DNA of 64,000 nucleotides, from assembly GCF_025147485.1 (NCBI RefSeq), contig NZ_CP102263.1, positions 943,501 through 1,007,500 on the forward strand. The letters are read 5' to 3'. This document shows positions 1 through 64,000 of the stretch, one piece after another. Position 1 is the first letter of the stretch. The number at the start of each line of letters is the position of its first letter. Under the pieces are notes generated by a model. That model made no database searches, was not told the DNA's origin, and saw only the letters and a list, made by a program, of their open reading frames with translations. The translations under genes and the position numbers were made by a program. This DNA comes from Bacteroides uniformis. Lineage in GTDB: Bacteria; Bacteroidota; Bacteroidia; Bacteroidales; Bacteroidaceae.

Positions 1-482
1 TGATCCGTTTCCGCAATATTGCATACAGTATCGGTTCAGTAGCCGCATTGGCTTGTGATACCATCATCATCCTGGGTGCCTACTCCATCTGTTGGGGCTG
101 GATGCCGTTCTCTCTGGAAATCGACCAGACCTTTATCGGTGCCATCCTGACAGCTATCGGTTATTCTATCAATGACAAGGTGGTAATCTTCGACCGTGTA
201 CGCGAATTCTTCGGCCTCTATCCGAAGCGTGACAGATTCCAGTTGTTCAATGACTCATTGAACACAACTCTGGCACGTACCATCAATACTTCACTGAGTA
301 CCTTGATTGTGTTACTGTGTATCTTCATCCTCGGTGGTGATTCCATCCGCAGCTTCGCATTCGCCATGATTCTGGGTGTTGTATTTGGTACACTGTCTTC
401 TCTGTTCGTTGCATCTCCTATCGCATATCTGCTGATGAAGAACAAAAAAGGTACCGAACCAGCTGTAGAAGTAGCCAAATAA
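1..482 (+). CDS. secDF: Protein translocase SecDF, C-terminal (SecF) part, 5' truncated by window edge
   Basis: This is the 3' end of the fused SecD-SecF subunit of the Sec translocon, an inner-membrane RND-like protein that uses the proton gradient to help pull exported proteins across. The frame is open from base 3, so the gene begins outside the window. The SecF signature is visible: TFIGAILTAIGYSINDKVVIFDRVRE, broken here as TFIGAILTAIGYSIND then KVVIFDRVRE, followed by LARTINTSLSTL and hydrophobic stretches matching the last SecF membrane helices. The protein ends with a short charged tail (KNKKGTEPAVEVAK) and a TAA. Identification is firm; whether SecD is fused upstream is inferred from the usual Bacteroides arrangement. 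Confidence 0.93.
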   Translation, partial: IRFRNIAYSIGSVAALACDTIIILGAYSICWGWMPFSLEIDQTFIGAILTAIGYSINDKVVIFDRVREFFGLYPKRDRFQLFNDSLNTTLARTINTSLSTLIVLLCIFILGGDSIRSFAFAMILGVVFGTLSSLFVASPIAYLLMKNKKGTEPAVEVAK

Positions 483-506
483 GAATTTAGACAAAAACTA
501 TAAACT

Positions 507-545
507 AAAAAAGGAGGAAATCCGAAATGGATTTCCTCCTTTTTT
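507..545 (+). terminator. Intrinsic terminator of secDF
   Basis: A perfect 17-bp stem (507-523 with 529-545) encloses a 5-nt loop. The left arm starts with an A-run and the right arm ends in six T, so it could work in both directions. It lies 25 nt after the secDF stop. Confidence 0.93.
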
Positions 546-578
546 GTAGTCTCGCCGGAGAACAGAACGGAAAGGAGA

Positions 579-782
579 ATGATGATTCTTACCACATACT
601 ATGAAAGTCATATGCGTTTTCCTACGGACATGAAGCTCCTTTGGGAGAGCATCGAATAGGCTCTACCGGCACATCTGCATGCATTGCAGGAAGCTCGGCA
701 TAAGGCGTCCCCGTAACAAATATACGGATGTTGCGGCATTTTATCTGTCCTATTACAAGAAAAGAAAGAGGAAGCGGACTAT
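579..782 (+). pseudogene. Degenerate transposase fragment (IS1182/IS5-like), frameshifted
   Basis: Translation from 579 gives TTYYESHMRFPTDMKLLWES then IE and a TAG at 657-659. Reading continues in the next frame as WLYRHICMHCRKLGIRRPRN then KYTDVAAFYLSYYKKRKRKR. Deleting one base near 657-660 restores a continuous protein, so a single-base insertion broke it. The ESHMRFPTD...LLWE pattern and the basic KKRKRKR stretch resemble the middle of DDE transposases common in Bacteroides; family assignment is from memory. Neither the N-terminal part nor the catalytic C-terminal part is present, and similarity stops abruptly near 782. It is a non-functional remnant with no visible terminal inverted repeats. 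Confidence 0.5.
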
Positions 783-784
783 AA

Positions 785-937
785 AACTATCCGCTGCCAC
801 GGTTTTATACTTTCAATTCGAAAGAAGAGCGAGAACAGATTCTCTACAGGAACTTTGTGGAGGTTGGGCTGGAGGCGAAAGCGATGATTGGGGATGTACT
901 TAATAAGAAGGGGGCATCTAAGGTTTTCTGTCATTAA
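785..937 (+). other. Unidentified open fragment with protein-like composition
   Basis: A 50-codon stretch is open between a TAA at 782-784 and a TAA at 935-937, in a different frame from the transposase remnant. It reads FYTFNSKEEREQILYRNF, then VEVGLEAKAMIGDVLNKKG. The composition looks like real protein, but there is no good start codon and I do not recognise a family. It is probably the tail of another broken gene joined to the IS remnant. The rest of 783-940 shows nothing else. Confidence 0.25.
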
Positions 938-940
938 AAA

Positions 941-2224
941 TCACTCCAACTGTCCAATCGCCCTAAGGTATTCTATTTCTCGTATTTTGTAATTTGTACG
1001 GGCTTCAATATTGTTGCTGTAAGCCTCCTGCCATTGTGTCTGCGCTTCCATAACATCAAGGATCGTGGCCATTCCCATTTCATAATTGTTTTGGGTCTGA
1101 GAAAGATTATGTTCTGATTCTTCAAGGCCATGCTCTGCTGTACGAATAAGTAGCAATGCACTTTCATAAGCGGATTTGGATTGCTGTGCTTCTATATCCA
1201 TCAATGAACGATTTTTGTTGAGTTCCACTGTGCTGATTTCGTGTGCCAGTCGTGCGCTCCTTATTTTTTTACGTCCTTCCCCGAAATTGAATATAGGAAT
1301 GCTTATACTGGCCATTACCATCGGTATTTTCATATCGAGAGATGAACCGGCTAATTTCATGCCCCCCATATATTGATAACCAGCACTAATCCCCACTGTA
1401 GGGAGAAAATCGGCACGGGTATTTTTTATCTCCAAATCTTTCAATTCCACTTGCATTTCCTGTATACGGTATTCCGGGCGATTGACAATATCGTGTGATA
1501 ATTGATTGTTGTAGTTTTGAGTTAAAATAAGTGTGTCGGTGGCAATTATTTGAGCATCCAACTCCAGTCCGATCAGATGGCACAGGGACATACGAGTCAG
1601 TTCCCGTCCGCTTTCCGCCCGTTGGAGTTCGTATGTCACATTGCTTCGCCGGGTGCGTACTTTATGCAAATCCTGAGCAGTAGCCATTTTGAGTTCAAAA
1701 AAACTGTTGACCTGCTGATGCAACGAATCCAACAATTGAGTATATTGTGTAAGCAGTTTTACCTTTTCCGCTACCGAAACATACATCCAATACGTCTGCT
1801 CCACCTCTACCAGTGTATTGATTCGGGTAAGCCTTTTGTTTTCTTCCGAGATTGCTACGCCGGTTTTTGCCATTTTGTTTGCGTTGACAATTTTCCCTCC
1901 TGCATATACAGGCTGTTGCAGGGTAATACCTGCCATATACATACCTTTCATACTCATTTCCATACCCACCATACCCATATCGATGTTTTCGAAAATATAG
2001 GCATAGGTTGCCGATCCTGATATTTTCGGGAAATAGGCTGTTTTTGCTGCTTGTCGATCTGATACCGCCTTGCCTACCTTGCGGGATGATATTTTTATAT
2101 CGTCGCTGTTCTCAAGTGCCATTCTCCGGCAATCTTCGATTGATAAACGGGTTTGGGCTTGTACAGCATTGATGCCCAACCATAAAAAGATGGCAGGAAT
2201 CATAAGTATCGTTTTTCTTAACAT
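941..2224 (-). CDS. TolC-family outer membrane efflux channel
   Basis: This 427-residue protein is the outer-membrane exit duct of the tripartite pump encoded upstream. A signal peptide ends near residue 24 (NAVQAQ), followed by RLSIEDCRRMALENSDDIK, the usual N-terminal repeat of the outer membrane factor family. Two long coiled-coil hairpin regions follow, and TATAQDL- and MGMATILDVMEAQTQWQEAY-type segments mark the two structural repeats. The length is typical. It is the last gene of the operon, 19 nt after the DUF1593 gene. The substrate cannot be read from the sequence. Confidence 0.9.
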   Translation of the reverse strand: MLRKTILMIPAIFLWLGINAVQAQTRLSIEDCRRMALENSDDIKISSRKVGKAVSDRQAAKTAYFPKISGSATYAYIFENIDMGMVGMEMSMKGMYMAGITLQQPVYAGGKIVNANKMAKTGVAISEENKRLTRINTLVEVEQTYWMYVSVAEKVKLLTQYTQLLDSLHQQVNSFFELKMATAQDLHKVRTRRSNVTYELQRAESGRELTRMSLCHLIGLELDAQIIATDTLILTQNYNNQLSHDIVNRPEYRIQEMQVELKDLEIKNTRADFLPTVGISAGYQYMGGMKLAGSSLDMKIPMVMASISIPIFNFGEGRKKIRSARLAHEISTVELNKNRSLMDIEAQQSKSAYESALLLIRTAEHGLEESEHNLSQTQNNYEMGMATILDVMEAQTQWQEAYSNNIEARTNYKIREIEYLRAIGQLE

Positions 2225-2243
2225 GACATTTTCTTATTGGTTC

Positions 2244-3662
2244 TTATTTATCTGTGGGGAAGATAGTAACAATAACGCGGGCGAAGGTGGTCAACGCCGG
2301 AATCCCCGTATCGGTCACTTCAAGGATGAGGTGCAGGGTTTCGGGTTTGTCGACTTTGGGAGCAACAAAGGTAGATTTGCCTGAGTCAACGGCGACAATG
2401 TCGATATAGCCATTGTATGTTCCTGCTTCTTTATATTGCCACCAGTAAGCGTTATATTTGGGATAACGTTGCGGAGCTATTTCGACAAAACTTTCTTTAT
2501 TAAAGCCGAGCTGCTCATAAAGGGCAGAGTATTTCGCCCAGATTCCGTCAATATCAAGGGAATCTGGTTCTGTGATATCGGCATTTAGGGTTACGGTTTC
2601 ACCGGATTTCACTGTTTTTTCCAGCCCGCCGGGTATGGCGATTACCGGTTTGTGGTTAGCATCTTCATATTTGCCAGCTACACACCACCGGAGTCTGGAT
2701 TCAAAATCACGGTTGGCTACTTCTACCCACCGCAGGTAACTACCACGGTCTACATCACGATATACGTTTTTTAGTCCTTCTATTTTATAGAACTGTCCGC
2801 CCCAACCACCGTAAGTAGGGTCTTCATAACCACGTAATCCGCTACCAAGCGTATAAAGGAACGCAGGTGAATCGCCTTCGCTGATGTAATCCTGTGGATA
2901 AAGGGCTGCCAATGGACCGTGATCGTTGTGCAGATAGTTTTTGGCAAAACCGTCGGTATAACGTTGGCTACCGTAATCCCAAGTTCCACTAAAGTAGTAA
3001 GACACCAGCAGAGTGACGTCGGGGTGGTAAGTTTCAATGTAGTTTCCAGCGCCATCCTGATACCAGATGTTGTACATAACTGCTTTCTTCACAGCACGCT
3101 CGTACTCGGAAGGGTATTGGGTTTTTAACTTTTGGAAAGCTTTGGCTGCGGTGTTACCACCTCCCCAAGCCTGTATATAGACTTTGCGAGGATCGTTTTC
3201 CAAAAGAGTTTCAACAATCTTATCGGAACCGGGTGTATCAGCCCAATGCGTGGGGTCTATCATGGATTCAGTTCCGGGTACACGACGGATGACATCTGTA
3301 TCGACCACAATATGTGTTGAATCTTGGTCACCAAGGAAGAGTTTGCTTCTTAGTTCGTTGGCAGTAGGATAAGCAGGATCGTGTACGATGAGGTTGGGAT
3401 ATACCTGTTCGTAAGCATCAAGTTGCTTTTCTATCCATCCGGCATTACTCCATCCACCCCGTTGAAAAATGGAATTGGTTTGGATAATAGCTACAACTTC
3501 CATATCGTTAGCATGGAGCAGGAAGCGGATCATAGAACATTGGTCATCTATCTCTCCGTCAGTCATTGCAATGACACGAGGCTTTTCTGACATTTGAGCA
3601 TTGGTGTTCACTCCCAAAAGCATAAGTGCCAGAGTTACAAGGATGATTGTTTTCTTTTTCAT
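2244..3662 (-). CDS. DUF1593 nucleoside hydrolase-like secreted protein
   Basis: This 472-residue protein has a cleavable signal peptide (to about residue 22, NTNAQ). The N-terminal domain carries VIAMTDGEIDDQCSMIRFLL, a cluster of acids like the calcium-binding DxxxDD motif of inosine-uridine nucleoside hydrolases, which DUF1593 resembles. WGGGNTAAKAF and SEGDSPAFLYTLGSGLRG are further family features. The C-terminal part (about 365-472) looks like a beta-sandwich (DLDGIW-type, then HLILEVTDTGIPALTTFARV). Its start codon overlaps the pump stop as ATGA, so the two are translationally coupled. A secreted glycosidase-like protein inside an efflux operon is unexpected. The true reaction is unknown; N- or O-glycoside hydrolysis is an inference. 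Confidence 0.82.
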   Translation of the reverse strand: MKKKTIILVTLALMLLGVNTNAQMSEKPRVIAMTDGEIDDQCSMIRFLLHANDMEVVAIIQTNSIFQRGGWSNAGWIEKQLDAYEQVYPNLIVHDPAYPTANELRSKLFLGDQDSTHIVVDTDVIRRVPGTESMIDPTHWADTPGSDKIVETLLENDPRKVYIQAWGGGNTAAKAFQKLKTQYPSEYERAVKKAVMYNIWYQDGAGNYIETYHPDVTLLVSYYFSGTWDYGSQRYTDGFAKNYLHNDHGPLAALYPQDYISEGDSPAFLYTLGSGLRGYEDPTYGGWGGQFYKIEGLKNVYRDVDRGSYLRWVEVANRDFESRLRWCVAGKYEDANHKPVIAIPGGLEKTVKSGETVTLNADITEPDSLDIDGIWAKYSALYEQLGFNKESFVEIAPQRYPKYNAYWWQYKEAGTYNGYIDIVAVDSGKSTFVAPKVDKPETLHLILEVTDTGIPALTTFARVIVTIFPTDK

Positions 3663-6600
3663 TCGTAAATATTTATTAGCGAAGTTTTTTTAATTTTGAA
3701 AAATAATGAATAAAAAATAGGCAGCAGAATCAGCGTAATTATGGTGCCTGCTGTCAAACCGGCAACTACCACAACTGCCAGACTGGAATACATAGGGTCG
3801 AACAGAAGCGGGAGCATGCCAAGTATGGTCGTGGCCGAAGCCATTATTACCGGACGGGTACGATTTACTGTCGAATTAATGACCGCATCATAGGGAACCA
3901 TTCCTTCTTTTGTAAGGCGCGTAATCTCGTCTACCAATACGATAGAGTTCTTAATCAGCATTCCCATCAATCCCATCGCTCCGATTATACCCATAAATGT
4001 GAATGGTGTACCTGTTACAAGCAAAAGGGGGGTGATTCCTATGAATGCGAAAGGCAGACACAGAATAACCAGCAGAACCTTGCGCATATCATTGAACAAC
4101 CATACAAGAATCAGCACAATCAACACAAGGGCTATCGGCACGAATCCGAAAATATTTTCAAATGCGCTGTTCTGTAATTTCTGTTCTCCTAACCATTTGA
4201 GTGAATACCCGGCAGGGAGTTCTATTTGTTCAAACCGATCCTGGATTTCCGACAGTATCTCGCCGGGAGCTTCGCCGGCAAGAGGGTCACACTGTACTTT
4301 TATCGCCCGTTTACCGTCGTAACGCGCCACGCTTGTTTCTTCCCACTTAACGCGTTCGTTATTCGTTATCTGACTTAAAGGGATTGTGCGGAACATATTG
4401 TCAGTTATATCGTCGGGTGTCGCCGTACCCTGCAATACTCTACCTGTATTTACTTCTTCAAGGCTGGTATTTGGAATCATCCCCCATACCGGTATGTCAT
4501 TCTGGTCTGTAATGCGACTGTCATCCGAATTCTGGACTTTCAGATTAATAATAACCGATTTGTCATTTTCGTAAATAAGACCTACGGGCAAGCCTTCTGC
4601 TGAGGCCAATAAAGCGTTCGCAATATCGCTGCGGTTCATTCCGCTACGTTTGGCGGATTGTTCGGAATAATCCCTGTATATGGATTTTCCCTGAGGTTGC
4701 CAGTTGTCGGTAACCGAATAAGCATCCACTATTGCACAATCGCGCATAATTTCTTTGCCTTGCCCGGCCAGCTCTCTTAATATCTGCGGATCGGGACCGG
4801 AGAATATGGCCTCAACCGTGTGGCTCGTACTGACTGCGAAATTGTATTTCCGTACCCGAACATACGCATCGGGATATTCTTCCCGCAGTCGTGTCTGGAT
4901 TTCCGGAAGAAGTCTGTATGCATCGCGGTAATCCTCGAAGTCGATAATCAATTCTCCGTAATTGTCGCCCACCGCATTGATGGAACGCACAAGGCAATAT
5001 CGGGCGGGGGTTTGCGCCTGACTTGCCGTTATCTTGTTTATCTCGTCATAGTCCGAGAGTTTTTCCGATATTTCCAGCAAATCATGTTTTACCCTGTCAG
5101 GGTGCGTTTGCGGTGGCAGGGTATATTCTACATATAACTGGTTATAATCGAAGTCGGGGAAGAATATCGACTTAACCGAAAAGAATCCAACGAAAGCCAG
5201 AACCAAACATCCGAAACTTACCAAAAAAGTTGATATTTTATGGTTCATAAAAAAATGAAGCGCCTTTCGGATAACCTTATGAAGGGGTGTGTTGAGTTGA
5301 TCTTTTATCTTCTCTGGTTTTTTACCGCCGTTTGCACGTGCCGATAAGAATAGTTTTGCAAAGACAGGTATCTGTGTCATGGCAAGCACCCAACTTACCA
5401 ACAATGATATGGCCAGCACAAAAAACAGATCACGTGCATATTCTCCAGCGGTATCGTTGGATAATCCGACAGGAAGGAAAGTCATTATGGCGATTAAAGT
5501 TGCACCCATTAAAGGCCACGCTGTGTTTTCCGCTGTCCGGAACAATGCTTTCTTTGGCGGCAGACCATTTCCCCTGTCTACAAGTATACCGTCGAGAACC
5601 ACAACCGCGTTATCAACCAGCATACCCATTGCCACAATGAATGCCCCCAATGATATGCGTTGTAATGTTCCTCCTGTCATCAGTAATACGGGAAAAGTCA
5701 TCAATACGGTCAAAATCAGTCCTGCACCGATAATTAGCCCACCTCTGATGCCCATTGTAAGAATCAGTACAAGCACTACGATGACTACCGATATTACGAG
5801 GTTCCAGTTGAAAGAGCCTATTGCGTTCGATACCCTGTCCGGTTGGAAATATATCTTTTCATACTCAAATCCGGCAGGCAACCGCTCTTGGAGCTCCGTC
5901 ATTCGCGCCTCGACCAGCTTACCTACATCCGTAACCACAACGCCTGGCTCCATCGAAACGCAAAGAGCGATTGCCGGATGACCGTTCACCCAAAAGCCCC
6001 TGGTCTGCGGATCGGCATACTCCTTTGCAACTTCGGCAATATCGCCTAACTTTACCTGCCCGCCGGAAGGCGTTTGCATAATAAGGTCTTTCACATCTTC
6101 AGCGCTCCTTAGTTTGCCACCGACCTCATTACGCAGCAATTGACCATCCGAATAGTAATGCCCGGCATTGACTGGCTGATTGCGGGCATCGATAGTAGTC
6201 ATAATTTGCACAGGGTAGATGCTGTTGCGTGCAATCATTTCTTTGGGGAGCTTTATATTTACATTTTCATTCCTTGTGCCAAAGAATGAAATCCGCCTTA
6301 CTCCTTTCAATTCAAGGAGTTCACGTTTAATAAGCCCGGCATATTCTTCCATTTCCGCAAGCGTATAGCCTTCGGCGGAAAGGGCATAGAACATTCCGTA
6401 GATATCACTTACATCGTCTACCACCACTGGAGGATAAGCCCCTGACGGCAACCGTTGCGCGGCTGACTCCACCTTTCTACGAAGAATATCCCAACGTTGT
6501 TCGAGACCCTCAACCGGAACAGCCATGTCGATATTGATAGTGATAGTTGACATATTTTCCGAAGAGACCGATTCCATATCGGAAATATTACTGAGTGTCC

Positions 6601-6814
6601 GTAGTTCATCTTCGAGTACCGATGTAACTTCGAGTTCGACTTCGTGTGCAGAAGCCCCCGGATAGTAAGTTACCACCATTGCTTGCTTGACAGACAATTC
6701 AGGGTCTTCCAGTTTCGGCATAATAATGTAGGCGTATATACCGCTGAACACGATCATTACCACGCACGTCCAAAAGAACGTGGCGTTTTTGAAGAAAAAA
6801 TCAGTCAGTTTCAT
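3659..6814 (-). CDS. RND efflux transporter, inner-membrane pump subunit
   Basis: This 1051-residue proton-driven pump of the AcrB/MMPL superfamily has the expected length. A first transmembrane helix (about 12-32) precedes the porter domain, with YYPGASAHEVELEVTSVLED, the classic N-terminal motif. The central membrane block contains GAFIVAMGMLVDNAVVVLDG; its aspartate matches the proton-relay residue of helix 4. A second porter domain (about 540-830) and a second membrane block end with RTRPVIMASATTILGMLPLL. It starts with TAATG overlap on the adaptor gene and ends with ATGA overlap on the DUF1593 gene. The divergence of its porter domains leaves drug, bile or metabolite export all possible. 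Confidence 0.93.
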   Translation of the reverse strand: MKLTDFFFKNATFFWTCVVMIVFSGIYAYIIMPKLEDPELSVKQAMVVTYYPGASAHEVELEVTSVLEDELRTLSNISDMESVSSENMSTITINIDMAVPVEGLEQRWDILRRKVESAAQRLPSGAYPPVVVDDVSDIYGMFYALSAEGYTLAEMEEYAGLIKRELLELKGVRRISFFGTRNENVNIKLPKEMIARNSIYPVQIMTTIDARNQPVNAGHYYSDGQLLRNEVGGKLRSAEDVKDLIMQTPSGGQVKLGDIAEVAKEYADPQTRGFWVNGHPAIALCVSMEPGVVVTDVGKLVEARMTELQERLPAGFEYEKIYFQPDRVSNAIGSFNWNLVISVVIVVLVLILTMGIRGGLIIGAGLILTVLMTFPVLLMTGGTLQRISLGAFIVAMGMLVDNAVVVLDGILVDRGNGLPPKKALFRTAENTAWPLMGATLIAIMTFLPVGLSNDTAGEYARDLFFVLAISLLVSWVLAMTQIPVFAKLFLSARANGGKKPEKIKDQLNTPLHKVIRKALHFFMNHKISTFLVSFGCLVLAFVGFFSVKSIFFPDFDYNQLYVEYTLPPQTHPDRVKHDLLEISEKLSDYDEINKITASQAQTPARYCLVRSINAVGDNYGELIIDFEDYRDAYRLLPEIQTRLREEYPDAYVRVRKYNFAVSTSHTVEAIFSGPDPQILRELAGQGKEIMRDCAIVDAYSVTDNWQPQGKSIYRDYSEQSAKRSGMNRSDIANALLASAEGLPVGLIYENDKSVIINLKVQNSDDSRITDQNDIPVWGMIPNTSLEEVNTGRVLQGTATPDDITDNMFRTIPLSQITNNERVKWEETSVARYDGKRAIKVQCDPLAGEAPGEILSEIQDRFEQIELPAGYSLKWLGEQKLQNSAFENIFGFVPIALVLIVLILVWLFNDMRKVLLVILCLPFAFIGITPLLLVTGTPFTFMGIIGAMGLMGMLIKNSIVLVDEITRLTKEGMVPYDAVINSTVNRTRPVIMASATTILGMLPLLFDPMYSSLAVVVVAGLTAGTIITLILLPIFYSLFFKIKKTSLINIYE

Positions 6815-7875
6815 TATAGTATCCCTCCTACATTTGTTTTGGCGGGTTGTGCGATTACCCGTACTACATCACCTTCATCGAGGGCACTCAACCCCGATTC
6901 AACAATATTGTCTGTTTCGTTCAGGCCAGACAGGATGATGATTCGCCCTTTGCTGTCGAGACCGGATATCTCCACGGGTTTTAACTTCACTTCGGAACGG
7001 TCATTCACGACCCATACATAACTTTTACCGTTCTGCATAAATACAGATCTGGGCCAAAGGGTATAACCACCTGAATGTTCTCCATTGCGAATTTCCACCG
7101 TTACCTCTACATTCATTCCTATCGAAAGAGCGTTCTTCGCATCTGTTTCGGGAAACAGGCGCATCCTGTATAACTGATTGCTGTTAGATTTGGGATTTAT
7201 CGAGGCTAATTTCAAAGAAAAGTTATTATCTGCCAATAACCGAGAATGACATGAATAACTTATAAAGTTATCTTTTTGCAGGTAAACAGATGCAGGGAGT
7301 TCGCTCTCTATTTCTATGTTATTTACATCGACCAATGTAACAACGGCTGTTCCCGTATTGACCATTTCTGCTTTTTCAAAATGAATAGCCTGGATATAGC
7401 CCGATATAGGAGAATGAAGTTGGGTGTAGTTGACGGTGTTCCGGTTCGATTCCAGTTGTACTTTCAACTGCTCCAATCCGGCTACGGCTTTTTCATAATC
7501 ATTGTCGGTTATATTATTTCGACGGTGTAGTTCTTCCAGTCTTGTCATTTCCGTACTCAACTGTCGGTACTGGCTTTCGGTAGCTGCCAGTTGCAGTTGG
7601 TAATCCGTATCGTCCAACCTGGCAATGAGCTGTCCTTCACGGATATAGTCACCCTCATCAACGCACAATTGCTTGATTTGTCCGGCTATTTTAAAACCGA
7701 GATCAATCTGCTGCGCTGCTTTGACCACTCCGGGGAACGACCGGAATGTATTTCCTGCGATAGGCTCGGCATGTACGATATACACGTTTTTTACAATCGG
7801 TTTTTCTTTGACGCCATGGTTCCCACAAGAACAGAGTAGCGCAAAACAAAGGAGAGACAAGCTGAATAGTTTCAT
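6814..7875 (-). CDS. RND efflux periplasmic adaptor (HlyD/membrane-fusion family) lipoprotein
   Basis: This 353-residue adaptor links the inner-membrane pump to the TolC-type channel. I place the start at 7875, because the protein then begins MKLFSLSLLCFALLCSCGNH, a clean lipoprotein signal with cysteine at 17. A longer reading to 7983 adds 36 residues without signal character. Domains in order: barrel-sandwich half (VDEGDYIREGQLIARLDDTD), a coiled-coil hairpin, the second half-lipoyl (LHSPISGYIQAIHFEKAEMV), a beta-barrel, and a membrane-proximal domain ending near GDVVRVIAQP. First gene of the operon, divergent from the AraC regulator. Confidence 0.92.
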   Translation of the reverse strand: MKLFSLSLLCFALLCSCGNHGVKEKPIVKNVYIVHAEPIAGNTFRSFPGVVKAAQQIDLGFKIAGQIKQLCVDEGDYIREGQLIARLDDTDYQLQLAATESQYRQLSTEMTRLEELHRRNNITDNDYEKAVAGLEQLKVQLESNRNTVNYTQLHSPISGYIQAIHFEKAEMVNTGTAVVTLVDVNNIEIESELPASVYLQKDNFISYSCHSRLLADNNFSLKLASINPKSNSNQLYRMRLFPETDAKNALSIGMNVEVTVEIRNGEHSGGYTLWPRSVFMQNGKSYVWVVNDRSEVKLKPVEISGLDSKGRIIILSGLNETDNIVESGLSALDEGDVVRVIAQPAKTNVGGIL

Positions 7876-7996
7876 TGTTATTACTGTTATTATTATTTTT
7901 GTGTAAAGGTGAAGAATTCTCACATGCCATTTAGGCATTATAGTCGTCATTATTGACCAAAAAGTCGGAATCGAGTCATACAAAAGAAAAAATGAT

Positions 7997-8004
7997 TATT
8001 TTTG
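7997..8004 (+). promoter_or_regulatory. Candidate -7 element for the AraC gene
   Basis: TATTTTTG fits the Bacteroides -7 consensus TAnnTTTG and lies 20 nt before the ATG at 8024. No convincing -33 TTTG is visible upstream. The 148-nt divergent gap 7876-8023 must also hold the efflux operon promoter, which I could not pinpoint. Confidence 0.4.
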
Positions 8005-8023
8005 TTGACCAAATTAGACGTTC

Positions 8024-8905
8024 ATGAAAGACAAAGCACAGAATATTGGTTTACGAATGGTGCAGGAGTTCGCCTCTACAGAAGCGTTATCAGACAAGTT
8101 CCTTATTTTTGATAACTATACGTCTCCGATGGAACATCTGGGAACTTTTGCCATTACCGGACACCCTGTCAAATTAGATAGCCTCTTAATTGTAATATGC
8201 TCGGAGGGGTATGCCCGGTTAATAGTCGGTTTTGAAGAGATTACAGTGCTGGAAAACCACTTTTTGATAGTGATGGAAGGCAAACCTTTCGAGGTGTTGG
8301 AATTAAGCAAGAACTTCAAGGCAGAATTGATGTGCTTAAAAGAAAGCCTCTTCGAGTTGCAGGGAAGTCATATACTAAGATTCCTCCACTTAATCAGAGA
8401 AAATCCCTGTCAACCGGTATTGGCTTCCAAAAAGCAGGAGTTTGAAGTCCTATTGAAATGTTTGAAACAAACGATGACAGATACCGGAAATATATTTCGT
8501 CAACAGATCATTCAATACTATTTATATATCTTGGCTTGTAATATCTTTAATTTGCTTTTAACCAACTACGCTCCGGCAGTTTTATCCCGAAGCGAATCCA
8601 TTTTTCAGGAGTTCATAAAGAATGTAGAAAAATACTTTCGCAAGGAAAGGAGTGTCGGTTTTTATGCAGACAAACTGAATCTGACCCCGAAATATCTTTC
8701 TACTGTGATTCAACAACAAACGGGAAAACATGCAACGGATTGGATTGACAAATATACTATTTTAGAAGCCAAGACCTTGCTTAAATCGTCCACTCTCTCC
8801 ATCCAACAAATAGCCTATGACTTGAATTTCTCGACTCAATCCCATTTTGGTCGATATTTCAGAAATCATACAGGAATGTCGCCAAAGCTATACAGAAATT
8901 CGTAA
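8024..8905 (+). CDS. AraC-family transcriptional regulator
   Basis: This 293-residue regulator has an N-terminal cupin-like sensing domain (about 15-150, FAITGHPVKLDSLLIVICSEG) and a C-terminal AraC double helix-turn-helix (about 195-293). The HTH part reads FYADKLNLTPKYLSTVIQQQ and then IQQIAYDLNFSTQSHFGRYF followed by RNHTGMSPKLYR, the family signature. It is divergent from the efflux operon, with start codons 148 nt apart, so it most likely controls that operon in response to a small molecule. The start at 8024 follows a suitable -7 element. Function is firm by family; the target is inferred from position. Confidence 0.92.
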   Translation: MKDKAQNIGLRMVQEFASTEALSDKFLIFDNYTSPMEHLGTFAITGHPVKLDSLLIVICSEGYARLIVGFEEITVLENHFLIVMEGKPFEVLELSKNFKAELMCLKESLFELQGSHILRFLHLIRENPCQPVLASKKQEFEVLLKCLKQTMTDTGNIFRQQIIQYYLYILACNIFNLLLTNYAPAVLSRSESIFQEFIKNVEKYFRKERSVGFYADKLNLTPKYLSTVIQQQTGKHATDWIDKYTILEAKTLLKSSTLSIQQIAYDLNFSTQSHFGRYFRNHTGMSPKLYRNS

Positions 8906-8923
8906 GTAGATGCTGCTTCCTTT

Positions 8924-10789
<1,866 letters not shown>

Positions 10790-11024
10790 TTATCGTCCAA
10801 CACAAAGCATAAATCATTGATTATAAAATAAATATATTGAATTAGAATCTACCGTCACCAGCTACCCGCAGTTAGGTTATCTATATTAATATCGTAATTT
10901 AGCAGCAGAAACGGAAATTCATTAGAGGAAATTACAATGAATAAGGCAAGAGTTTCGGATTTAGAATCAGAAGTTAGGATTGAAACCTCTTTACATGGTG
11001 AAAAGGGAAAATCACCCATCTTCC

Positions 11025-11236
11025 GTGCCTATGCAGAGTGTATCTCGTGCCTGCGCAAAATGTCTTTTGTGCCTATGAAATCTTAGAATAAAGGATTTGT
11101 TCGCAAAAATAAAGCCTTTGTTTCTATAACTAAAGCCTTTATTCATAGAAATAAATCCTTTATTCTAAGATTGCGTCGCATCGAAACGGACTTTGCACCC
11201 CATATCGTTTATGTTTGCGTAGGGAGCAGGTTGCAA
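11025..11236. repeat. Phased 21/22-bp degenerate repeat array
   Basis: Three blocks are seen. GTGCCT(A/G) starts at 11025, 11047 and 11069 (22-bp steps). (A/a)(A/C)TAAA(G/T)(C/G)(C/A)(T)TT starts at 11087, 11108, 11129 and 11150 (21-bp steps). TTGC(G/A) starts at 11171, 11193 and 11215 (22-bp steps). Within a block the first 6-12 bases are conserved and the rest drifts; the word changes between blocks while the period stays. The step equals two DNA turns. There is no constant repeat plus unique spacer as in CRISPR. Role unknown; operator array, RNA structure or slippage product are all possible. Confidence 0.8.
11081..11170. repeat. 18-bp perfect inverted repeat enclosing the 21-bp block
   Basis: The arms 11081-11098 and 11153-11170 are exact reverse complements, separated by 54 nt. 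Inside, TTTCTAT (11121-11127) can pair with ATAGAAA (11145-11151). If transcribed the region could fold into a long branched hairpin. The symmetry is partly a consequence of the near-palindromic AATAAAG/CTTTATT word of the array. Confidence 0.8.
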
Positions 11237-11413
11237 AGTGTCATCCGAAGCTTTGTGGGCACAGTTGCAGAAGTGTGGTAAGAATGAACATACGGTGTCG
11301 CAGAAGATAATGGATATCATAATTCACATATCTATTACAAACTAATAAACCTAAATCCGAAACTTGAGATAAGGTAACTTTATACTAATTACTAATACTT
11401 AAAAAACAGAACA

Positions 11414-14400
11414 ATGAATCGTAAATTTAGTTTTAACAAGTCTATGCTATTTGCAGGATTATTGTCTGCCATGACACTGGGAGCAACCTCTCAGGTCTAT
11501 GCAGTTCAGAGTCCTGATGTGCAGAAGATGCAGCAACAGACGGTAAAGTTGACAGGCAATGTATCCGATGCAATGGGTGCCATTATCGGCGCCAGTGTGA
11601 TAGAACAAGGTACAACCAACGGTGTGATTACCGATATTGAAGGTAATTTCACGCTAACGGTCAACCGGGGAGCCAAACTCGAAATCTCCTATGTAGGCTA
11701 TAAGACCCGCGTTATAGAAGTAACAGATGTCACTCATCTCCAGATTACGTTGGAAGAAGACTATCGGGAACTGGAAGAAGTGGTAGTAGTGGGCTACGGT
11801 GTACAGAAGAAGAAACTCGTTACCGGCGCCACCGTACAAGTGAAGGGTGATGATGTGACAAAACTCAATACCACCAGTGCACTGGGTGCATTACAGAACC
11901 AGACGCCCGGCATCAACATTACAGCCAACAACGGTCTGCCCGGCGAAGGTTTCAAGGTGAATATTCGCGGTATCGGTACCGTGGGCGACTCTGCACCGCT
12001 GTATGTGATTGACGGTGTGGCCGGTAGCGACATCAATACGCTCAACCCGGCAGATATTGAGTCTATCGATGTGCTCAAAGATGCTGCTTCGGCTGCTATT
12101 TATGGTTCGCGTGCCGCTAATGGTGTTATCCTGGTTACGACCAAACAAGGTAAGACGGGCAAGATACAGCTCAGTTACGACATGTATTACGGTTGGCAGA
12201 ACGTATATAAGATGCCCAACACGCTCAATGCGCAGCAATTCATGGCAATTACTGATGAAACCAACTTCAATAACGGTGTTCCGGCGCTGAACTGGCAGAC
12301 ACAATTGGGCGAATACACTTGGAATATGCTTCAGAACGGTTGGCAAGGTACTAACTGGCTCGACGAGATGCGCAACGAGAATGCAGCGATGCAGAACCAT
12401 GCCATCAATCTGACAGGTGGTAACGAGATGAGCAAGTTCTCAGCCGGTTTCAGTTTTACCTCGCAAGACGGTATTATAGGCAAGGGTACTGTGCCCAACT
12501 ATACGCGTTATACCGCCCGTATTAACTCCGATCATGTGCTCCTCAAGGGAAGCGATCGGGACATCATCAAGATTGGCGAGAATTTACTGTTCTACTACTC
12601 AAACCAGAGCACGATAGCACAGACATCTACTCTCTATAACGATGTCTATAATTCCATAAAGACTACTCCGCTATTGCCTATGCACAATGCCGAAGGAGAA
12701 CTGTTCGACTACCACGACATGCAGCAAACGGGCTGGGTGTATGACGATAAACAGGGCAATCCTATTCTGATGATGCAGAAGGCGCATGGGCTGAACAAGA
12801 ACCGCACATACGGCCTCAACGCGACTGCCTATCTGGAGGTAGAACCCATTAAGAATCTGAAGTGGCGCAGTTCGTTCAGTTACCGTATGACCAACAGCTC
12901 CTACCGTTCACTTACCGCTCCCTATCAGGCTGCTACAAACGAGGGAAGTGCCTCATATATTGTGGCCCAGAGCTCAGCATTGGGACATAACATTTCGCAG
13001 GAGAATACAATCTCTTACATCCTTCCCAATTGGAACGGTCACCTCTTTGATGTACTGGTAGGCCAGTCGTTTGAGAAGACCATACCGGGCGAAAACCTTT
13101 CTATAATCAACAGCGTGACGGAAGGGCAACAATTGCCCACGATGAAACCCGATATGGATCATGCGTGGATATCCAACACCATCGGAAACGCCGCCACCGA
13201 CATCGAGGGCTATCCGTTTGACGAATGGGCGCTGGCCTCGTTCTTCGGTCGTATCAACTACAATTACAAAGACAAGTACATGGCTACGCTGATTATTCGT
13301 GCCGATGGCTCTAGTAACTTTGCCCGTGGAAATCGCTGGGGCATCTTCCCCTCTGTATCGGCCGGATGGCTTATCAGCGAGGAAAAGTTTATGGAAAGCA
13401 CCCGTGGCTGGCTCGACTTCCTGAAACTGCGTGCCAGTTGGGGACAGAATGGTAATCAGTCGATACCTAACTTTCAGTATGTGTCGCCCATTGCTTTCGA
13501 CCTCTCGCATGGCTACCAGTTTGGACAGACACACATCGCAACGGGGAAGCTTCCTACCACCGGTGCCTATGCCACCACATTGGCCAATGAAAATGTGACG
13601 TGGGAGAAGTCCGAACAAATCAACTTGGGTATTGATGCCGTATTCTTGGGCAACCGCTTGCGGGTAAGCGCCGACTGGTACAACAAGAAGACCAAGGACT
13701 GGCTCGTACAGGCTCCGGTACTCTCCACAGCAGGTACCCAGGCCCCCTACATCAATGGTGGCGACGTGAGCAACAAGGGTGTGGAACTCTCCCTCGCCTG
13801 GAACGACCGTGTGGGTAAGGACTTCACATACGGATTGAGCCTAAATGCCTCGTATAACAAGAATGAAGTCACCCGTATTGCCAATTCAGAGGGCATCATC
13901 CACGGCAATGAAGGAGCTATTGCTTCCGTCAACGCCGCCGAGTTCTACCGGGCACAGGTTGGTTATCCCATCGGTTACTTCTGGGGCTATCAGACAGCCG
14001 GTGTTTTCCAAAACCAAAAGCAGATTGATGATTGGAAGGCAGCAGGCAACGGTGTGGCACAGGCCAACCCTCAACCCGGCGACCTGATTTATGTGGATCG
14101 CCACCACGATGGAGTTATCGACGAAAAAGACAAGACCATGATTGGCAATCCACACCCCGACTGGCGTCTGGGCTTCTCGGTCAATCTCGGATGGAAGGGC
14201 TTCGACTTCTCGGTCACCACTTCCGGAGCCTTTGGGCAACAACTCTACTATGGCACGCGCCAGCACACCATCGAGGCATTTGACCGCTGGCATGGCGAAG
14301 GTACATCCAACCGCTACCCGCGTCTGGGCAACAGTGCCATGATTGCAGAACATGTGACTGATATTGACATAGAGAACGGCGACTATCTCCGCATTCAGAA

Positions 14401-14641
14401 CATGACATTGGGATATGACTTCAAGCGCCTCTGGAAGAATTGCCCACTGTCGCAACTGCGCCTCTATGTAAGTGTACAGAATCTCTACACCTTCACCGGC
14501 TATAAAGGAATGGATCCGGAGGTAGGTTTCGGCGGTACCGACCGTTATGGCGAAAACGCCACTTCGTGGGTGAGCGGCATAGATATGGGATCTTATCCGA
14601 TCGCCCGTACCTGGCTGATTGGCGCCAATCTGAAGTTCTAA
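11414..14641 (+). CDS. SusC/RagA-family TonB-linked outer membrane transporter (PUL)
   Basis: This 1075-residue TonB-dependent importer carries oligosaccharides across the outer membrane together with the SusD lipoprotein. A signal peptide spans about 1-31. A carboxypeptidase-regulatory-like domain follows (about 45-115, GNVSDAMGAIIGASVIEQGT), then a TonB-box-like EEVVVVGYGVQKKK near 122, a plug domain containing NPADIESIDVLKDAASAAIY and GSRAANGVILVTTKQG, and a C-terminal beta-barrel ending in the aromatic WLIGANLKF. Length and order are typical of SusC. It is the first gene of the PUL, 31 nt before the SusD gene. Confidence 0.95.
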   Translation: MNRKFSFNKSMLFAGLLSAMTLGATSQVYAVQSPDVQKMQQQTVKLTGNVSDAMGAIIGASVIEQGTTNGVITDIEGNFTLTVNRGAKLEISYVGYKTRVIEVTDVTHLQITLEEDYRELEEVVVVGYGVQKKKLVTGATVQVKGDDVTKLNTTSALGALQNQTPGINITANNGLPGEGFKVNIRGIGTVGDSAPLYVIDGVAGSDINTLNPADIESIDVLKDAASAAIYGSRAANGVILVTTKQGKTGKIQLSYDMYYGWQNVYKMPNTLNAQQFMAITDETNFNNGVPALNWQTQLGEYTWNMLQNGWQGTNWLDEMRNENAAMQNHAINLTGGNEMSKFSAGFSFTSQDGIIGKGTVPNYTRYTARINSDHVLLKGSDRDIIKIGENLLFYYSNQSTIAQTSTLYNDVYNSIKTTPLLPMHNAEGELFDYHDMQQTGWVYDDKQGNPILMMQKAHGLNKNRTYGLNATAYLEVEPIKNLKWRSSFSYRMTNSSYRSLTAPYQAATNEGSASYIVAQSSALGHNISQENTISYILPNWNGHLFDVLVGQSFEKTIPGENLSIINSVTEGQQLPTMKPDMDHAWISNTIGNAATDIEGYPFDEWALASFFGRINYNYKDKYMATLIIRADGSSNFARGNRWGIFPSVSAGWLISEEKFMESTRGWLDFLKLRASWGQNGNQSIPNFQYVSPIAFDLSHGYQFGQTHIATGKLPTTGAYATTLANENVTWEKSEQINLGIDAVFLGNRLRVSADWYNKKTKDWLVQAPVLSTAGTQAPYINGGDVSNKGVELSLAWNDRVGKDFTYGLSLNASYNKNEVTRIANSEGIIHGNEGAIASVNAAEFYRAQVGYPIGYFWGYQTAGVFQNQKQIDDWKAAGNGVAQANPQPGDLIYVDRHHDGVIDEKDKTMIGNPHPDWRLGFSVNLGWKGFDFSVTTSGAFGQQLYYGTRQHTIEAFDRWHGEGTSNRYPRLGNSAMIAEHVTDIDIENGDYLRIQNMTLGYDFKRLWKNCPLSQLRLYVSVQNLYTFTGYKGMDPEVGFGGTDRYGENATSWVSGIDMGSYPIARTWLIGANLKF

Positions 14642-14672
14642 GACACTGTTAACTCTAAATTAAAATAAAACA

Positions 14673-16445
14673 ATGAAAACAAAAAAAGTAACGAAATATA
14701 TGGGGATAGTCGCGCTGGCCGCGATGACGCTCTGCTCGTGCGAGGATCTGCTCGATACCAAGAACTATACACAGTCCAACACGCAAAATTTCCCCACATC
14801 GATGGATGATGTGGAAATGCTTGTGACATCTATGTACGCCAACCTGAATCATCAGGCGGCAAAGCCCGAATCCTCCTATTTGCTCACCAACCTCTATGCC
14901 AGCGACGATATGTTTGCCGGAAGTCAAGATGCGGAACTCGACCATCTGATGTATAAGAGTGATTCACAGTTTGACTTCTGCTGGGATATTCACTATAAGG
15001 GCATCTATGCCGCCAATACCTGCCTGGAGGGTCTTGACCTGATGGAGGCTGCCGACAACGTGCCCGATGCCGGACTCTTCAGCCAACGTAAGGGCGAAGC
15101 CTGTTTCATGCGTGCCTTCCAGTACTACGAACTGGCTGAACTGTTTGGCGGCGTACCCCTGATACTCAGCACTACGCAAGAGACTAACACGCCCCGTGCT
15201 ACTGCCGACGAGGTGTGGGCGCAGATAGCTACCGATTTGCAGCAAGCTATCAGCCTTATGAGCGATAAGAAGTATCACGAAATAGAGTCCGGACACGCCA
15301 CCAAATGGGCAGCCCAGGCGCTGATGGCCCGCTGCTTCCTCTTCTATACCGGCTACTACCAGAAAGAGGCTATGCCCACGGCCGACGGCGGCAGCATAAC
15401 CAAGCAACAAGTGGTAACCTGGCTGGAAGACTGCATCGCTAACTCCGGACACCAGTTGGTGGGCGATTTCCGCAACCTATGGGCATACACCAACGAATAT
15501 ACGGTAGACGACTACGCATATACGGCCGGTGTAACAGGAGTAGATGGCCAGCCCCTCCGCTGGGCAGGCAACGGCAATGCCGAGGCTGTGTTTGCCGTGA
15601 AGTTCGGCAACTTTGCCGGTTATTCCTACGAAAATCAGGGCGGCTACTGCAATCTCTATCTGAGTTTCTTCGGCATCATGAGCAAAAGCGACAATGGGGC
15701 TGCTTTCCCCTTTGGCAACACCAACTCCTTTGGAACGGTTCCTACCAGTCTCTGGGACTCCTGGGAAGCAGCCGAGCCTGATGATATCCGTCGCAGAGCA
15801 TCTGTTATCGTAGACGAAGATGAATTCGATATGGCCAATTATGAAAGTGGCGAGGTGCGCCAACAGTGGGAAGAGACCGGTCTGTGGAACAAGAAATTAC
15901 AGCCCATTCTCTCCAAGCAAGCATACGACAAGATGGGTTCCTGGGGCAACTCGCTCTTTTGGATAGCCCATCCTGAATTTGCGGGTATGAACGATCCCTA
16001 CATTCAGCCCCGTTGGGCAGCCATGTTCGAGGACCTTTACATCATCCGCTTTGCCGACGTGCTGCTTATGCACAGTGAATTAACCGGCAATGCCGACAAC
16101 ATGAACCGGGTGCGCGCCCGCGCTGGCCTGCCCGCCATCGGCTATTCGCTGGAGGCATTGCAGCAGGAGCGTCGCCACGAACTTGCCTTCGAGGGACAGC
16201 GCTTTCAGGACATTCGTCGCTGGCACATTGCAGAGACTGAACTCAACAAACAGAACAATACCACGCTAAAGAATCTGGGCGTAAGTACCGTGATGCGCGA
16301 TGGCAAGTATGCCGCACGTTATCAAGCCACCGGCGGATTCTGGCCTATTCCGCCCGCGCAAATTCAGTTGTCCGACGGTGTACTCACGCAAAATCCCGGC
16401 TGGGACACTCCGGACGCGCGCTACACCACTTGGAATTTCGATTAA
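14673..16445 (+). CDS. SusD/RagB-family glycan-binding lipoprotein (PUL)
   Basis: This 590-residue surface lipoprotein caps the SusC barrel and binds the incoming glycan. The lipobox is ALAAMTLCSC with the modified cysteine near residue 23. SusD signatures are present: QRKGEACFMRAFQYYELAEL in the helical N-terminal half and ERRHELAFEGQRFQDIRRWH near residue 500, then FWPIPPAQIQ and QNPGW at the C-terminus. It is slightly longer than the canonical SusD. The gene sits between SusC and a surface-lipoprotein gene and shares their higher-GC codon usage. Confidence 0.95.
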   Translation: MKTKKVTKYMGIVALAAMTLCSCEDLLDTKNYTQSNTQNFPTSMDDVEMLVTSMYANLNHQAAKPESSYLLTNLYASDDMFAGSQDAELDHLMYKSDSQFDFCWDIHYKGIYAANTCLEGLDLMEAADNVPDAGLFSQRKGEACFMRAFQYYELAELFGGVPLILSTTQETNTPRATADEVWAQIATDLQQAISLMSDKKYHEIESGHATKWAAQALMARCFLFYTGYYQKEAMPTADGGSITKQQVVTWLEDCIANSGHQLVGDFRNLWAYTNEYTVDDYAYTAGVTGVDGQPLRWAGNGNAEAVFAVKFGNFAGYSYENQGGYCNLYLSFFGIMSKSDNGAAFPFGNTNSFGTVPTSLWDSWEAAEPDDIRRRASVIVDEDEFDMANYESGEVRQQWEETGLWNKKLQPILSKQAYDKMGSWGNSLFWIAHPEFAGMNDPYIQPRWAAMFEDLYIIRFADVLLMHSELTGNADNMNRVRARAGLPAIGYSLEALQQERRHELAFEGQRFQDIRRWHIAETELNKQNNTTLKNLGVSTVMRDGKYAARYQATGGFWPIPPAQIQLSDGVLTQNPGWDTPDARYTTWNFD

Positions 16446-16480
16446 GTAATTTGTAGCTCTAAATTATTAAAAATATCATC

Positions 16481-17635
16481 ATGAAAAACTTTTGCAAATA
16501 CATCAGTATAATCGCTGTGATGGGAGCATTCGCATCTTGCGACCCTATCACCGACACATATACCATAGACGATAGCACCATCCCCGCTGATGAGCTCCAA
16601 CTCAGTGTGGCTCCGAAGGTGGTCGATGGCAAAAATGGTAACATCATTGTTGTAGAAAACAATTCTCCGATACTCTCTGAATGGAGTGTAGGCGAGTCTG
16701 TCGCACGCAAGGCGTATGCCGAACTTTCGGTATCTTTCACCGGGCAGCATACCGTCAACTTCCGTGGATTGAATTCGGGTGGAAAGGCATTCACCGAGAC
16801 CTCGTTTACCGTAAAGGTAGATACCATCTCGACGATTCCGGCCAATATAGCCACCCGGCTGTGCATCGGTCAGGAGGGGGCCCCCACCTACTTTGGCACA
16901 ACTATCGACCTGGGAAAGATTGAGTTCTCCAATGAAGAAGATCTCCTCACCGTGAAGAACGGCAACCCCGTATTGACCGTGTGGAGCTGCGGCGGTGTCA
17001 CTTCAGACAAGAATGTGGCTCAGATGCGACTGACGGGTGCGGGTGAGTTTCCCCTTTCGGCAACCTTTACCCTTGCCAACGGCGAGCAGGTGACAGAAGA
17101 ACTGGGTACAGTCATTGTCAAGGACTTCAATCTACCGCAAATAGTGCTCGACCTGATAGGCGAGGATGGCGAGAAGACATGGACCTGGGCCGACCAAAGT
17201 TTCTTTGGCTTAGGCGGTTACGAGGCCGACCCCGGCCCCGCGTGGTTTGCCGCCAGTGTAGAGATTATGGACATGTTTACTCTGTATATGCCCACCATCA
17301 ATCACCTGACGGGTGAGTCCACCGGCAGCATGACGCTCGATATAGACGGCAATTTCTCTGTCGCTCCCACAGGTCGCACCGGCACCTTCACGTACGACTT
17401 CGACGACATCGTGCCCAACTGGTCGGTAGGCAAGCTTAAGGTAACGGCCCCCATCCTTTATGGTACGGCCATAGCCCTGGTTGGCGAGGGTGCCGCGCCT
17501 ACGTACCTGCCCACTGAGTTCTTCATTGTGAAGTGTGATGCCAATAATCTTGTATTGGCTGCGCCTGCCGAAGAAGGGCAAGCACTTTATCCATGGGCAG
17601 CTTGTTCCTTCTGGTGCTTCAAACCAAAACCATGA
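16481..17635 (+). CDS. Surface lipoprotein, SusE/SGBP-position (unknown fold family)
   Basis: This 384-residue protein has a lipoprotein signal (IIAVMGAFASCDP, cysteine 20). Residues 25-230 look like two beta-rich immunoglobulin-like modules (VVENNSPILSEWSVG; VKNGNPVLTVWSCGG repeat a similar pattern), followed by a C-terminal beta domain with ending ALYPWAACSFWCFKPKP rich in aromatics. I do not recognise a named family. Its place directly after SusD suggests a surface glycan-binding protein that passes substrate to SusCD. The two similar modules (about 45-60 and 160-175) suggest internal duplication. Confidence 0.7.
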   Translation: MKNFCKYISIIAVMGAFASCDPITDTYTIDDSTIPADELQLSVAPKVVDGKNGNIIVVENNSPILSEWSVGESVARKAYAELSVSFTGQHTVNFRGLNSGGKAFTETSFTVKVDTISTIPANIATRLCIGQEGAPTYFGTTIDLGKIEFSNEEDLLTVKNGNPVLTVWSCGGVTSDKNVAQMRLTGAGEFPLSATFTLANGEQVTEELGTVIVKDFNLPQIVLDLIGEDGEKTWTWADQSFFGLGGYEADPGPAWFAASVEIMDMFTLYMPTINHLTGESTGSMTLDIDGNFSVAPTGRTGTFTYDFDDIVPNWSVGKLKVTAPILYGTAIALVGEGAAPTYLPTEFFIVKCDANNLVLAAPAEEGQALYPWAACSFWCFKPKP

Positions 17636-17785
17636 AGCCAAGTCGGAAGTACCCGATAGTACATAATCTACAGTATATAAAATAGATGGGAGTTATCGCT
17701 CGCTCAAGCAGAAATGGATTCATTAATCTGAAATAAAGGCATTTAGGTATTAGGAATTAGGCATAAACAGTAAGTGAGCCATTCT

Positions 17786-17882
17786 AAAGCCTGATGCGGA
17801 GCGATAACCCCTCCAAAACATTTTTGACAATAGAATGAAATACAATAAATTGATTGCTTTAGCATGTGGAGCGTTGATTCTG
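17786..17882 (+). repeat. Duplicated leader and signal-peptide region, copy A
   Basis: The stretch AAAGCCTGATGCGGAG at 17786 recurs as AAAGCCTAATGTGGAG at 20246. The first 48 coding bases (17835-17882) match 20315-20362 at 42 positions, including 25 identical bases in a row. The rest of the two GH3 genes is not alike at DNA level, so leader and signal sequence were copied as a unit. A degenerate inverted repeat (GGGAGTTATCGCTC near 17689; GGAGCGATAACCCC near 17797) lies in the same gap. Confidence 0.75.
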
Positions 17883-20225
17883 GCTGGTTGTGCCTCTGAT
17901 AATAAATCGGCATCCGTTTTCTTTCGACACAAAGCACAGGAAATACCGTTGTCAAATGAGTTTACCGAGAAGATAATCGATAACATATATCAACGCATGA
18001 GTATGGATGAGCGTGCAGCTCAACTTCAGAGCATGTATCTATCGGAACTTTTCGACAAAAACAATCAGCTTGATACAATCCGATGCTATGAACTTATTCC
18101 TAACGGAATAGGACATTTTGCTCAGTATGCCAGCAATTCGTTAGATGGACCCGAAGAGCTTCGCGATATGGTAAAACAAGTGCAGGAGTGGCTGGTGAAG
18201 AATACACCAACTGGAATACCGGCCTTATTTCATGAAGAAGTCATAACAGGTATTGCTGCAAAAGAAGCAACGGTTTACCCACAGCAAATTGGTTTGGCAT
18301 GTTCGTTCAATACTGACCTGGCTGCAGAAAAAACTCGTCAAACTGCTATCAGCATGCGAAAAATCGGAGGCATGCTTTCGTTGTCACCTATGGTGGATGT
18401 GATTCGGAATCCATATTTCAACCGTTTGGAGGAATCGTATGGCGAAGATGCTTATCTAAGTGCTGCTATGGGTTCTGCTTTTGTTGAAGGTTTGCAGGAC
18501 GGAGGGATGAAAAGTGGAGTGGCGGCATGTTCAAAACATTTTTTGGGCTATGGGGGCGGATGCAATACCGATAGGAGAAAAGAACTTTTTGAAGAAATAC
18601 TCTTGCCTCACGAAACAATGATTCGAACTAAGGGTAGTAAAGTGATAATGACCGGTTATCACTACTTCCATGGTGTGAAAGCCGTTGCCAATAAATATCT
18701 TATGCAGGATATTTTGCGTAATTATCTCGGATTTGACGGCATAACAGTAAGTGACTATGGTTCGATTAACCAGATTGACACAGAAGAAGATGCGTTGCAT
18801 CGTGGAGTGGCTGCCATAAATGCTGGGAACGATGTGGAATTTCAAAACCGTGACAATTATCAATACCTTCCCGAAGCAATAAAGCAAGGACTTGTTAGTG
18901 AGGCGACATTCGAGGGCGCTGTCAAACGAGTTTTGAGGCTAAAAGCTGCAGTGGGTCTGTTTGATAAAAATCCGACATTCTGTGCAGAAGGCGATATAGA
19001 ATTCGACACCGCCGAGGAACGTCAAACCGCTTATGAACTTGCTACACAATCAGTAGTACTTCTTAAGAATGATAACATCCTCCCTATCGAACATCCTAGG
19101 AAGATAGCTCTTGTGGGACCTAATGCCAACACAATGTGGGCTATGCTTGGCGATTACACATATCAAGGCTTGCACTATTTTTGGCGAGGCATTAATACCG
19201 GAAACACAAATAATCAGATTATAACTTTGAAAGAAGGTCTGGAAAAAAAACTACCAGATGGATGCACTTTGAACTATTCCTGTGGTGTGGATTGGGTTGA
19301 CAAAACTGAGACATCCATTTCAAAAGGCGGGGATGATCGTGCAATATGGCTCGATAAGAATCGCCATATAGCCCGCGATGAGAAAATAGATGCTAAAGAA
19401 GCGCTTTCGTTAGCTGCCAATAGCGACATAATCATTGCTGCAATGGGGGAGAATACTTTACTGTGTGGAGAAAATCGAGACCGTGGAAGTTTACGGTTAC
19501 CAGGAAAACAAGAGGAATTTGTCAGACAATTAATAGTTACAGGTAAGCCTGTTGTATTGGTTATGTTCGGTGGGCGTGCACAAGTTATTGGCGACCTTGC
19601 GGATAAATGTGCAGCTGTGATTCAGGCGTGGTACCCCGGTGAAGAAGGGGGTAATGCTCTAGCCGATATTATTTACGGTAATGTTGCGCCATCAGGAAAG
19701 TTGAGTGTGAGTTATCCAAAAGTAGAACTTAACGAAAACATCTGCTATAATTATTCCAGTACTCCTGATGAGCGTATTCAATATCACTTCGGGTACGGAC
19801 TGAATTACACTACTTTTGATTATTCAGACCTAGTAGTTGACAAATCAGTTTTCACGACTGATGAGTTATTCAATATTTCCTTCAATGTGACTAATACCGG
19901 GTCGCGCGAAGGTGACGAAATCGTACAGATATATATATCACCTACTTCAGCAAGTCAACCATTGAAACCCATTAAACTCGCCGGGTTTGGTCGAGTATCA
20001 CTTAAGCCGGGCGAAACTAAAAAAATAGACTTTATCATGTCACCGCAACAATTGGGTTATTATAATGATGGAATATGGGCTATAGAAAAGGGTGATTTCA
20101 TTATAAAAGTTGGTGCAGCATCCAACGATATTCGCCTTACTGATAGTATCTGTCTCATCGGTGATGCTCACACTATGCCATTGCGCACAGTTTACTTTTC
20201 AGAGATGAAAACTATTGATAATTAA
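17835..20225 (+). CDS. GH3 family glycoside hydrolase, lipoprotein (AT-rich)
   Basis: This 796-residue beta-glucosidase-type enzyme has a lipoprotein signal (ALILAGCAS, cysteine 19). The GH3 N-terminal TIM-barrel (about 45-330) contains SPMVDVIRNPYFNRLEESYG and KHFLGYG. The nucleophile aspartate is D307 in GITVSDYGSI. The C-terminal alpha/beta sandwich (about 395-640) contains VVLLKNDNILPI and AAVIQAWYPGEEGG, and a fibronectin-type module ends the protein (YGLNYTTFDYS then GDEIVQIYIS). Base composition is visibly more AT-rich than the flanking PUL genes, suggesting separate acquisition. Activity (beta-glucosidase versus beta-xylosidase) cannot be read from sequence alone. Confidence 0.9.
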   Translation: MKYNKLIALACGALILAGCASDNKSASVFFRHKAQEIPLSNEFTEKIIDNIYQRMSMDERAAQLQSMYLSELFDKNNQLDTIRCYELIPNGIGHFAQYASNSLDGPEELRDMVKQVQEWLVKNTPTGIPALFHEEVITGIAAKEATVYPQQIGLACSFNTDLAAEKTRQTAISMRKIGGMLSLSPMVDVIRNPYFNRLEESYGEDAYLSAAMGSAFVEGLQDGGMKSGVAACSKHFLGYGGGCNTDRRKELFEEILLPHETMIRTKGSKVIMTGYHYFHGVKAVANKYLMQDILRNYLGFDGITVSDYGSINQIDTEEDALHRGVAAINAGNDVEFQNRDNYQYLPEAIKQGLVSEATFEGAVKRVLRLKAAVGLFDKNPTFCAEGDIEFDTAEERQTAYELATQSVVLLKNDNILPIEHPRKIALVGPNANTMWAMLGDYTYQGLHYFWRGINTGNTNNQIITLKEGLEKKLPDGCTLNYSCGVDWVDKTETSISKGGDDRAIWLDKNRHIARDEKIDAKEALSLAANSDIIIAAMGENTLLCGENRDRGSLRLPGKQEEFVRQLIVTGKPVVLVMFGGRAQVIGDLADKCAAVIQAWYPGEEGGNALADIIYGNVAPSGKLSVSYPKVELNENICYNYSSTPDERIQYHFGYGLNYTTFDYSDLVVDKSVFTTDELFNISFNVTNTGSREGDEIVQIYISPTSASQPLKPIKLAGFGRVSLKPGETKKIDFIMSPQQLGYYNDGIWAIEKGDFIIKVGAASNDIRLTDSICLIGDAHTMPLRTVYFSEMKTIDN

Positions 20226-20245
20226 TAATCTTAAGAGTTGTTAAT

Positions 20246-20362
20246 AAAGCCTAATGTGGAGTGGTGAATCCTCTACAATTTTAGAACTCTAAATAATAAA
20301 TTTAAGTGAATATGATGAAATATAGCAAATTGATTGCTTTAGCATGTGGAGTATTGACTCTG
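20246..20362 (+). repeat. Duplicated leader and signal-peptide region, copy B
   Basis: Partner of the segment at 17786-17882. The upstream word (20246) lies 69 nt before the ATG at 20315, compared with 49 nt in copy A, so 20 nt were gained or lost. The coding part keeps MKY-KLIALACG but the lipobox cysteine codon TGT of copy A is TAT (tyrosine) here. Confidence 0.75.
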
Positions 20363-22633
20363 ACCAGTTATACTCCCCCTCCCTCTGCTAATGGAGAGAT
20401 GGATGCGTTTATCGATGACCTGATGGCAAAGATGACGCTCACAGAAAAGGTAGGACAGTTGAATCTTCTGGCGGTGCCTTCGTTTGTATCGGGCAACGCA
20501 TCTGACGATAACGACAGCCGCGAACAACTCATAGTCGATGGCAAACTTGGCGCCATGTATGGCAGCTATGTGGCAGAAGATCTGCTGGCAGCACAGAAAC
20601 TGGCAGTAGAGAAGAGTCGCCTGGGCATTCCACTGATGTTCGGCTACGATGTTATTCATGGTTTGCAAACGGTGCAGCCTATACCGCTAGCTATGTCCAC
20701 CTCATGGAATCCGGAACTGATAGAGCGGGGAGCCCGCGCTGCTTCCCTTGAGGCTACGGCTTCCGGCATCAACTGGGTCTATTCGCCGATGCTGGATATC
20801 TGCCGGGATGCCCGTTGGGGACGCATTGCTGAAACATTTGGAGAAGACCCTTTTCTGTGCGGTGAACTTGGTAAGGCAATGGTACGCGGTTATCAGGGTA
20901 CTGACCTTGCCGACAACACTACGGTAATGGCTTGCGTGAAACACTATGCGCTCTATGGAGCGGTAGAGGGTGGCCGCGACTACAACATTGTGAACATGGG
21001 ACGCCAGGAGGCTCTTAACGGATTCCTTCCACCTTATCGTGAATCTGCCTACGAGGGTGCCGGCAGTTTTATGGCTTCTTTCAACGATTTCGAGGGTATC
21101 CCTGCACACATCAACCGCTATCTGCTCAACGACCTGTTGCGCGAAGAATGGGGATTCAAGGGATTCATCACCTCCGACTATGAAGGCATCAACGAATGTG
21201 TGAACCACGGCATAGGCGATATTGAGGAGGTTACTGCACTGGCCATAGAGGCTTCGGTAGATATGGACCTCAACGGAAGTGCCTATATGGACAATCTAGA
21301 GAACCTCGTCAAGCAGGGACGTTTATCGGAAAAAGATATTGAGGTGGCTTGTCGCCGGGTGTTGGAAGCCAAATACAAGCTGGGACTCTTTGAAGACCCC
21401 TATCGCTACCTGAATCTACAGCGTTACCAGCGCGAGATTCACACCGATGAGGCGCGTCAGCTCAGCCGTGAGATAGCCAGAGAATGCCAGGTGTTGCTCA
21501 AGAATGAAGCTAGTGTGCTGCCTCTCTCCAAATCGGCCAAGATTGCCCTGGTGGGTCCGTTTGCGGTGGCAGCCAAAGAGATGCAGGGCAGTTGGTCCTT
21601 CTCCAGGTTTGCCGATGGCTGTGTAACTTTTTTGGAAGGTATGCAAGAAGCTGTAACAGGTCATGGCGGTTCGGTTACATACGCCGAAGGCTGTTGGGTG
21701 CTTGAAGACAAGCAACTGGAACAAGATATGGTCAACCAATATCTGGGCGCCTACAAGCCGGGACAGGTCATCAAACCTGTACATACTCGTCCAAACGAGC
21801 AACTCGTGGCAGAGGCTGTGGCCCTGGCCCGCCGGAGCGATGTGGTGGTGGCTGCCTTGGGTGAGCTGAACAACATGAACGGCGAAGGCGTGTCACGTTC
21901 CGACATTACCCTGGGGCTCCCGCAGGTAGAACTTCTCAAAGCGCTGAAGGCTACCGGCAAGCCGGTAATTCTCATCTTGACCGCCGGCCGACCGCTGGCG
22001 CTCACCGAGACCGAACCGCTGGCCGATGCCATACTTTATACATGGTCGTTGGGCGACCAGGCAGGTCGTGCCATGGCCGATGTGGTCTTTGGCGATGTCA
22101 ATCCGAGTGCCCGTCTGTCCACCTCTTTCCCGCGCAACGTGGGTCAGTGCCCTATCTACTACAACCACAAGAACACGGGACGTCCGCATCAGGATGGTGC
22201 AGCCTATTCTCGCTTCAACAGCAACTATCTCGACTGCATCCACGGGCCACTCTATGCTTTTGGGCACGGATTGAGCTACACGACCTTCGAATACAGCGAC
22301 GTCACACTATCAAACAATGAGATGACTGCCGACGGTCAGGTGAAGGCATCGGTGACGGTGACCAACACCGGCAAACGGGATGGCAAGGAGGTGGTACAAC
22401 TCTATGTAAGGGACATCTATGCCACCAGTTCACGCCCGGTGAAGGAGCTGAAAGGTTTCGAGAAAATCAGTCTCAAAGCCGGCGAGAGCAAGACCGTATC
22501 GTTTGAGATTGGCCGCAAGCAACTGGAGTACTACAACCATGCGTTGCAACTGACCGTTGAGCCAGGCGACTTCGAGATAATGATTGGACATGATAGTCAG
22601 CATGTAAACAAAGCAAAACTGACTGTAAATTGA
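20315..22633 (+). CDS. GH3 family beta-glucosidase (BglX-like)
   Basis: This 772-residue GH3 enzyme acts on terminal beta-glycosides, probably in the periplasm. The start at 20315 is chosen because the leader duplication with the previous GH3 gene aligns at this ATG; an upstream ATG (20312) and GTG (20306) are in frame. The signal is MKYSKLIALACGVLTLTSY, with tyrosine where the paralogue has its lipobox cysteine, so lipid anchoring is probably lost. Motifs: FGYDVIHGLQTVQPIPLA, ARWGRIAETFGEDPFL, ACVKHYALYGA, nucleophile D288 in GFITSDYEGI, and AILYTWSLGDQAG. A C-terminal fibronectin-like domain (HGLSYTTFEYS) is present. Composition is GC-rich like the PUL. Confidence 0.92.
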   Translation: MKYSKLIALACGVLTLTSYTPPPSANGEMDAFIDDLMAKMTLTEKVGQLNLLAVPSFVSGNASDDNDSREQLIVDGKLGAMYGSYVAEDLLAAQKLAVEKSRLGIPLMFGYDVIHGLQTVQPIPLAMSTSWNPELIERGARAASLEATASGINWVYSPMLDICRDARWGRIAETFGEDPFLCGELGKAMVRGYQGTDLADNTTVMACVKHYALYGAVEGGRDYNIVNMGRQEALNGFLPPYRESAYEGAGSFMASFNDFEGIPAHINRYLLNDLLREEWGFKGFITSDYEGINECVNHGIGDIEEVTALAIEASVDMDLNGSAYMDNLENLVKQGRLSEKDIEVACRRVLEAKYKLGLFEDPYRYLNLQRYQREIHTDEARQLSREIARECQVLLKNEASVLPLSKSAKIALVGPFAVAAKEMQGSWSFSRFADGCVTFLEGMQEAVTGHGGSVTYAEGCWVLEDKQLEQDMVNQYLGAYKPGQVIKPVHTRPNEQLVAEAVALARRSDVVVAALGELNNMNGEGVSRSDITLGLPQVELLKALKATGKPVILILTAGRPLALTETEPLADAILYTWSLGDQAGRAMADVVFGDVNPSARLSTSFPRNVGQCPIYYNHKNTGRPHQDGAAYSRFNSNYLDCIHGPLYAFGHGLSYTTFEYSDVTLSNNEMTADGQVKASVTVTNTGKRDGKEVVQLYVRDIYATSSRPVKELKGFEKISLKAGESKTVSFEIGRKQLEYYNHALQLTVEPGDFEIMIGHDSQHVNKAKLTVN

Positions 22634-22658
22634 AAATTAACACTGAAAAAATATAATC

Positions 22659-24071
22659 ATGAAAAAAATACTTTTCTTACTCCTCTCGATAGCGTTGCTG
22701 GTTGGCTGCACCACCGGCAAAACCCAAAAACCATCGTTTACCGGCACTTGGTATGCCTCGCAGTACGGTTGTCGCAGCGTAGTCCACTTCAACGAAGACA
22801 GCACCATCACCATCAGCAGCGAGGCCAACTCCGCTGCCAACATGACCGTGGGCTATGTAGTTTCCCCCCAGGCCGATGGCTATCATTTCGACCTTAAGAT
22901 GGGTATGGAGAATCGCGGTATCGCCCTCTTCGATGGCGCAGACCATCTGCAGATTGGTATCGTGTTCGGTCCGGAACAGTATGCTCCCCGTCCGCAGAAG
23001 TATGAAGATGCCAATTCGACACATGGAAATCTGATGCTGGACCTTTATCGGGATCCCACCAAGATAATCTCCGTGCTCGACACCAAGGTAGAGGCTCCGG
23101 CAGAGGCGGCTATTCCCTTCGAACGGAACAAGCGTCTGGGTAGAGGGCTCAACATGAATGGATATGTGGATGCCAACCCCGTAGATGGTAACGATGCCCC
23201 CATGACCGAAGCTGATTTCCAGGGCATTGCCGAAGCCGGATTCCAAAGCGTACGTATCCCGACGACTTGGGTGAAGCACTGCGCCAAAGAGGCTCCCTAT
23301 ACCATCGATGCGGACTTCTTCCAAAAGATGGACTGGACCATTGAGCAGTGTTTGAAAAACAACCTCGCTGTCTCCATCGACCAACACTACTACCCGGCCA
23401 TCAATATGGGCGAAGATGACCCTGACCTCACATGGGAACAGAACCTCGACCGAATTAAGTCGTTCTGGACACAGATTGCCGAGCATTACAAGGATTACCC
23501 CAACGACATGCTCTTCTTCGACTTGCTAAACGAACCCAACATGCGCCTTGGAGCCGATGGTTTGAACAAGCTGCATGCCGAACTCATTGCCATCATCCGC
23601 CGGACCAACCCGGGCCGTACACTGATTATAGGCACTCCCAATCTGGGACAGACCTGGACACTGGGCGAACTAAAATTCCCGGAAAACGAATGGAATATCA
23701 TCGTTCAGGGTCACTACTACCTGCCTCATACCTTCACCCATCAGAATCTGGAGTATGTGCCGAGTGCGATGGTAGGACATCAGGTAGAGTGGCACGGAAC
23801 CGAAAATGAGAAGGCGCCCATTATTCGCGACCTCGACTTCTGCCAACGCTGGAGCGAACAGAGCAGTCGTCCGCTCAACATCGGCGAATACGGTGTCTGC
23901 CTCAAAGCCGACCAGCAATCGATGAACCGCTACTTCTCCTTCATGCAAGAGCAGTTCCAATTGCGCGGATTCAGCAGCCACATCTGGGCATACCGCGGGC
24001 TGTTCGGCCTCTATGATCTCCAAACAAAGAAATGGAATCAGGAAAGTATTCAGGCGCTGACCAATTTCTAA
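22659..24071 (+). CDS. GH5-like endo-glycanase lipoprotein with N-terminal beta domain
   Basis: This 470-residue protein has a lipoprotein signal (LLSIALLVGCTTG, cysteine 17). Residues about 28-135 form a lipocalin-like or CBM-like beta domain (FTGTWYASQYGCRSVVHFNE). The catalytic GH5 barrel (about 145-470) shows GLNMNGYVDAN, AGFQSVRIPTTW, SIDQHYYP, the acid/base glutamate E292 in DLLNEPNM, and the nucleophile E410 in NIGEYG. It probably cleaves a beta-glucan-type backbone internally, feeding the GH3 exo-enzymes next to it. It is 25 nt downstream of one GH3 gene and 22 nt upstream of another. The exact subfamily cannot be assigned by eye. Confidence 0.88.
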   Translation: MKKILFLLLSIALLVGCTTGKTQKPSFTGTWYASQYGCRSVVHFNEDSTITISSEANSAANMTVGYVVSPQADGYHFDLKMGMENRGIALFDGADHLQIGIVFGPEQYAPRPQKYEDANSTHGNLMLDLYRDPTKIISVLDTKVEAPAEAAIPFERNKRLGRGLNMNGYVDANPVDGNDAPMTEADFQGIAEAGFQSVRIPTTWVKHCAKEAPYTIDADFFQKMDWTIEQCLKNNLAVSIDQHYYPAINMGEDDPDLTWEQNLDRIKSFWTQIAEHYKDYPNDMLFFDLLNEPNMRLGADGLNKLHAELIAIIRRTNPGRTLIIGTPNLGQTWTLGELKFPENEWNIIVQGHYYLPHTFTHQNLEYVPSAMVGHQVEWHGTENEKAPIIRDLDFCQRWSEQSSRPLNIGEYGVCLKADQQSMNRYFSFMQEQFQLRGFSSHIWAYRGLFGLYDLQTKKWNQESIQALTNF

Positions 24072-24093
24072 TTATAAAAGATTATTTATTCCT

Positions 24094-26616
24094 ATGAGAT
24101 ATTTATTTAGCCTACTTTTCTTGCTGGCTTACGGGAGCACTGTGGCGCAACAACCGCCCATGTTGCCACGTGATGCCGCCATAGAAGCCAAGATAGAGAA
24201 ACTGTTGGAGCAGATGAGCCTCGATGAGAAAATCGGGCAGATGGTGGAACTGGAGATAGGCATGATTACCTATCGAGACCCGCGTTACGTCGTGGAGAAG
24301 CTTGCCCGGATGTCGGAGCAGGAACTTGCCGACACCTTACGCCGCTTTGGGCTCGACAAGCAGCACAATGCAGCCCAGTTGGCACTGACAACGCCCGAAG
24401 ATAAGCAAAACAAGGAAAAGCTAATGAGGCTCTACTGGGTGTCCAACGATATCCAGTCGAAGCTTCCCTTCCGGTTGGATGAGGCGGCGCTCGATTCCGT
24501 AGTGGGCAAATATAAAGTCGGCTCCATTCTCAATGCGCCACAAACTACCGCCCAGACCCCTGCTATGTGGAATCAGGTGGTAAAGACCATTCAGGATGTG
24601 TCAATAAAACATCTCGGTATCCCCACCGTGTATGGTCTCGACCAGATGCATGGCACCACCTACTCCACCGGTGGTACGCTTTTCCCGGGTGCCATCAACA
24701 TGGCGGCCACTTTCAACCGCGACCTTGTATATAAGATGGGTGAAATAGTGGCCTACGAGACTCGTGCCTGTAATGTACCCTGGATTTACGGCCCATGTAT
24801 CGACCTCGGCAGAATGCAAGCCTGGAGTCGGCAGTATGAATCATTTGGCGAAGATGTATTCCTCTCCAGCGAGATGGGGGCAGCCGCTCTTCGCGGCATG
24901 CAAGGTGATAATCCTAACCATATCGATGCATACCACGTGGCAGGCTGCCTAAAGCATTACTTTGCCTACGGAGCACCATACAACGGACTGGATCGTTCAC
25001 CGGCCAGATTGAGCTACGAGGAACTGCGCGAGAAGCAGTTTGCGCCCTTTCTGCGGGGAATCCGGGAAGGAGCCTTAAGCATCATGACCAACAGTTCCAA
25101 CGTAAATGGAGTGAAGGGCACGGTCAACCGGGAATTTATCACCGGCTGGCTCAAGGAAGGGCTTGGCTGGGACGGAATGGTGGTAACCGACTGGGGAGAC
25201 ATCGATGGAGCCGTTACCAGCGACCGCGTGGTCCCTACTGCCAAGGAGGCAATCCGGCTAGCCATCAATGCCGGTGTAGATATGATGATGGTTCCCTCGC
25301 AATTCACTTACAACGGCTTACTCAAAGAACTGGTAGAAGAGGGTGGCGTCAGCATGGAACGCATTGACGATGCCGTGCGACGCATCCTGCGCCTGAAACA
25401 CCGGGTGGGACTTTTCGAACAGCCTAACACCTTTGCTAAAGATTATCCCAAATTCGGTAGTGAGGAGTTTGCAGCATACAGCCGGCAGGCCGCATTGGAA
25501 TCCATCGTTTTATTGAAGAACGACTCTGTAGACAGCCAAAGTCGCTTATTGCCCATAAAGCAAGGCACCCGACTGCTGGTATGTGGACCTAATGCCAACA
25601 GCATGCGTACACTCAACGGCGGCTGGAGCTATACCTGGCAGGGCGACGGTGCCGACCGCGAGGAATTTACCGGGCATTTCAATACCATCTATGAAGCCCT
25701 GCGAAACAAGTTCGGAAGCAATCATGTGACATTGGTAGAGGGCGTGAGTTACGACTCGAAACGCTGGGCAATGGATCATGCCGATAATATCGGCGATGCC
25801 GTGGCTGCTGCTGCCGACAATGACTATGTGATAGTGTGCATCGGAGAGAATACCTACGCCGAGACCCGGGGCAACATTGCCGATATCAATCTCAGTACCA
25901 ATCAGAAAAATCTGGTGAAGGCACTGGCTGCTACGGGCAAGCCCATCATCCTGGTGCTGAACGAGTCGCGCGGACGCGCCATCAGCGACATCGAACCTTT
26001 GGCAAAGGCCGTAGTACACACCATGCTGCCTGGCAATTATGGAGGAGATGCGCTGGCCGAACTCTTAGCGGGCAATGAAAACTTCTCCGGCCGTCTGCCA
26101 TATACCTACAGCGCTCAGCCGAATGCAATGGTCAACTACGACTATAAGGCGAGCGAAGTGCGCGAGACCATCAGCGGTGTATACGACTATAATGCCAAGA
26201 CCTACGAACAGTGGTGGTTTGGAGCCGGTATGAGCTATACCACCTATACCTACAGCAACCTCCGTGCCGATAAGAATAGTTTCACGAAAGACGATGTGCT
26301 CACTTTCACAGTCGATGTAAAAAACACAGGCGCCATGGCGGGCAAGGAAACAGTAATGCTCTATGCTTCCGATCTCTATGCTTCGCTCATGCCCGACAAT
26401 CGCCGCCTGCGCGGGTTCGAGAAGATTGTACTCGCCCCGGATGAAAGCAAAACAGTAACTTTCCGCATCAAGGCAAGCGACCTCGCCTTTATGGGAACCG
26501 GCAAGAAGTGGACACTCGAGGCTGGCGAATTCAATATCGCCTGCGGAGACCAGTCGGTGAGCATCCACTGCACGGAAGACTATACCTGGGAAGAAGAAAA
26601 TATACCTGATAACTGA
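24094..26616 (+). CDS. GH3 family glycoside hydrolase
   Basis: This 840-residue enzyme has a signal peptide ending near residue 19 (STVAQQ) and no lipobox. Motifs in order: EQMSLDEKIGQMVELEIG, TVYGLDQMHGTTYSTGGTLF, IYGPCIDLGRMQAWSRQYES, GCLKHYFAYGAP, and the nucleophile D366 in GMVVTDWGDID. The C-terminal domain has VLLKND and VVHTMLPGNYGGDALAELL, then a fibronectin-type module (GAGMSYTTYTYS). It differs clearly from the other two GH3 proteins in this locus, so they likely serve different linkages or cell compartments. It ends in TGATG overlap with the GH78-like gene. Confidence 0.92.
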   Translation: MRYLFSLLFLLAYGSTVAQQPPMLPRDAAIEAKIEKLLEQMSLDEKIGQMVELEIGMITYRDPRYVVEKLARMSEQELADTLRRFGLDKQHNAAQLALTTPEDKQNKEKLMRLYWVSNDIQSKLPFRLDEAALDSVVGKYKVGSILNAPQTTAQTPAMWNQVVKTIQDVSIKHLGIPTVYGLDQMHGTTYSTGGTLFPGAINMAATFNRDLVYKMGEIVAYETRACNVPWIYGPCIDLGRMQAWSRQYESFGEDVFLSSEMGAAALRGMQGDNPNHIDAYHVAGCLKHYFAYGAPYNGLDRSPARLSYEELREKQFAPFLRGIREGALSIMTNSSNVNGVKGTVNREFITGWLKEGLGWDGMVVTDWGDIDGAVTSDRVVPTAKEAIRLAINAGVDMMMVPSQFTYNGLLKELVEEGGVSMERIDDAVRRILRLKHRVGLFEQPNTFAKDYPKFGSEEFAAYSRQAALESIVLLKNDSVDSQSRLLPIKQGTRLLVCGPNANSMRTLNGGWSYTWQGDGADREEFTGHFNTIYEALRNKFGSNHVTLVEGVSYDSKRWAMDHADNIGDAVAAAADNDYVIVCIGENTYAETRGNIADINLSTNQKNLVKALAATGKPIILVLNESRGRAISDIEPLAKAVVHTMLPGNYGGDALAELLAGNENFSGRLPYTYSAQPNAMVNYDYKASEVRETISGVYDYNAKTYEQWWFGAGMSYTTYTYSNLRADKNSFTKDDVLTFTVDVKNTGAMAGKETVMLYASDLYASLMPDNRRLRGFEKIVLAPDESKTVTFRIKASDLAFMGTGKKWTLEAGEFNIACGDQSVSIHCTEDYTWEEENIPDN

Positions 26617-28922
26617 TGAATATGAAGAAGAGTGTTTTCGTTTTATTTTTTCTTTGCCTGGCACTATCCTGCGACGCGTCTGTATGGCCGGCTGTATGGA
26701 TTGGTTGCCACGCAGAAAAATCGGGCGCGGATCTGCGTGTCGCCTATTTCCGTAAAAGCGCGCAGTTAAACACGGTGCCCGACGCGCACCTGATACGCGT
26801 ATCGGCAGACAACAGGTATAAACTCTTTGTCAATGGAGTACTTGTTTCTCTGGGACCGGCGCGCAGCGATCTCAGCAACTGGAATTATGAAACGGTGGAT
26901 ATCGCACCCTACCTTCGCCAAGGGAAAAACACCCTGGCAGCCGTAGTATGGAACTATGGAGAGAAGCGTCCGATGGCACAAATGGGAACCAACGAGATTG
27001 CCCTATTGGTATGTGCCGACGGAGCAGCCCCGGTGTTCAACACCGATTGGAATTGGCAGGTGCTGACGGGCGAATCCTATTCATCGCTCGACGACTTTGT
27101 AGTGCCCGGCTACTATGCGGCCGACCGCGGTGAGCGGTTTGACGCCAACAACTACCCCTGGGGATGGCAAACAGAGCAAGAAGCCCCCGGATTCGATTGG
27201 AAGCAAGCCCGGAACCTGGATGCGGCAGCCGACAAGGGTACACGCGACCGTGGAGGCCGCCTCCTTGTGCCTCGCTCCATACCACAAATGGAGATGCGCG
27301 AGGTGTCGGCAGGCGATATCAACTTGCCACTGACCGTTGCTCCACATACAAGAACGTCGGTATTGATTGATCGCGACTCGCTCACCAATGCCTATCTCCA
27401 CCTGACCACTTCAGGCGGCAAGGGGGCTAGTGTGGAAGTATGTTACGCCGAGGCACTGTTCAATCCCGATATGCCCGACATCTGGCATGCCACCAAGCCA
27501 CATCGCGATGAGACAACAGGCAAAGTTATGATGGGAGTGAAAGACCAGTTCCTGATGGATGGGGGTACGCATCGGCAGACGACTACACTTTGGTGGCGTA
27601 CCTGGCGTTATCTGGAACTGACGGTGGAAACAGCCGACGAAGCATTAACTATCGAACGCCTGGGAGCCACCTTCACGGCCTATCCGCTAAAGAAGGAGAG
27701 TCACCTGCGCGCAGGTCGGGAACTGGAGCAAATGGAGAAGATAGGCTGGCGCACCGCCCGCCTCTGTGCCAACGAAACCTATATGGACTGCCCCTATTAC
27801 GAACAGCTTCAATATTTTGGCGACGCCCGGATTCAGGCCATGCTCACCCTGTACAACACCCGCGACACACTCCTGCCCCGGCACGCCATCGAGCAGGGAC
27901 GCATGTCGATGACCGCCGACGGGCTGACACAAAGCCGTTACCCTTCGGCCTCGCCACAGATGATATCCTCCTATTCGCTCAGTTGGATAGGTATGCTCTA
28001 CGACTACTGGATGATGCGCGACGGACATCAGTGGCTCCGTCAATACCTGCCCGCCGCTCGTCACATCATAGGCTGCTACGAGGAATACTTGCGGACCGAC
28101 AAGAGTCTGGCGCGTATGCCCCATTGGTTCTTTGCCGATTGGGCCACGGGTTTCGACTATGGAGAACCCAACTACGGTCAAGACGGCAGCTCGGCCTATC
28201 AAGATCTGGTGTTTGTTATGGCACTGCGCGAACAGGCCGCTATGGAAAAGGCTTTCGGCTTAGAAGTTTTGGGGAATTATTACCATGATTTAGCTCGTCA
28301 GATAACCGCCGCCATCAAAGCCAAATACTGGAACAGCGCGCGCGGATTGTTGGCCGATACTCCTGAACACGATGTTTATTCACAACACGTCAATGCCCTG
28401 GCCATACTGGCTGAGGTGCTTGAAGAACACGAAGCGCAAGAGGTGTGCCGCAAGATGCTTGATGATACTACACTCATCCAAGCCACTTTCTATTTCCGCT
28501 ATTTCGTACAGCAAGCCATGGATAAGGTCGGCATGGCCAACCGCTTGCTCGATACCCTGCAGCCCTGGCGAGACCAGCTTGCCATCGGGCTCACCACCTG
28601 GGCAGAAAATCCCGAACCGTCGCGCTCCGACTGTCATGCCTGGAGTGCCCATCTCAATATCGAGTTCTATCGTATGTTGTTGGGCATTCACTCTGCCGCT
28701 CCGGGGTTTGCCAAAGTTCGTCTGACTCCTGCTCTTGGTCACCTGTCGGAGGCATCAGGCTCCATACCCCATCCGTTGGGTAGCATCTCTGTAGCATACC
28801 TAAAGACGGGCCAAACCTTGCATGCCCGGATTATGCTTCCGGAAGGAGTCCACGCTACCCTTGAATGGAAAGGTCAATGCGTGGAAGTAGAACATTCGCA
28901 GGAGTTAGTTATAGCAGAATAA
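26616..28922 (+). CDS. GH78-like alpha-L-rhamnosidase
   Basis: This 768-residue secreted protein has a signal peptide (VFVLFFLCLALSCDASVW; the cysteine could also be a lipid site). An N-terminal beta domain with VSADNRYKLFVNGVLVSLGP and GKNTLAAVVWNYG is the lectin-like jelly roll seen in bacterial rhamnosidases. The (alpha/alpha)6 barrel (about 350-690) contains NETYMDCPYYEQLQYFGDAR; D391 and E396 fall in the GH78 DCPxxEQ motif. WSAHLNIEFYRMLLGI and the C-terminal beta-sandwich (GFAKVRLTPALGHLSEASGS) complete the family pattern. It removes terminal alpha-L-rhamnose or a similar sugar by inference. Last gene of the PUL, followed by a terminator. Confidence 0.85.
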   Translation: MNMKKSVFVLFFLCLALSCDASVWPAVWIGCHAEKSGADLRVAYFRKSAQLNTVPDAHLIRVSADNRYKLFVNGVLVSLGPARSDLSNWNYETVDIAPYLRQGKNTLAAVVWNYGEKRPMAQMGTNEIALLVCADGAAPVFNTDWNWQVLTGESYSSLDDFVVPGYYAADRGERFDANNYPWGWQTEQEAPGFDWKQARNLDAAADKGTRDRGGRLLVPRSIPQMEMREVSAGDINLPLTVAPHTRTSVLIDRDSLTNAYLHLTTSGGKGASVEVCYAEALFNPDMPDIWHATKPHRDETTGKVMMGVKDQFLMDGGTHRQTTTLWWRTWRYLELTVETADEALTIERLGATFTAYPLKKESHLRAGRELEQMEKIGWRTARLCANETYMDCPYYEQLQYFGDARIQAMLTLYNTRDTLLPRHAIEQGRMSMTADGLTQSRYPSASPQMISSYSLSWIGMLYDYWMMRDGHQWLRQYLPAARHIIGCYEEYLRTDKSLARMPHWFFADWATGFDYGEPNYGQDGSSAYQDLVFVMALREQAAMEKAFGLEVLGNYYHDLARQITAAIKAKYWNSARGLLADTPEHDVYSQHVNALAILAEVLEEHEAQEVCRKMLDDTTLIQATFYFRYFVQQAMDKVGMANRLLDTLQPWRDQLAIGLTTWAENPEPSRSDCHAWSAHLNIEFYRMLLGIHSAAPGFAKVRLTPALGHLSEASGSIPHPLGSISVAYLKTGQTLHARIMLPEGVHATLEWKGQCVEVEHSQELVIAE

Positions 28923-28987
28923 AAACTTATTTATGTTTTATCAAAATCTCAATACGTTCGAATGAAAAAAATACCAAGATAACTTCT

Positions 28988-29021
28988 GAGCGGATAGCTA
29001 TAGGCTATTCGCTCATTTTTT
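28988..29021 (+). terminator. Terminator after the PUL
   Basis: An 11-bp stem (28988-28998 with 29004-29014, one GU pair) with a 5-nt loop is followed by ATTTTTT. It lies 66 nt after the last PUL stop codon. The remaining 29022-29168 shows nothing recognisable. Confidence 0.85.
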
Positions 29022-29168
29022 ACCGGACAGTAATGGATGATAAATTGGACCGAAAAAACCTCCGCTTTAAATGTAGCCATATCTTTATTTGTAGAACATC
29101 TTACTGCAAAAGTAGCCTTATTTTACGGATTCTGCGGAAGCTCCACACTATCTAAATCTGTTATTTTG

Positions 29169-29240
29169 TACCCCTGAGCAGAATCGAACTGCTATTTAAC
29201 GTTTAGGAAACGCTTGTTCTATCCGTTGAACTACAAGGGC
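29169..29240 (-). tRNA. tRNA-Arg (anticodon CCU)
   Basis: The reverse strand folds as a full cloverleaf of 72 nt. The 7-bp acceptor stem GCCCTTG/CAGGGGT has two GU pairs, the D stem is GTTC/GAAC, the anticodon stem AGCGT/ACGTT carries loop TTCCTAA, and the T stem AGCAG/CTGCT has loop TTCGATT. The anticodon CCU (29205-29207) reads AGG codons for arginine. CCA is not encoded. Confidence 0.96.
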
Positions 29241-29279
29241 TTTTGCATAGATTCTGCATATTGCAGTAGATTGCGGATG

Positions 29280-29287
29280 CAAAGATA
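29280..29287 (-). promoter_or_regulatory. Candidate -7 element for tRNA-Arg
   Basis: CAAAGATA on the plus strand is TATCTTTG on the minus strand, a full TAnnTTTG match, 40 nt upstream of the tRNA 5' end. No korA promoter could be identified in 29288-29405. Confidence 0.55.
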
Positions 29288-29405
29288 ATGTATTCTGTCG
29301 ATTTTCCGAAAAAAGTTTTGTTAATCCGATTAACTTTACGAAATTTGTCGGTCAGTGATAGAATACAGTAACCCCAAAAAATTAATCTATAGTAATTCGT
29401 AAGTT

Positions 29406-31253
29406 ATGGCAAACGACATGATGGTCAAAGAACTGGAGCAAGTGGTAGTCCGCTTCTCCGGAGACTCCGGCGATGGTATGCAGCTCGCCGGCAACATCTT
29501 TTCAACAGTTTCGGCTACCGTGGGCAATGATATCAGTACATTCCCCGACTATCCGGCAGATATCCGCGCCCCGCAAGGCTCACTCACCGGTGTTTCCGGT
29601 TTTCAGGTACATATCGGTGCAGAGAAAGTCTATACCCCAGGTGACAAATGCGACGTATTGGTAGCGATGAACGCCGCCGCACTGAAAACCCAATATAAGT
29701 TTGCTAAATCCACTGCTTGTATCATCATCGATACAGATGCTTTCCAGAAGTCAGACTTGGAAAAGGCCGCTTTCAAGACCGATAATCCGATAGAGGAAAT
29801 GGGTATTAAGCAGGATGTCATCGCCGCCCCCATCTCGAAGATGGTGAAAGACTGCCTTGCCGACACCGGAATGGACAACAAGTCCATGCTGAAATGCCGC
29901 AATATGTTTGCAGTAGGCCTGGTATGCTGGCTGTTCAACCGCGATCTGAAAATAGCCGAAGATTTCATCCGCGAGAAATTCGCCAAAAAGCCCGAAATTG
30001 CCGGGGCAAATATCAAGGTCATCCATGCAGGATATGACTACGGACACAACACCCATGCTTCCGTAGCCCATACATATAAGATTGAAAGTAAGACTACCGT
30101 TCCCGGCAGATACATGGATATCACGGGGAACAAAGCAACTGCTTACGGTTTCATCGCCGCAGCTGAAAAGGCTGGCTTGAAGCTGTTCCTCGGCTCCTAT
30201 CCCATTACTCCGGCAACCGATGTACTGCACGAACTCTCCAAGCACAAGTCTCTGGGCGTGATGACCGTGCAATGCGAAGACGAGATTTCCGGTTGCGCCA
30301 CTTCTATCGGCGCCGCTTTTGCAGGTGCGCTGGCTGTGACCTCCACTTCCGGTCCCGGTGTCTGCCTGAAATCGGAAGCTATGAACCTGGCAGTCATTAC
30401 AGAACTTCCGCTGGTTGTGCTCGACGTGCAACGTGGCGGTCCTTCTACCGGTCTGCCCACCAAGTCAGAGCAGACAGACTTGTTGCAGGCATTGTTCGGC
30501 CGCAACGGTGAAAGCCCAATGCCCGTCATCGCCGCCTCTTCACCCACAAGCTGTTTCGACGCAGCCTACATGGCAAGCAAAATTGCACTGGAGCACATGA
30601 CCCCGGTCGTATTGCTGACCGACGGCTTTGTTGCCAATGGCTCCGGCGCCTGGAAGCTGCCCAAACTGGCAGACTATCCCGCCATCACCCCTCCCTACGT
30701 GACTTCCGAAATGAAGGACAACTATACTCCGTACAAACGCAATCCCGAAACAGGTGTCCGCTATTGGGCCATTCCCGGACAAGAAGGCTATATGCACATC
30801 CTCGGCGGTCTGGAGAAAGACAGCAATACCGGTGCCATCTCCACCGATCCCGAAAACCATGACTTGATGTGCCACCTGCGTGCCGAGAAGGTTGCCAAAA
30901 TCCCCGTACCTGATGTAGAAGTGCAAGGCTGTGCAGACGATGCCGATTTGCTGATTGTCGGTTTCGGCGGTACATACGGCCACTTGTATTCGGCCATGGA
31001 AGAGATGAACAAGGCAGGCAAGAAGGTTGCCCTCGCCCACTTCACTTATCTGAATCCGCTCCCCAAGAACACGGAAACCGTTCTGAAGAAGTACAAGAAG
31101 GTGGTAGTTGCCGAACAGAATCTCGGACAATTTGCAGGTTATCTACGTATGAAGATAGACAACTTCACCCCGTACCAGTTCAACGAAGTCAAAGGACAAC
31201 CGTTCGTCGTTGCCGAGCTGGTCGCAGCGTTCAATAAATTAATTGATAATTGA
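29406..31253 (+). CDS. korA: 2-oxoacid:ferredoxin oxidoreductase, alpha subunit (KorA-type)
   Basis: This 615-residue subunit fuses the gamma and alpha domains of 2-oxoglutarate (or related 2-oxoacid) ferredoxin oxidoreductase, which makes acyl-CoA, CO2 and reduced ferredoxin. The gamma domain (about 8-195) begins VVRFSGDSGDGMQLAGNIFS. The alpha part begins near 220 (ITGNKATAYGFIAAAEKAGL) and holds GSYPITPATDVLHELSK, ISGCATSIGAAFAGALAVTS and QRGGPSTGLPTKSEQTDL. These are diagnostic for KorA. The beta subunit follows 99 nt downstream, making the two-subunit enzyme. Substrate preference is by family, so the symbol is likely rather than certain. The stop codon lies in an inverted-repeat element. 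Confidence 0.93.
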   Translation: MANDMMVKELEQVVVRFSGDSGDGMQLAGNIFSTVSATVGNDISTFPDYPADIRAPQGSLTGVSGFQVHIGAEKVYTPGDKCDVLVAMNAAALKTQYKFAKSTACIIIDTDAFQKSDLEKAAFKTDNPIEEMGIKQDVIAAPISKMVKDCLADTGMDNKSMLKCRNMFAVGLVCWLFNRDLKIAEDFIREKFAKKPEIAGANIKVIHAGYDYGHNTHASVAHTYKIESKTTVPGRYMDITGNKATAYGFIAAAEKAGLKLFLGSYPITPATDVLHELSKHKSLGVMTVQCEDEISGCATSIGAAFAGALAVTSTSGPGVCLKSEAMNLAVITELPLVVLDVQRGGPSTGLPTKSEQTDLLQALFGRNGESPMPVIAASSPTSCFDAAYMASKIALEHMTPVVLLTDGFVANGSGAWKLPKLADYPAITPPYVTSEMKDNYTPYKRNPETGVRYWAIPGQEGYMHILGGLEKDSNTGAISTDPENHDLMCHLRAEKVAKIPVPDVEVQGCADDADLLIVGFGGTYGHLYSAMEEMNKAGKKVALAHFTYLNPLPKNTETVLKKYKKVVVAEQNLGQFAGYLRMKIDNFTPYQFNEVKGQPFVVAELVAAFNKLIDN

Positions 31254-31343
31254 CAGTTGACAATTGATAATAACCATGCGTAATATGCGGATTATCAATG
31301 ACCAGCCACCAATTATCAACTATCATTTATCAACTATCAATTA
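31241..31343. repeat. AT-rich inverted repeat between korA and korB
   Basis: AATTGATAATTGACAGTTGA-type sequence at 31241-31270 is mirrored by ATTATCAACTATCATTTATC-type sequence at 31312-31343. The left arm contains the korA stop codon. Such low-complexity palindromes are common between Bacteroides genes; here the pair sits inside an operon. Confidence 0.7.
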
Positions 31344-31352
31344 AAAAAGATT

Positions 31353-32357
31353 ATGTGCGAATATACAGCAAAAGACTATAAAAAAGGACAACCCCGTTGG
31401 TGTCCGGGTTGTGGTGACCACTTCTTTCTGGCTTCACTGCACAAAGCAATGGCAGAAATCGGCAAAGCTCCTTGGGAGAATGCCGTCATCTCAGGTATCG
31501 GCTGCTCCAGCCGTCTGCCCTATTATATGAATACGTATGCGATGCAGACCATCCACGGACGTGCTGCTGCCATCTCTACAGGTGCCAAGGTTGCCAATCC
31601 CAACTTGACGGTATGGCAAATCTCCGGCGACGGTGACGGTCTGGCCATCGGCGGTAATCACTTCATCCACGCCGTACGCCGTAACATCGACCTGAACATG
31701 ATTCTGCTGAACAACCGCATCTACGGCCTGACCAAAGGTCAATATTCTCCGACCTCCCCACGTGGTTTCGTCAGCAAGTCGTCTCCCTACGGTACGGTAG
31801 AAGATCCATTCCACCCGGCAGAGCTTTGCTTCGGTGCCCGCGGCCGTTTCTTTGCCCGCGCGGTAGCTACCGATGCTCCGGGGACCGTAGAAGTATTGAA
31901 GGCAGCTATGGCCCACAAGGGCGCCTCCGTTTGCGAGATTCTGCAGAACTGCGTTATCTTTAATAACGGTACGCATGACTCCGTGGCCAAAAAGGAAGAC
32001 CGCGCCAAGAATGCCATCTACTTGAAGCACGGCGAACCGATGCTCTTCGGCGAGAACAACGAATACGGACTGATGCAGGAAGGCTTTGGTCTAAAAGTCG
32101 TGAAACTCGGTGAGAACGGCATTACAGAGAAGGATATCCTCATCCACGATGCCCACTGCATGGACAACACCCTGCAACTGAAGCTTGCCCTGATGGAAGG
32201 TCCCGACTTCCCGATTGCACTCGGTGTTATCCGCGATGTGGAAGCTCCTACTTACGACGATGCCGTTCATGAACAAATCGAAGAGGTGTCTGCCAAGAAG
32301 AAGTATCACAATTTCGAGGAATTACTGATGACGAATGATACGTGGGAAGTAAAATAA
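31353..32357 (+). CDS. korB: 2-oxoacid:ferredoxin oxidoreductase, beta subunit (KorB-type)
   Basis: This 334-residue thiamine-diphosphate subunit partners the upstream alpha chain. WCPGCGDHFFLASLHKA at the N-terminus gives the CxxC of the family. GIGCSSRLPYYMNTYAMQTI and HGRAAAISTGAKVANP are typical KorB. The TPP motif spans SGDGDGLAIGGNHFIHAVRR to MILLNN, and GLTKGQYSPTSPRG supplies substrate contacts. The C-terminal 60 residues include VIRDVEAPTYDDAVHEQI. Length and order are normal. It shares the korA transcript unless the intervening repeat attenuates it. Confidence 0.94.
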   Translation: MCEYTAKDYKKGQPRWCPGCGDHFFLASLHKAMAEIGKAPWENAVISGIGCSSRLPYYMNTYAMQTIHGRAAAISTGAKVANPNLTVWQISGDGDGLAIGGNHFIHAVRRNIDLNMILLNNRIYGLTKGQYSPTSPRGFVSKSSPYGTVEDPFHPAELCFGARGRFFARAVATDAPGTVEVLKAAMAHKGASVCEILQNCVIFNNGTHDSVAKKEDRAKNAIYLKHGEPMLFGENNEYGLMQEGFGLKVVKLGENGITEKDILIHDAHCMDNTLQLKLALMEGPDFPIALGVIRDVEAPTYDDAVHEQIEEVSAKKKYHNFEELLMTNDTWEVK

Positions 32358-32370
32358 ACCACTAAGATTT

Positions 32371-32420
32371 ATTAATATCATGTTTGCACGAAACAAATAA
32401 GGTGCAAACATGATATTAAT
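32371..32420 (+). terminator. 19-bp perfect inverted repeat after korB
   Basis: ATTAATATCATGTTTGCAC (32371-32389) pairs exactly with 32402-32420 around a 12-nt loop, 13 nt after the korB stop. There is no T-run after it, so it is a weaker case for intrinsic termination than for transcript 3'-end protection or a protein-bound palindrome. Confidence 0.5.
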
Positions 32421-32977
32421 TTCCTAAAAGTAAGAGTACCTCCCTATCCTTTCTCTCCCAAACATAGATACTTATTACGCCAAACATGCAGTTCTTCCAT
32501 CAAGAATAACTATATTTGCCACAGTAACACATTTTGAAAGTAATTCTCAGACTTATATTGGCTTAATATCAATCTCACAAACTGCAGGCTGATAGCTCTT
32601 TCGTTCGGGTAATCCTTCCCGGATAAAGGTCAAAAACACTCCCACCCTGAAAAGAAAATGCAACCACTGCAACTGTACCAGATTTTATTGCAGTGATAGA
32701 GCATACCTCCGATGAACAAGGCTACCAATAAGGGTCGACAACAAGACTTCAAGGAAAGAGAGGGAAATTGTGGAATACCTACTGTGGATTTTTTCCACAT
32801 CTCCACACCACAAACACCCGAACTTCCCTTTTTCCCGATAGAAAATAAGCAATTGATTATCAACATTATTCATCCTTAAAAGGATAGTCTGCCTTTCGTT
32901 TGGCATACCTCTTGCTAAAATATCCGCCGAAAGGACGTAACATTTATAATAAGATAAATCAATTATTTTTCAGTAGT
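32421..32977. other. Intergenic region without a supported gene
   Basis: No gene is supported in these 557 bases; short ORFs on both strands lack protein-like composition. CAAACAT occurs at 32459 and 32481, 22 bp apart. The promoter of the downstream SusC gene should be here, but I cannot assign it with confidence. Confidence 0.5.
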
Positions 32978-35900
32978 ATGAAAATCAGGATGAGAAAACG
33001 GTGTGACATTCCACATTCAGCGTCGCACTTCCAAAAAAGTTTGATTATTGCAAGTTGGTTATTAGCATTTCTTTTCACCGGAACAGCCTTCGCACAAGAA
33101 AGCCGAACCATTAAAGGCATTGTGAGAGATGTAACAGGAGAACCGCTTATCGGTGCCAGCGTCATACAGAAAGGTACCAACAACGGCGTCATTACCGATG
33201 TGGACGGTAACTTCACACTGACCGTTCCTGCAGATGCAACACTCTCTATCGCTTACATGGGCTATGCTACCCGGGAGATAAACCTGGCAAAACGAAAAAA
33301 GCAAGGCGACCTGAAGATTACACTCAGCGAAGATACCCAGCAACTGAAAGAAGTCGTAGTAACGGCAATGGGTATCAAAAAAGACACGAAACGTGTCGGC
33401 TATGCCATCAGTACCATCAGTGCAGACGAATTGGTAAAGGCAGGAGCACCCAACTTTGCCTCTGCCATGTACGGTAAAGCACCGGGAGTCCGCATCACAC
33501 AGACACAAGGCGGTTCTGCCGGAGCTGTCTCCATCAACGTACGCGGACTGACTTCCATCACTGGAAATAACCAGCCACTCATCATTCTGGACGGTGTACC
33601 CATCCGCAACGGCGGCACGGGTAAAGGCACGGACTTCGCCGAATTTGGCAACGACGGACAAATCCGTTCCAATGGTCTGGTAGACATCAACCCAGAGGAC
33701 ATCGAGAGCCTCAGTATTCTGAAAGGAGCTTCTGCCACAGCTCTCTACGGCTCGGAGGCTGCAAACGGTGCGGTAGTCATCACTAGCAAGCGCGCCAAAA
33801 GCGGCAAGCTGACGGTGGACTTCAATGCCCAAGTCATGGCAAACTTACCGGCTTATCTGCCAAAAGTACAGACCGTATACGGGCCGGGAACCTACAACAC
33901 CGCATACAGCGATTATGAGAAACAGACGGGAGGCTTCTATCAGAGAACCCTAAACGGACAAAGCTACAAAAGCCTCCGTTCCACCACCTTGTCCTTCGGC
34001 CCGAAATACGACGGCAGCGAGGTACTTTACTGGGACGGGAAGATGCGCCCCTACCAGGCACTGACCGACAACCCGTGGAAAGAGTTGTTTCGCACCGGCT
34101 GGACCCAGACTTACAATCTCGCCATCTCACAAGGGACGGAAACCACCAGCAACCGCTTCTCCTACACATTCATGGACGAGATTCCCAATGCCCTGACCGG
34201 AAGCTTCACCAAACACAACTTCAAGCTGACCGGTTCGTATCAACTGGCGAAACCGCTGAAACTGGAATACTCCCTTAACTACATCGTACAGAATGTAGAA
34301 GACCGCCCGCAAACCTCGCTCAACCTATACAGCGGTTTCGGCAACATGTTCTCCACCTTCCTGGACATTCCCTATCTGAAACAAAGTTACGTCACCAGTC
34401 TGGGATACCGTAATACCTTTGTCGGAGGAAACGCCACGCTGACTCCCGAGGAATCATGGGCCTACGACCCCAGTTACGCCACCGGAGTGAACAACATGCT
34501 GTGGAATATGTACCATCACCATAGCGACGAGACAGAGAACCGGCTCATCGGTATGATTCGCCCCACCTGGCAGATAACCAACTGGCTGAGTCTGCGCGCC
34601 CAGGTTTCAACTGATATCACAGATGTGAAGCAAACACTGAAATATGAAAGCGAACAACCCAATTCCCTATACGACCCCAACGGTAGCTTCCAGTCCATCA
34701 ACCGCCGTTACGACATTGTCTATGGAGATGTTATGTTGAACTTCAACTATAATATCAACCGCTTCGACATTGCCGCCACCGTAGGCTGGACCGGACGCTA
34801 CGAAAATATGAACAATATGAGGGTCTCCACCAATGGCGGGCTTGTCACGGAAAACTGGTTCGACCTCAATGCCAGCCGCTACACGCCAAGCAGTACTCTG
34901 CAACGTATGGAACTACTGAAAACCGGCTATATGGGTACACTGAGCCTGGGATGGGACAACTATCTATTCCTTGAACTGACCGGACGCCAGGAACGCTCGT
35001 CTACCCTAAAAGACCAGAGTTTTTTCTATCCTTCCGCCAATCTGAGTTTCCTCTTCACCCAAGCCTTCCACATGCCGTCATGGTGGAACTATGGAAAATT
35101 GCGCCTCTCATACGGTATCGTAGGAAATGCTCCTGAAACCTATACCGCCAATATCGTCTACGAGCAAGGTTCGGACAACGGATTCACCTGGAACACCATT
35201 CCCTCTTCATGGGGGAATGCAGATATCCGTCCGGAAAAGAAATACGAATACGAGATAGGTCTGGAAAGCAAGTTTTTAAATAACCGGTTGGGTATAGATA
35301 TATCCTACTACAACAACCGTGTAAAGGACCAGATACTCTCCACGCCGCAACCTTCCACATCAGGCGTAAAGAATGTGTTGATGAATGTGGGCGAGGTAGC
35401 CAACCACGGCTGGGATATATCAATCAGTGCCACTCCCATACTGACCAGAGATTTCCGCTGGGACCTGACAGCCAACTATGGTGTATATAAGAACAAAGTA
35501 GTGAAACTGGCCGATGGAGTGCCCTATCTGGAAATACTCAACTCCGGAGGCAGCGGAATAAAAATACAAGCTGTGGAAGGCCAGCCAATGGGTGACATCT
35601 ATGCACAGGTTCCCCAAGTGAACGAAAACGGTGAGTACCTCGTTTCCGATAAAGGTCTTTACCTCAACCAAACTGAATTGCAGAAAGTCGGCAACATCAA
35701 TCCGGCAGGCGTAGGAGGTCTATTCAACTCTTTCTCCTACAAGAATGTATTCCTCGATTTCAGTATCGACTTCCGCATCGGAGGAGATGTCATCAACGAA
35801 ATGAACCAATATGCCACCGCAGTGGGTCTGACACCCGAATCCCTGAAGTACCGTGATACGGAACACGGCGGACTATCCTATTACTATCCGGGCGACAACA

Positions 35901-36358
35901 ATTCCAGCGGAATTCCGGTACAAGTAGACCCTTCCACGGGTGCCGGCCCCAACGGAGAGATAATCTACCACGACGGCATCATTCTTCCGGGTGTAGTGGC
36001 CTCCACTGGCGAAAGAAACACACGTATCATTCCGGCAGGCTATTACTACAACACCACCTATAATTGGGGAACGGAGGCCGAACAGCTGACATACCGCCAT
36101 TCGGTATTCGACAATTCTTATGTCAAACTGCGTGAATTGACCATCGGCTACCAATTTCCTGAAAAGATGATCTCCAAACTGGGACTGGGCCGGCTGAGTG
36201 TGTCGGTCTTCGGACGTAATCTCTTCTACTTCTACAAAGCACTGAAAAACTACGATGCGGAGTCGTCCGTCGGAACATCCTGGGCCAACCAGGCTACCGT
36301 GGGAAGTTCTACCACAGCTACCCGCAGTTTCGGTGTTTCACTTCGTGCAAGTTTCTGA
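32978..36358 (+). CDS. SusC/RagA-family TonB-linked outer membrane transporter (second pair)
   Basis: This 1126-residue importer starts at 32978 (MKIRMRKRCDIPH), giving a signal peptide that ends at TGTAFAQ; an in-frame ATG at 32900 would add 26 residues before it. A carboxypeptidase-regulatory-like domain follows (GIVRDVTGEPLIGASVIQKG), then LKEVVVTAMGIKKDTKRVG, the plug with NPEDIESLSILKGASATALY and GSEAANGAVVITSKR, and a barrel ending FGVSLRASF. It is co-transcribed with the SusD-like gene 31 nt downstream. It belongs to a different SusC branch (TAMGI rather than VGYG motif) from the PUL copy, consistent with a non-identical, possibly non-glycan, ligand. Confidence 0.95.
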   Translation: MKIRMRKRCDIPHSASHFQKSLIIASWLLAFLFTGTAFAQESRTIKGIVRDVTGEPLIGASVIQKGTNNGVITDVDGNFTLTVPADATLSIAYMGYATREINLAKRKKQGDLKITLSEDTQQLKEVVVTAMGIKKDTKRVGYAISTISADELVKAGAPNFASAMYGKAPGVRITQTQGGSAGAVSINVRGLTSITGNNQPLIILDGVPIRNGGTGKGTDFAEFGNDGQIRSNGLVDINPEDIESLSILKGASATALYGSEAANGAVVITSKRAKSGKLTVDFNAQVMANLPAYLPKVQTVYGPGTYNTAYSDYEKQTGGFYQRTLNGQSYKSLRSTTLSFGPKYDGSEVLYWDGKMRPYQALTDNPWKELFRTGWTQTYNLAISQGTETTSNRFSYTFMDEIPNALTGSFTKHNFKLTGSYQLAKPLKLEYSLNYIVQNVEDRPQTSLNLYSGFGNMFSTFLDIPYLKQSYVTSLGYRNTFVGGNATLTPEESWAYDPSYATGVNNMLWNMYHHHSDETENRLIGMIRPTWQITNWLSLRAQVSTDITDVKQTLKYESEQPNSLYDPNGSFQSINRRYDIVYGDVMLNFNYNINRFDIAATVGWTGRYENMNNMRVSTNGGLVTENWFDLNASRYTPSSTLQRMELLKTGYMGTLSLGWDNYLFLELTGRQERSSTLKDQSFFYPSANLSFLFTQAFHMPSWWNYGKLRLSYGIVGNAPETYTANIVYEQGSDNGFTWNTIPSSWGNADIRPEKKYEYEIGLESKFLNNRLGIDISYYNNRVKDQILSTPQPSTSGVKNVLMNVGEVANHGWDISISATPILTRDFRWDLTANYGVYKNKVVKLADGVPYLEILNSGGSGIKIQAVEGQPMGDIYAQVPQVNENGEYLVSDKGLYLNQTELQKVGNINPAGVGGLFNSFSYKNVFLDFSIDFRIGGDVINEMNQYATAVGLTPESLKYRDTEHGGLSYYYPGDNNSSGIPVQVDPSTGAGPNGEIIYHDGIILPGVVASTGERNTRIIPAGYYYNTTYNWGTEAEQLTYRHSVFDNSYVKLRELTIGYQFPEKMISKLGLGRLSVSVFGRNLFYFYKALKNYDAESSVGTSWANQATVGSSTTATRSFGVSLRASF

Positions 36359-36389
36359 CAAAACAACCATCCAAAAAACAACAAAGAGT

Positions 36390-38072
36390 ATGAAAAAGAC
36401 AAAGATATTATCTCTTGTTTCATTGGGAGCATTCCTCTTGACAACATCAGGCTGTACGGATTATGACTTCGACAGCAAATACGAAGACCCCTCCAAAGTA
36501 ACCCAAGTCACCATCAGTAATCTGATGGTAGGAGTCTTCCAAAAAGTAAAGGACTATGATGTTTACGAATACAACCGGTTCTTCGGATTCGATTCACAGT
36601 TTACGGGCAAGTATGCACAAACCTTCGGCTACTCCAACACTACGGATATGTATACCCCCGGCTATATACCCGCTATTGACGGACAGTGGGACAATGTGTA
36701 TTCGGCACTGGCCCAGTTCCGCAAGCTGGAATCTCTCTACGAGGAAGAAAGCGCGGCAGAACAAGCCCAGGACGAGGCATTCTATCTTGCCGCCAAAGTA
36801 CAGTTGTACGATTTCTTTGCCGCCACAGTGGACGTTTTCGGGGATATGCCTTTCTCGGAAGCTTGTACGCTGCCGCTTACCAACGATGTAGGTAAATCGT
36901 ATGCTCATTATGACAAGGCCGAGGATATTTATAAAACCATTCTTGACGAGCTCAAAGAAATTGCTCCGCGGTTCCGCTCCATCCCCACACCGAGGAACTT
37001 CAATACACAAGACTTTATCAACAACGGGGACATGGACAAATGGGAACGCTATGCAAACTCCTTGCGACTGCGCCTTGCCATGCGCGTAGCCGCGCAAGGA
37101 GACTTGCAGGCGGAAGGCCGTACCGCCATCAAGGAAATCCTGGAAAATCCGTCAGCCTATCCGTTGATAGAGGAACAAGAAAACAACATTCTCATTGTCA
37201 ACCAGAAGTCTGGGCAACTGAACTTCACCGCAGGCCACGGACTGGGTGACTGGGTAACCAACCGACTTGCTTCGGGCGCCATCATCGACCGCATGCTGGG
37301 CCATGGCAACTATGATATGACCAGCAATGACCCACTGAGCGGCGTTTATGTGAAAGGAGAAGACGACCCGCGCATCCTGCTCAACTTCAATCCCGTGAAG
37401 ATTACCAACCAAAACACCGGTCAATTGGACGAGCACCGTTATCTGGGTACAGACCTTACCGTGGCGGATGAGCTGACGGAATATTACAACTCGCAGGCAC
37501 AAGACGAAGTCAATACCAGCAACACCGGTTTCTCACAAATCACGCAGAAAGGTTTCTTTTGGGAAAACGACAAATTCGACATGCTGATAATGGCCTCACC
37601 CGAAATCCATTTCCTGAAAGCGGAAGCCTATGAAATGGGGTATGGAGTGGCAAAGAATGAAGCGAAAGCGGAAGAAGAGTTCAAAAAGGCTGTCAGCCAG
37701 TCCATCACGCTTTACTACTATTACGATTCGGTAAGTACGGGTGAAAACGCACGCCGGTATGATGCCCCTACCGCCGAAGAAACCGCCTCTTTCGCCGCTG
37801 CCAAATGGAACAGCACGAAATATACAGACAAGATGGATGCCATCATTACCCAAAAGTGGCTGCATTTCGGTTTCCTAGCCAGTCGTGAGGCATGGAGTGA
37901 TATCCGACGTACCGGCTATCCGTCCGGCCTAGCCTTCCCCGAAGTGGCCGGTACCATCACAAATGTGCCGAACCGCTGGAGATACCCGAATACGGAAGTC
38001 AACTACAATCCCTACTATAAAGAGGTGTCAGCCGAAGACACTTACTACCACAAACTGTTCTGGGCAAAATAA
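36390..38072 (+). CDS. SusD-like nutrient-binding outer membrane lipoprotein (second pair)
   Basis: This 560-residue lipoprotein starts at 36390 (MKKTKILSLVSLGAFLLTTS, lipobox cysteine 22 in SGCTDY); a longer frame to 36255 overlaps the SusC gene and has no signal. DEAFYLAAKVQLYDFFAATV and VFGDMPFSEA are the SusD TPR region. YANSLRLRLAMRVA and EIHFLKAEAYEMGYG then ITQKWLHFGFLASREAWSD place it with the nutrient-binding SusD-like_2 branch. NRWRYPNTEVNYN is near the C-terminus. No enzymes follow, so the substrate could be a peptide, small glycan or other nutrient. Confidence 0.93.
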   Translation: MKKTKILSLVSLGAFLLTTSGCTDYDFDSKYEDPSKVTQVTISNLMVGVFQKVKDYDVYEYNRFFGFDSQFTGKYAQTFGYSNTTDMYTPGYIPAIDGQWDNVYSALAQFRKLESLYEEESAAEQAQDEAFYLAAKVQLYDFFAATVDVFGDMPFSEACTLPLTNDVGKSYAHYDKAEDIYKTILDELKEIAPRFRSIPTPRNFNTQDFINNGDMDKWERYANSLRLRLAMRVAAQGDLQAEGRTAIKEILENPSAYPLIEEQENNILIVNQKSGQLNFTAGHGLGDWVTNRLASGAIIDRMLGHGNYDMTSNDPLSGVYVKGEDDPRILLNFNPVKITNQNTGQLDEHRYLGTDLTVADELTEYYNSQAQDEVNTSNTGFSQITQKGFFWENDKFDMLIMASPEIHFLKAEAYEMGYGVAKNEAKAEEEFKKAVSQSITLYYYYDSVSTGENARRYDAPTAEETASFAAAKWNSTKYTDKMDAIITQKWLHFGFLASREAWSDIRRTGYPSGLAFPEVAGTITNVPNRWRYPNTEVNYNPYYKEVSAEDTYYHKLFWAK

Positions 38073-38111
38073 GGACTTTGTTCGCAAACCCATTTTGCCC
38101 GAAGAGTATAT

Positions 38112-38215
38112 CATACTCACCACAGAATAACACGGATTAACACAGATTGCCTTAGGAGTTCTGATAATAAAGAGCTTTTAGCAGTGTTAATCCGTGCTAT
38201 CCTGTGGTGAGTATG
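38112..38215. repeat. 32-bp inverted repeat, 40-nt loop, after second SusCD
   Basis: The arms 38112-38143 and 38184-38215 pair at 30 of 32 positions (catactcaccacag... and ...ctgtggtgagtatg). The inner half includes CACGGATTAACAC, a word I associate with dispersed Bacteroides intergenic repeats. There is no T-run, so it may be a mobile or RNA-structural element rather than a simple terminator. It lies in the 301-nt gap 38073-38373, which has no gene. Confidence 0.8.
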
Positions 38216-38373
38216 TATTTGCCCCCTCTGTTTCTTTTATTCCGAACAGTATCCCTCCTTTTTTAGAAATCTTAAGGATTTCCCGGTAGGGAGATTGCGG
38301 GAAACCACTGTCTTTAATGAACGACGGACAAACATCGCTTCCGCAAAAACTGAACTATAACATAACGGACTAA

Positions 38374-39882
38374 ATGAAAAAGTATCCAAATGACTTGATT
38401 GGCGACATCATGAAAGCCTTCGGCAAATATGCCGACCGACCGGCATTCGTCATCGAAGACACGGCCTGCACTTATGGAGAGCTGGCAACTTGCGTACAGA
38501 AAATATCCTCCCTATTCAAGGACAGAGAAGACAAAATTATCGGCATCGTCGCAGAAAACAGACTGGAAACATACGCATCCATACTATCTGCACTGATTTG
38601 CGGAAAGACATACGTCATCCTGCATCCTTCCTACCCCAAACATAGGAACGACAGAATTGCCGACTCGGCAGGCATTCGCCTCGTGCTGCATACCGAGAAT
38701 ATCCATGTCTTGAACCTCGACACCCGGAATCTGGAACTGATATGTACCTCCGAAATAGAGCAGGCAGAGAACTCCGCCACGTTCCATGCCGCAGAAGACA
38801 TCCTCCATACGGCAGAAGAGGAAAATGCCTACATCATCTTTACCTCCGGAAGCACGGGCGAACCCAAAGGAGTACCCATCTCCCGCCGTAACCTGAATGC
38901 TTTCTATACCGCCTACCACCGCCTCGACTGGCAACTGGACGAGAACGACCGGATGCTGCAGATGTTCGAACTCACTTTCGACGTTTCCATCGTATCCTTT
39001 CTATATCCGCTGACGCTGGGTGCTTGCATATACACCGTTTCTCCGGAAGGCGTGAAATACATCAACGTAATTGAAACTCTGGAAAAATACGACCTGACCT
39101 TCGCTGCCGTGGCCCCTTCACTGCTCCAGCTGCTACGTCCCTATTTTCCGGAGATACACCTCCCCGCACTTAGATATCTAGTGGTTACTGCCGAGGCTTC
39201 TGACGCGGAGCTGTTGGATGCTTTCAGAAAATGTGTCCCCAATGCCTCTTTCATAAACCTATACGGACCGACAGAGGGAACCATCTACTGCACTGCCTAC
39301 CGGATACCCGTCACCTCCTGCAAGCATCACAACGGCATGACCGCTATCGGAAGGCCTTTCGAAGGCATCGATGCCCTAATTATGGATAACGACGGTCGCC
39401 CGCTGCCTACCGGAGAAACCGGCGAACTATGGATTAGCGGCAATCAAGTGATGGGTGGATACTGGAATGCTCCCGAAAAAAACGGGGAATGCCTCGTAGA
39501 GACCGCCAATGGAAAAGTATACTACAAGACGGGAGACCTCTGCCGGATGGATGCCGACGGTGACATCATCTATTGCGGACGAAAAGACTCACAGATAAAG
39601 ATACAAGGATTTCGCATTGAGCTGAGCGAGATTGAACATGTGGCAAAAAACTTTTTCAACGGTGAATGCCGTGTAGTCGTCATTCCCAAATACGACAACG
39701 ACAACCAGTGCGAACTGCATCTCGTCGTAGAGAAGAAACAGCTCGACAAACAGCAGATAGAGGAATATCTGTATAGCAGGCTTCCCTACTACATGATTCC
39801 CAAGCATATGCATTGCCTGGAACAGTTTCCGCTGAACACCAGTAGCAAAACAGACAGAAAGAAAATACAAGAACTAATTTAA
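38374..39882 (+). CDS. AMP-dependent adenylation enzyme, DltA-like (amino acid:carrier protein ligase)
   Basis: This 502-residue adenylation enzyme activates an amino or other carboxylic acid with ATP and loads it on a carrier protein. The core motifs are present: IIFTSGSTGEPKGVPISRRN (A3), NLYGPTEGTIYCTAYRI (A5), YYKTGDLCRMDADGDIIYCG (A7), GRKDSQIKIQGFRIELSEIE (A8), and the catalytic lysine in NTSSKTDRKKIQ near the C-terminus. The length (about 500) matches DltA rather than acyl-CoA ligases. A carrier gene follows 8 nt downstream. D-alanine as substrate is an inference from the whole operon; the specificity pocket was not decoded. Confidence 0.85.
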   Translation: MKKYPNDLIGDIMKAFGKYADRPAFVIEDTACTYGELATCVQKISSLFKDREDKIIGIVAENRLETYASILSALICGKTYVILHPSYPKHRNDRIADSAGIRLVLHTENIHVLNLDTRNLELICTSEIEQAENSATFHAAEDILHTAEEENAYIIFTSGSTGEPKGVPISRRNLNAFYTAYHRLDWQLDENDRMLQMFELTFDVSIVSFLYPLTLGACIYTVSPEGVKYINVIETLEKYDLTFAAVAPSLLQLLRPYFPEIHLPALRYLVVTAEASDAELLDAFRKCVPNASFINLYGPTEGTIYCTAYRIPVTSCKHHNGMTAIGRPFEGIDALIMDNDGRPLPTGETGELWISGNQVMGGYWNAPEKNGECLVETANGKVYYKTGDLCRMDADGDIIYCGRKDSQIKIQGFRIELSEIEHVAKNFFNGECRVVVIPKYDNDNQCELHLVVEKKQLDKQQIEEYLYSRLPYYMIPKHMHCLEQFPLNTSSKTDRKKIQELI

Positions 39883-39890
39883 ACTTGACA

Positions 39891-40133
39891 ATGGATACAC
39901 AGACTATTTTGAATGAAATGAGCCTCATCTTTCGGGAGGTACTGAAAAGAGAGAACATTGTACTTGACAATGAGACCACCGCCCAGGATGTGGAAGGATG
40001 GGATTCACTGACCAACATGCAACTGATAAACAAGATAGAGAAGAAATTCAATGTACGCTTCACCTTCAGAGATATTGTAAAACTCAAAAACGTGGGAGAC
40101 ATCTGCCATGCCATTTTAACCAAAACCAACTAG
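39891..40133 (+). CDS. Acyl/aminoacyl carrier protein, DltC-like
   Basis: This 80-residue carrier starts at ATG 39891; a TTG at 39885 is in frame but less likely. Serine 39 in GWDSLTNMQLI is the phosphopantetheine site (D-S-L). The helices are recognisable: TILNEMSLIFREVLKRENI, NKIEKKFNVRFTFRDIVKL and VGDICHAIL. It accepts the activated acyl group from the upstream enzyme and presents it at the membrane to the MBOAT protein 3 nt downstream. The size fits DltC and discrete ACPs alike; context decides. Confidence 0.88.
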   Translation: MDTQTILNEMSLIFREVLKRENIVLDNETTAQDVEGWDSLTNMQLINKIEKKFNVRFTFRDIVKLKNVGDICHAILTKTN

Positions 40134-40136
40134 GAA

Positions 40137-41525
40137 ATGTCATTCATATCCCTGAACTTCGTCGTACTGTTTGCGTGTACTTTCATTCTATACCATACGC
40201 TTCCTTCACGATTCAGAAAAGCGACCTTACTGACAGCCAGCTGCCTCTTCATAGGCTTCTACCACCTCACTTTTCTGATAACGGCCCTCATCCTCACGCT
40301 TACCACCTTCTACCTTGGCAAATGGATAGGACAGACCAAGCGGGAAAGCAGCATGAAGGGAATTTATTTTTCAGGTGTGTGTTTTCTGGTCGTGAGCTGG
40401 TTGGCATTCCGGTATGCCGACCGGCTTACAGACTGCCACATCCTTTTTCCGCTGGGAATCTCTTTCTATACTTTCCAGGCCATTTCGTACCTGACAGAAA
40501 TCTATTGGCAAGAAGAAGAACCGGAAAAGAGCCTGCCCGACTTCATGATATACATGCTCTTCTTCATGAAGTTCCTTTCCGGTCCCATAGAAAGGGCAGG
40601 TGACATGCTCCCCCAACTGAAGTCCTGCAAAGCTACGGACTATGCATCCATGGTCTACGGAATGAGACTGATTGTCGTGGGACTGATAAAGAAACTGATA
40701 CTGGCCGACTCCATCGCCCCATACATAGACGGTGTCTTCGGGTCGGTATACACAGCCTCAGGCGTGCAATTGCTGATGGCATGCCTCCTATATCCGATAG
40801 AGCTGTATGCCGACTTCTCCGGATATACCGACATCGCATTGGGAGGAGCGCGCATGCTGGGATTCAAGCTCAGCCCAAACTTCAACCGGCCGTTCATTGC
40901 GCAGACCACTGCCGACTTCTGGCGCCGATGGCACATGTCGCTTTCATTCTGGGTACGCGACTATCTGTACCTCCCGTTGTCCTCGAGCCTGCGTGGATGG
41001 GGACAATGGGGCGTATTTCTAAGTCTGGCGCTGACCTTCACGGGACTGGGTATCTGGCATGGTGCCGGATGGAACTTCGCTGTCTACGGACTAATTCAAG
41101 GTGTCATCATCTTCTACGAGATGAAGACCACAGCATTTCACCGCAGACTGAAAGCCCAATTGGGAAGCCGCTTATATGCCACATTATCCGTCGTAAGGAC
41201 CTACCTACTTTTTGCCGTATCTCTGATATTCTTCCGGGCAAGTTCTATGGCCGAAGCGTTCCACTACATCAGCCACCTCTCCTTCGGCGTACATTACAGT
41301 TGGAAGGAAATGAACATCGGAATGCCGGACCACAACAGCATTGTGGCAGGAAGCGCACTCGTACTGATATTGGTTTACGAATATTTCATGTCCAAGCATG
41401 ATTTGCTGGAAGCCCTCGGACGACAGCCGGCAGCCGTAAGATGGAGTATCTATTATCTGCTCGCCATAATACTTTTCACACTGGGACAGTTCAACTCGGA
41501 CAGCTTCATATATTTACAATTTTGA
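40137..41525 (+). CDS. MBOAT-family membrane acyltransferase, DltB/AlgI-like
   Basis: This 462-residue polytopic membrane protein has about 10-12 hydrophobic segments beginning at residue 1. MBOAT hallmarks: LGISFYTFQAISYLTEIYW, FMKFLSGPIERAGDMLPQL, DFSGYTDIALGGARMLGF, NFNRPFIAQTTADFWRRWHM with H266, and GLGIWHGAGWNF with the invariant active-site H308. It would carry the acyl group from the carrier across the inner membrane. It differs from AlgI only by context: adenylation enzyme and carrier genes upstream make a DltB-like role more likely than alginate-type acetylation. Confidence 0.88.
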   Translation: MSFISLNFVVLFACTFILYHTLPSRFRKATLLTASCLFIGFYHLTFLITALILTLTTFYLGKWIGQTKRESSMKGIYFSGVCFLVVSWLAFRYADRLTDCHILFPLGISFYTFQAISYLTEIYWQEEEPEKSLPDFMIYMLFFMKFLSGPIERAGDMLPQLKSCKATDYASMVYGMRLIVVGLIKKLILADSIAPYIDGVFGSVYTASGVQLLMACLLYPIELYADFSGYTDIALGGARMLGFKLSPNFNRPFIAQTTADFWRRWHMSLSFWVRDYLYLPLSSSLRGWGQWGVFLSLALTFTGLGIWHGAGWNFAVYGLIQGVIIFYEMKTTAFHRRLKAQLGSRLYATLSVVRTYLLFAVSLIFFRASSMAEAFHYISHLSFGVHYSWKEMNIGMPDHNSIVAGSALVLILVYEYFMSKHDLLEALGRQPAAVRWSIYYLLAIILFTLGQFNSDSFIYLQF

Positions 41526-41537
41526 CAATAAAGACAC

Positions 41538-42626
41538 ATGATGAAGAAAAACAGCGAACGGAACGCAGCCATACGTTTCATGAAAAAGCTCTTTATCCTT
41601 TTTATCCCTTTTATAGCCCTACTGGCAGTCTATTTCCTGGACGACCCTTTCATGGTCCTGAAGAACTATGAACGATACGACCAAACCCCGGTTGTACTAA
41701 ACGAAGGGCACGTGGGGTGGCAGATGTATCTGAACAACCGGGATACCATCCCCATCGACTCCTATATCATGGGAAACTCCTGCACTATGGCTTATCAATG
41801 CCATGAATGGGAGAAATACCTCCACGGCGGAAGAGCCGTACGGCTATTCGGAAATGCCGAAAGCCTTGCCGCCGTCTGCCTGAAGCTGAAGGCACTGGAC
41901 AAGGCAGGTGCAACAATCAAGAACCTACTGCTGATTATCGACAAGGAATCATTGCACAACGACCGTTGCCTCACCGGACATTCCAACATTCTGCCGCCCG
42001 CCATATCGGGAATAAGCAGCTTCAAGTTTCAGAAGGAATTCTGCCAAGCCTTCTTCTACCCGAACTTTCTCTTCCCCTATCTGGACTACAAGCTGTTCCA
42101 TACCTATCGCCCTTACATGAAAGGGGTTATAAACCCCTATGGCTCCACCCGAAACCCGGTAACCAATGACGTGTTAAATCCCAGAGAGAAAATGATAAAG
42201 GAAGAGGGAGATAAGTACTGGGAAAACCGGAAAGGAGAATTCACCAAAGAGAAAATGAAGAATTATAGAGACGGGAAATACCGGGAAGCCCCCCAAGTGC
42301 TCAGGGAAAAGCAAATCAATCTGTTGCAGGAAATAAAGTGGATTTGCCGGAAACATGATACCGATGTAAAAATCATTATCAGTCCCGACTACCTGCAAGT
42401 CAACATAAACCCTGCCGACGTAAAGACACTGAAGCGCTTCTTCGGAAAACGGAATGTATTTGATTTCACCGGTATCAACGAATACACGGAAGACATCCAC
42501 AATTATTATGAACCGGGTCATTATAGGCCCGCACTTGGGAAAAGGCTGATGGAAAAGATATATGAACCTTATATCTTGTCACCGAACGCCAAATCTCCGG
42601 CATCTCCCAGCCCGGGAACGATATAG
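41538..42626 (+). CDS. Membrane-anchored SGNH-like protein, DltD/AlgX position
   Basis: This 362-residue protein has one N-terminal membrane helix (about 15-35, KKLFILFIPFIALLAVYFLD) and an extracytoplasmic domain. SYIMGNSCTMAY gives a G-N-S block around S81, and YYEPGHYRPALGKRLMEKIY near 323-342 supplies the C-terminal histidine (H328), as in SGNH/DltD/AlgX-type proteins. VKIIISPDYLQVN is a core strand. I did not recognise a named family; the SGNH reading is by motif and context. It is 12 nt after the MBOAT gene and its last 58 nt overlap the 3' end of upp on the other strand. Confidence 0.65.
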   Translation: MMKKNSERNAAIRFMKKLFILFIPFIALLAVYFLDDPFMVLKNYERYDQTPVVLNEGHVGWQMYLNNRDTIPIDSYIMGNSCTMAYQCHEWEKYLHGGRAVRLFGNAESLAAVCLKLKALDKAGATIKNLLLIIDKESLHNDRCLTGHSNILPPAISGISSFKFQKEFCQAFFYPNFLFPYLDYKLFHTYRPYMKGVINPYGSTRNPVTNDVLNPREKMIKEEGDKYWENRKGEFTKEKMKNYRDGKYREAPQVLREKQINLLQEIKWICRKHDTDVKIIISPDYLQVNINPADVKTLKRFFGKRNVFDFTGINEYTEDIHNYYEPGHYRPALGKRLMEKIYEPYILSPNAKSPASPSPGTI

Positions 42627-43228
42627 GAATGCTCGTTCATCTCCGGGTCGATTGCTGCACACCACAAGGTCACTTCATCTCCAGGGAACAGCTTTTCCAG
42701 ATGCTCTACGCCCTGCTGGCTGGCTATGACACAAGCTATCTGCAACTTGGCCGGCATCCCCTTGGTGACGAAGGCCTTCCAGGCCAATTCCATACTTTCT
42801 CCCGTGGCAAGCATCGGGTCTACAATCAATAATGTCTTCTTGGACAAATCCGGAGTAGCGATGTATTCGATGTGTACATCCACCGTACGGCATTCCTTAT
42901 CCTTATAATAACGGTAAGCGGAAACAAAAGCATTCCCGGCATGGTCGAACATATTCAAAAACCCAGTATGCAAGGGCAGCCCAGCACGGAAAACAGTGGC
43001 AATCACCACCTCGTCATCGGGTGTGCTGACCGACGCCACTCCCAAGGGAGTCTGTACCTGCTTGACAGAATACGTCAGTTCCTTACTCATTTCATACGCC
43101 ATTATCTCTCCAATGCGTTCAATATTACGGCGGAAACGCATACGGTCGCCCTGGACTGCTACATCACGAATTTCTGCCACGTATTGGTTCAAGACAGAAT
43201 TTGTCTCGGCAAAGTTGATAACCTTCAT
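42569..43228 (-). CDS. upp: Uracil phosphoribosyltransferase
   Basis: This 219-residue salvage enzyme makes UMP from uracil and PRPP. The start at 43228 gives MKVINFAETNSVLNQYVAEI, typical of Bacteroides Upp; an in-frame ATG at 43273 adds 15 unlikely residues. The PRPP loop is LLIVDPMLATGESMELAW, and the uracil-binding end is CAAIDPEMNEHSYIVPGLGD followed by AGDLAFG. Upstream, TTACTTTG at 43249-43242 is one base from the -7 consensus. The gene stands alone, divergent from pckA and convergent with the Dlt-like operon. Confidence 0.95.
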   Translation of the reverse strand: MKVINFAETNSVLNQYVAEIRDVAVQGDRMRFRRNIERIGEIMAYEMSKELTYSVKQVQTPLGVASVSTPDDEVVIATVFRAGLPLHTGFLNMFDHAGNAFVSAYRYYKDKECRTVDVHIEYIATPDLSKKTLLIVDPMLATGESMELAWKAFVTKGMPAKLQIACVIASQQGVEHLEKLFPGDEVTLWCAAIDPEMNEHSYIVPGLGDAGDLAFGDKI

Positions 43229-43322
43229 AATTATAGAATGTTTTGATGTGCAAAGTAAACGAATTTCACCCAATTTGCAACATTCAGTTAGCAGATATTG
43301 TTATGGTTTTATAAAAGATTTC

Positions 43323-43348
43323 CTATTAGAGAAAAATTTCTCTAATAG
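43323..43348. promoter_or_regulatory. Perfect 12-bp palindrome upstream of pckA promoter (operator candidate)
   Basis: CTATTAGAGAAA (43323-43334), 2-nt centre, and TTTCTCTAATAG (43337-43348) form an exact dyad ending 24 nt before the pckA -7 element. The place, overlapping or abutting the -33 region, suits a dimeric regulator. Its identity is unknown. Confidence 0.6.
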
Positions 43349-43372
43349 AGCTTTTCTTTAAAAAGAAAGTAT

Positions 43373-43380
43373 TACTTTTG
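43373..43380 (+). promoter_or_regulatory. -7 element of pckA
   Basis: TACTTTTG matches TAnnTTTG. Transcription would start near 43384-43387, giving a leader of about 135 nt before the ATG at 43521. Confidence 0.65.
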
Positions 43381-43390
43381 TAGGCGAAAA

Positions 43391-43449
43391 ACAAGGGACC
43401 TGCTGAAAAGCAGGAAAAAAAGAGCTTTTCTACACCCGTTTTTCCTTGT
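43391..43449 (+). promoter_or_regulatory. Structured 5' leader of pckA
   Basis: ACAAGG (43391-43396) can pair with CCTTGT (43444-43449), enclosing a tight hairpin CCTGC/GCAGG (43399-43403 with 43410-43414). The leader is long for a Bacteroides gene. It could affect stability or translation; no known riboswitch is recognised. Confidence 0.45.
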
Positions 43450-43520
43450 AAATCAAAGGTAAAAGAGATTAAGGAAAGAGATTATAAACCAAATACCAAC
43501 ATTTTAAATCATTAAAAGAA

Positions 43521-45128
43521 ATGGCAAATTTAGATTTAAGCAAGTACGGTATCCAAGACGTGAAGGAAATTATCCACAACCCGTCTTACGATGTACTGTT
43601 CGCAGAAGAAACCAAACCAGGTTTGGAAGGTTTTGAAAAAGGTCAGGTAACTGAACTGGGTGCTGTAAATGTAATGACAGGTATCTATACCGGTCGTTCT
43701 CCTAAAGATAAATTCTTCGTAATGAATGAAGCCAGCAAGGATTCTGTATGGTGGACTTCTGAAGAATACAAAAACGACAACAAACCTTGCTCTGAAGAAG
43801 CTTGGGCTGACCTAAAGGCTAAGGCTGTAAAGGAATTGAGCGGCAAGCGTCTGTTCGTTGTTGATACTTTCTGTGGCGCCAACCCCGCTACTCGTATGAA
43901 AGTACGTTTCATCATGGAAGTGGCATGGCAGGCTCACTTCGTAACTAACATGTTCATCCGCCCGACTGCTGAAGAACTGGCTAACTACGGAGAACCCGAT
44001 TTCGTATCATTCAACGCTTCTAAGGCAAAAGTTGACAACTACAAGGAACTGGGTCTGAACTCTGAAACAGCTACTGTATTCAACTTGAAGACCAACGAAC
44101 AGGTTATCTTGAACACTTGGTACGGTGGTGAAATGAAGAAGGGTATGTTCTCTATCATGAACTACAAGAACCCGTTGCGTGGTATCGCTTCTATGCACTG
44201 CTCTGCCAACACTAACATGGAAGGTACTGACTCTGCTATCTTCTTCGGTCTGTCCGGTACTGGTAAGACTACCTTGTCAACTGACCCGAAACGTCTGTTG
44301 ATCGGTGACGATGAACACGGATGGGATGACGAAGGTGTATTCAACTACGAAGGTGGTTGCTACGCTAAGGTTATTAACTTGGATAAAGAAAGCGAACCCG
44401 ATATCTACGCTGCCATCAAGCGTGACGCTCTGTTGGAGAATGTTACAGTAGCTGCTGACGGTAAGATTGACTTCGCTGACAAGAGCGTAACAGAAAACAC
44501 TCGTGTTTCTTATCCTATCTACCACATCAATAACATTGTTAAACCGGTTTCTAAGGGTCCTCACGCTCACCAGGTAATCTTCTTGTCTGCTGACGCATTC
44601 GGTGTATTACCTCCGGTATCTATCTTGAACCCTGAACAAGCTCAGTACTACTTCTTGTCTGGCTTTACTGCTAAGTTGGCTGGTACAGAACGTGGTATCA
44701 CTGAACCGACTCCGACATTCTCTGCTTGCTTCGGTGCTGCTTTCCTGAGCCTGCATCCTACTAAATATGCAGAAGAATTGGTTAAGAAGATGAACAAGGT
44801 TGGTGCTAAGGCATACTTGGTTAACACTGGTTGGAACGGTAGCGGCAAACGTATCTCTATCAAAGATACTCGTGGTATCATCGACGCTATCCTCGACGGT
44901 TCTATCGACAAGGCTCCGACGAAGGTTATTCCTTTCTTCGACTTCGTGGTTCCTACTGAATTGCCTAATGTAGATCCGAAGATTCTTGATCCTCGCGATA
45001 CTTACGAATGCGCTTGCCAATGGGAAGAAAAAGCAAAAGACCTGGCTGGCCGCTTCATCAAGAACTTCGCTAAGTTCACTGGCAACGAAGCTGGTAAGGC
45101 TTTGGTTGCTGCTGGTCCGAAGCTCTAA
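43521..45128 (+). CDS. pckA: Phosphoenolpyruvate carboxykinase (ATP)
   Basis: This 535-residue cytoplasmic enzyme interconverts PEP plus CO2 and oxaloacetate with ADP/ATP. In Bacteroides it works mainly toward oxaloacetate on the way to succinate, and it also serves gluconeogenesis. Motifs: [48 protein letters not shown], the P-loop [11 protein letters not shown], and the metal site [20 protein letters not shown]. The length is standard. Codon usage is strikingly biased to a few codons (GGT, GCT, AAC, CTG), unlike its neighbours, consistent with very high expression. A dyad and a structured leader precede it. Confidence 0.97.
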
Positions 45129-45155
45129 TCTGACAATAAAGTTAGAAACATATGG

Positions 45156-45188
45156 AAAAGGTATCTCCTCCGGGAGATGCCTTTTTTC
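45156..45188 (+). terminator. Terminator of pckA
   Basis: The arms AAAAGGTATCTCC (45156-45168) and GGAGATGCCTTTT (45173-45185) pair around a short loop and run into a T-tract, 27 nt after the stop codon. Confidence 0.9.
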
Positions 45189-45230
45189 TTTTTTAATATC
45201 TCTATCTCATTGATAATCCGAAAGTTTTAG

Positions 45231-45238
45231 TAGTTTTG
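45231..45238 (+). promoter_or_regulatory. -7 element of the nitroreductase gene
   Basis: TAGTTTTG fits TAnnTTTG, 27 nt before the ATG at 45266. ATTG at 45210-45213 could serve as a weak -33 element. Confidence 0.6.
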
Positions 45239-45265
45239 CAGAAACCATTATTCAAATAAAGCAAT

Positions 45266-45913
45266 ATGAAAAGTATCAGATTGATGTTGGCAGGCGCAAG
45301 TTTGTTGCTGCTCTGCAGTTGCGGTGCCCAGGTCCAGAAAGAGACCCAAGTTGCCAATGCAAATGAAAGCAAAGAGAATACGGTGATTGAAACCATCATG
45401 TCACGCCGCAGCATCCGCCAGTACAAACCGCAAGCCGTGAATCGCGACACCATGCAGATTATCCTGGATTGCGGTATCAATGCACCCAACGGACAGAACA
45501 AGCAATCGTGGGAAGTGCGTGTAGTGGATAACCCGGATTTCATCAACGGAATTACGGAAATCTACAAGAAGGAAAATCCCAAAGCCGCCGAAGACCCGAA
45601 ATTCAAGAACATGTTCCGCAACGCTTCTACAGTAGTATTTATTGCCAATGACCCGTCTTATGACCTTTCACAGATTGACTGTGGACTGTTGGGTGAGAAT
45701 ATGATTCTATCAGCCTGGTCCATGGGAATCGGTTCTTGCTGCTTGGGCGGTCCCACGCGCTTCATGACCTCTACTCCGGCTGCTGCCGAATACCTGAAGA
45801 AACTGGATATTCCGGAAGGCTATCAGCTACTTTACTGTATCGCTTTCGGCTATCCGGACGAAACGCCCGCTGCCAAACCCCGTAATGCGGCAAAGGTAAA
45901 ATTCATCGATTGA
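45266..45913 (+). CDS. Nitroreductase-family lipoprotein
   Basis: This 215-residue flavoprotein of the nitroreductase fold has a lipoprotein signal (GASLLLLCSCGAQ, cysteine 19), so it is predicted to be exported and membrane-anchored. The FMN-binding start is IMSRRSIRQYKPQAVNRDTM followed by CGINAPNGQNKQSWEVRVV; the second half has DCGLLGENMILSAWSMGIGS and CCLGGPTRF, and GYQLLYCIAFGYPDE at the end. Most family members are cytoplasmic. FMN would have to be supplied outside the cytoplasm, or added before export. Substrate is unknown. It lies between pckA and typA with its own promoter. Confidence 0.88.
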   Translation: MKSIRLMLAGASLLLLCSCGAQVQKETQVANANESKENTVIETIMSRRSIRQYKPQAVNRDTMQIILDCGINAPNGQNKQSWEVRVVDNPDFINGITEIYKKENPKAAEDPKFKNMFRNASTVVFIANDPSYDLSQIDCGLLGENMILSAWSMGIGSCCLGGPTRFMTSTPAAAEYLKKLDIPEGYQLLYCIAFGYPDETPAAKPRNAAKVKFID

Positions 45914-45937
45914 CTTTCGTTTGAATGACGACAATAA

Positions 45938-45973
45938 AAAGGAGTGCCTCACCTTTCGGCAGGGCACTCCTTT
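45938..45973. terminator. Bidirectional terminator between nitroreductase gene and typA
   Basis: AAAGGAGTGCC (45938-45948) pairs with GGCACTCCTTT (45963-45973) around a 14-nt loop. A-runs before and T after make it usable for both convergent genes. Confidence 0.85.
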
Positions 45974-46003
45974 CATATATAACAACTAAAACTCTTCTGT
46001 TTA

Positions 46004-47803
46004 TCAGTTCTTGTTTGCGCGTTTACGCTCAAGCTCATCGAGGATAACCTTACGCATACGCATTGATTTAGGAGTAACTTCCACATATTCATCCTCCTTG
46101 ATGTACTCCAGTGCCTCCTCAAGAGAGAACTGTACGGGAGGAATCAGACGTGCCTTGTCATCCGAACCACTGGCACGCATATTGGTAAGCTTCTTGGACT
46201 TCGTTACATTAATCACCAAGTCGTTGTCATGGGAATGCTCGCCCACTACTTGGCCTGCATAAACCTCTTCCTGCGGGAAAATGAAGAATTTGCCGCGGTC
46301 CTGCAACTTGTCAATGGCATAGGCAAAAGCCGTACCGGACTCCATGGCAATCATAGAACCGTTGGTACGCCGTTCAATCTCACCCTTATACGGTTGATAT
46401 TCCTTAAAACGGTGTGCCATGATAGCCTCGCCGGCAGAAGCGGTCAACACATTGGTACGCAGACCGATGATACCGCGCGACGGCATGTCGAACTCAAGAT
46501 TTACACGTTCGCCGGCACTTTCCATCTTCACCATTTCACCTTTACGACGGGTCACCATATCAATCATCTTGCTGGCATATTCTTCGGGAACATTGATGGT
46601 AAGCTCTTCAATAGGTTCGCATTTCACGCCGTCAATCTCCTTGAAGATTACCTGCGGTTGCCCTACCTGCAACTCATACCCTTCACGACGCATGGTCTCA
46701 ATCAGTACGGAAAGATGAAGCACGCCACGGCCGGAAACAATCCACTTGCCGTCTTCCTCGCTCTTGCGCACGCGAAGTGCAAGATTCTTATCCAACTCCT
46801 TCATCAAACGGTCGTGGATGTGGCGGGAAGTAACAAACTTACCTTCCTTACCGAAGAACGGAGAGTCATTAATGGTGAAGAGCATACTCATCGTAGGTTC
46901 ATCAATGGCAATAGGCGGCAACGCTTCCGGATTTTCGTAATCGCAGACCGTATCTCCGATTTCGAATCCTTCGATACCTACCAACGCACAGATGTCACCG
47001 GAAGACACTTCCTGCACCTTTACACGGCCCATACCTTCGAATGTATGCAATTCCTTGATTTTTGATTTCACGATACTCCCGTCACGCTTTGCCAAAGACA
47101 CATTCATGCCTTCTTTCAATATGCCACGGTGTACGCGGCCCACAGCAATACGCCCGGTATACGAAGAATAATCCAGCGAAGTAACCAGCATTTGCGGTGT
47201 ACCCTCCAACTGTTCGGGGGCAGGAATATTCTCCAAGATACAGTCCAGAAGCGGATAAATGTTATCAGTCGGCTGCTGCCAGTCGGTACTCATCCAATTA
47301 TTCTTGGCAGAACCGTAGATAACGGGGAAATCCAGCTGGTCCTCGGTTGCATTCAGGCTGAACATCAAGTCGAACACCATCTCGTACACTTCTTCGGGAC
47401 GGCAATTTGGCTTATCCACCTTATTCACAACAACGATAGGTTTCAGACCAATCTGCAGAGCTTTCTGCAATACAAACCGTGTCTGCGGCATAGGACCTTC
47501 GAAAGCATCCACAAGCAGAATGCATCCATCCGCCATATTCAATACACGTTCCACTTCACCTCCGAAGTCACTGTGTCCCGGAGTATCAATAATGTTAATC
47601 TTGGTGTCTTTGTAGTTGATAGAAACGTTCTTTGAGAGAATCGTTATACCTCGTTCACGCTCCAGGTCATTGTTATCCAACATTAATTCACCTGTGCTCT
47701 GGTTGCTGCGGAAAAGGTTTCCGGCCAAAAGCATCTTGTCAACGAGCGTCGTTTTCCCATGGTCCACATGGGCAATAATTGCAATGTTTCTAATCTTTTG
47801 CAT
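46004..47803 (-). CDS. typA: Translational GTPase TypA/BipA
   Basis: This 599-residue ribosome-associated GTPase acts in 50S assembly and stress or cold adaptation. I start it at 47803 (MQKIRNIAIIAHVDHGKTTL); an in-frame ATG at 47830 adds nine residues. G motifs: AHVDHGKTT (G1), DTPGHSDF (G3), VVNKVDKP (G4), and GSAKNNW (G5). Domain II has YTGRIAVGRVHRGILKEGM, and the BipA-specific C-terminal region has FIFPQEEVYAGQVVGEHSHD and NVTKSKKLTNMRASGSD. The length is typical. Confidence 0.97.
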   Translation of the reverse strand: MQKIRNIAIIAHVDHGKTTLVDKMLLAGNLFRSNQSTGELMLDNNDLERERGITILSKNVSINYKDTKINIIDTPGHSDFGGEVERVLNMADGCILLVDAFEGPMPQTRFVLQKALQIGLKPIVVVNKVDKPNCRPEEVYEMVFDLMFSLNATEDQLDFPVIYGSAKNNWMSTDWQQPTDNIYPLLDCILENIPAPEQLEGTPQMLVTSLDYSSYTGRIAVGRVHRGILKEGMNVSLAKRDGSIVKSKIKELHTFEGMGRVKVQEVSSGDICALVGIEGFEIGDTVCDYENPEALPPIAIDEPTMSMLFTINDSPFFGKEGKFVTSRHIHDRLMKELDKNLALRVRKSEEDGKWIVSGRGVLHLSVLIETMRREGYELQVGQPQVIFKEIDGVKCEPIEELTINVPEEYASKMIDMVTRRKGEMVKMESAGERVNLEFDMPSRGIIGLRTNVLTASAGEAIMAHRFKEYQPYKGEIERRTNGSMIAMESGTAFAYAIDKLQDRGKFFIFPQEEVYAGQVVGEHSHDNDLVINVTKSKKLTNMRASGSDDKARLIPPVQFSLEEALEYIKEDEYVEVTPKSMRMRKVILDELERKRANKN

Positions 47804-47827
47804 ATAATACCTATTATTTTCAAGCGA

Positions 47828-47835
47828 CAAAGTTA
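47828..47835 (-). promoter_or_regulatory. -7 element of typA
   Basis: CAAAGTTA on the plus strand is TAACTTTG on the minus strand, matching TAnnTTTG, 24 nt upstream of the typA ATG at 47803. No clear -33 is seen. Confidence 0.55.
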
Positions 47836-47887
47836 GTGATTTTGGATTAGATATGCAGTATAGATATGATTTTTTTGCTGAATATCA

Positions 47888-47917
47888 TTGTGATATAAAA
47901 GTTTATCCCTATCTTTG
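47888..47917 (+). promoter_or_regulatory. Promoter of rpsO
   Basis: TTG (47888-47890), a 19-nt spacer and TATCTTTG (47910-47917) match the Bacteroides -33/-7 pattern. The leader is about 40 nt and contains CCCCGAAAGGG, a small hairpin that could serve S15 autoregulation. Confidence 0.75.
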
Positions 47918-47961
47918 CAGCCCCGAAAGGGAATATTTATAATAACTTTTAATTAAACATT

Positions 47962-48231
47962 ATGTATTTAGACGCTGCTAAAAAGCAAGAAATCTTCGGC
48001 AAATACGGAAAGTCTAACACTGATACTGGCTCAGCTGAGGCTCAGATAGCTTTGTTTTCCTACCGTATTGCTCGTCTGACTGAGCACCTTAAGCTCAACA
48101 GAAAGGATTATAGTACAGAAAGAGCTTTGACTATGTTGGTAGGTAAACGCCGTGCGTTGCTGACTTATCTGAAGGACCGCGACATCACCAGATATCGTGC
48201 TATCGTCAAAGAACTCGGCTTGCGTAAGTAA
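47962..48231 (+). CDS. rpsO: 30S ribosomal protein S15
   Basis: This 89-residue protein binds 16S rRNA early in 30S assembly. Family motifs are clear: GSAEAQIALFSYRIARLTEH, LKLNRKDYSTERALTMLVGK and RRALLTYLKDRDITRYRAIV ending in KELGLRK. The length is the usual 89. It has its own promoter and terminator. A small GC-rich hairpin in the leader may mediate autoregulation, by inference from other bacteria. Confidence 0.98.
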   Translation: MYLDAAKKQEIFGKYGKSNTDTGSAEAQIALFSYRIARLTEHLKLNRKDYSTERALTMLVGKRRALLTYLKDRDITRYRAIVKELGLRK

Positions 48232-48252
48232 TCTACTTGCGGCAAAACCATT

Positions 48253-48290
48253 AAAAAAGGAAGTTTTCCAAAAGGAAACTTCCTTTTTTG
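48253..48290 (+). terminator. Terminator of rpsO
   Basis: AAAAAAGGAAGTTTTCC (48253-48269) pairs with GGAAACTTCCTTTTTT (48274-48289), with one bulged T and an AAAA loop, followed by more T. Its 3' T-run overlaps the -33 element of the next gene. Confidence 0.92.
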
Positions 48291-48318
48291 TTTATAATCC
48301 GATTTATACCTAATTTTG
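48287..48318 (+). promoter_or_regulatory. Promoter of membrane winged-helix regulator
   Basis: TTTG (48287-48290), a 20-nt spacer and TAATTTTG (48311-48318) fit the consensus well. The ATG lies at 48324, only 5 nt after the -7 element, so the transcript would be leaderless or nearly so. Confidence 0.65.
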
Positions 48319-48323
48319 TATCC

Positions 48324-49211
48324 ATGAAAAGAAAAGTATCAGCAGCAAATCTTTCGATAGCAATCACTTTTCTATTGATACTGCTATCATTCGGCTTCGG
48401 TTATCGCAGCTATTCGCAGGCAGAACAACGTGTGGTCTCTGACCTGAACCAGGCACTGCAACGCACAGTATTGCAGAACAAGGGATTATGGTTGAATGCG
48501 GACACAATCCAGACTTATGCCAAACTACAAGAAGTGATAGGTGCCCCCGTTTCTGTAAACGGTTCCCACAGAGCCTTTACCGAAGCATTGTCCATCACCG
48601 GATTGAAAGATGTCTCTACCCTTTCGCTGCATATACTGAAAAAGAACTCTCCCGCCACCGTATTCAATGAGATTCCTGCCGGATGTCTTGCCAGCGACAC
48701 ATTGGTATGGCTCTCCACCACAGCCGATGCATCTGGACTGACACTTTCCTTCCGGGGATATGCCCGTTGCTCAGCTACCATGCTGTTCAGCTTATCCAAG
48801 CAGACAATTCCGGCAACATTGCTATTGGCCGCCCTGCTGTGGGGAGGATTCACCTTTTTCTATTTCCGTCGGCGCACAAAGACTAATGCCAGTAACGGGC
48901 AGCAACAAGAAAACTTCATTACCTTCGGCAACCTTTCGCTTTCCCTCCAGGAAGCCTGCTTCTATAACGAACAGCAGGAAAAGCTAAAACTCACCCCCAT
49001 GCAGTACACACTGATGGAGATGTTCTACCTTTCTTCCTCACACCTACTTTTCAAATCCGACATCTGCCAATCGCTATGGCCGGGAAAAGACAATGCAGAC
49101 GAAACGCTTTACACATTGATACGGCGTCTGAAGCCCATTGTCGAGGATAACAGCAACCTCAGAATAACAACAGATCGTGGCCGCGCCTACGGACTGGAAA
49201 TAAAAACCTAA
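48324..49211 (+). CDS. Membrane-integrated winged-helix transcriptional regulator
   Basis: This 295-residue one-component regulator starts at 48324 (MKRKVSAANLS); the upstream in-frame ATG at 48288 lies within the terminator and promoter. Transmembrane helix 1 spans about 10-28 (IAITFLLILLSFGFGY) and helix 2 about 165-185 (TIPATLLLAALLWGGFTFFY). The loop of about 135 residues between them should be periplasmic and act as the sensor. The C-terminal domain (about 200-295) is an OmpR/PhoB winged helix: LTPMQYTLMEMFYLSSSHLL, LWPGKDNADETLYTLIRRLK and ITTDRGRAYGLE. The order is the reverse of ToxR. Genes for a DUF4251 protein and a TonB receptor follow and may be its targets. Confidence 0.82.
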   Translation: MKRKVSAANLSIAITFLLILLSFGFGYRSYSQAEQRVVSDLNQALQRTVLQNKGLWLNADTIQTYAKLQEVIGAPVSVNGSHRAFTEALSITGLKDVSTLSLHILKKNSPATVFNEIPAGCLASDTLVWLSTTADASGLTLSFRGYARCSATMLFSLSKQTIPATLLLAALLWGGFTFFYFRRRTKTNASNGQQQENFITFGNLSLSLQEACFYNEQQEKLKLTPMQYTLMEMFYLSSSHLLFKSDICQSLWPGKDNADETLYTLIRRLKPIVEDNSNLRITTDRGRAYGLEIKT

Positions 49212-49224
49212 ACATTATAGAATC

Positions 49225-49713
49225 ATGAAGACTAACAAACTTATCCTATTAGGGCTAATCTGCCTGACTGTCGCAATGCCGACAACCGCCCAAAACCGTA
49301 ACGAAAAGAAAGAGCGCACTGAACGTGCTGTAAAAGAAGCTATTGCTGCTAAACAATACAAAATCAACGTAGATCGGATGCAACCGATGAGAGGCGGTAG
49401 CCGTAACTTGACCACCAACTACACACTGGAAATCAGAAACGACTCCGTTTTCTCTTACCTGCCTTACTTTGGAGTGGCCTACAATGCTCCGTATGGAGGA
49501 GGCAAGAGCCTGAATTTCAATGCATCCATCACCGGATACACAACCAGAGCACTCAAAAAAGGCAAAATCCAAATAGACTTCAAGACCCGTAGTGATGAAG
49601 ACAATTATGAGTACCGCCTCACCATCTTTCCCGATGGTTCTACCAGTATCCATGTGCAACCCATGAACAAACAGTCCATCTCGTTCACCGGAGAGATGGA
49701 TACAGAAAAGTAA
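49225..49713 (+). CDS. DUF4251 secreted protein
   Basis: This 162-residue protein has a signal peptide ending near residue 23 (MPTTAQ). The conserved DUF4251 core follows: AVKEAIAAKQYKINVDRMQP, TNYTLEIRNDSVFSYLPYFG and VAYNAPYGGGKSLNFNASIT, then TIFPDGSTSIHVQPMNKQSI and SFTG. The fold is expected to be a small beta protein in the periplasm or at the outer membrane. Function is unknown. It starts 13 nt after the membrane regulator, so the two are probably co-transcribed; the TonB receptor starts 143 nt later. Confidence 0.85.
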   Translation: MKTNKLILLGLICLTVAMPTTAQNRNEKKERTERAVKEAIAAKQYKINVDRMQPMRGGSRNLTTNYTLEIRNDSVFSYLPYFGVAYNAPYGGGKSLNFNASITGYTTRALKKGKIQIDFKTRSDEDNYEYRLTIFPDGSTSIHVQPMNKQSISFTGEMDTEK

Positions 49714-49856
49714 TCATCTTCCCCCTTTAAAAGGACAAAAGAAAGTATTGTCAGTCTATTGTCAGGCAAATGTCAGACAACTATCCGCTTTTTGTTTCTT
49801 CCATCCCGGCAGAAAGCGGATACCTTCGTGTCCCGAAATCAAACAACAACCGGAAC

Positions 49857-52181
49857 ATGAAACAGATAATATGTATTCTTGCCCTGCTCCTAATGAGCGT
49901 CACGACAACAAAAGCACAAACCAGCCCGGCAACACCCTCCATCCGAGGTAAAATTCTCACAGAGGAAAAGCAACCGATAGAGTTTGCCAACATCGCCCTC
50001 CTTTCCGAAGATTCCACCTTCATACAAGGAACGTGTAGCCGAAGCGACGGTAGTTTTGAACTTCTCCCTCCCACTCCCGGAAACTATCTACTACAAGTTT
50101 CTTCCATCGGTTACAAAGCCCTTTGCCAGCCTTGCCCCACCGGGAGTACCCACAACTGGATATTGCAAACCGATGCCGTGCTACTTGCGGAAACCGTCAT
50201 CACCGCCGCCCGCCCCGTTTTCCGACTAAAGGGCGGAAAGTTGGAGACAAGCGTACGGCAAACCCTGCTCGCATCCTTGAATGATGCCAACGACGTATTG
50301 AAACATATCCCCGGACTACGCTCCTCTGATGAGGGGTATACCGTTTTTGGCAAAGGGACACCGGTCATCTATATAGATAACCGCCTTCTGCAAGACAACT
50401 CCGAACTGCAACGCCTCTCTGCCGCCGATATTGAAAAAGTGGAGCTCATCACCAACCCGGGTGCAGAGTACGATGCTACCGTTAAAGCCGTTGTACGCAT
50501 ACGCACCGTACGTAACAAAAGAGACAGTTTTGGCGGTAATTTCCGTGCAGGAATCACCCAACGGAGACGCAACAGCCATTACGGACAAGTCAATCTGAAT
50601 TATCAGAAGAAAGGACTGTCCCTGCTGGGCATGCTGTACACCAATTATGAAAACAGAAAACGCCACCAGGAGGTTCGCTACCAGATACCGTCCGAAATAC
50701 AATGGGATGTAAATAACCGGGTTCACTTATATAATAAGGGACTACTTGCCGGAGGAAAAGCAAGCGCCAGTTACGACTTCACCCCCCAACACAGCCTCGG
50801 TGCCTCCTATGAGTTTCATCGTACCCCCGATTATCACAGCAGTGACCATTCGGCATATACCGTCCGGGCAAATGAAGAATTGGCCGATCACACCATACAT
50901 TCCTCCCAAAACTTGCAGCAAACCAACCGGCACCAGCTGAATGCCTACTATCAGGGCAGCATAAAGCAACTCCACATAAACTTCAACACCGACCTGGTAT
51001 ACGGCAAAAGTTATAATCACCAGGAGGCTCAAGAAGAAAGCCAGACCGAAGGCAATCGCGACATCAGCTCTTTCAACCACGCCGACAACCGCCTTTATGC
51101 CGCCAAGTTGATTCTGACCCATCCCCTTTGGAAAGGTGAACTGAAGACCGGTGCCGATTACACCTTCATCCGGCGAAATGACAATTTCCTGAACCGGCAG
51201 CACATACTTCCCGATACAGACAGTCGAATCGACGAAAGCAAGTCCGCCGTCTTTGCCGAATACTCACTGACATTAGGAAAAATCAGCCTTCTTGCAGGAC
51301 TGCGCTTCGAGCATGCCGTCTCCGACTATTGGGAGCAGGAAAAGTACGTGTCCGGTCAAAGTCGTACTTACAATGACTGGTGCCCCAACCTATCGGTAGA
51401 CTTTCCTCTCGGCAAAGCCCAAGCCAATCTCAGCTATACAGCCAAAAGCAACCGCCCCAGCTTCTTCCAGCTACGTAGCACACTGAGTTATAACAACCGT
51501 TTCATCTACGAAGGCGGAAACCCACTGCTCACCCCCGAAACCAACCACGACCTGCAGTTCACGGCCCTTTACAAGTGGGTACAATTCGGACTTAACTACC
51601 AATACCGCCGCAATGCCATTGCCTTCATGACCAAAGAATACGAGGACAATCCGGATGTTGTCATCTTCACTACCGGAAATTTCAAACGGATGCAGTATCT
51701 CACCGCCTCTGCCCATCTGTCACCCACCGTCGGCATCTGGAAACCGGAGCTCGGCATTTACTTCGCCCAACCGTTCTTCAAAGTCACCAATCAAGGCAGT
51801 AGCAAGAATATGAACCGCGGCAGCATTTACCTCTTTCTGCAAAACAGTCTCCAGCTTCCGGACGAGTGGACTCTCTCCCTTGATGCCGACTACCAGAGCG
51901 AAGGCAACTTCGGCGCCATGCTGCAACGTTCCTATTGGGGCATAGACGCTGGCATCCGCAAAACATTCTTCAACAAAAGGCTGACGCTCGGACTGCAAGC
52001 CAATGACCTGTGGAATTCCCGGTATGGCTCCTTCATGCTGTTCGGTCCCCGGCTGACCTATACGAAAAAGGCAAACCCGGACTCGCGCAGCTTCTCCCTG
52101 AACCTAAGCTATCGTTTCAATGCAGCAGGCAAAGCGTACAAAGGAAAGCACGTATCGGAACAAGACTTGAAGCGGCTATAA
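49857..52181 (+). CDS. TonB-dependent receptor, OMP_b-brl_3 type
   Basis: This 774-residue outer-membrane protein starts at 49857 (MKQIICILALLLMSVTTTKA); an in-frame ATG at 49770 adds 29 residues without signal character. A carboxypeptidase-regulatory domain comes first (RGKILTEEKQPIEFANIALL), then a plug-like domain (ETSVRQTLLASLNDANDVLK, GTPVIYIDNRLL, SAADIEKVELITNPGAEYDA), then a beta-barrel of the OMP_b-brl_3 class ending near SLNLSYRFNAAGKAYKGK. No SusD partner is present, which separates it from SusC systems. The ligand is unknown; the genes upstream suggest envelope-linked control. Confidence 0.88.
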   Translation: MKQIICILALLLMSVTTTKAQTSPATPSIRGKILTEEKQPIEFANIALLSEDSTFIQGTCSRSDGSFELLPPTPGNYLLQVSSIGYKALCQPCPTGSTHNWILQTDAVLLAETVITAARPVFRLKGGKLETSVRQTLLASLNDANDVLKHIPGLRSSDEGYTVFGKGTPVIYIDNRLLQDNSELQRLSAADIEKVELITNPGAEYDATVKAVVRIRTVRNKRDSFGGNFRAGITQRRRNSHYGQVNLNYQKKGLSLLGMLYTNYENRKRHQEVRYQIPSEIQWDVNNRVHLYNKGLLAGGKASASYDFTPQHSLGASYEFHRTPDYHSSDHSAYTVRANEELADHTIHSSQNLQQTNRHQLNAYYQGSIKQLHINFNTDLVYGKSYNHQEAQEESQTEGNRDISSFNHADNRLYAAKLILTHPLWKGELKTGADYTFIRRNDNFLNRQHILPDTDSRIDESKSAVFAEYSLTLGKISLLAGLRFEHAVSDYWEQEKYVSGQSRTYNDWCPNLSVDFPLGKAQANLSYTAKSNRPSFFQLRSTLSYNNRFIYEGGNPLLTPETNHDLQFTALYKWVQFGLNYQYRRNAIAFMTKEYEDNPDVVIFTTGNFKRMQYLTASAHLSPTVGIWKPELGIYFAQPFFKVTNQGSSKNMNRGSIYLFLQNSLQLPDEWTLSLDADYQSEGNFGAMLQRSYWGIDAGIRKTFFNKRLTLGLQANDLWNSRYGSFMLFGPRLTYTKKANPDSRSFSLNLSYRFNAAGKAYKGKHVSEQDLKRL

Positions 52182-52277
52182 ACAGAACTTTGGGGAAGAA
52201 AGAGAAACAGAACAGAAGAATATTATACAAATAAGCCGACCTGCGGAGATATTTCAGCAATATTTTCCCTCAGAATG

Positions 52278-52308
52278 TTGCATCAAGTAAAAGTTTCTCT
52301 TATTTTTG
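52278..52308 (+). promoter_or_regulatory. Promoter of XRE-cupin regulator
   Basis: TTG (52278-52280), a 20-nt spacer and TATTTTTG (52301-52308) match the Bacteroides pattern, giving a leader of about 45 nt. Confidence 0.7.
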
Positions 52309-52358
52309 CGGTTTAAGAACTATAAATTATAACTTTTCGACCCCAAAATACTATCATT

Positions 52359-52934
52359 ATGGATACCAGCAAAATTGTAGGAGAAAAAATAAAATCACTC
52401 CGTGAAAGCCAATCCATCAGTATGGAAGAACTGGCACAGCGTTCGGGACTTGCTATCGAACAGATTGAACGTATAGAAAACAACATCGACCTCCCGTCAC
52501 TGGCTCCCCTCATCAAGATAGCTCGTGTGCTGGGTGTACGTTTGGGAACTTTTCTTGACGACCAGGATGAGAACGGTCCCGTGGTCTGCCGTAAGGACGA
52601 GTCGCAGAACAGTATCAGTTTCTCCAACAATGCCATCCACAGCCGCAAGCATATGGAGTATCATTCACTCTCCAAATCCAAAGCCGACCGCCATATGGAG
52701 CCGTTTATCATTGATGTGGCCGCTACGGACGACAGTGACTTTGTACTCTCCTCACACGAAGGCGAAGAATTCATCATGGTGATGGAAGGGACCATGGAAA
52801 TCAGTTACGGCAAAAACACCTACCTGCTCGAAGAAGGTGACAGCATCTATTACGATTCCATCGTTCCGCACCACGTACACGCCTATGAAGGGCAGGCAGC
52901 CAAGATACTTGCAGTAGTTTATACACCAATTTAA
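52359..52934 (+). CDS. XRE-family transcriptional regulator with cupin domain
   Basis: This 191-residue regulator has an N-terminal XRE helix-turn-helix (about 8-65): SQSISMEELAQRSGLAIEQI then ENNIDLPSLAPLIKIARVLG. The C-terminal cupin (about 110-190) contains SSHEGEEFIMVMEGTMEISY, EEGDSIYYDSIVPHHVHAYE and KILAVVY, a small-molecule sensor with likely metal-binding histidines. It resembles PuuR/SutR-type regulators. The acyl-CoA synthetase gene follows 87 nt downstream on the same strand, a pairing common in Bacteroides, so an acyl-CoA or fatty acid signal is likely but unproven. Confidence 0.92.
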   Translation: MDTSKIVGEKIKSLRESQSISMEELAQRSGLAIEQIERIENNIDLPSLAPLIKIARVLGVRLGTFLDDQDENGPVVCRKDESQNSISFSNNAIHSRKHMEYHSLSKSKADRHMEPFIIDVAATDDSDFVLSSHEGEEFIMVMEGTMEISYGKNTYLLEEGDSIYYDSIVPHHVHAYEGQAAKILAVVYTPI

Positions 52935-52949
52935 ATTAATGGAAAATTA

Positions 52950-52994
52950 AAAGGTGAAAATGGAAAATGATAAATACTTTCTATTTTCACCTTT
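52950..52994. repeat. Inverted repeat between XRE gene and synthetase gene
   Basis: Arms 52950-52966 and 52978-52994 pair at 16 of 17 positions with an 11-nt loop. The following CAACTTTCCACTTTCAACTT is the same low-complexity family. The hairpin could attenuate the operon. Confidence 0.7.
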
Positions 52995-53021
52995 CAACTT
53001 TCCACTTTCAACTTCCACATC

Positions 53022-54668
53022 ATGTTATACGAACGTACCCTCGGCCAATGGTTGGAACATTGGGCCGAAACAACACCAGACAAAGAATATATCGTTTACT
53101 CTGACCGCAACCTGCGCTTCACCTGGAGCCAGTTCAACCGCCGGGTGGACGACATGGCCAAAGGACTTATCGCCATCGGCGTGGAACGGGGAACACACGT
53201 AGGTATCTGGGCAGCCAATGTACCCGACTGGCTGACTCTATTATACGCTTGCGCCAAGATAGGTGCCGTCTACGTAACGGTAAACACCAACTACAAACAG
53301 TCCGAGCTGGAATATCTCTGCCAGAACTCCGACATGCATACCCTCTGCATCGTCAATGGCGAAAAGGACAGTGACTTTGTGCAGATGACCTATACCATGC
53401 TTCCGGAACTGAAGACTTGCCAACGCGGACACTTGAAAAGCGAACGTTTCCCTTATATGAAAAACGTCATCTACGTGGGGCAGGAGAAGCACCGGGGCAT
53501 GTACAACACGGCCGAAATACTTCTCTTGGGCGACAATATAGAAGACAGCCGCCTGAATGAGCTCAAAAGTCAGGTCACTTGCCACGATGTAGTGAACATG
53601 CAATACACCTCCGGCACTACGGGATTCCCGAAAGGCGTCATGCTGACCCACTACAACATTGCCAACAACGGTTTCCTTACCGGTGAGCACATGAAGTTTA
53701 CCGCCGATGACAAGCTCTGCGTCTGCGTACCATTGTTCCACTGCTTTGGCGTGGTACTTGCCACCATGAACTGCCTGACACACGGCTGTACAGAAGTAAT
53801 GGTGGAACGCTTCAACCCACTGGTAGTGCTCGCCTCTATCCACAAGGAGCGCTGCACGGCACTTTACGGCGTACCCACCATGTTCATTGCCGAACTGAAC
53901 CATCCGATGTTCGACATGTTCGACATGTCCAGCCTCCGTACGGGTATCATGGCAGGTTCCCTCTGCCCGGTAGAGCTGATGAAGCAGGTGGAAGAGAAAA
54001 TGTACATGAAGGTAACCAGCGTTTACGGGCTGACCGAAGCTGCTCCCGGAATGACCGCCACCCGGATAGACGACCCGTTCGATGTACGTTGCAATACCGT
54101 AGGACACGACTTTGAACATACGGAAGTAAAGGTTATCGACCCCGAAACCGGAGAAGAGTGTCCCGTAGGCGTACAAGGTGAAATGTGCAACCGCGGATAC
54201 AACACCATGAAAGGTTACTACAAAAACCCGGAAGCCACGGCCGAAGTCATTGACGAGAACGGTTTCCTGCACTCGGGAGACCTTGGAATAAAGGACGAGG
54301 ACGGCAATTACCGCATCACAGGACGCATCAAGGACATGATTATCCGCGGTGGTGAAAATATCTATCCCCGCGAGATAGAAGAGTTCCTCTATCAACTGGA
54401 AGGCGTAAAAGACGTGCAGGTAGCCGGTATTCCCTCTAAGAAATACGGTGAAGCCGTAGGCGCTTTCATCATCCTGCACGAAGAAGTGGATATGCACGAA
54501 TCGGATGTACGAGACTTCTGCATCGGCAAAATATCCCGCTACAAGATACCCAAGTATATCTTCTTCATCAAAGAATTCCCCATGACGGGAAGTGGCAAGA
54601 TACAGAAATTCAAGCTGAAAGACCTGGGATTACAGCTTTGCAAGGAGCAGGGGATTGAGATTGTGTGA
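53022..54668 (+). CDS. AMP-binding acyl-CoA synthetase (fatty-acid-type)
   Basis: This 548-residue ligase makes acyl-CoA from a carboxylic acid, ATP and CoA. Motifs: [20 protein letters not shown] (A3), [20 protein letters not shown] (A5), [20 protein letters not shown] (A7), [20 protein letters not shown] (A8), and the catalytic lysine in [18 protein letters not shown]. The length and the GGENIYP motif place it with medium/long-chain acyl-CoA synthetases. Chain length cannot be read by eye. It follows the XRE-cupin regulator and is convergent with luxS. Confidence 0.92.
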
Positions 54669-54686
54669 TAATAAAGGATAAGAGAT

Positions 54687-54775
54687 AAGGGGTTAGCGAT
54701 TAGGGATTATTTGGGGCCGCATAGACTTTAATATAGGCATAAACCCATCCTTAATCCCTAATCGCTAACCCCCTT
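54687..54775. repeat. GGGGTTAG-type inverted repeat between convergent genes
   Basis: AAGGGGTTAGCGATTAGGGA (54687 on) pairs with its complement ending at 54775, with one extra C on the right. The right arm contributes the luxS stop codon. The same word family recurs at 61661-61770. It may act as a bidirectional terminator. Confidence 0.8.
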
Positions 54776-55265
54776 ATTTTTCTTCTTTTTCCGGATACTT
54801 CATATTCTCCTCTTTCATCTGTTCCAAGACCTCATGCAGGTATTTGGCAGACTCCCATTTAGCCATCGGAAGGTCGTGGAGCAGGTAGTTGCCGCAATCT
54901 TGCGGAGCGGCACCGGGGACTTCACCTTCATATTCGGCAACAAAGCGGAAGGTGTCCTGCATCAGTGTCAGTATGTCCTGCGGCTTCAAGTCACCTTTCA
55001 TCAGCAGATAATTACCGGTGAGGCAGCCCATGGGGCCCCAATAGATAATCTTGTCCTGCCACTGCGGGTCGTTGCGCAGGTAGGTGGCGGCAAGGTGTTC
55101 GATGGTGTGCAGAGCACCTTGTCCCAAAGCAGGCTCACGATTGGGCTCTTTCATACGGATGTCGAAAGTAGTGACTGTTTCTCCGTTCACTTCATCCTGG
55201 CGGGATATGTAAATGCCGCGCAACAAACGGATGTGGTCGATTGTAAAACTAGGAATCTTCTTCAT
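54774..55265 (-). CDS. luxS: S-ribosylhomocysteine lyase LuxS
   Basis: This 163-residue metalloenzyme splits S-ribosylhomocysteine to homocysteine and DPD, the precursor of AI-2. The metal ligands are H53 and H57 in HTIEH and C124 in QDCGNY. The catalytic C81 is in GPMGCLTGNY, and E56 is the general base. The length is typical. It follows pfs 24 nt downstream, so the operon carries both steps from S-adenosylhomocysteine. The first codons and leader are nearly identical to those of the YfhO gene 950 bp away on the opposite strand. Confidence 0.96.
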   Translation of the reverse strand: MKKIPSFTIDHIRLLRGIYISRQDEVNGETVTTFDIRMKEPNREPALGQGALHTIEHLAATYLRNDPQWQDKIIYWGPMGCLTGNYLLMKGDLKPQDILTLMQDTFRFVAEYEGEVPGAAPQDCGNYLLHDLPMAKWESAKYLHEVLEQMKEENMKYPEKEEK

Positions 55266-55270
55266 GAGTT

Positions 55271-55293
55271 ATGAGTTATAAGTTATGAGTTAT
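55271..55293 (-). repeat. Leader repeat upstream of luxS (inverted copy of 56218-56240)
   Basis: On the minus strand the 23 bases read ATAACTCATAACTTATAACT then CAT, exactly the sequence at 56218-56240 on the plus strand. An extra ATAACTC unit follows before the luxS ATG. The arm overlaps the last codon of pfs. Confidence 0.85.
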
Positions 55294-55994
55294 AAATTGC
55301 TGGGAAGGGTGGAGAGGAAGGTCCATATCGTGAGGAACGAACGCTCTGCCATGGTTCCCCAGAAATCGGCATACTGCGAAGCATGGTCCTCTACTCCGGG
55401 TGTGTCGCTGATGATGCGGAAGCTGAGAAAAGGAACATTGTACAGATAGCAAGTCTGCGCAATGGCGGCAGACTCCATATCAACGGCAAGACCGTCGGGG
55501 AAACGTTGCTTGATGGTATCCAGCTCCGTACGGTTGGTGATGAACTGGTCGCCGGTACAGACAAGTCCGCTGTGGATGCGGCTTTCCATTCCGGCTTCGT
55601 TCAGCGACAAGGCATGTTTCAACAGAGAGGAACATCCCTCGTAAGAGGCGGGAAAACCTTGCACTTGTCCGTACTCGTTACCGTCGCCGCACCAGACGTC
55701 GTGATACACCAGACGTTGGCTTGCCACTACATCCGTCACCTTCAGGCAAGCATCAATGCCGCCCGCCACACCGGTGCTGACGATGCAGTCCGGAGAAAAG
55801 CGCCGTATCAGTTCCGAAGCTCCTACCGCTGCACTCACCTTACCGATGCCGCATTGCGTCAAGATTACATGGTTACCGCCCAATGTACCTTCCACATAGC
55901 GGAAACTACCATCGCCCGACGTATTCTTATCCTGCAAGCGCTCCACCAACCGGCGGTGTTCGCTGTCCATTGCACTGATTATCCCTATTGTCAT
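55290..55994 (-). CDS. mtnN: 5'-methylthioadenosine/S-adenosylhomocysteine nucleosidase
   Basis: This 234-residue nucleosidase (Pfs) removes adenine from SAH and MTA, giving S-ribosylhomocysteine for LuxS. MTIGIISAMDSEHRRLVERL holds the catalytic glutamate near residue 11; GVAGGIDACLKVTDVV and SAAIAQTCYLYNVPFLSFRI then ISDTPG give the purine site and the catalytic aspartate near 200. LAVDMESAAIAQ is the nucleoside-binding motif. It is the first gene of the pfs-luxS operon. Confidence 0.95.
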   Translation of the reverse strand: MTIGIISAMDSEHRRLVERLQDKNTSGDGSFRYVEGTLGGNHVILTQCGIGKVSAAVGASELIRRFSPDCIVSTGVAGGIDACLKVTDVVASQRLVYHDVWCGDGNEYGQVQGFPASYEGCSSLLKHALSLNEAGMESRIHSGLVCTGDQFITNRTELDTIKQRFPDGLAVDMESAAIAQTCYLYNVPFLSFRIISDTPGVEDHASQYADFWGTMAERSFLTIWTFLSTLPSNL

Positions 55995-56055
55995 ATCTAT
56001 AATAATTTAAGCTTGCATATTATCGTTAAAGCACTTTAATCTTTTTTTGGAAAGG

Positions 56056-56063
56056 CAAAGGTA
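56056..56063 (-). promoter_or_regulatory. -7 element of pfs-luxS operon
   Basis: CAAAGGTA on the plus strand is TACCTTTG on the minus strand, matching TAnnTTTG, 61 nt upstream of the pfs ATG. The -33 is unclear. Confidence 0.6.
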
Positions 56064-56106
56064 CAACATTCTGCCGATAACGTGACAATAACAATCTGCA
56101 TTTATG

Positions 56107-56198
56107 TATCTTTGCCACAAAAGCGAAGATAGGCTGCACCTCAACAAAACTTTTTCATGCAAGCATGAAAGTTCTGTATTCGGTTTGCACTATCTTTG
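56107..56198 (+). promoter_or_regulatory. Two tandem -7 elements for the YfhO gene
   Basis: TATCTTTG occurs at 56107-56114 and again at 56191-56198. The second, 40 nt before the ATG, is the likelier start; the first may be an upstream promoter. A small dyad GCATGAAA-type sequence (CATGCAAGCATG near 56156) lies between them. Confidence 0.5.
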
Positions 56199-56217
56199 CC
56201 CCACAATTGATTAATTG

Positions 56218-56240
56218 ATAACTCATAACTTATAACTCAT
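56218..56240 (+). repeat. Leader repeat upstream of YfhO gene (inverted copy of 55271-55293)
   Basis: The 23-base unit ATAACTCATAACTTATAACT plus CAT runs into the start codon, so both luxS and this gene begin ...AACTCATGAAGAAG. The two arms flank the pfs gene and its promoter. Confidence 0.85.
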
Positions 56241-58749
56241 GAAGAAGCTTCTTCCCGATCTTATTGCCATCTTGGCATTCGTCCTCCTTTCCTTCGCCTA
56301 CTTCTTCCCGGCGGATATAGAAAACCGTATTCTCTTTCAGCACGACACGGCTGCAGGAGCAGGGGCAGGACAAGAAGTCAAGGAGTATTACGAACAGACG
56401 GGCGAACGCAGCCGTTGGACAAACTCGCTGTTCGGCGGTATGCCCATGTATCAGATAGCCCCTTCGTATGACTCCACCAAGTCACTGCAGTGGGTACAGA
56501 AAGCCTACCAACTCTTCCTGCCCGACTATGTGTGCCTCACATTCATGCTGATGCTCGGCTTCTACATCCTGCTGCGCGTCTTCGGCATACCGGTCTGGCT
56601 GGCCGGACTGGGCGGTATCATGTGGGCATTCTCGTCCTATTTCTTCATCCTGATATCTGCCGGACACATCTGGAAGTTCATCACCCTTGCCTACGTGCCG
56701 CCCACCATAGCAGGCATTGTGCTCGCCTATCGTGGGAAACTGCTGTGGGGAGGCATCCTCACCGCCTTGTTCGTGGCCCTGCAAATCACCTCGAACCACG
56801 TGCAGATGTCCTATTACTTCTTCTTCGTCATCCTTTTCTTTGTGGGAGCCTACTTCGAGAAAGCATGGCGTACCAAGACATTGCCCCAGTTCTTCAAGGC
56901 AAGTGCCGTACTGATTGTGGCAGCCCTCGTCGGCATAGCCGCCAACGTATCCAACCTCTATCACACCTATGCCTACAGCAAAGAAACCATGCGCGGCAAA
57001 AGCGAACTGGTGCAGACCGGCGACGCTGCCAAGCAGACCAGTAGCGGGCTGGACCGCGACTACATCACCCAGTGGAGCTACGGCATCGACGAAACACTGA
57101 CTCTGCTGGTGCCCAACTTCAAAGGCGGAGCATCTGCCGCCCTCAGCCAGAGTGAAACTGCCATGAGCAAGGCAAACCCGATGTACAGCAGTCTGTACGG
57201 CTCACTGACACAATATTTCGGTACCCAGCCCATGACGTCGGGTCCCGTCTACGTCGGAGCATTCGTCTTGTTTCTGTTCGTACTGGGATGCTTCATCGTG
57301 AAAGGACCGTTGAAGTGGGCATTGATAGGAGCCACCTTCTTCTCCATCGTCTTGTCCTGGGGCAAGAACTTCATGCCGCTGACGGATTTCTTCATCGATT
57401 ACGTCCCGTTGTACAACAAGTTCCGCGCCGTGTCCTCCATCCTTGTCATAGCAGAGTTCACGATACCTTTGCTGGCTATCTTTGCCCTGAAACGCCTGCT
57501 CGAAGAGCCGGAAATCTTAAAACAGGAAAAGAAGCCCCTCGGCATCAGCCTGCTGCTCACTGCAGGCATCGCCCTGCTGCTTGCCATTGCCCCGGGCAGC
57601 ATCGGCTCCGGCTACGTGCCCGCCCAAGAGGCACAGATGCTGCAGAATGCCGTCAACCAGCAGATGATACCCGCCAACGAACTCTCCGACATCCTTGCCA
57701 ACTTGGGAGAGATGCGTGCCGAACTCGTCAGCAGCGACGCCCTGCGTAGCTTCATCATCATAGGCATCGGCTGCAGCCTGCTCTGGCTCTATGCAAGCGG
57801 CAAGCTGCGTAGCTCGCTGACCATTGCAGGTATCACCATACTCTGCCTGGCAGATATGTGGGGGGTCAACAAGCGCTATCTGAATGATGCCCAGTTCGTG
57901 CCCCACTCCATCCGTACGGAAACCTTCACCAAGACGAATACAGACGAGCTGATACTACAAGATACCAGCTTGGACTATCGTGTATTGAACTTTGCCACCA
58001 GCACCTTCGATGACAACAACACCTCCTACTGGCACAAAAGCGTCGGCGGTTATCACCCGGCCAAGCTGCGTCGCTACCAGGAAATGATAGAGCATCACAT
58101 CTCTCCCGAAATGCAGGCGGCCTACAAGGCCATTGCCACCGCCGGAGGTGAGATGGACAGCGTGGATGCCAATAAGTTCCGCATACTGAACATGCTGAAC
58201 ACCAAATACTTCATCTTCCCTGCAGGACAGCAAAGACAAACCGTTCCCATCCTCAACCCGCACGCCTACGGCAATGCATGGTTTGTAAACAAGGTGCAGT
58301 ATGTGAACAACGCCAACGAAGAGATTGACGCCCTGGACAGCATCATACCCACAGAGACAGCCGTAGTGGATGCCCGCTTCAAGGATGTGCTGAAAGGTAC
58401 CACGGAAAGTTATAAAGACAGCCTCTCCAGCATCCGCCTGACAAGTTACACACCTAACCGCCTGACGTACGAAACGAACAATGCCCAAGACGGTATTGCC
58501 GTATTCTCCGAAATCTATTATCCGGACGGCTGGCACGTAACCATCGACGGACAGCCTGCCGAACTGGCACGCGCCGACTATATCCTGCGCACAATGTATG
58601 TTCCTGCCGGACAGCACACCATCGAAATGCGCTTTGACCCCACCAGCCTGCACGTGACGGAAGGCATCGCCTACGGAGCACTGGCGCTGCTGGTGATAGG
58701 TATCATCGTGGCAGTGCTGATAGCCAAAAGGAAGTATGTAAAGGCATAA
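56239..58749 (+). CDS. YfhO-family polytopic membrane protein
   Basis: This 836-residue inner-membrane protein has about 12 hydrophobic helices: the first at 6-24 (LIAILAFVLLSFAYFFP), then a cluster from about 85 to 225, several from 330 to 450, and others near 480-540. A large extracytoplasmic beta-rich C-terminal part (about 570-800) precedes a last helix (ALALLVIGIIVAVLIAKRKY). The NSLFGGMPMYQI and GWHVTIDGQPAELARADYIL features match the YfhO family, related to GT-C-type glycosyltransferases that decorate envelope polymers. Donor and acceptor are unknown. Confidence 0.85.
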   Translation: MKKLLPDLIAILAFVLLSFAYFFPADIENRILFQHDTAAGAGAGQEVKEYYEQTGERSRWTNSLFGGMPMYQIAPSYDSTKSLQWVQKAYQLFLPDYVCLTFMLMLGFYILLRVFGIPVWLAGLGGIMWAFSSYFFILISAGHIWKFITLAYVPPTIAGIVLAYRGKLLWGGILTALFVALQITSNHVQMSYYFFFVILFFVGAYFEKAWRTKTLPQFFKASAVLIVAALVGIAANVSNLYHTYAYSKETMRGKSELVQTGDAAKQTSSGLDRDYITQWSYGIDETLTLLVPNFKGGASAALSQSETAMSKANPMYSSLYGSLTQYFGTQPMTSGPVYVGAFVLFLFVLGCFIVKGPLKWALIGATFFSIVLSWGKNFMPLTDFFIDYVPLYNKFRAVSSILVIAEFTIPLLAIFALKRLLEEPEILKQEKKPLGISLLLTAGIALLLAIAPGSIGSGYVPAQEAQMLQNAVNQQMIPANELSDILANLGEMRAELVSSDALRSFIIIGIGCSLLWLYASGKLRSSLTIAGITILCLADMWGVNKRYLNDAQFVPHSIRTETFTKTNTDELILQDTSLDYRVLNFATSTFDDNNTSYWHKSVGGYHPAKLRRYQEMIEHHISPEMQAAYKAIATAGGEMDSVDANKFRILNMLNTKYFIFPAGQQRQTVPILNPHAYGNAWFVNKVQYVNNANEEIDALDSIIPTETAVVDARFKDVLKGTTESYKDSLSSIRLTSYTPNRLTYETNNAQDGIAVFSEIYYPDGWHVTIDGQPAELARADYILRTMYVPAGQHTIEMRFDPTSLHVTEGIAYGALALLVIGIIVAVLIAKRKYVKA

Positions 58750-58775
58750 GAACAAATATCATATCATTCCCCCAC

Positions 58776-58830
58776 AAGCACCCGACGCATTCCGCTATTC
58801 ATACCCTGATACGGAATGCGTCGAGTGCTT
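58776..58830 (+). terminator. 19-bp inverted repeat after the YfhO gene
   Basis: Arms 58776-58794 and 58812-58830 pair at 18 of 19 positions around a 17-nt loop, 27 nt after the stop. There is no T-run, so termination is plausible but not certain. The phased repeat array starts immediately after it. Confidence 0.55.
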
Positions 58831-59088
58831 ATGTCCGTTCCGTTATCCCCTCATGTTTGTTCTGTCATTCCCTTATGTCTGTTCTGTCAACCCCTATATA
58901 TTGATGAAAAACCACGGCTGTGAAGCATATTCTTCACAGCTGTGGCACGTCTTCTTCACCGCTGTGGGAAAGGCGTACCACAGCCGTGCGCACATGATAA
59001 ACCCAAAGGCTTCTCAAGACAAACCACCGTGCAAAACACAACAGAAGCCTATGTAGCACACAACGGAAGCCTATGCAAGAGACAAGAA
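58831..59088. repeat. Phased 22-bp degenerate repeat array
   Basis: ATGT(C/T)(C/T)GTTC(C/T)GT units start at 58831, 58853 and 58875. CAC(G/A/C)GC(T/C)GTG units start at 58913, 58935, 58957 and 58979, with the second an exact palindrome CACAGCTGTG. Two weaker 22-bp units (ACCCAAAGG at 59001, ACCACCGTG at 59023) follow, then AAGCCTATG at 59045 and 59067. All steps within and between the last three blocks are exactly 22 bp; one 16-bp step (58897-58912) separates the first block. The region has no plausible ORF. Same architecture as 11025-11236. Confidence 0.85.
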
Positions 59089-59109
59089 AGCCCGGTCAGA
59101 TGCGCAAAA

Positions 59110-59141
59110 AACCGTTTCTACCCTCCCGGGTAAAAACGGTT
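59110..59141 (+). terminator. Hairpin downstream of the phased array
   Basis: AACCGTTT/AAACGGTT and TACCC/GGGTA form a two-part stem (59110-59123 with 59128-59141) around a TCCC loop with a small internal mismatch. No T-run follows. 59142-59390 shows nothing recognisable. Confidence 0.5.
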
Positions 59142-59390
59142 CAAGTCAATAATACATGAAAAAACGCTATTTAGAGAGAGTCTCTTCTATAACGGAATGG
59201 TTCTCTTCCTTCTTCACTCATCATCAGCAGTTCTCCGAACTGACATCAAAGTTAGGGAAGCATAACAAGAACAACAAATAGAATCTACGAAAAGGCATAT
59301 CTCATCGACAGAACGGAAAAGAATGAACCCTACAATAGGGAAAAGAATGAAAAAAAAGCTATAAACAGTCGGCAGAACGATATATTTCAG

Positions 59391-59398
59391 TAACTTTG
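59391..59398 (+). promoter_or_regulatory. -7 element of rbfA
   Basis: TAACTTTG matches TAnnTTTG, 45 nt before the ATG at 59444. No clear -33. Confidence 0.55.
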
Positions 59399-59443
59399 CT
59401 AACGTGAAAACAGGCTGCACCCCAGCATAAAAAAATGAACAGT

Positions 59444-59776
59444 ATGGAAACTACCAGACAAAATAAAATAGCCCGTCTCCTGCAGAAGGAACTGAGTGAT
59501 ATCTTCTTGTTGCAAACCAAGTCCATGCCCGGCATACTGATTTCCGTCAGTGCCGTACGCATCAGCCCCGACATGAGCGTGGCACGCGCTTATCTCAGTA
59601 TATTCCCCTCGGAGAAAAGCGAAGAAATAGTCAAGAACATCAACGGAAACATGAAATCCATACGCTTTGAACTGGGTACCCGCGTACGCCACCAACTACG
59701 CATTATCCCCGAACTGAAGTTCTTCGTAGACGACTCACTGGACTATCTGGAACGAATTGATGAACTGCTGAAATAA
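59444..59776 (+). CDS. rbfA: Ribosome-binding factor A
   Basis: This 110-residue 16S maturation factor starts at 59444 (METTRQNKIARLLQKELSDI); an ATG at 59435 adds only three residues. The KH-type core is visible: ISVSAVRISPDMSVARAYLS, FPSEKSEEIV and RFELGTRVRHQLRIIPELKF ending FVDDSLDYLERIDELL. The length fits RbfA. Its stop overlaps the next start as TAATG, so translation of the permease is coupled. Confidence 0.94.
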   Translation: METTRQNKIARLLQKELSDIFLLQTKSMPGILISVSAVRISPDMSVARAYLSIFPSEKSEEIVKNINGNMKSIRFELGTRVRHQLRIIPELKFFVDDSLDYLERIDELLK

Positions 59777-61011
59777 TGTCCCTTCCCTTCTTTATAGCCC
59801 GCCGCTACCTCTTCTCCAAGAAGAAACACAATGCCATTAATATCATCTCCGGCATTTCGGTGTGTGGGGTGGCATTGGCTACGTTGGCGTTGGTATGCAC
59901 CTTGTCCGTGTTCAACGGTTTTCAGGACATGGTGGCAGGCTTTTTCACAGCTTTCGACCCGGAACTGAAAATCACCGTCCGCGAAGGTAAGGTTTTCGAC
60001 CCGCACGAAGCGTGCATCCGGCAAGTACACGCCCTGTCCGAGATTGACGTGTGGACGGAAACACTGGAAGAGAATGCCATGGTGCAGTACAAAGACCGCC
60101 AGGCAATGGCCGTCATCAAGGGAGTGGAGGACAATTTCGAACAGCTTACCTCCATCGACAGCTTGCTCTATGGGACGGGAAAGTTCCTGCTGAGCGACTC
60201 GGTGGTGGACTATGGTTTTCTGGGTGTGGAACTTATATCCGAGTTGGGCACCGGCATTCAGTTCGTGGACCCGTTGCAGGTCTATGCCCCCAAACGGAAC
60301 GTACGGGTAAACATAGCCAACCCCACTGCGGCTTTCAACCGGGAGTATCTCTTCTCGCCCGGCGCCATCTTTGCCGTCAACCAGCAAAAATACGATTCAC
60401 GCTACATACTGACGTCACTCGACTTTGCCCGCCGTCTGTTCAATTATGACACGGAAGTCTCTGCCATCGAGATGAAACTGAAACCCGGTTCCAACATCGG
60501 CTCCGTACAAAAGAAAATAGCAGGCATTCTCGGCGACCGGTTCATTGTACAGAACCGCTACGAGCAGCAGGCCGATGTTTTCCGCATCATGGAAATAGAG
60601 AAACTCATCTCTTATCTCTTCCTCACCTTCATTCTGGGTATCGCATGCTTCAATGTCATCGGTTCGCTGTCCATGCTGATACTGGACAAACGGGAGGACG
60701 TGGAGACACTGCGCAATCTGGGTGCCGATGACCGGCTTATAGCGCGCATCTTCTTGTTCGAAGGCAGGATGATTTCTGTATTCGGCGCCCTCTCCGGCAT
60801 CGTTTTAGGATTGTTGCTGTGCTTTCTGCAGCAACGTTTCGGGTTGATTTCATTGGGGGGAGGCAATGGAAGTTTTGTAGTGGACGCTTATCCGGTAAGT
60901 GTACATGCCACGGATATTATTCTGGTATTCTTAACGGTCATCACTGTAGGCTTCTTGTCCGTATGGTATCCGGTGAGATACCTCAGCAAGCGGCTGCTGA
61001 GAAAAAGATAA
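59776..61011 (+). CDS. FtsX-family ABC permease (LolC/LolE-like)
   Basis: This 411-residue inner-membrane permease has the four-helix FtsX/MacB plan: helix 1 at about 20-45 (ISGISVCGVALATLALVCTL), a large periplasmic domain (about 50-265), and three C-terminal helices (LFLTFILGIACFNVIGSLSM; ISVFGALSGIVLGLLLCFLQ; IILVFLTVITVGFLSVWYPV). LDKREDVETLRNLGADDRLI is the cytoplasmic coupling region that contacts an ATPase. FIARRYLFSKKKHNAINIIS matches the start of LolC/E proteins, suggesting lipoprotein release to the outer membrane. No ATPase gene is adjacent. Confidence 0.9.
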   Translation: MSLPFFIARRYLFSKKKHNAINIISGISVCGVALATLALVCTLSVFNGFQDMVAGFFTAFDPELKITVREGKVFDPHEACIRQVHALSEIDVWTETLEENAMVQYKDRQAMAVIKGVEDNFEQLTSIDSLLYGTGKFLLSDSVVDYGFLGVELISELGTGIQFVDPLQVYAPKRNVRVNIANPTAAFNREYLFSPGAIFAVNQQKYDSRYILTSLDFARRLFNYDTEVSAIEMKLKPGSNIGSVQKKIAGILGDRFIVQNRYEQQADVFRIMEIEKLISYLFLTFILGIACFNVIGSLSMLILDKREDVETLRNLGADDRLIARIFLFEGRMISVFGALSGIVLGLLLCFLQQRFGLISLGGGNGSFVVDAYPVSVHATDIILVFLTVITVGFLSVWYPVRYLSKRLLRKR

Positions 61012-61019
61012 AAAAACAG

Positions 61020-61649
61020 TTACTTCTTACGGATAATCGTCAATCCGTCACGCAGGGGAAGAATGACTTTCTCCACACGCGCATCCCGCGCCACCAAATC
61101 ATTGAAGGCTTTGATACTGATTGTTTGCAGGTCTGTGCGATGGGGTTGTTCTTCCAGCACATGGCCATCCCACAAGGTATTGTCGGCAATGATATATCCA
61201 CCGCCGGAAAGGCGGGCGAGCACCATTTCATAATACTCTATGTATTTACGCTTATCTCCGTCAATAAAGGCAAGGTCGAAAGTGAGGTCCAGTTGCGGTA
61301 CCCGCTCCAAGGCATCGCCAATGTAGAACCTGATTTTATCCGCGTAATCGGAATTCTCCAGCCACGGACGGGTGAAGTCCTCCTGCTCGTCGTTGATTTC
61401 AAACGTATGCAGCATCCCGCCCTCCGGCAGTCCTTCTGCTATGCAAAGTGCGGAATACCCGCTATAAGTCCCTATCTCCAGCACCTGCCGGGGACGAATC
61501 ATCCGGACAAACATCTTGAGCATACGCCCCTGCAAATGTCCGGAAGCCATGCGGGGATATAGCAACTTGACATGCGTGTCGCGATAGAGCGCTTTCAGAT
61601 AATCGCCCTCATCATCAATGTGCTGCAAAATGTATTCGTCAATCGTCAC
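61020..61649 (-). CDS. SAM-dependent O-methyltransferase (COMT-like)
   Basis: This 209-residue methyltransferase has the catechol/caffeoyl-CoA O-methyltransferase layout. RQVLEIGTYSGYSALCIAEG is the SAM motif I, LHTFEINDEQEDFTRPWLEN motif II, and DLAFIDGDKRKYIEYYEMVL holds the metal-binding aspartates. GGYIIADNTLWDGHVLEE completes the site. The substrate is unknown. It is convergent with the permease gene (8-nt gap) and 118 nt downstream of pyk, separated by an inverted-repeat element. Confidence 0.93.
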   Translation of the reverse strand: MTIDEYILQHIDDEGDYLKALYRDTHVKLLYPRMASGHLQGRMLKMFVRMIRPRQVLEIGTYSGYSALCIAEGLPEGGMLHTFEINDEQEDFTRPWLENSDYADKIRFYIGDALERVPQLDLTFDLAFIDGDKRKYIEYYEMVLARLSGGGYIIADNTLWDGHVLEEQPHRTDLQTISIKAFNDLVARDARVEKVILPLRDGLTIIRKK

Positions 61650-61660
61650 TTTGTTAATGG

Positions 61661-61770
61661 ATTATAGGTTAGGGATAAGGGATTAGGGGTTAGGGGTTAG
61701 TTCTGCGCACAATTATTAATTAATCATTAACCGCTAATCCCTAACCCCTTATCCTTAATCCCTTATCCTA
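61661..61770. repeat. GGGGTTAG-type inverted repeat between pyk and methyltransferase gene
   Basis: AGGTTAGGGATAAGGGATTA and further GGGGTTAG units (61661-61700) face CTAATCCCTAACCCCTTATC and further units (61734-61770). The right arm contains the pyk stop codon (61768-61770). Same word family as 54687-54775. Confidence 0.8.
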
Positions 61771-63225
61771 CAAGTATCTGTTACTGTTAGGCAGCACACT
61801 ATCTTCAGCATGCTTCAAGGCATCTTCTACGACATTGATTTCAAGGAAAGAGGTCTGTGTGCCTTCCTTACCGCTACTCAGGTAGCCCACCATGTCCGTA
61901 GGACATAAACGGCCTTCCTTCAACAAGCGACGCAAGGCTGCAAAGTAATATTCCTGCCCGTTGGCAAGTTCGGGCATATAGATAGCTTCCACACCGTAGG
62001 AAAGGGCAAGGTGCCGCATGGTCTTTTCCTTGTAGCAGATGGCCAACACCGGATATTTGCCACGGAAAGCGGCAAGGTTACGGGCAGTACGGCCGCTGTA
62101 ACTGTCGGTGATGATTGCACGGATTTTCAGTTTGGTGGTAGCCTTTACCGCTTGTTTGGCCAGGAACGCAGTCACGTCGTTGCTGTTCTCGTCCAGCGGA
62201 ATACGGATATCGTTGTCAGACAGCTTGTCTTTCTCCGCTTGGGCGGCAATCTTGGTCATCGTCTTCACCGCTTCTACCGGATACTTTCCATAGGCGGTTT
62301 CACCGCTCAACATCAAGGCATCCGTACGATAATAGATGGCATTGGCAATGTCCGTTACCTCCGCACGGGTGGGACGCGGATTGGAAATCATGGTATGAAG
62401 CATCTGTGTGGCAACAATCACCGGCTTCTTGGCAAGAATACACTTGCGGATGAGCACACGCTGGATGCCCGGAATACGTTCCTGCGGAACTTCAATACCG
62501 AGGTCACCGCGAGCTATCATCACACCGTCGGCTACTTCCAGGATTTCATCGATATTATCAACGCCTTCCTGGTTCTCAATCTTAGCAACAATACGGATAT
62601 CGCTGTTATGAGCGTCAAGAATCGCCTTGATGTCGAGTATATCCTGCTTATTGCGCACAAAGGAGTGGGCAATGAAGTCTATGTTCTTCTCAATGGCATA
62701 AAGGATATTGGTGCGGTCCTTCTCCGTCAGAGAAGGCAGATTGATGCGGACGCCGGGAACGTTGACGCTCTTGCGGCTGCCCAGAGTAGCCTCATTCTGT
62801 ACTTCGCAGAGCAGGTAGTCGGGGGTCTTCTCTACAACAACCAACTCCAAGTCACCGTCATCAATAAGGATATGGCCGTCCACATTCAAGTCTTTGACGA
62901 AATGGGGATAGGATACCGAGATACATTCACGGGTAGTCTCCTGCTCCGGGTTGCCTACCACCTTCACGCGGTCGCCCGCCTTGAAAGGAATGGGCTCAGC
63001 CAGAACCGTCGTGCGGACCTCCGGTCCTTTCGTATCCATCAGGATAGCGATGCGGTTGGAAACCGTACGCACATTGTTTATCAACTTCTCGGCACCTTCA
63101 CGGCCAAGATGTGCAGTATTCATACGTACAACATTCATACCTGCATCGAACAACTGCTTTATAAAATCAACATCACAGCGCTGGTCAGAAATCGTTGCGA
63201 CAATCTTCGTTTGCTTCAATAACAT
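61768..63225 (-). CDS. pyk: Pyruvate kinase
   Basis: This 485-residue glycolytic enzyme converts PEP and ADP to pyruvate and ATP. Motifs: KIVATISDQRCDVDFIKQLF (a DQ variant of the usual TIGPxS start), GMNVVRMNTAHL, ILMDTKGPEVRT, FIAHSFVRNKQDI, VMIARGDLGIEVPQERIPGI and ALMLSGETAYGKYPVEAVKT. The C-terminal domain has AIITDSYSGRTARNLAAFRG. The MNTAHLG segment replaces the common MNFSHG, a pattern I associate with Bacteroidetes-type enzymes. It is 20 nt after aroQ and probably co-transcribed with it. Confidence 0.95.
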   Translation of the reverse strand: MLLKQTKIVATISDQRCDVDFIKQLFDAGMNVVRMNTAHLGREGAEKLINNVRTVSNRIAILMDTKGPEVRTTVLAEPIPFKAGDRVKVVGNPEQETTRECISVSYPHFVKDLNVDGHILIDDGDLELVVVEKTPDYLLCEVQNEATLGSRKSVNVPGVRINLPSLTEKDRTNILYAIEKNIDFIAHSFVRNKQDILDIKAILDAHNSDIRIVAKIENQEGVDNIDEILEVADGVMIARGDLGIEVPQERIPGIQRVLIRKCILAKKPVIVATQMLHTMISNPRPTRAEVTDIANAIYYRTDALMLSGETAYGKYPVEAVKTMTKIAAQAEKDKLSDNDIRIPLDENSNDVTAFLAKQAVKATTKLKIRAIITDSYSGRTARNLAAFRGKYPVLAICYKEKTMRHLALSYGVEAIYMPELANGQEYYFAALRRLLKEGRLCPTDMVGYLSSGKEGTQTSFLEINVVEDALKHAEDSVLPNSNRYL

Positions 63226-63245
63226 AATCTATATACCTATTTTAT

Positions 63246-63665
63246 TTAATAATCTTTTAACGCCTCCATGGCCAGACGGTAGGAGTTCAGCCCGAAACCG
63301 AGAATGACACCTTTACAAGCGCAGGAAATCATGGACACATGACGAAAAGCCTCGCGGGCATGTACATTAGAGATATGCACCTCAACCACCGGAGAAGTGA
63401 CCGAACGGATAGCATCCTGCAGAGCGATGGACGTATGGGTGTAAGCACCCGCATTCAAAATGATGCCGTCCACATCAAAACCTACCTGCTGAATCTTGTC
63501 TATCAGCTCTCCCTCAATGTTGGACTGGAAATAGTCAATCTGTACATCCGCATATTTCTTACGGAGTTCGGCAAGGTAGTCTTCAAAAGTAACGCTACCG
63601 TAAATGGAAGGTTCACGTTTGCCCAAGAGATTTATATTGGGGCCGTTAATAATCTGTATCCTCAT
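63246..63665 (-). CDS. aroQ: 3-dehydroquinate dehydratase, type II
   Basis: This 139-residue enzyme of the shikimate pathway starts at 63665 (MRIQIINGPNINLLGKREPS); an ATG at 63695 lies within the promoter. Active-site features: REPSIYG with the catalytic tyrosine and flexible-loop arginine, NAGAYTHTSIALQDAI, and EVHISNVHAREAFRHVS with the catalytic histidine. The length is slightly short but typical. It is the first gene of the aroQ-pyk unit. Confidence 0.95.
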   Translation of the reverse strand: MRIQIINGPNINLLGKREPSIYGSVTFEDYLAELRKKYADVQIDYFQSNIEGELIDKIQQVGFDVDGIILNAGAYTHTSIALQDAIRSVTSPVVEVHISNVHAREAFRHVSMISCACKGVILGFGLNSYRLAMEALKDY

Positions 63666-63692
63666 AACACAATTTTTTATACCTTTGCGGTG

Positions 63693-63724
63693 CAAAGATA
63701 GTGCAAACCGAAAGCAGATGCAAA
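63693..63724 (-). promoter_or_regulatory. Promoter of aroQ-pyk
   Basis: On the minus strand TTTG (63724-63721), a 20-nt spacer and TATCTTTG (63700-63693) match the consensus fully. The start point would be near 63688, about 23 nt before the aroQ ATG. Confidence 0.75.
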
Positions 63725-63728
63725 TTTA

Positions 63729-63760
63729 TTTGCAATTTGCTGAAATGCAGCCTATTTTCG
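63729..63760 (+). promoter_or_regulatory. Candidate promoter of the recombinase gene
   Basis: TTTG (63729-63732), a 20-nt spacer and TATTTTCG (63753-63760, one base off) precede the ATG at 63784. A perfect -7 element, TACCTTTG, also lies further upstream on this strand at 63680-63687, mirrored with the aroQ -7 around a CTTTGC/GCAAAG dyad. Confidence 0.5.
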
Positions 63761-63783
63761 CGAAGCAAAGGTAGAAAAAAGAA

Positions 63784-64000
63784 ATGAAATCAGAAGAAAA
63801 ATCCACGAATAAGGAGAAACAAACGCTGATAATCAGAAAGTACCACCAGTATCTGAAACTGGAAAAAGCACTCTCACCCAATACAGTGGATGCTTACCAA
63901 ACAGACTTACAGAAGCTGCTGCACTTTCTGGAAGGAGAGGGTATCGCTATCCTTGACACTACCCTGGATGACTTGCAGCATTTTGCCTCCGGACTGCACG
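63784..64000 (+). CDS. xerD: XerC/XerD-type tyrosine recombinase, N-terminal part (3' truncated)
   Basis: Only the first 72 codons are in the window. KYHQYLKLEKALSPNTVDAY then QTDLQKLLHFLEGEGI is the SAM-like core-binding domain of phage-type integrases, as in XerC/XerD. The catalytic domain lies beyond the edge. The position beside aroQ, seen in other Bacteroides by recollection, favours the chromosomal dimer-resolution recombinase over a mobile-element integrase. Confidence 0.82.
   Translation, partial: MKSEEKSTNKEKQTLIIRKYHQYLKLEKALSPNTVDAYQTDLQKLLHFLEGEGIAILDTTLDDLQHFASGLH

Follow-up and report, generated by a model that had tools for sequence, protein, structure and literature searches.

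A phase-locked 22-bp array between yfhO and rbfA of Bacteroides uniformis belongs to a class of dispersed intergenic repeats

The array and its neighbours

The window, by which we mean the whole 64-kb stretch of Bacteroides uniformis DNA analysed here, contains a periodic element between two plus-strand genes. The genes, the parts of the element and the neighbouring features are as follows.

56239–58749, plus strand: upstream gene, an ORF of 836 aa for a YfhO-like membrane protein (putative name)
58773–58833, plus strand: hairpin 3′ of the yfhO stop codon, with 22-nt arms (58773–58794 and 58812–58833) that are 91% complementary
58819–59092, no strand assigned: whole 22-bp phase-locked element, consisting of left block, core and right block in one register (lag-22 identity, mirrored blocks)
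58819–58906, plus strand: left block of about four 22-bp rows, with the clearest units at 58831–58895 (ATGTCTGTTCTGTCATCCCCTC) (TRF, repeat copies, row layout)
58913–58922, no strand assigned: core word 1, CACGGCTGTG, a palindrome with one mismatched pair
58935–58944, no strand assigned: core word 2, CACAGCTGTG, a perfect palindrome
58957–58966, no strand assigned: core word 3, CACCGCTGTG, a palindrome with one mismatched pair
58979–58988, no strand assigned: core word 4, CACAGCCGTG, a palindrome with one mismatched pair
58995–59092, minus strand: right block, a degenerate inverted copy of the left block, with the clearest units at 59030–59092 (TRF, mirrored identity)
59100–59245, minus strand: putative sRNA convergent to yfhO (conserved 41-nt stretch, hairpin and T run, TAnnTTTG box, RNA fold z)
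59435–59776, plus strand: rbfA (putative name), an ORF of 113 aa

The element at 58819–59092 matches itself at lag 22 with an identity of 0.544, compared with 0.241 and 0.247 at lags 21 and 23, respectively (40% at lag 44). None of 2000 dinucleotide shuffles (0/2000) matched this identity, whether at lag 22 or anywhere in the range of lags 5–79. TRF detected a period of 22 at 58831–58895, with three copies, and again at 59030–59092, and the right block contains repeat copies at 59036 and 59058 that are 82% alike. With 58950.5 as the mirror axis, the left and right blocks match at 35 of 78 positions at phase 0, which is the best of 23 offsets (15–30 matches at the others). The preliminary description placed units at 58831, 58853 and 58875, which the TRF copies bear out, followed by a second run in exact 22-bp steps. 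The core words do start at 58913, 58935, 58957 and 58979 as claimed, but the units at 59001 and 59023 are weak, and a clear repeat is seen again at 59030–59092. Of the four units said to carry a self-complementary CAC-GC-GTG core, one is perfect (CACAGCTGTG) and each of the other three has a mismatched pair. The phase was also said to persist where the words switch; the three blocks indeed share a single register, and their 22-bp spacing is compatible with sites on one helix face.

Seven CACNGCNGTG words occur within the window, and four of these form the core (58913–58988). The dyad test averaged over all 11 units of the array was not significant (p = 0.139; 0.12 in the family table) because the blocks carry different words. 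Therefore, the dyad claim rests on the core together with its word family.

The hairpin described as lying directly before the array at the end of yfhO is present, and it overlaps the first array unit by three bases. The array is also upstream of rbfA, a gene with a relative in 146 of the 149 genus genomes, but it does not have a promoter location. The sequence TAACTTTG at 59391–59398 (a position read from the sequence), which we take to be a Bacteroides-type −7 box in a promoter-like region of rbfA, is about 300 bp from the array, with a probable minus-strand sRNA between them. An rbfA-specific operator was rejected, because relatives carry other words or no array at the rbfA locus.

The minus-strand sRNA at 59100–59245 is probable on several features. 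It contains a conserved 41-nt stretch at 59145–59185 (GTCAATAATACATGAAAAAACGCTATTTAGAGAGAGTCTCT on the plus strand), and a 30-nt part of it gave 29 matches at no more than three mismatches in relatives, corresponding to about 19 distinct Bacteroidaceae loci once repeat fetches were removed. A strong terminator-like hairpin (59110–59141) is followed by a minus-strand T run (plus-strand A run at 59106–59111), and the 146-nt stretch has an RNA fold z of −4.04. At its putative start, on the minus strand at 59254–59247, lies a sequence that we take to be a TAnnTTTG box. The putative sRNA has no Rfam match. If it is real, the array sits between two convergent 3′ ends, those of yfhO and of the sRNA.

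A class of 22-bp arrays in Bacteroides intergenic regions

We scanned the intergenic regions of at least 60 bp in 1.66 of the 4.63 Mb of the window's genome, using a lag self-alignment score of at least 12 and three shuffles. A simple rule took ORFs of at least 240 nt as genes; it leaves sRNAs and small genes in the intergenic fraction, and some arrays are concealed by chance ORFs. A lag-22 array was carried by 44 of 585 regions, compared with 0.3 per shuffle. The same scan gave 6, 10, 16 and 5 regions at lags 20, 21, 23 and 24, respectively, and 26 at lag 44. If the part read is typical, extrapolation leads to about 120 array loci per genome. In the first 864 kb read, 8-mer matches at lag 22 numbered 145 in intergenic DNA and 35 in the far larger coding part.

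Similar arrays are found in relatives (genomes and loci are designated by G and L numbers, respectively). At 80 rbfA loci of other Bacteroidaceae, which are partly orthologous to one another so that pooled counts and orientation tests concern non-independent loci, 8-mer matches occurred at lag 22 in 56 intergenic regions, at lag 21 in 26, at lag 23 in 17, and at lags 20 and 24 in 10 each. Lag-22 arrays were detected in 5 of 72 intergenic regions of G123 and 6 of 46 of G127. In three Bacteroides genomes, 55 of 703 intergenic regions (about 8%) have such an array, compared with 6 of 304 in eight genomes of the order and class (Fisher p = 1.5e-4). The class is thus enriched in Bacteroides, and the outgroups are not empty of it. 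We found no description of such arrays in Bacteroides in a literature search of mostly open-access papers.

Pooling gave 107 arrays from 1297 intergenic regions, and the counts of dyads, families, inverted repeats and orientations exclude gaps with strong 7-bp repeats. The pitch is 22 bp in 81 of the 107 arrays, 23 bp in 17 and 21 bp in 9. Word families include TGCAGT (seven arrays in the part read), GAAACAnnnTGTTC, AGTCGTATAC and others, and 42 of the 107 arrays are singletons. One family can contain both 22- and 23-bp steps; the same-strand spacings of TTGCAGT in the window's genome are 22 (11 cases), 23 (4), 32 (2), 33 (4), 44 (7) and 45 bp (5). With the gap left free between 0 and 16, 156 TGCAG-family dyad pairs were counted in six genomes, and all 75 pairs listed, which come from four genomes other than the window's own, have a gap of 5, corresponding to 22 bp. 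For CACRGCYGTG, with the gap free between 0 and 25, 103 pairs were counted in eight of nine genomes, and all 75 listed (from six genomes) have a gap of 12, which again gives the 22-bp pitch. The reversed-pattern control was 0 in every genome of both searches. In G088, CACTGCGGTG-like words are all at 23 bp among the pairs listed, and in G076 the CAC core word is combined with a different spacer word at an unchanged pitch. The word may change, but the pitch mostly does not.

In a column-shuffle dyad test, 26 of 49 arrays of the window's genome reached p ≤ 0.05, compared with 7.5% of 200 controls. Significant dyads were present in 53 of the 107 pooled arrays as tandem dyads with array-specific words, and about half of the arrays have no significant dyad. 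Long inverted repeats with a score of at least 12 were found in 60 of the 107 arrays and in 10 of 107 length-matched control segments of the window's genome; L032, for example, has imperfect arms of 47 bp, and an array of G127 has almost perfect arms of 29 bp. A weak half-step similarity at lag 11 (0.292 vs 0.239, p = 0.034) counts in favour of the protein-bound lattice discussed below. No common 11-bp GC pattern was observed across words, the power (0.079) being slightly below the null (0.089, p = 0.017). Therefore, a word-blind wrapping protein such as gyrase is unsupported, and this candidate was rejected.

The word family of the window's core recurs elsewhere in Bacteroides at the 22-bp spacing, as the preliminary description led us to look for: CACNGCNGTG pairs 11–13 bases apart occur in 23 of the 149 genus genomes, and the reversed control gave 0 in all but one. 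Twenty CAC elements, chosen from pattern matches and not a random sample, were fetched from four genomes (seven of eight listed places in G090, four of four in both G021 and G085, and five in G127, where a sixth is also known). Each has two to four exact CAC[AG]GC[CT]GTG words, and every consecutive step is 22 or 44 bp. At the 44-bp steps, the middle word has a mismatch; the two-word element is cut by an IS-like end. The preliminary description had set its view against a spacing that drifts freely between strains. In relatives, the CAC words keep to their step, although arrays of 21 and 23 bp exist. In four elements laid out in rows, the core is flanked on the left by a word near TACCGGTA and on the right by its reverse complement, and flank and core words remain in nearly one register over about 10–13 rows. 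Separately, an IS-like end (GAATGCTTAC...) was observed to interrupt the CAC elements L259, L267, L268 and L270, and CAC lattices may be preferred insertion targets.

Pairwise identity across 12 CAC elements (11 fetched loci and the window) is 0.91 for core words and 0.47 for spacers, whose length is fixed. The spacer consensus RNRAGATCTYNY is itself a dyad, but single spacers show no excess of self-complementarity (3.5–5.2 of 12, compared with 5.0–5.4 between spacers of different elements), and a dyad in individual spacers was rejected because it is present only in the consensus. In a test that kept one row (G127x) set one base off, the core spacers S1 and S3 did not covary (p = 0.61) and the flank blocks paired weakly within elements (p = 0.015). 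Selection for a long hairpin on the core was rejected from the lack of S1/S3 covariation, though the flanks pair weakly.

Two ortholog pairs bear on the changes of array length expected between strains. The lattices of L257 and L261 differ by one exact 22-bp unit, and those of L256 and L260 have no indel, so that across the two pairs the sole lattice indel is a whole unit. Each pair has a single base difference in the 76-bp core. The flank blocks are not clearly conserved: their divergence relative to the outside is 0.076 vs 0.031 in one pair and 0.030 vs 0.068 in the other.

Possible roles and origins of the arrays

We tentatively favour, at a confidence somewhat short of even, the interpretation that the arrays are dispersed intergenic lattice elements with a 22-bp step, whose dyads are bound by cooperative dimers and which have a barrier or architectural role behind gene 3′ ends. 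Short words, with clear dyads in about half of the arrays, are repeated at intervals of two turns of the helix. The window's family has the order block A, core palindromes and inverted block A′, and many arrays are longer inverted repeats overall. Symmetry and step seem to be kept, and the words change between families and blocks. Dimeric sequence-specific proteins would probably occupy one dyad after another along a single face of the duplex, each word family presumably having its own binder. The bound dimers could then contact each other and form a cooperative filament or roadblock that probably acts behind gene 3′ ends, as in the BIMEs of E. coli, which are palindrome clusters bound by gyrase and IHF. 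Such a lattice is favoured by the excess of lag-22 arrays, dyads and inverted repeats over controls, the pitch of the word pairs, the fixed spacer length, the whole-unit length change between orthologs, the lack of a G.U bias on the sense strand and the location of the arrays. Because one genome contains many different words, several binders would be needed, and this counts against such a lattice. Also against it are the spacer dyad that exists only in the consensus, the absence of S1/S3 covariation, the arrays without dyads, the mixed 22- and 23-bp steps, the divergence of the flanks and the occurrence of arrays in divergent gaps. In a more far-reaching form, which we consider unlikely, the arrays would be a geometry-coded, chromatin-like system, in which phase-locked dyads carry a polymerising family of dimers that insulates genes, the words drifting and the pitch being held.

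The main rival explanation, to which we assign a substantial but minority probability, is that the arrays are palindromic repeats of a selfish or neutral kind, similar to REP, MITE or BrickBuilt elements, which some form of transposition or copying has spread. The 22-bp step would be inherited from the copying machinery and have no host function, and the pile-up behind genes would reflect tolerated insertion. The location of the arrays fits this explanation as well as the favoured one. Among gaps of at least 110 bp, arrays are present in 32 of 144 convergent, 23 of 197 divergent and 46 of 545 codirectional gaps; the convergent excess is significant with Fisher p = 2e-5 against codirectional and 0.011 against divergent gaps, the loci not being independent.

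The rbfA locus in other species points in the same direction, because its words differ. Unrelated arrays are present in L003–L006 (three of which are L032–L034) and L042, and no array is present in L007, L012, L013, L015 and L016. L031 has a 21-bp array by eye, with a score of 8 at lag 21, which is below the cut, and 17 at lag 42. The arrays of L033 and L034 score 21 and 13 at lag 22 and were at first missed under chance ORFs. Of 44 rbfA-upstream gaps, 16 score at least 10 at lags 18–26, several of them being weak, AT-rich or N runs, and only L032 and L042 are clear 22-bp arrays (L033 and L034 being hidden by the ORF rule). With unrelated words or none at this locus in other species, the arrays therefore turn over quickly and the class persists.

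Amplification also favours selfish spread. The distribution of word families is patchy, with amplification in some genomes: the TGCAG-family pattern occurs in 20 of the 149 genomes and matches the window's genome 61 times forward and 56 times in reverse. A dispersed unit of about 540 bp is common to six copies in G090, three of them complete and three truncated by IS-like ends. As to MITE features, no clean ends or target-site duplications were discerned in these copies, and long inverted arms occur in many arrays. IS-like ends, inferred from the sequence, are found in 4 of the 20 fetched CAC elements. The single spacers without a dyad and the TTGCAGT steps of 23, 32, 33 and 45 bp in the window's genome are likewise compatible with this origin. 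However, the spacer length is fixed while spacer identity drops to 47%, which is unlike neutral decay. The CAC elements of G127, G021 and G085 are homologous mostly within the lattice and lack common ends, the exceptions being orthologs and a few pairs such as L255 and L262 (416 bp at 70%). PF01797, the REP transposase domain, was not detected in the window's genome, and the control search was positive in 5 of 14 genomes.

It is improbable, in our estimation, that the arrays work as RNA elements, transcribed and folded into hairpins that serve as terminators, RNase III substrates or 3′ UTR stabilisers. Twenty-two base pairs correspond to two turns of A-form RNA, and the long inverted repeats would suit such a role. 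The window array folds moderately better than shuffles on either strand (z of −2.05 on the plus and −2.51 on the minus strand), and 32 of the 48 arrays between codirectional genes lie closer to the upstream stop codon (p = 0.02). However, any dyad array would fold, the window array has no T run after its end, and divergent gaps also hold arrays. At the gathering threshold, Rfam gave only a tRNA in the window and no match in the window array or four related elements; around the array, there were only two sub-threshold matches at chance level.

Selection on the sense RNA would favour GT over AC mismatches. In codirectional arrays, the sense-strand counts are 30 GT and 52 AC in dyads and 22 GT and 26 AC in long arms. 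Sense-strand RNA hairpins were rejected because G.U is not in excess of A.C, and we read the constraint as acting on duplex DNA, which leaves a small probability for a role of RNA. In convergent and divergent gaps, for which no sense strand is defined, the GT/AC counts are 23/20 and 8/14 in dyads and 20/12 and 29/15 in arms, respectively.

The least probable explanation, a mutational product in which polymerase fold-back or slippage at palindromes makes tandem inverted copies of a length set by the machinery, would account for the joint presence of direct and inverted repeats and for the one exact unit gained or lost between orthologs, but the core words are conserved while fixed-length spacers diverge, the blocks are mirrored about the core in the elements laid out, and G076 keeps the core word and pitch with another spacer word.

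Relation to known repeats and other periodic arrays

The nearest published relative that we found is BrickBuilt, a minisatellite/MITE of Porphyromonas gingivalis (PMC4596501). It is intergenic and consists of tandem 23-nt units without spacers in many copies, its copy number varies by repeat units between strains, and long stem-loops are predicted (PMC4596501). One imperfect word occupies 19 loci of a strain, and there are a leader and a tail with small inverted ends (PMC4596501). Both repeats belong to Bacteroidales and are intergenic tandem units without spacers, the period here being 21–23 bp and mostly 22. Unlike BrickBuilt, the Bacteroides arrays have many words, with blocks switched in one register at a pitch of mostly 22 bp, and no common leader or tail was found across their elements, only the G090 copies sharing a larger unit. 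In place of one shared word with a leader and a tail, we found many families, 42 singletons and lattice-confined homology.

The REP and BIME elements of enterobacteria and pseudomonads are clustered intergenic palindromes that prefer 3′ ends and convergent gaps, are targets of IS elements and are bound by gyrase, IHF or Pol I. About half of the Bacteroides arrays similarly consist of intergenically clustered palindromic units. In contrast to REP/BIME, no Y1 (RAYT) transposase was detected, as judged from the missing PF01797 in the window's genome, and a REP/RAYT identity was rejected on this basis. BIMEs are not known to hold an exact helical pitch when their words are unrelated. Tandem operators, iterons and parS-type arrays carry their dyads or repeats on one helix face at intervals of one to two turns; they are single loci tied to one protein, unlike the many words at about 120 loci per genome (extrapolated) observed here. 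A CRISPR array was rejected on geometry, since the core words are 10 bp long and the 12-bp spacers are degenerate and have a consensus.

Among the sampled Bacteroides intergenic regions, about 8% have a 22-bp pitch that is kept across species and unrelated words, which is hard to explain by drift. This pitch suggests that a dominant gut genus has a DNA-binding or copying activity that has escaped notice, and the array class gives a concrete prediction of exact sites at an exact spacing. We regard the arrays as dispersed intergenic repeats of a variant type, with a real chance of something more unusual.

Several other periodic arrays were observed. Another phased array of this class, at 21–22 bp, lies at 11024–11172 of the window, with AATAAAGCCTTTATT words and inverted arms of about 41 bp; two further arrays of the window's genome carry its word. 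Arrays with a 7-bp period (14, 21) and varying words are located in the window at 31240–31343, 52976–53014, 55264–55293 and 61655–61769, some with inverted arms, and lag-14 arrays occupy 20 of the 585 intergenic regions in the genome part read. In a gap common to L039, L044, L045 and L046 (near 1.2–4.1 kb), TACGGA direct repeats follow one another at 11-bp intervals, as in a lattice with a one-turn step; this gap is divergent in the three loci for which it was listed.
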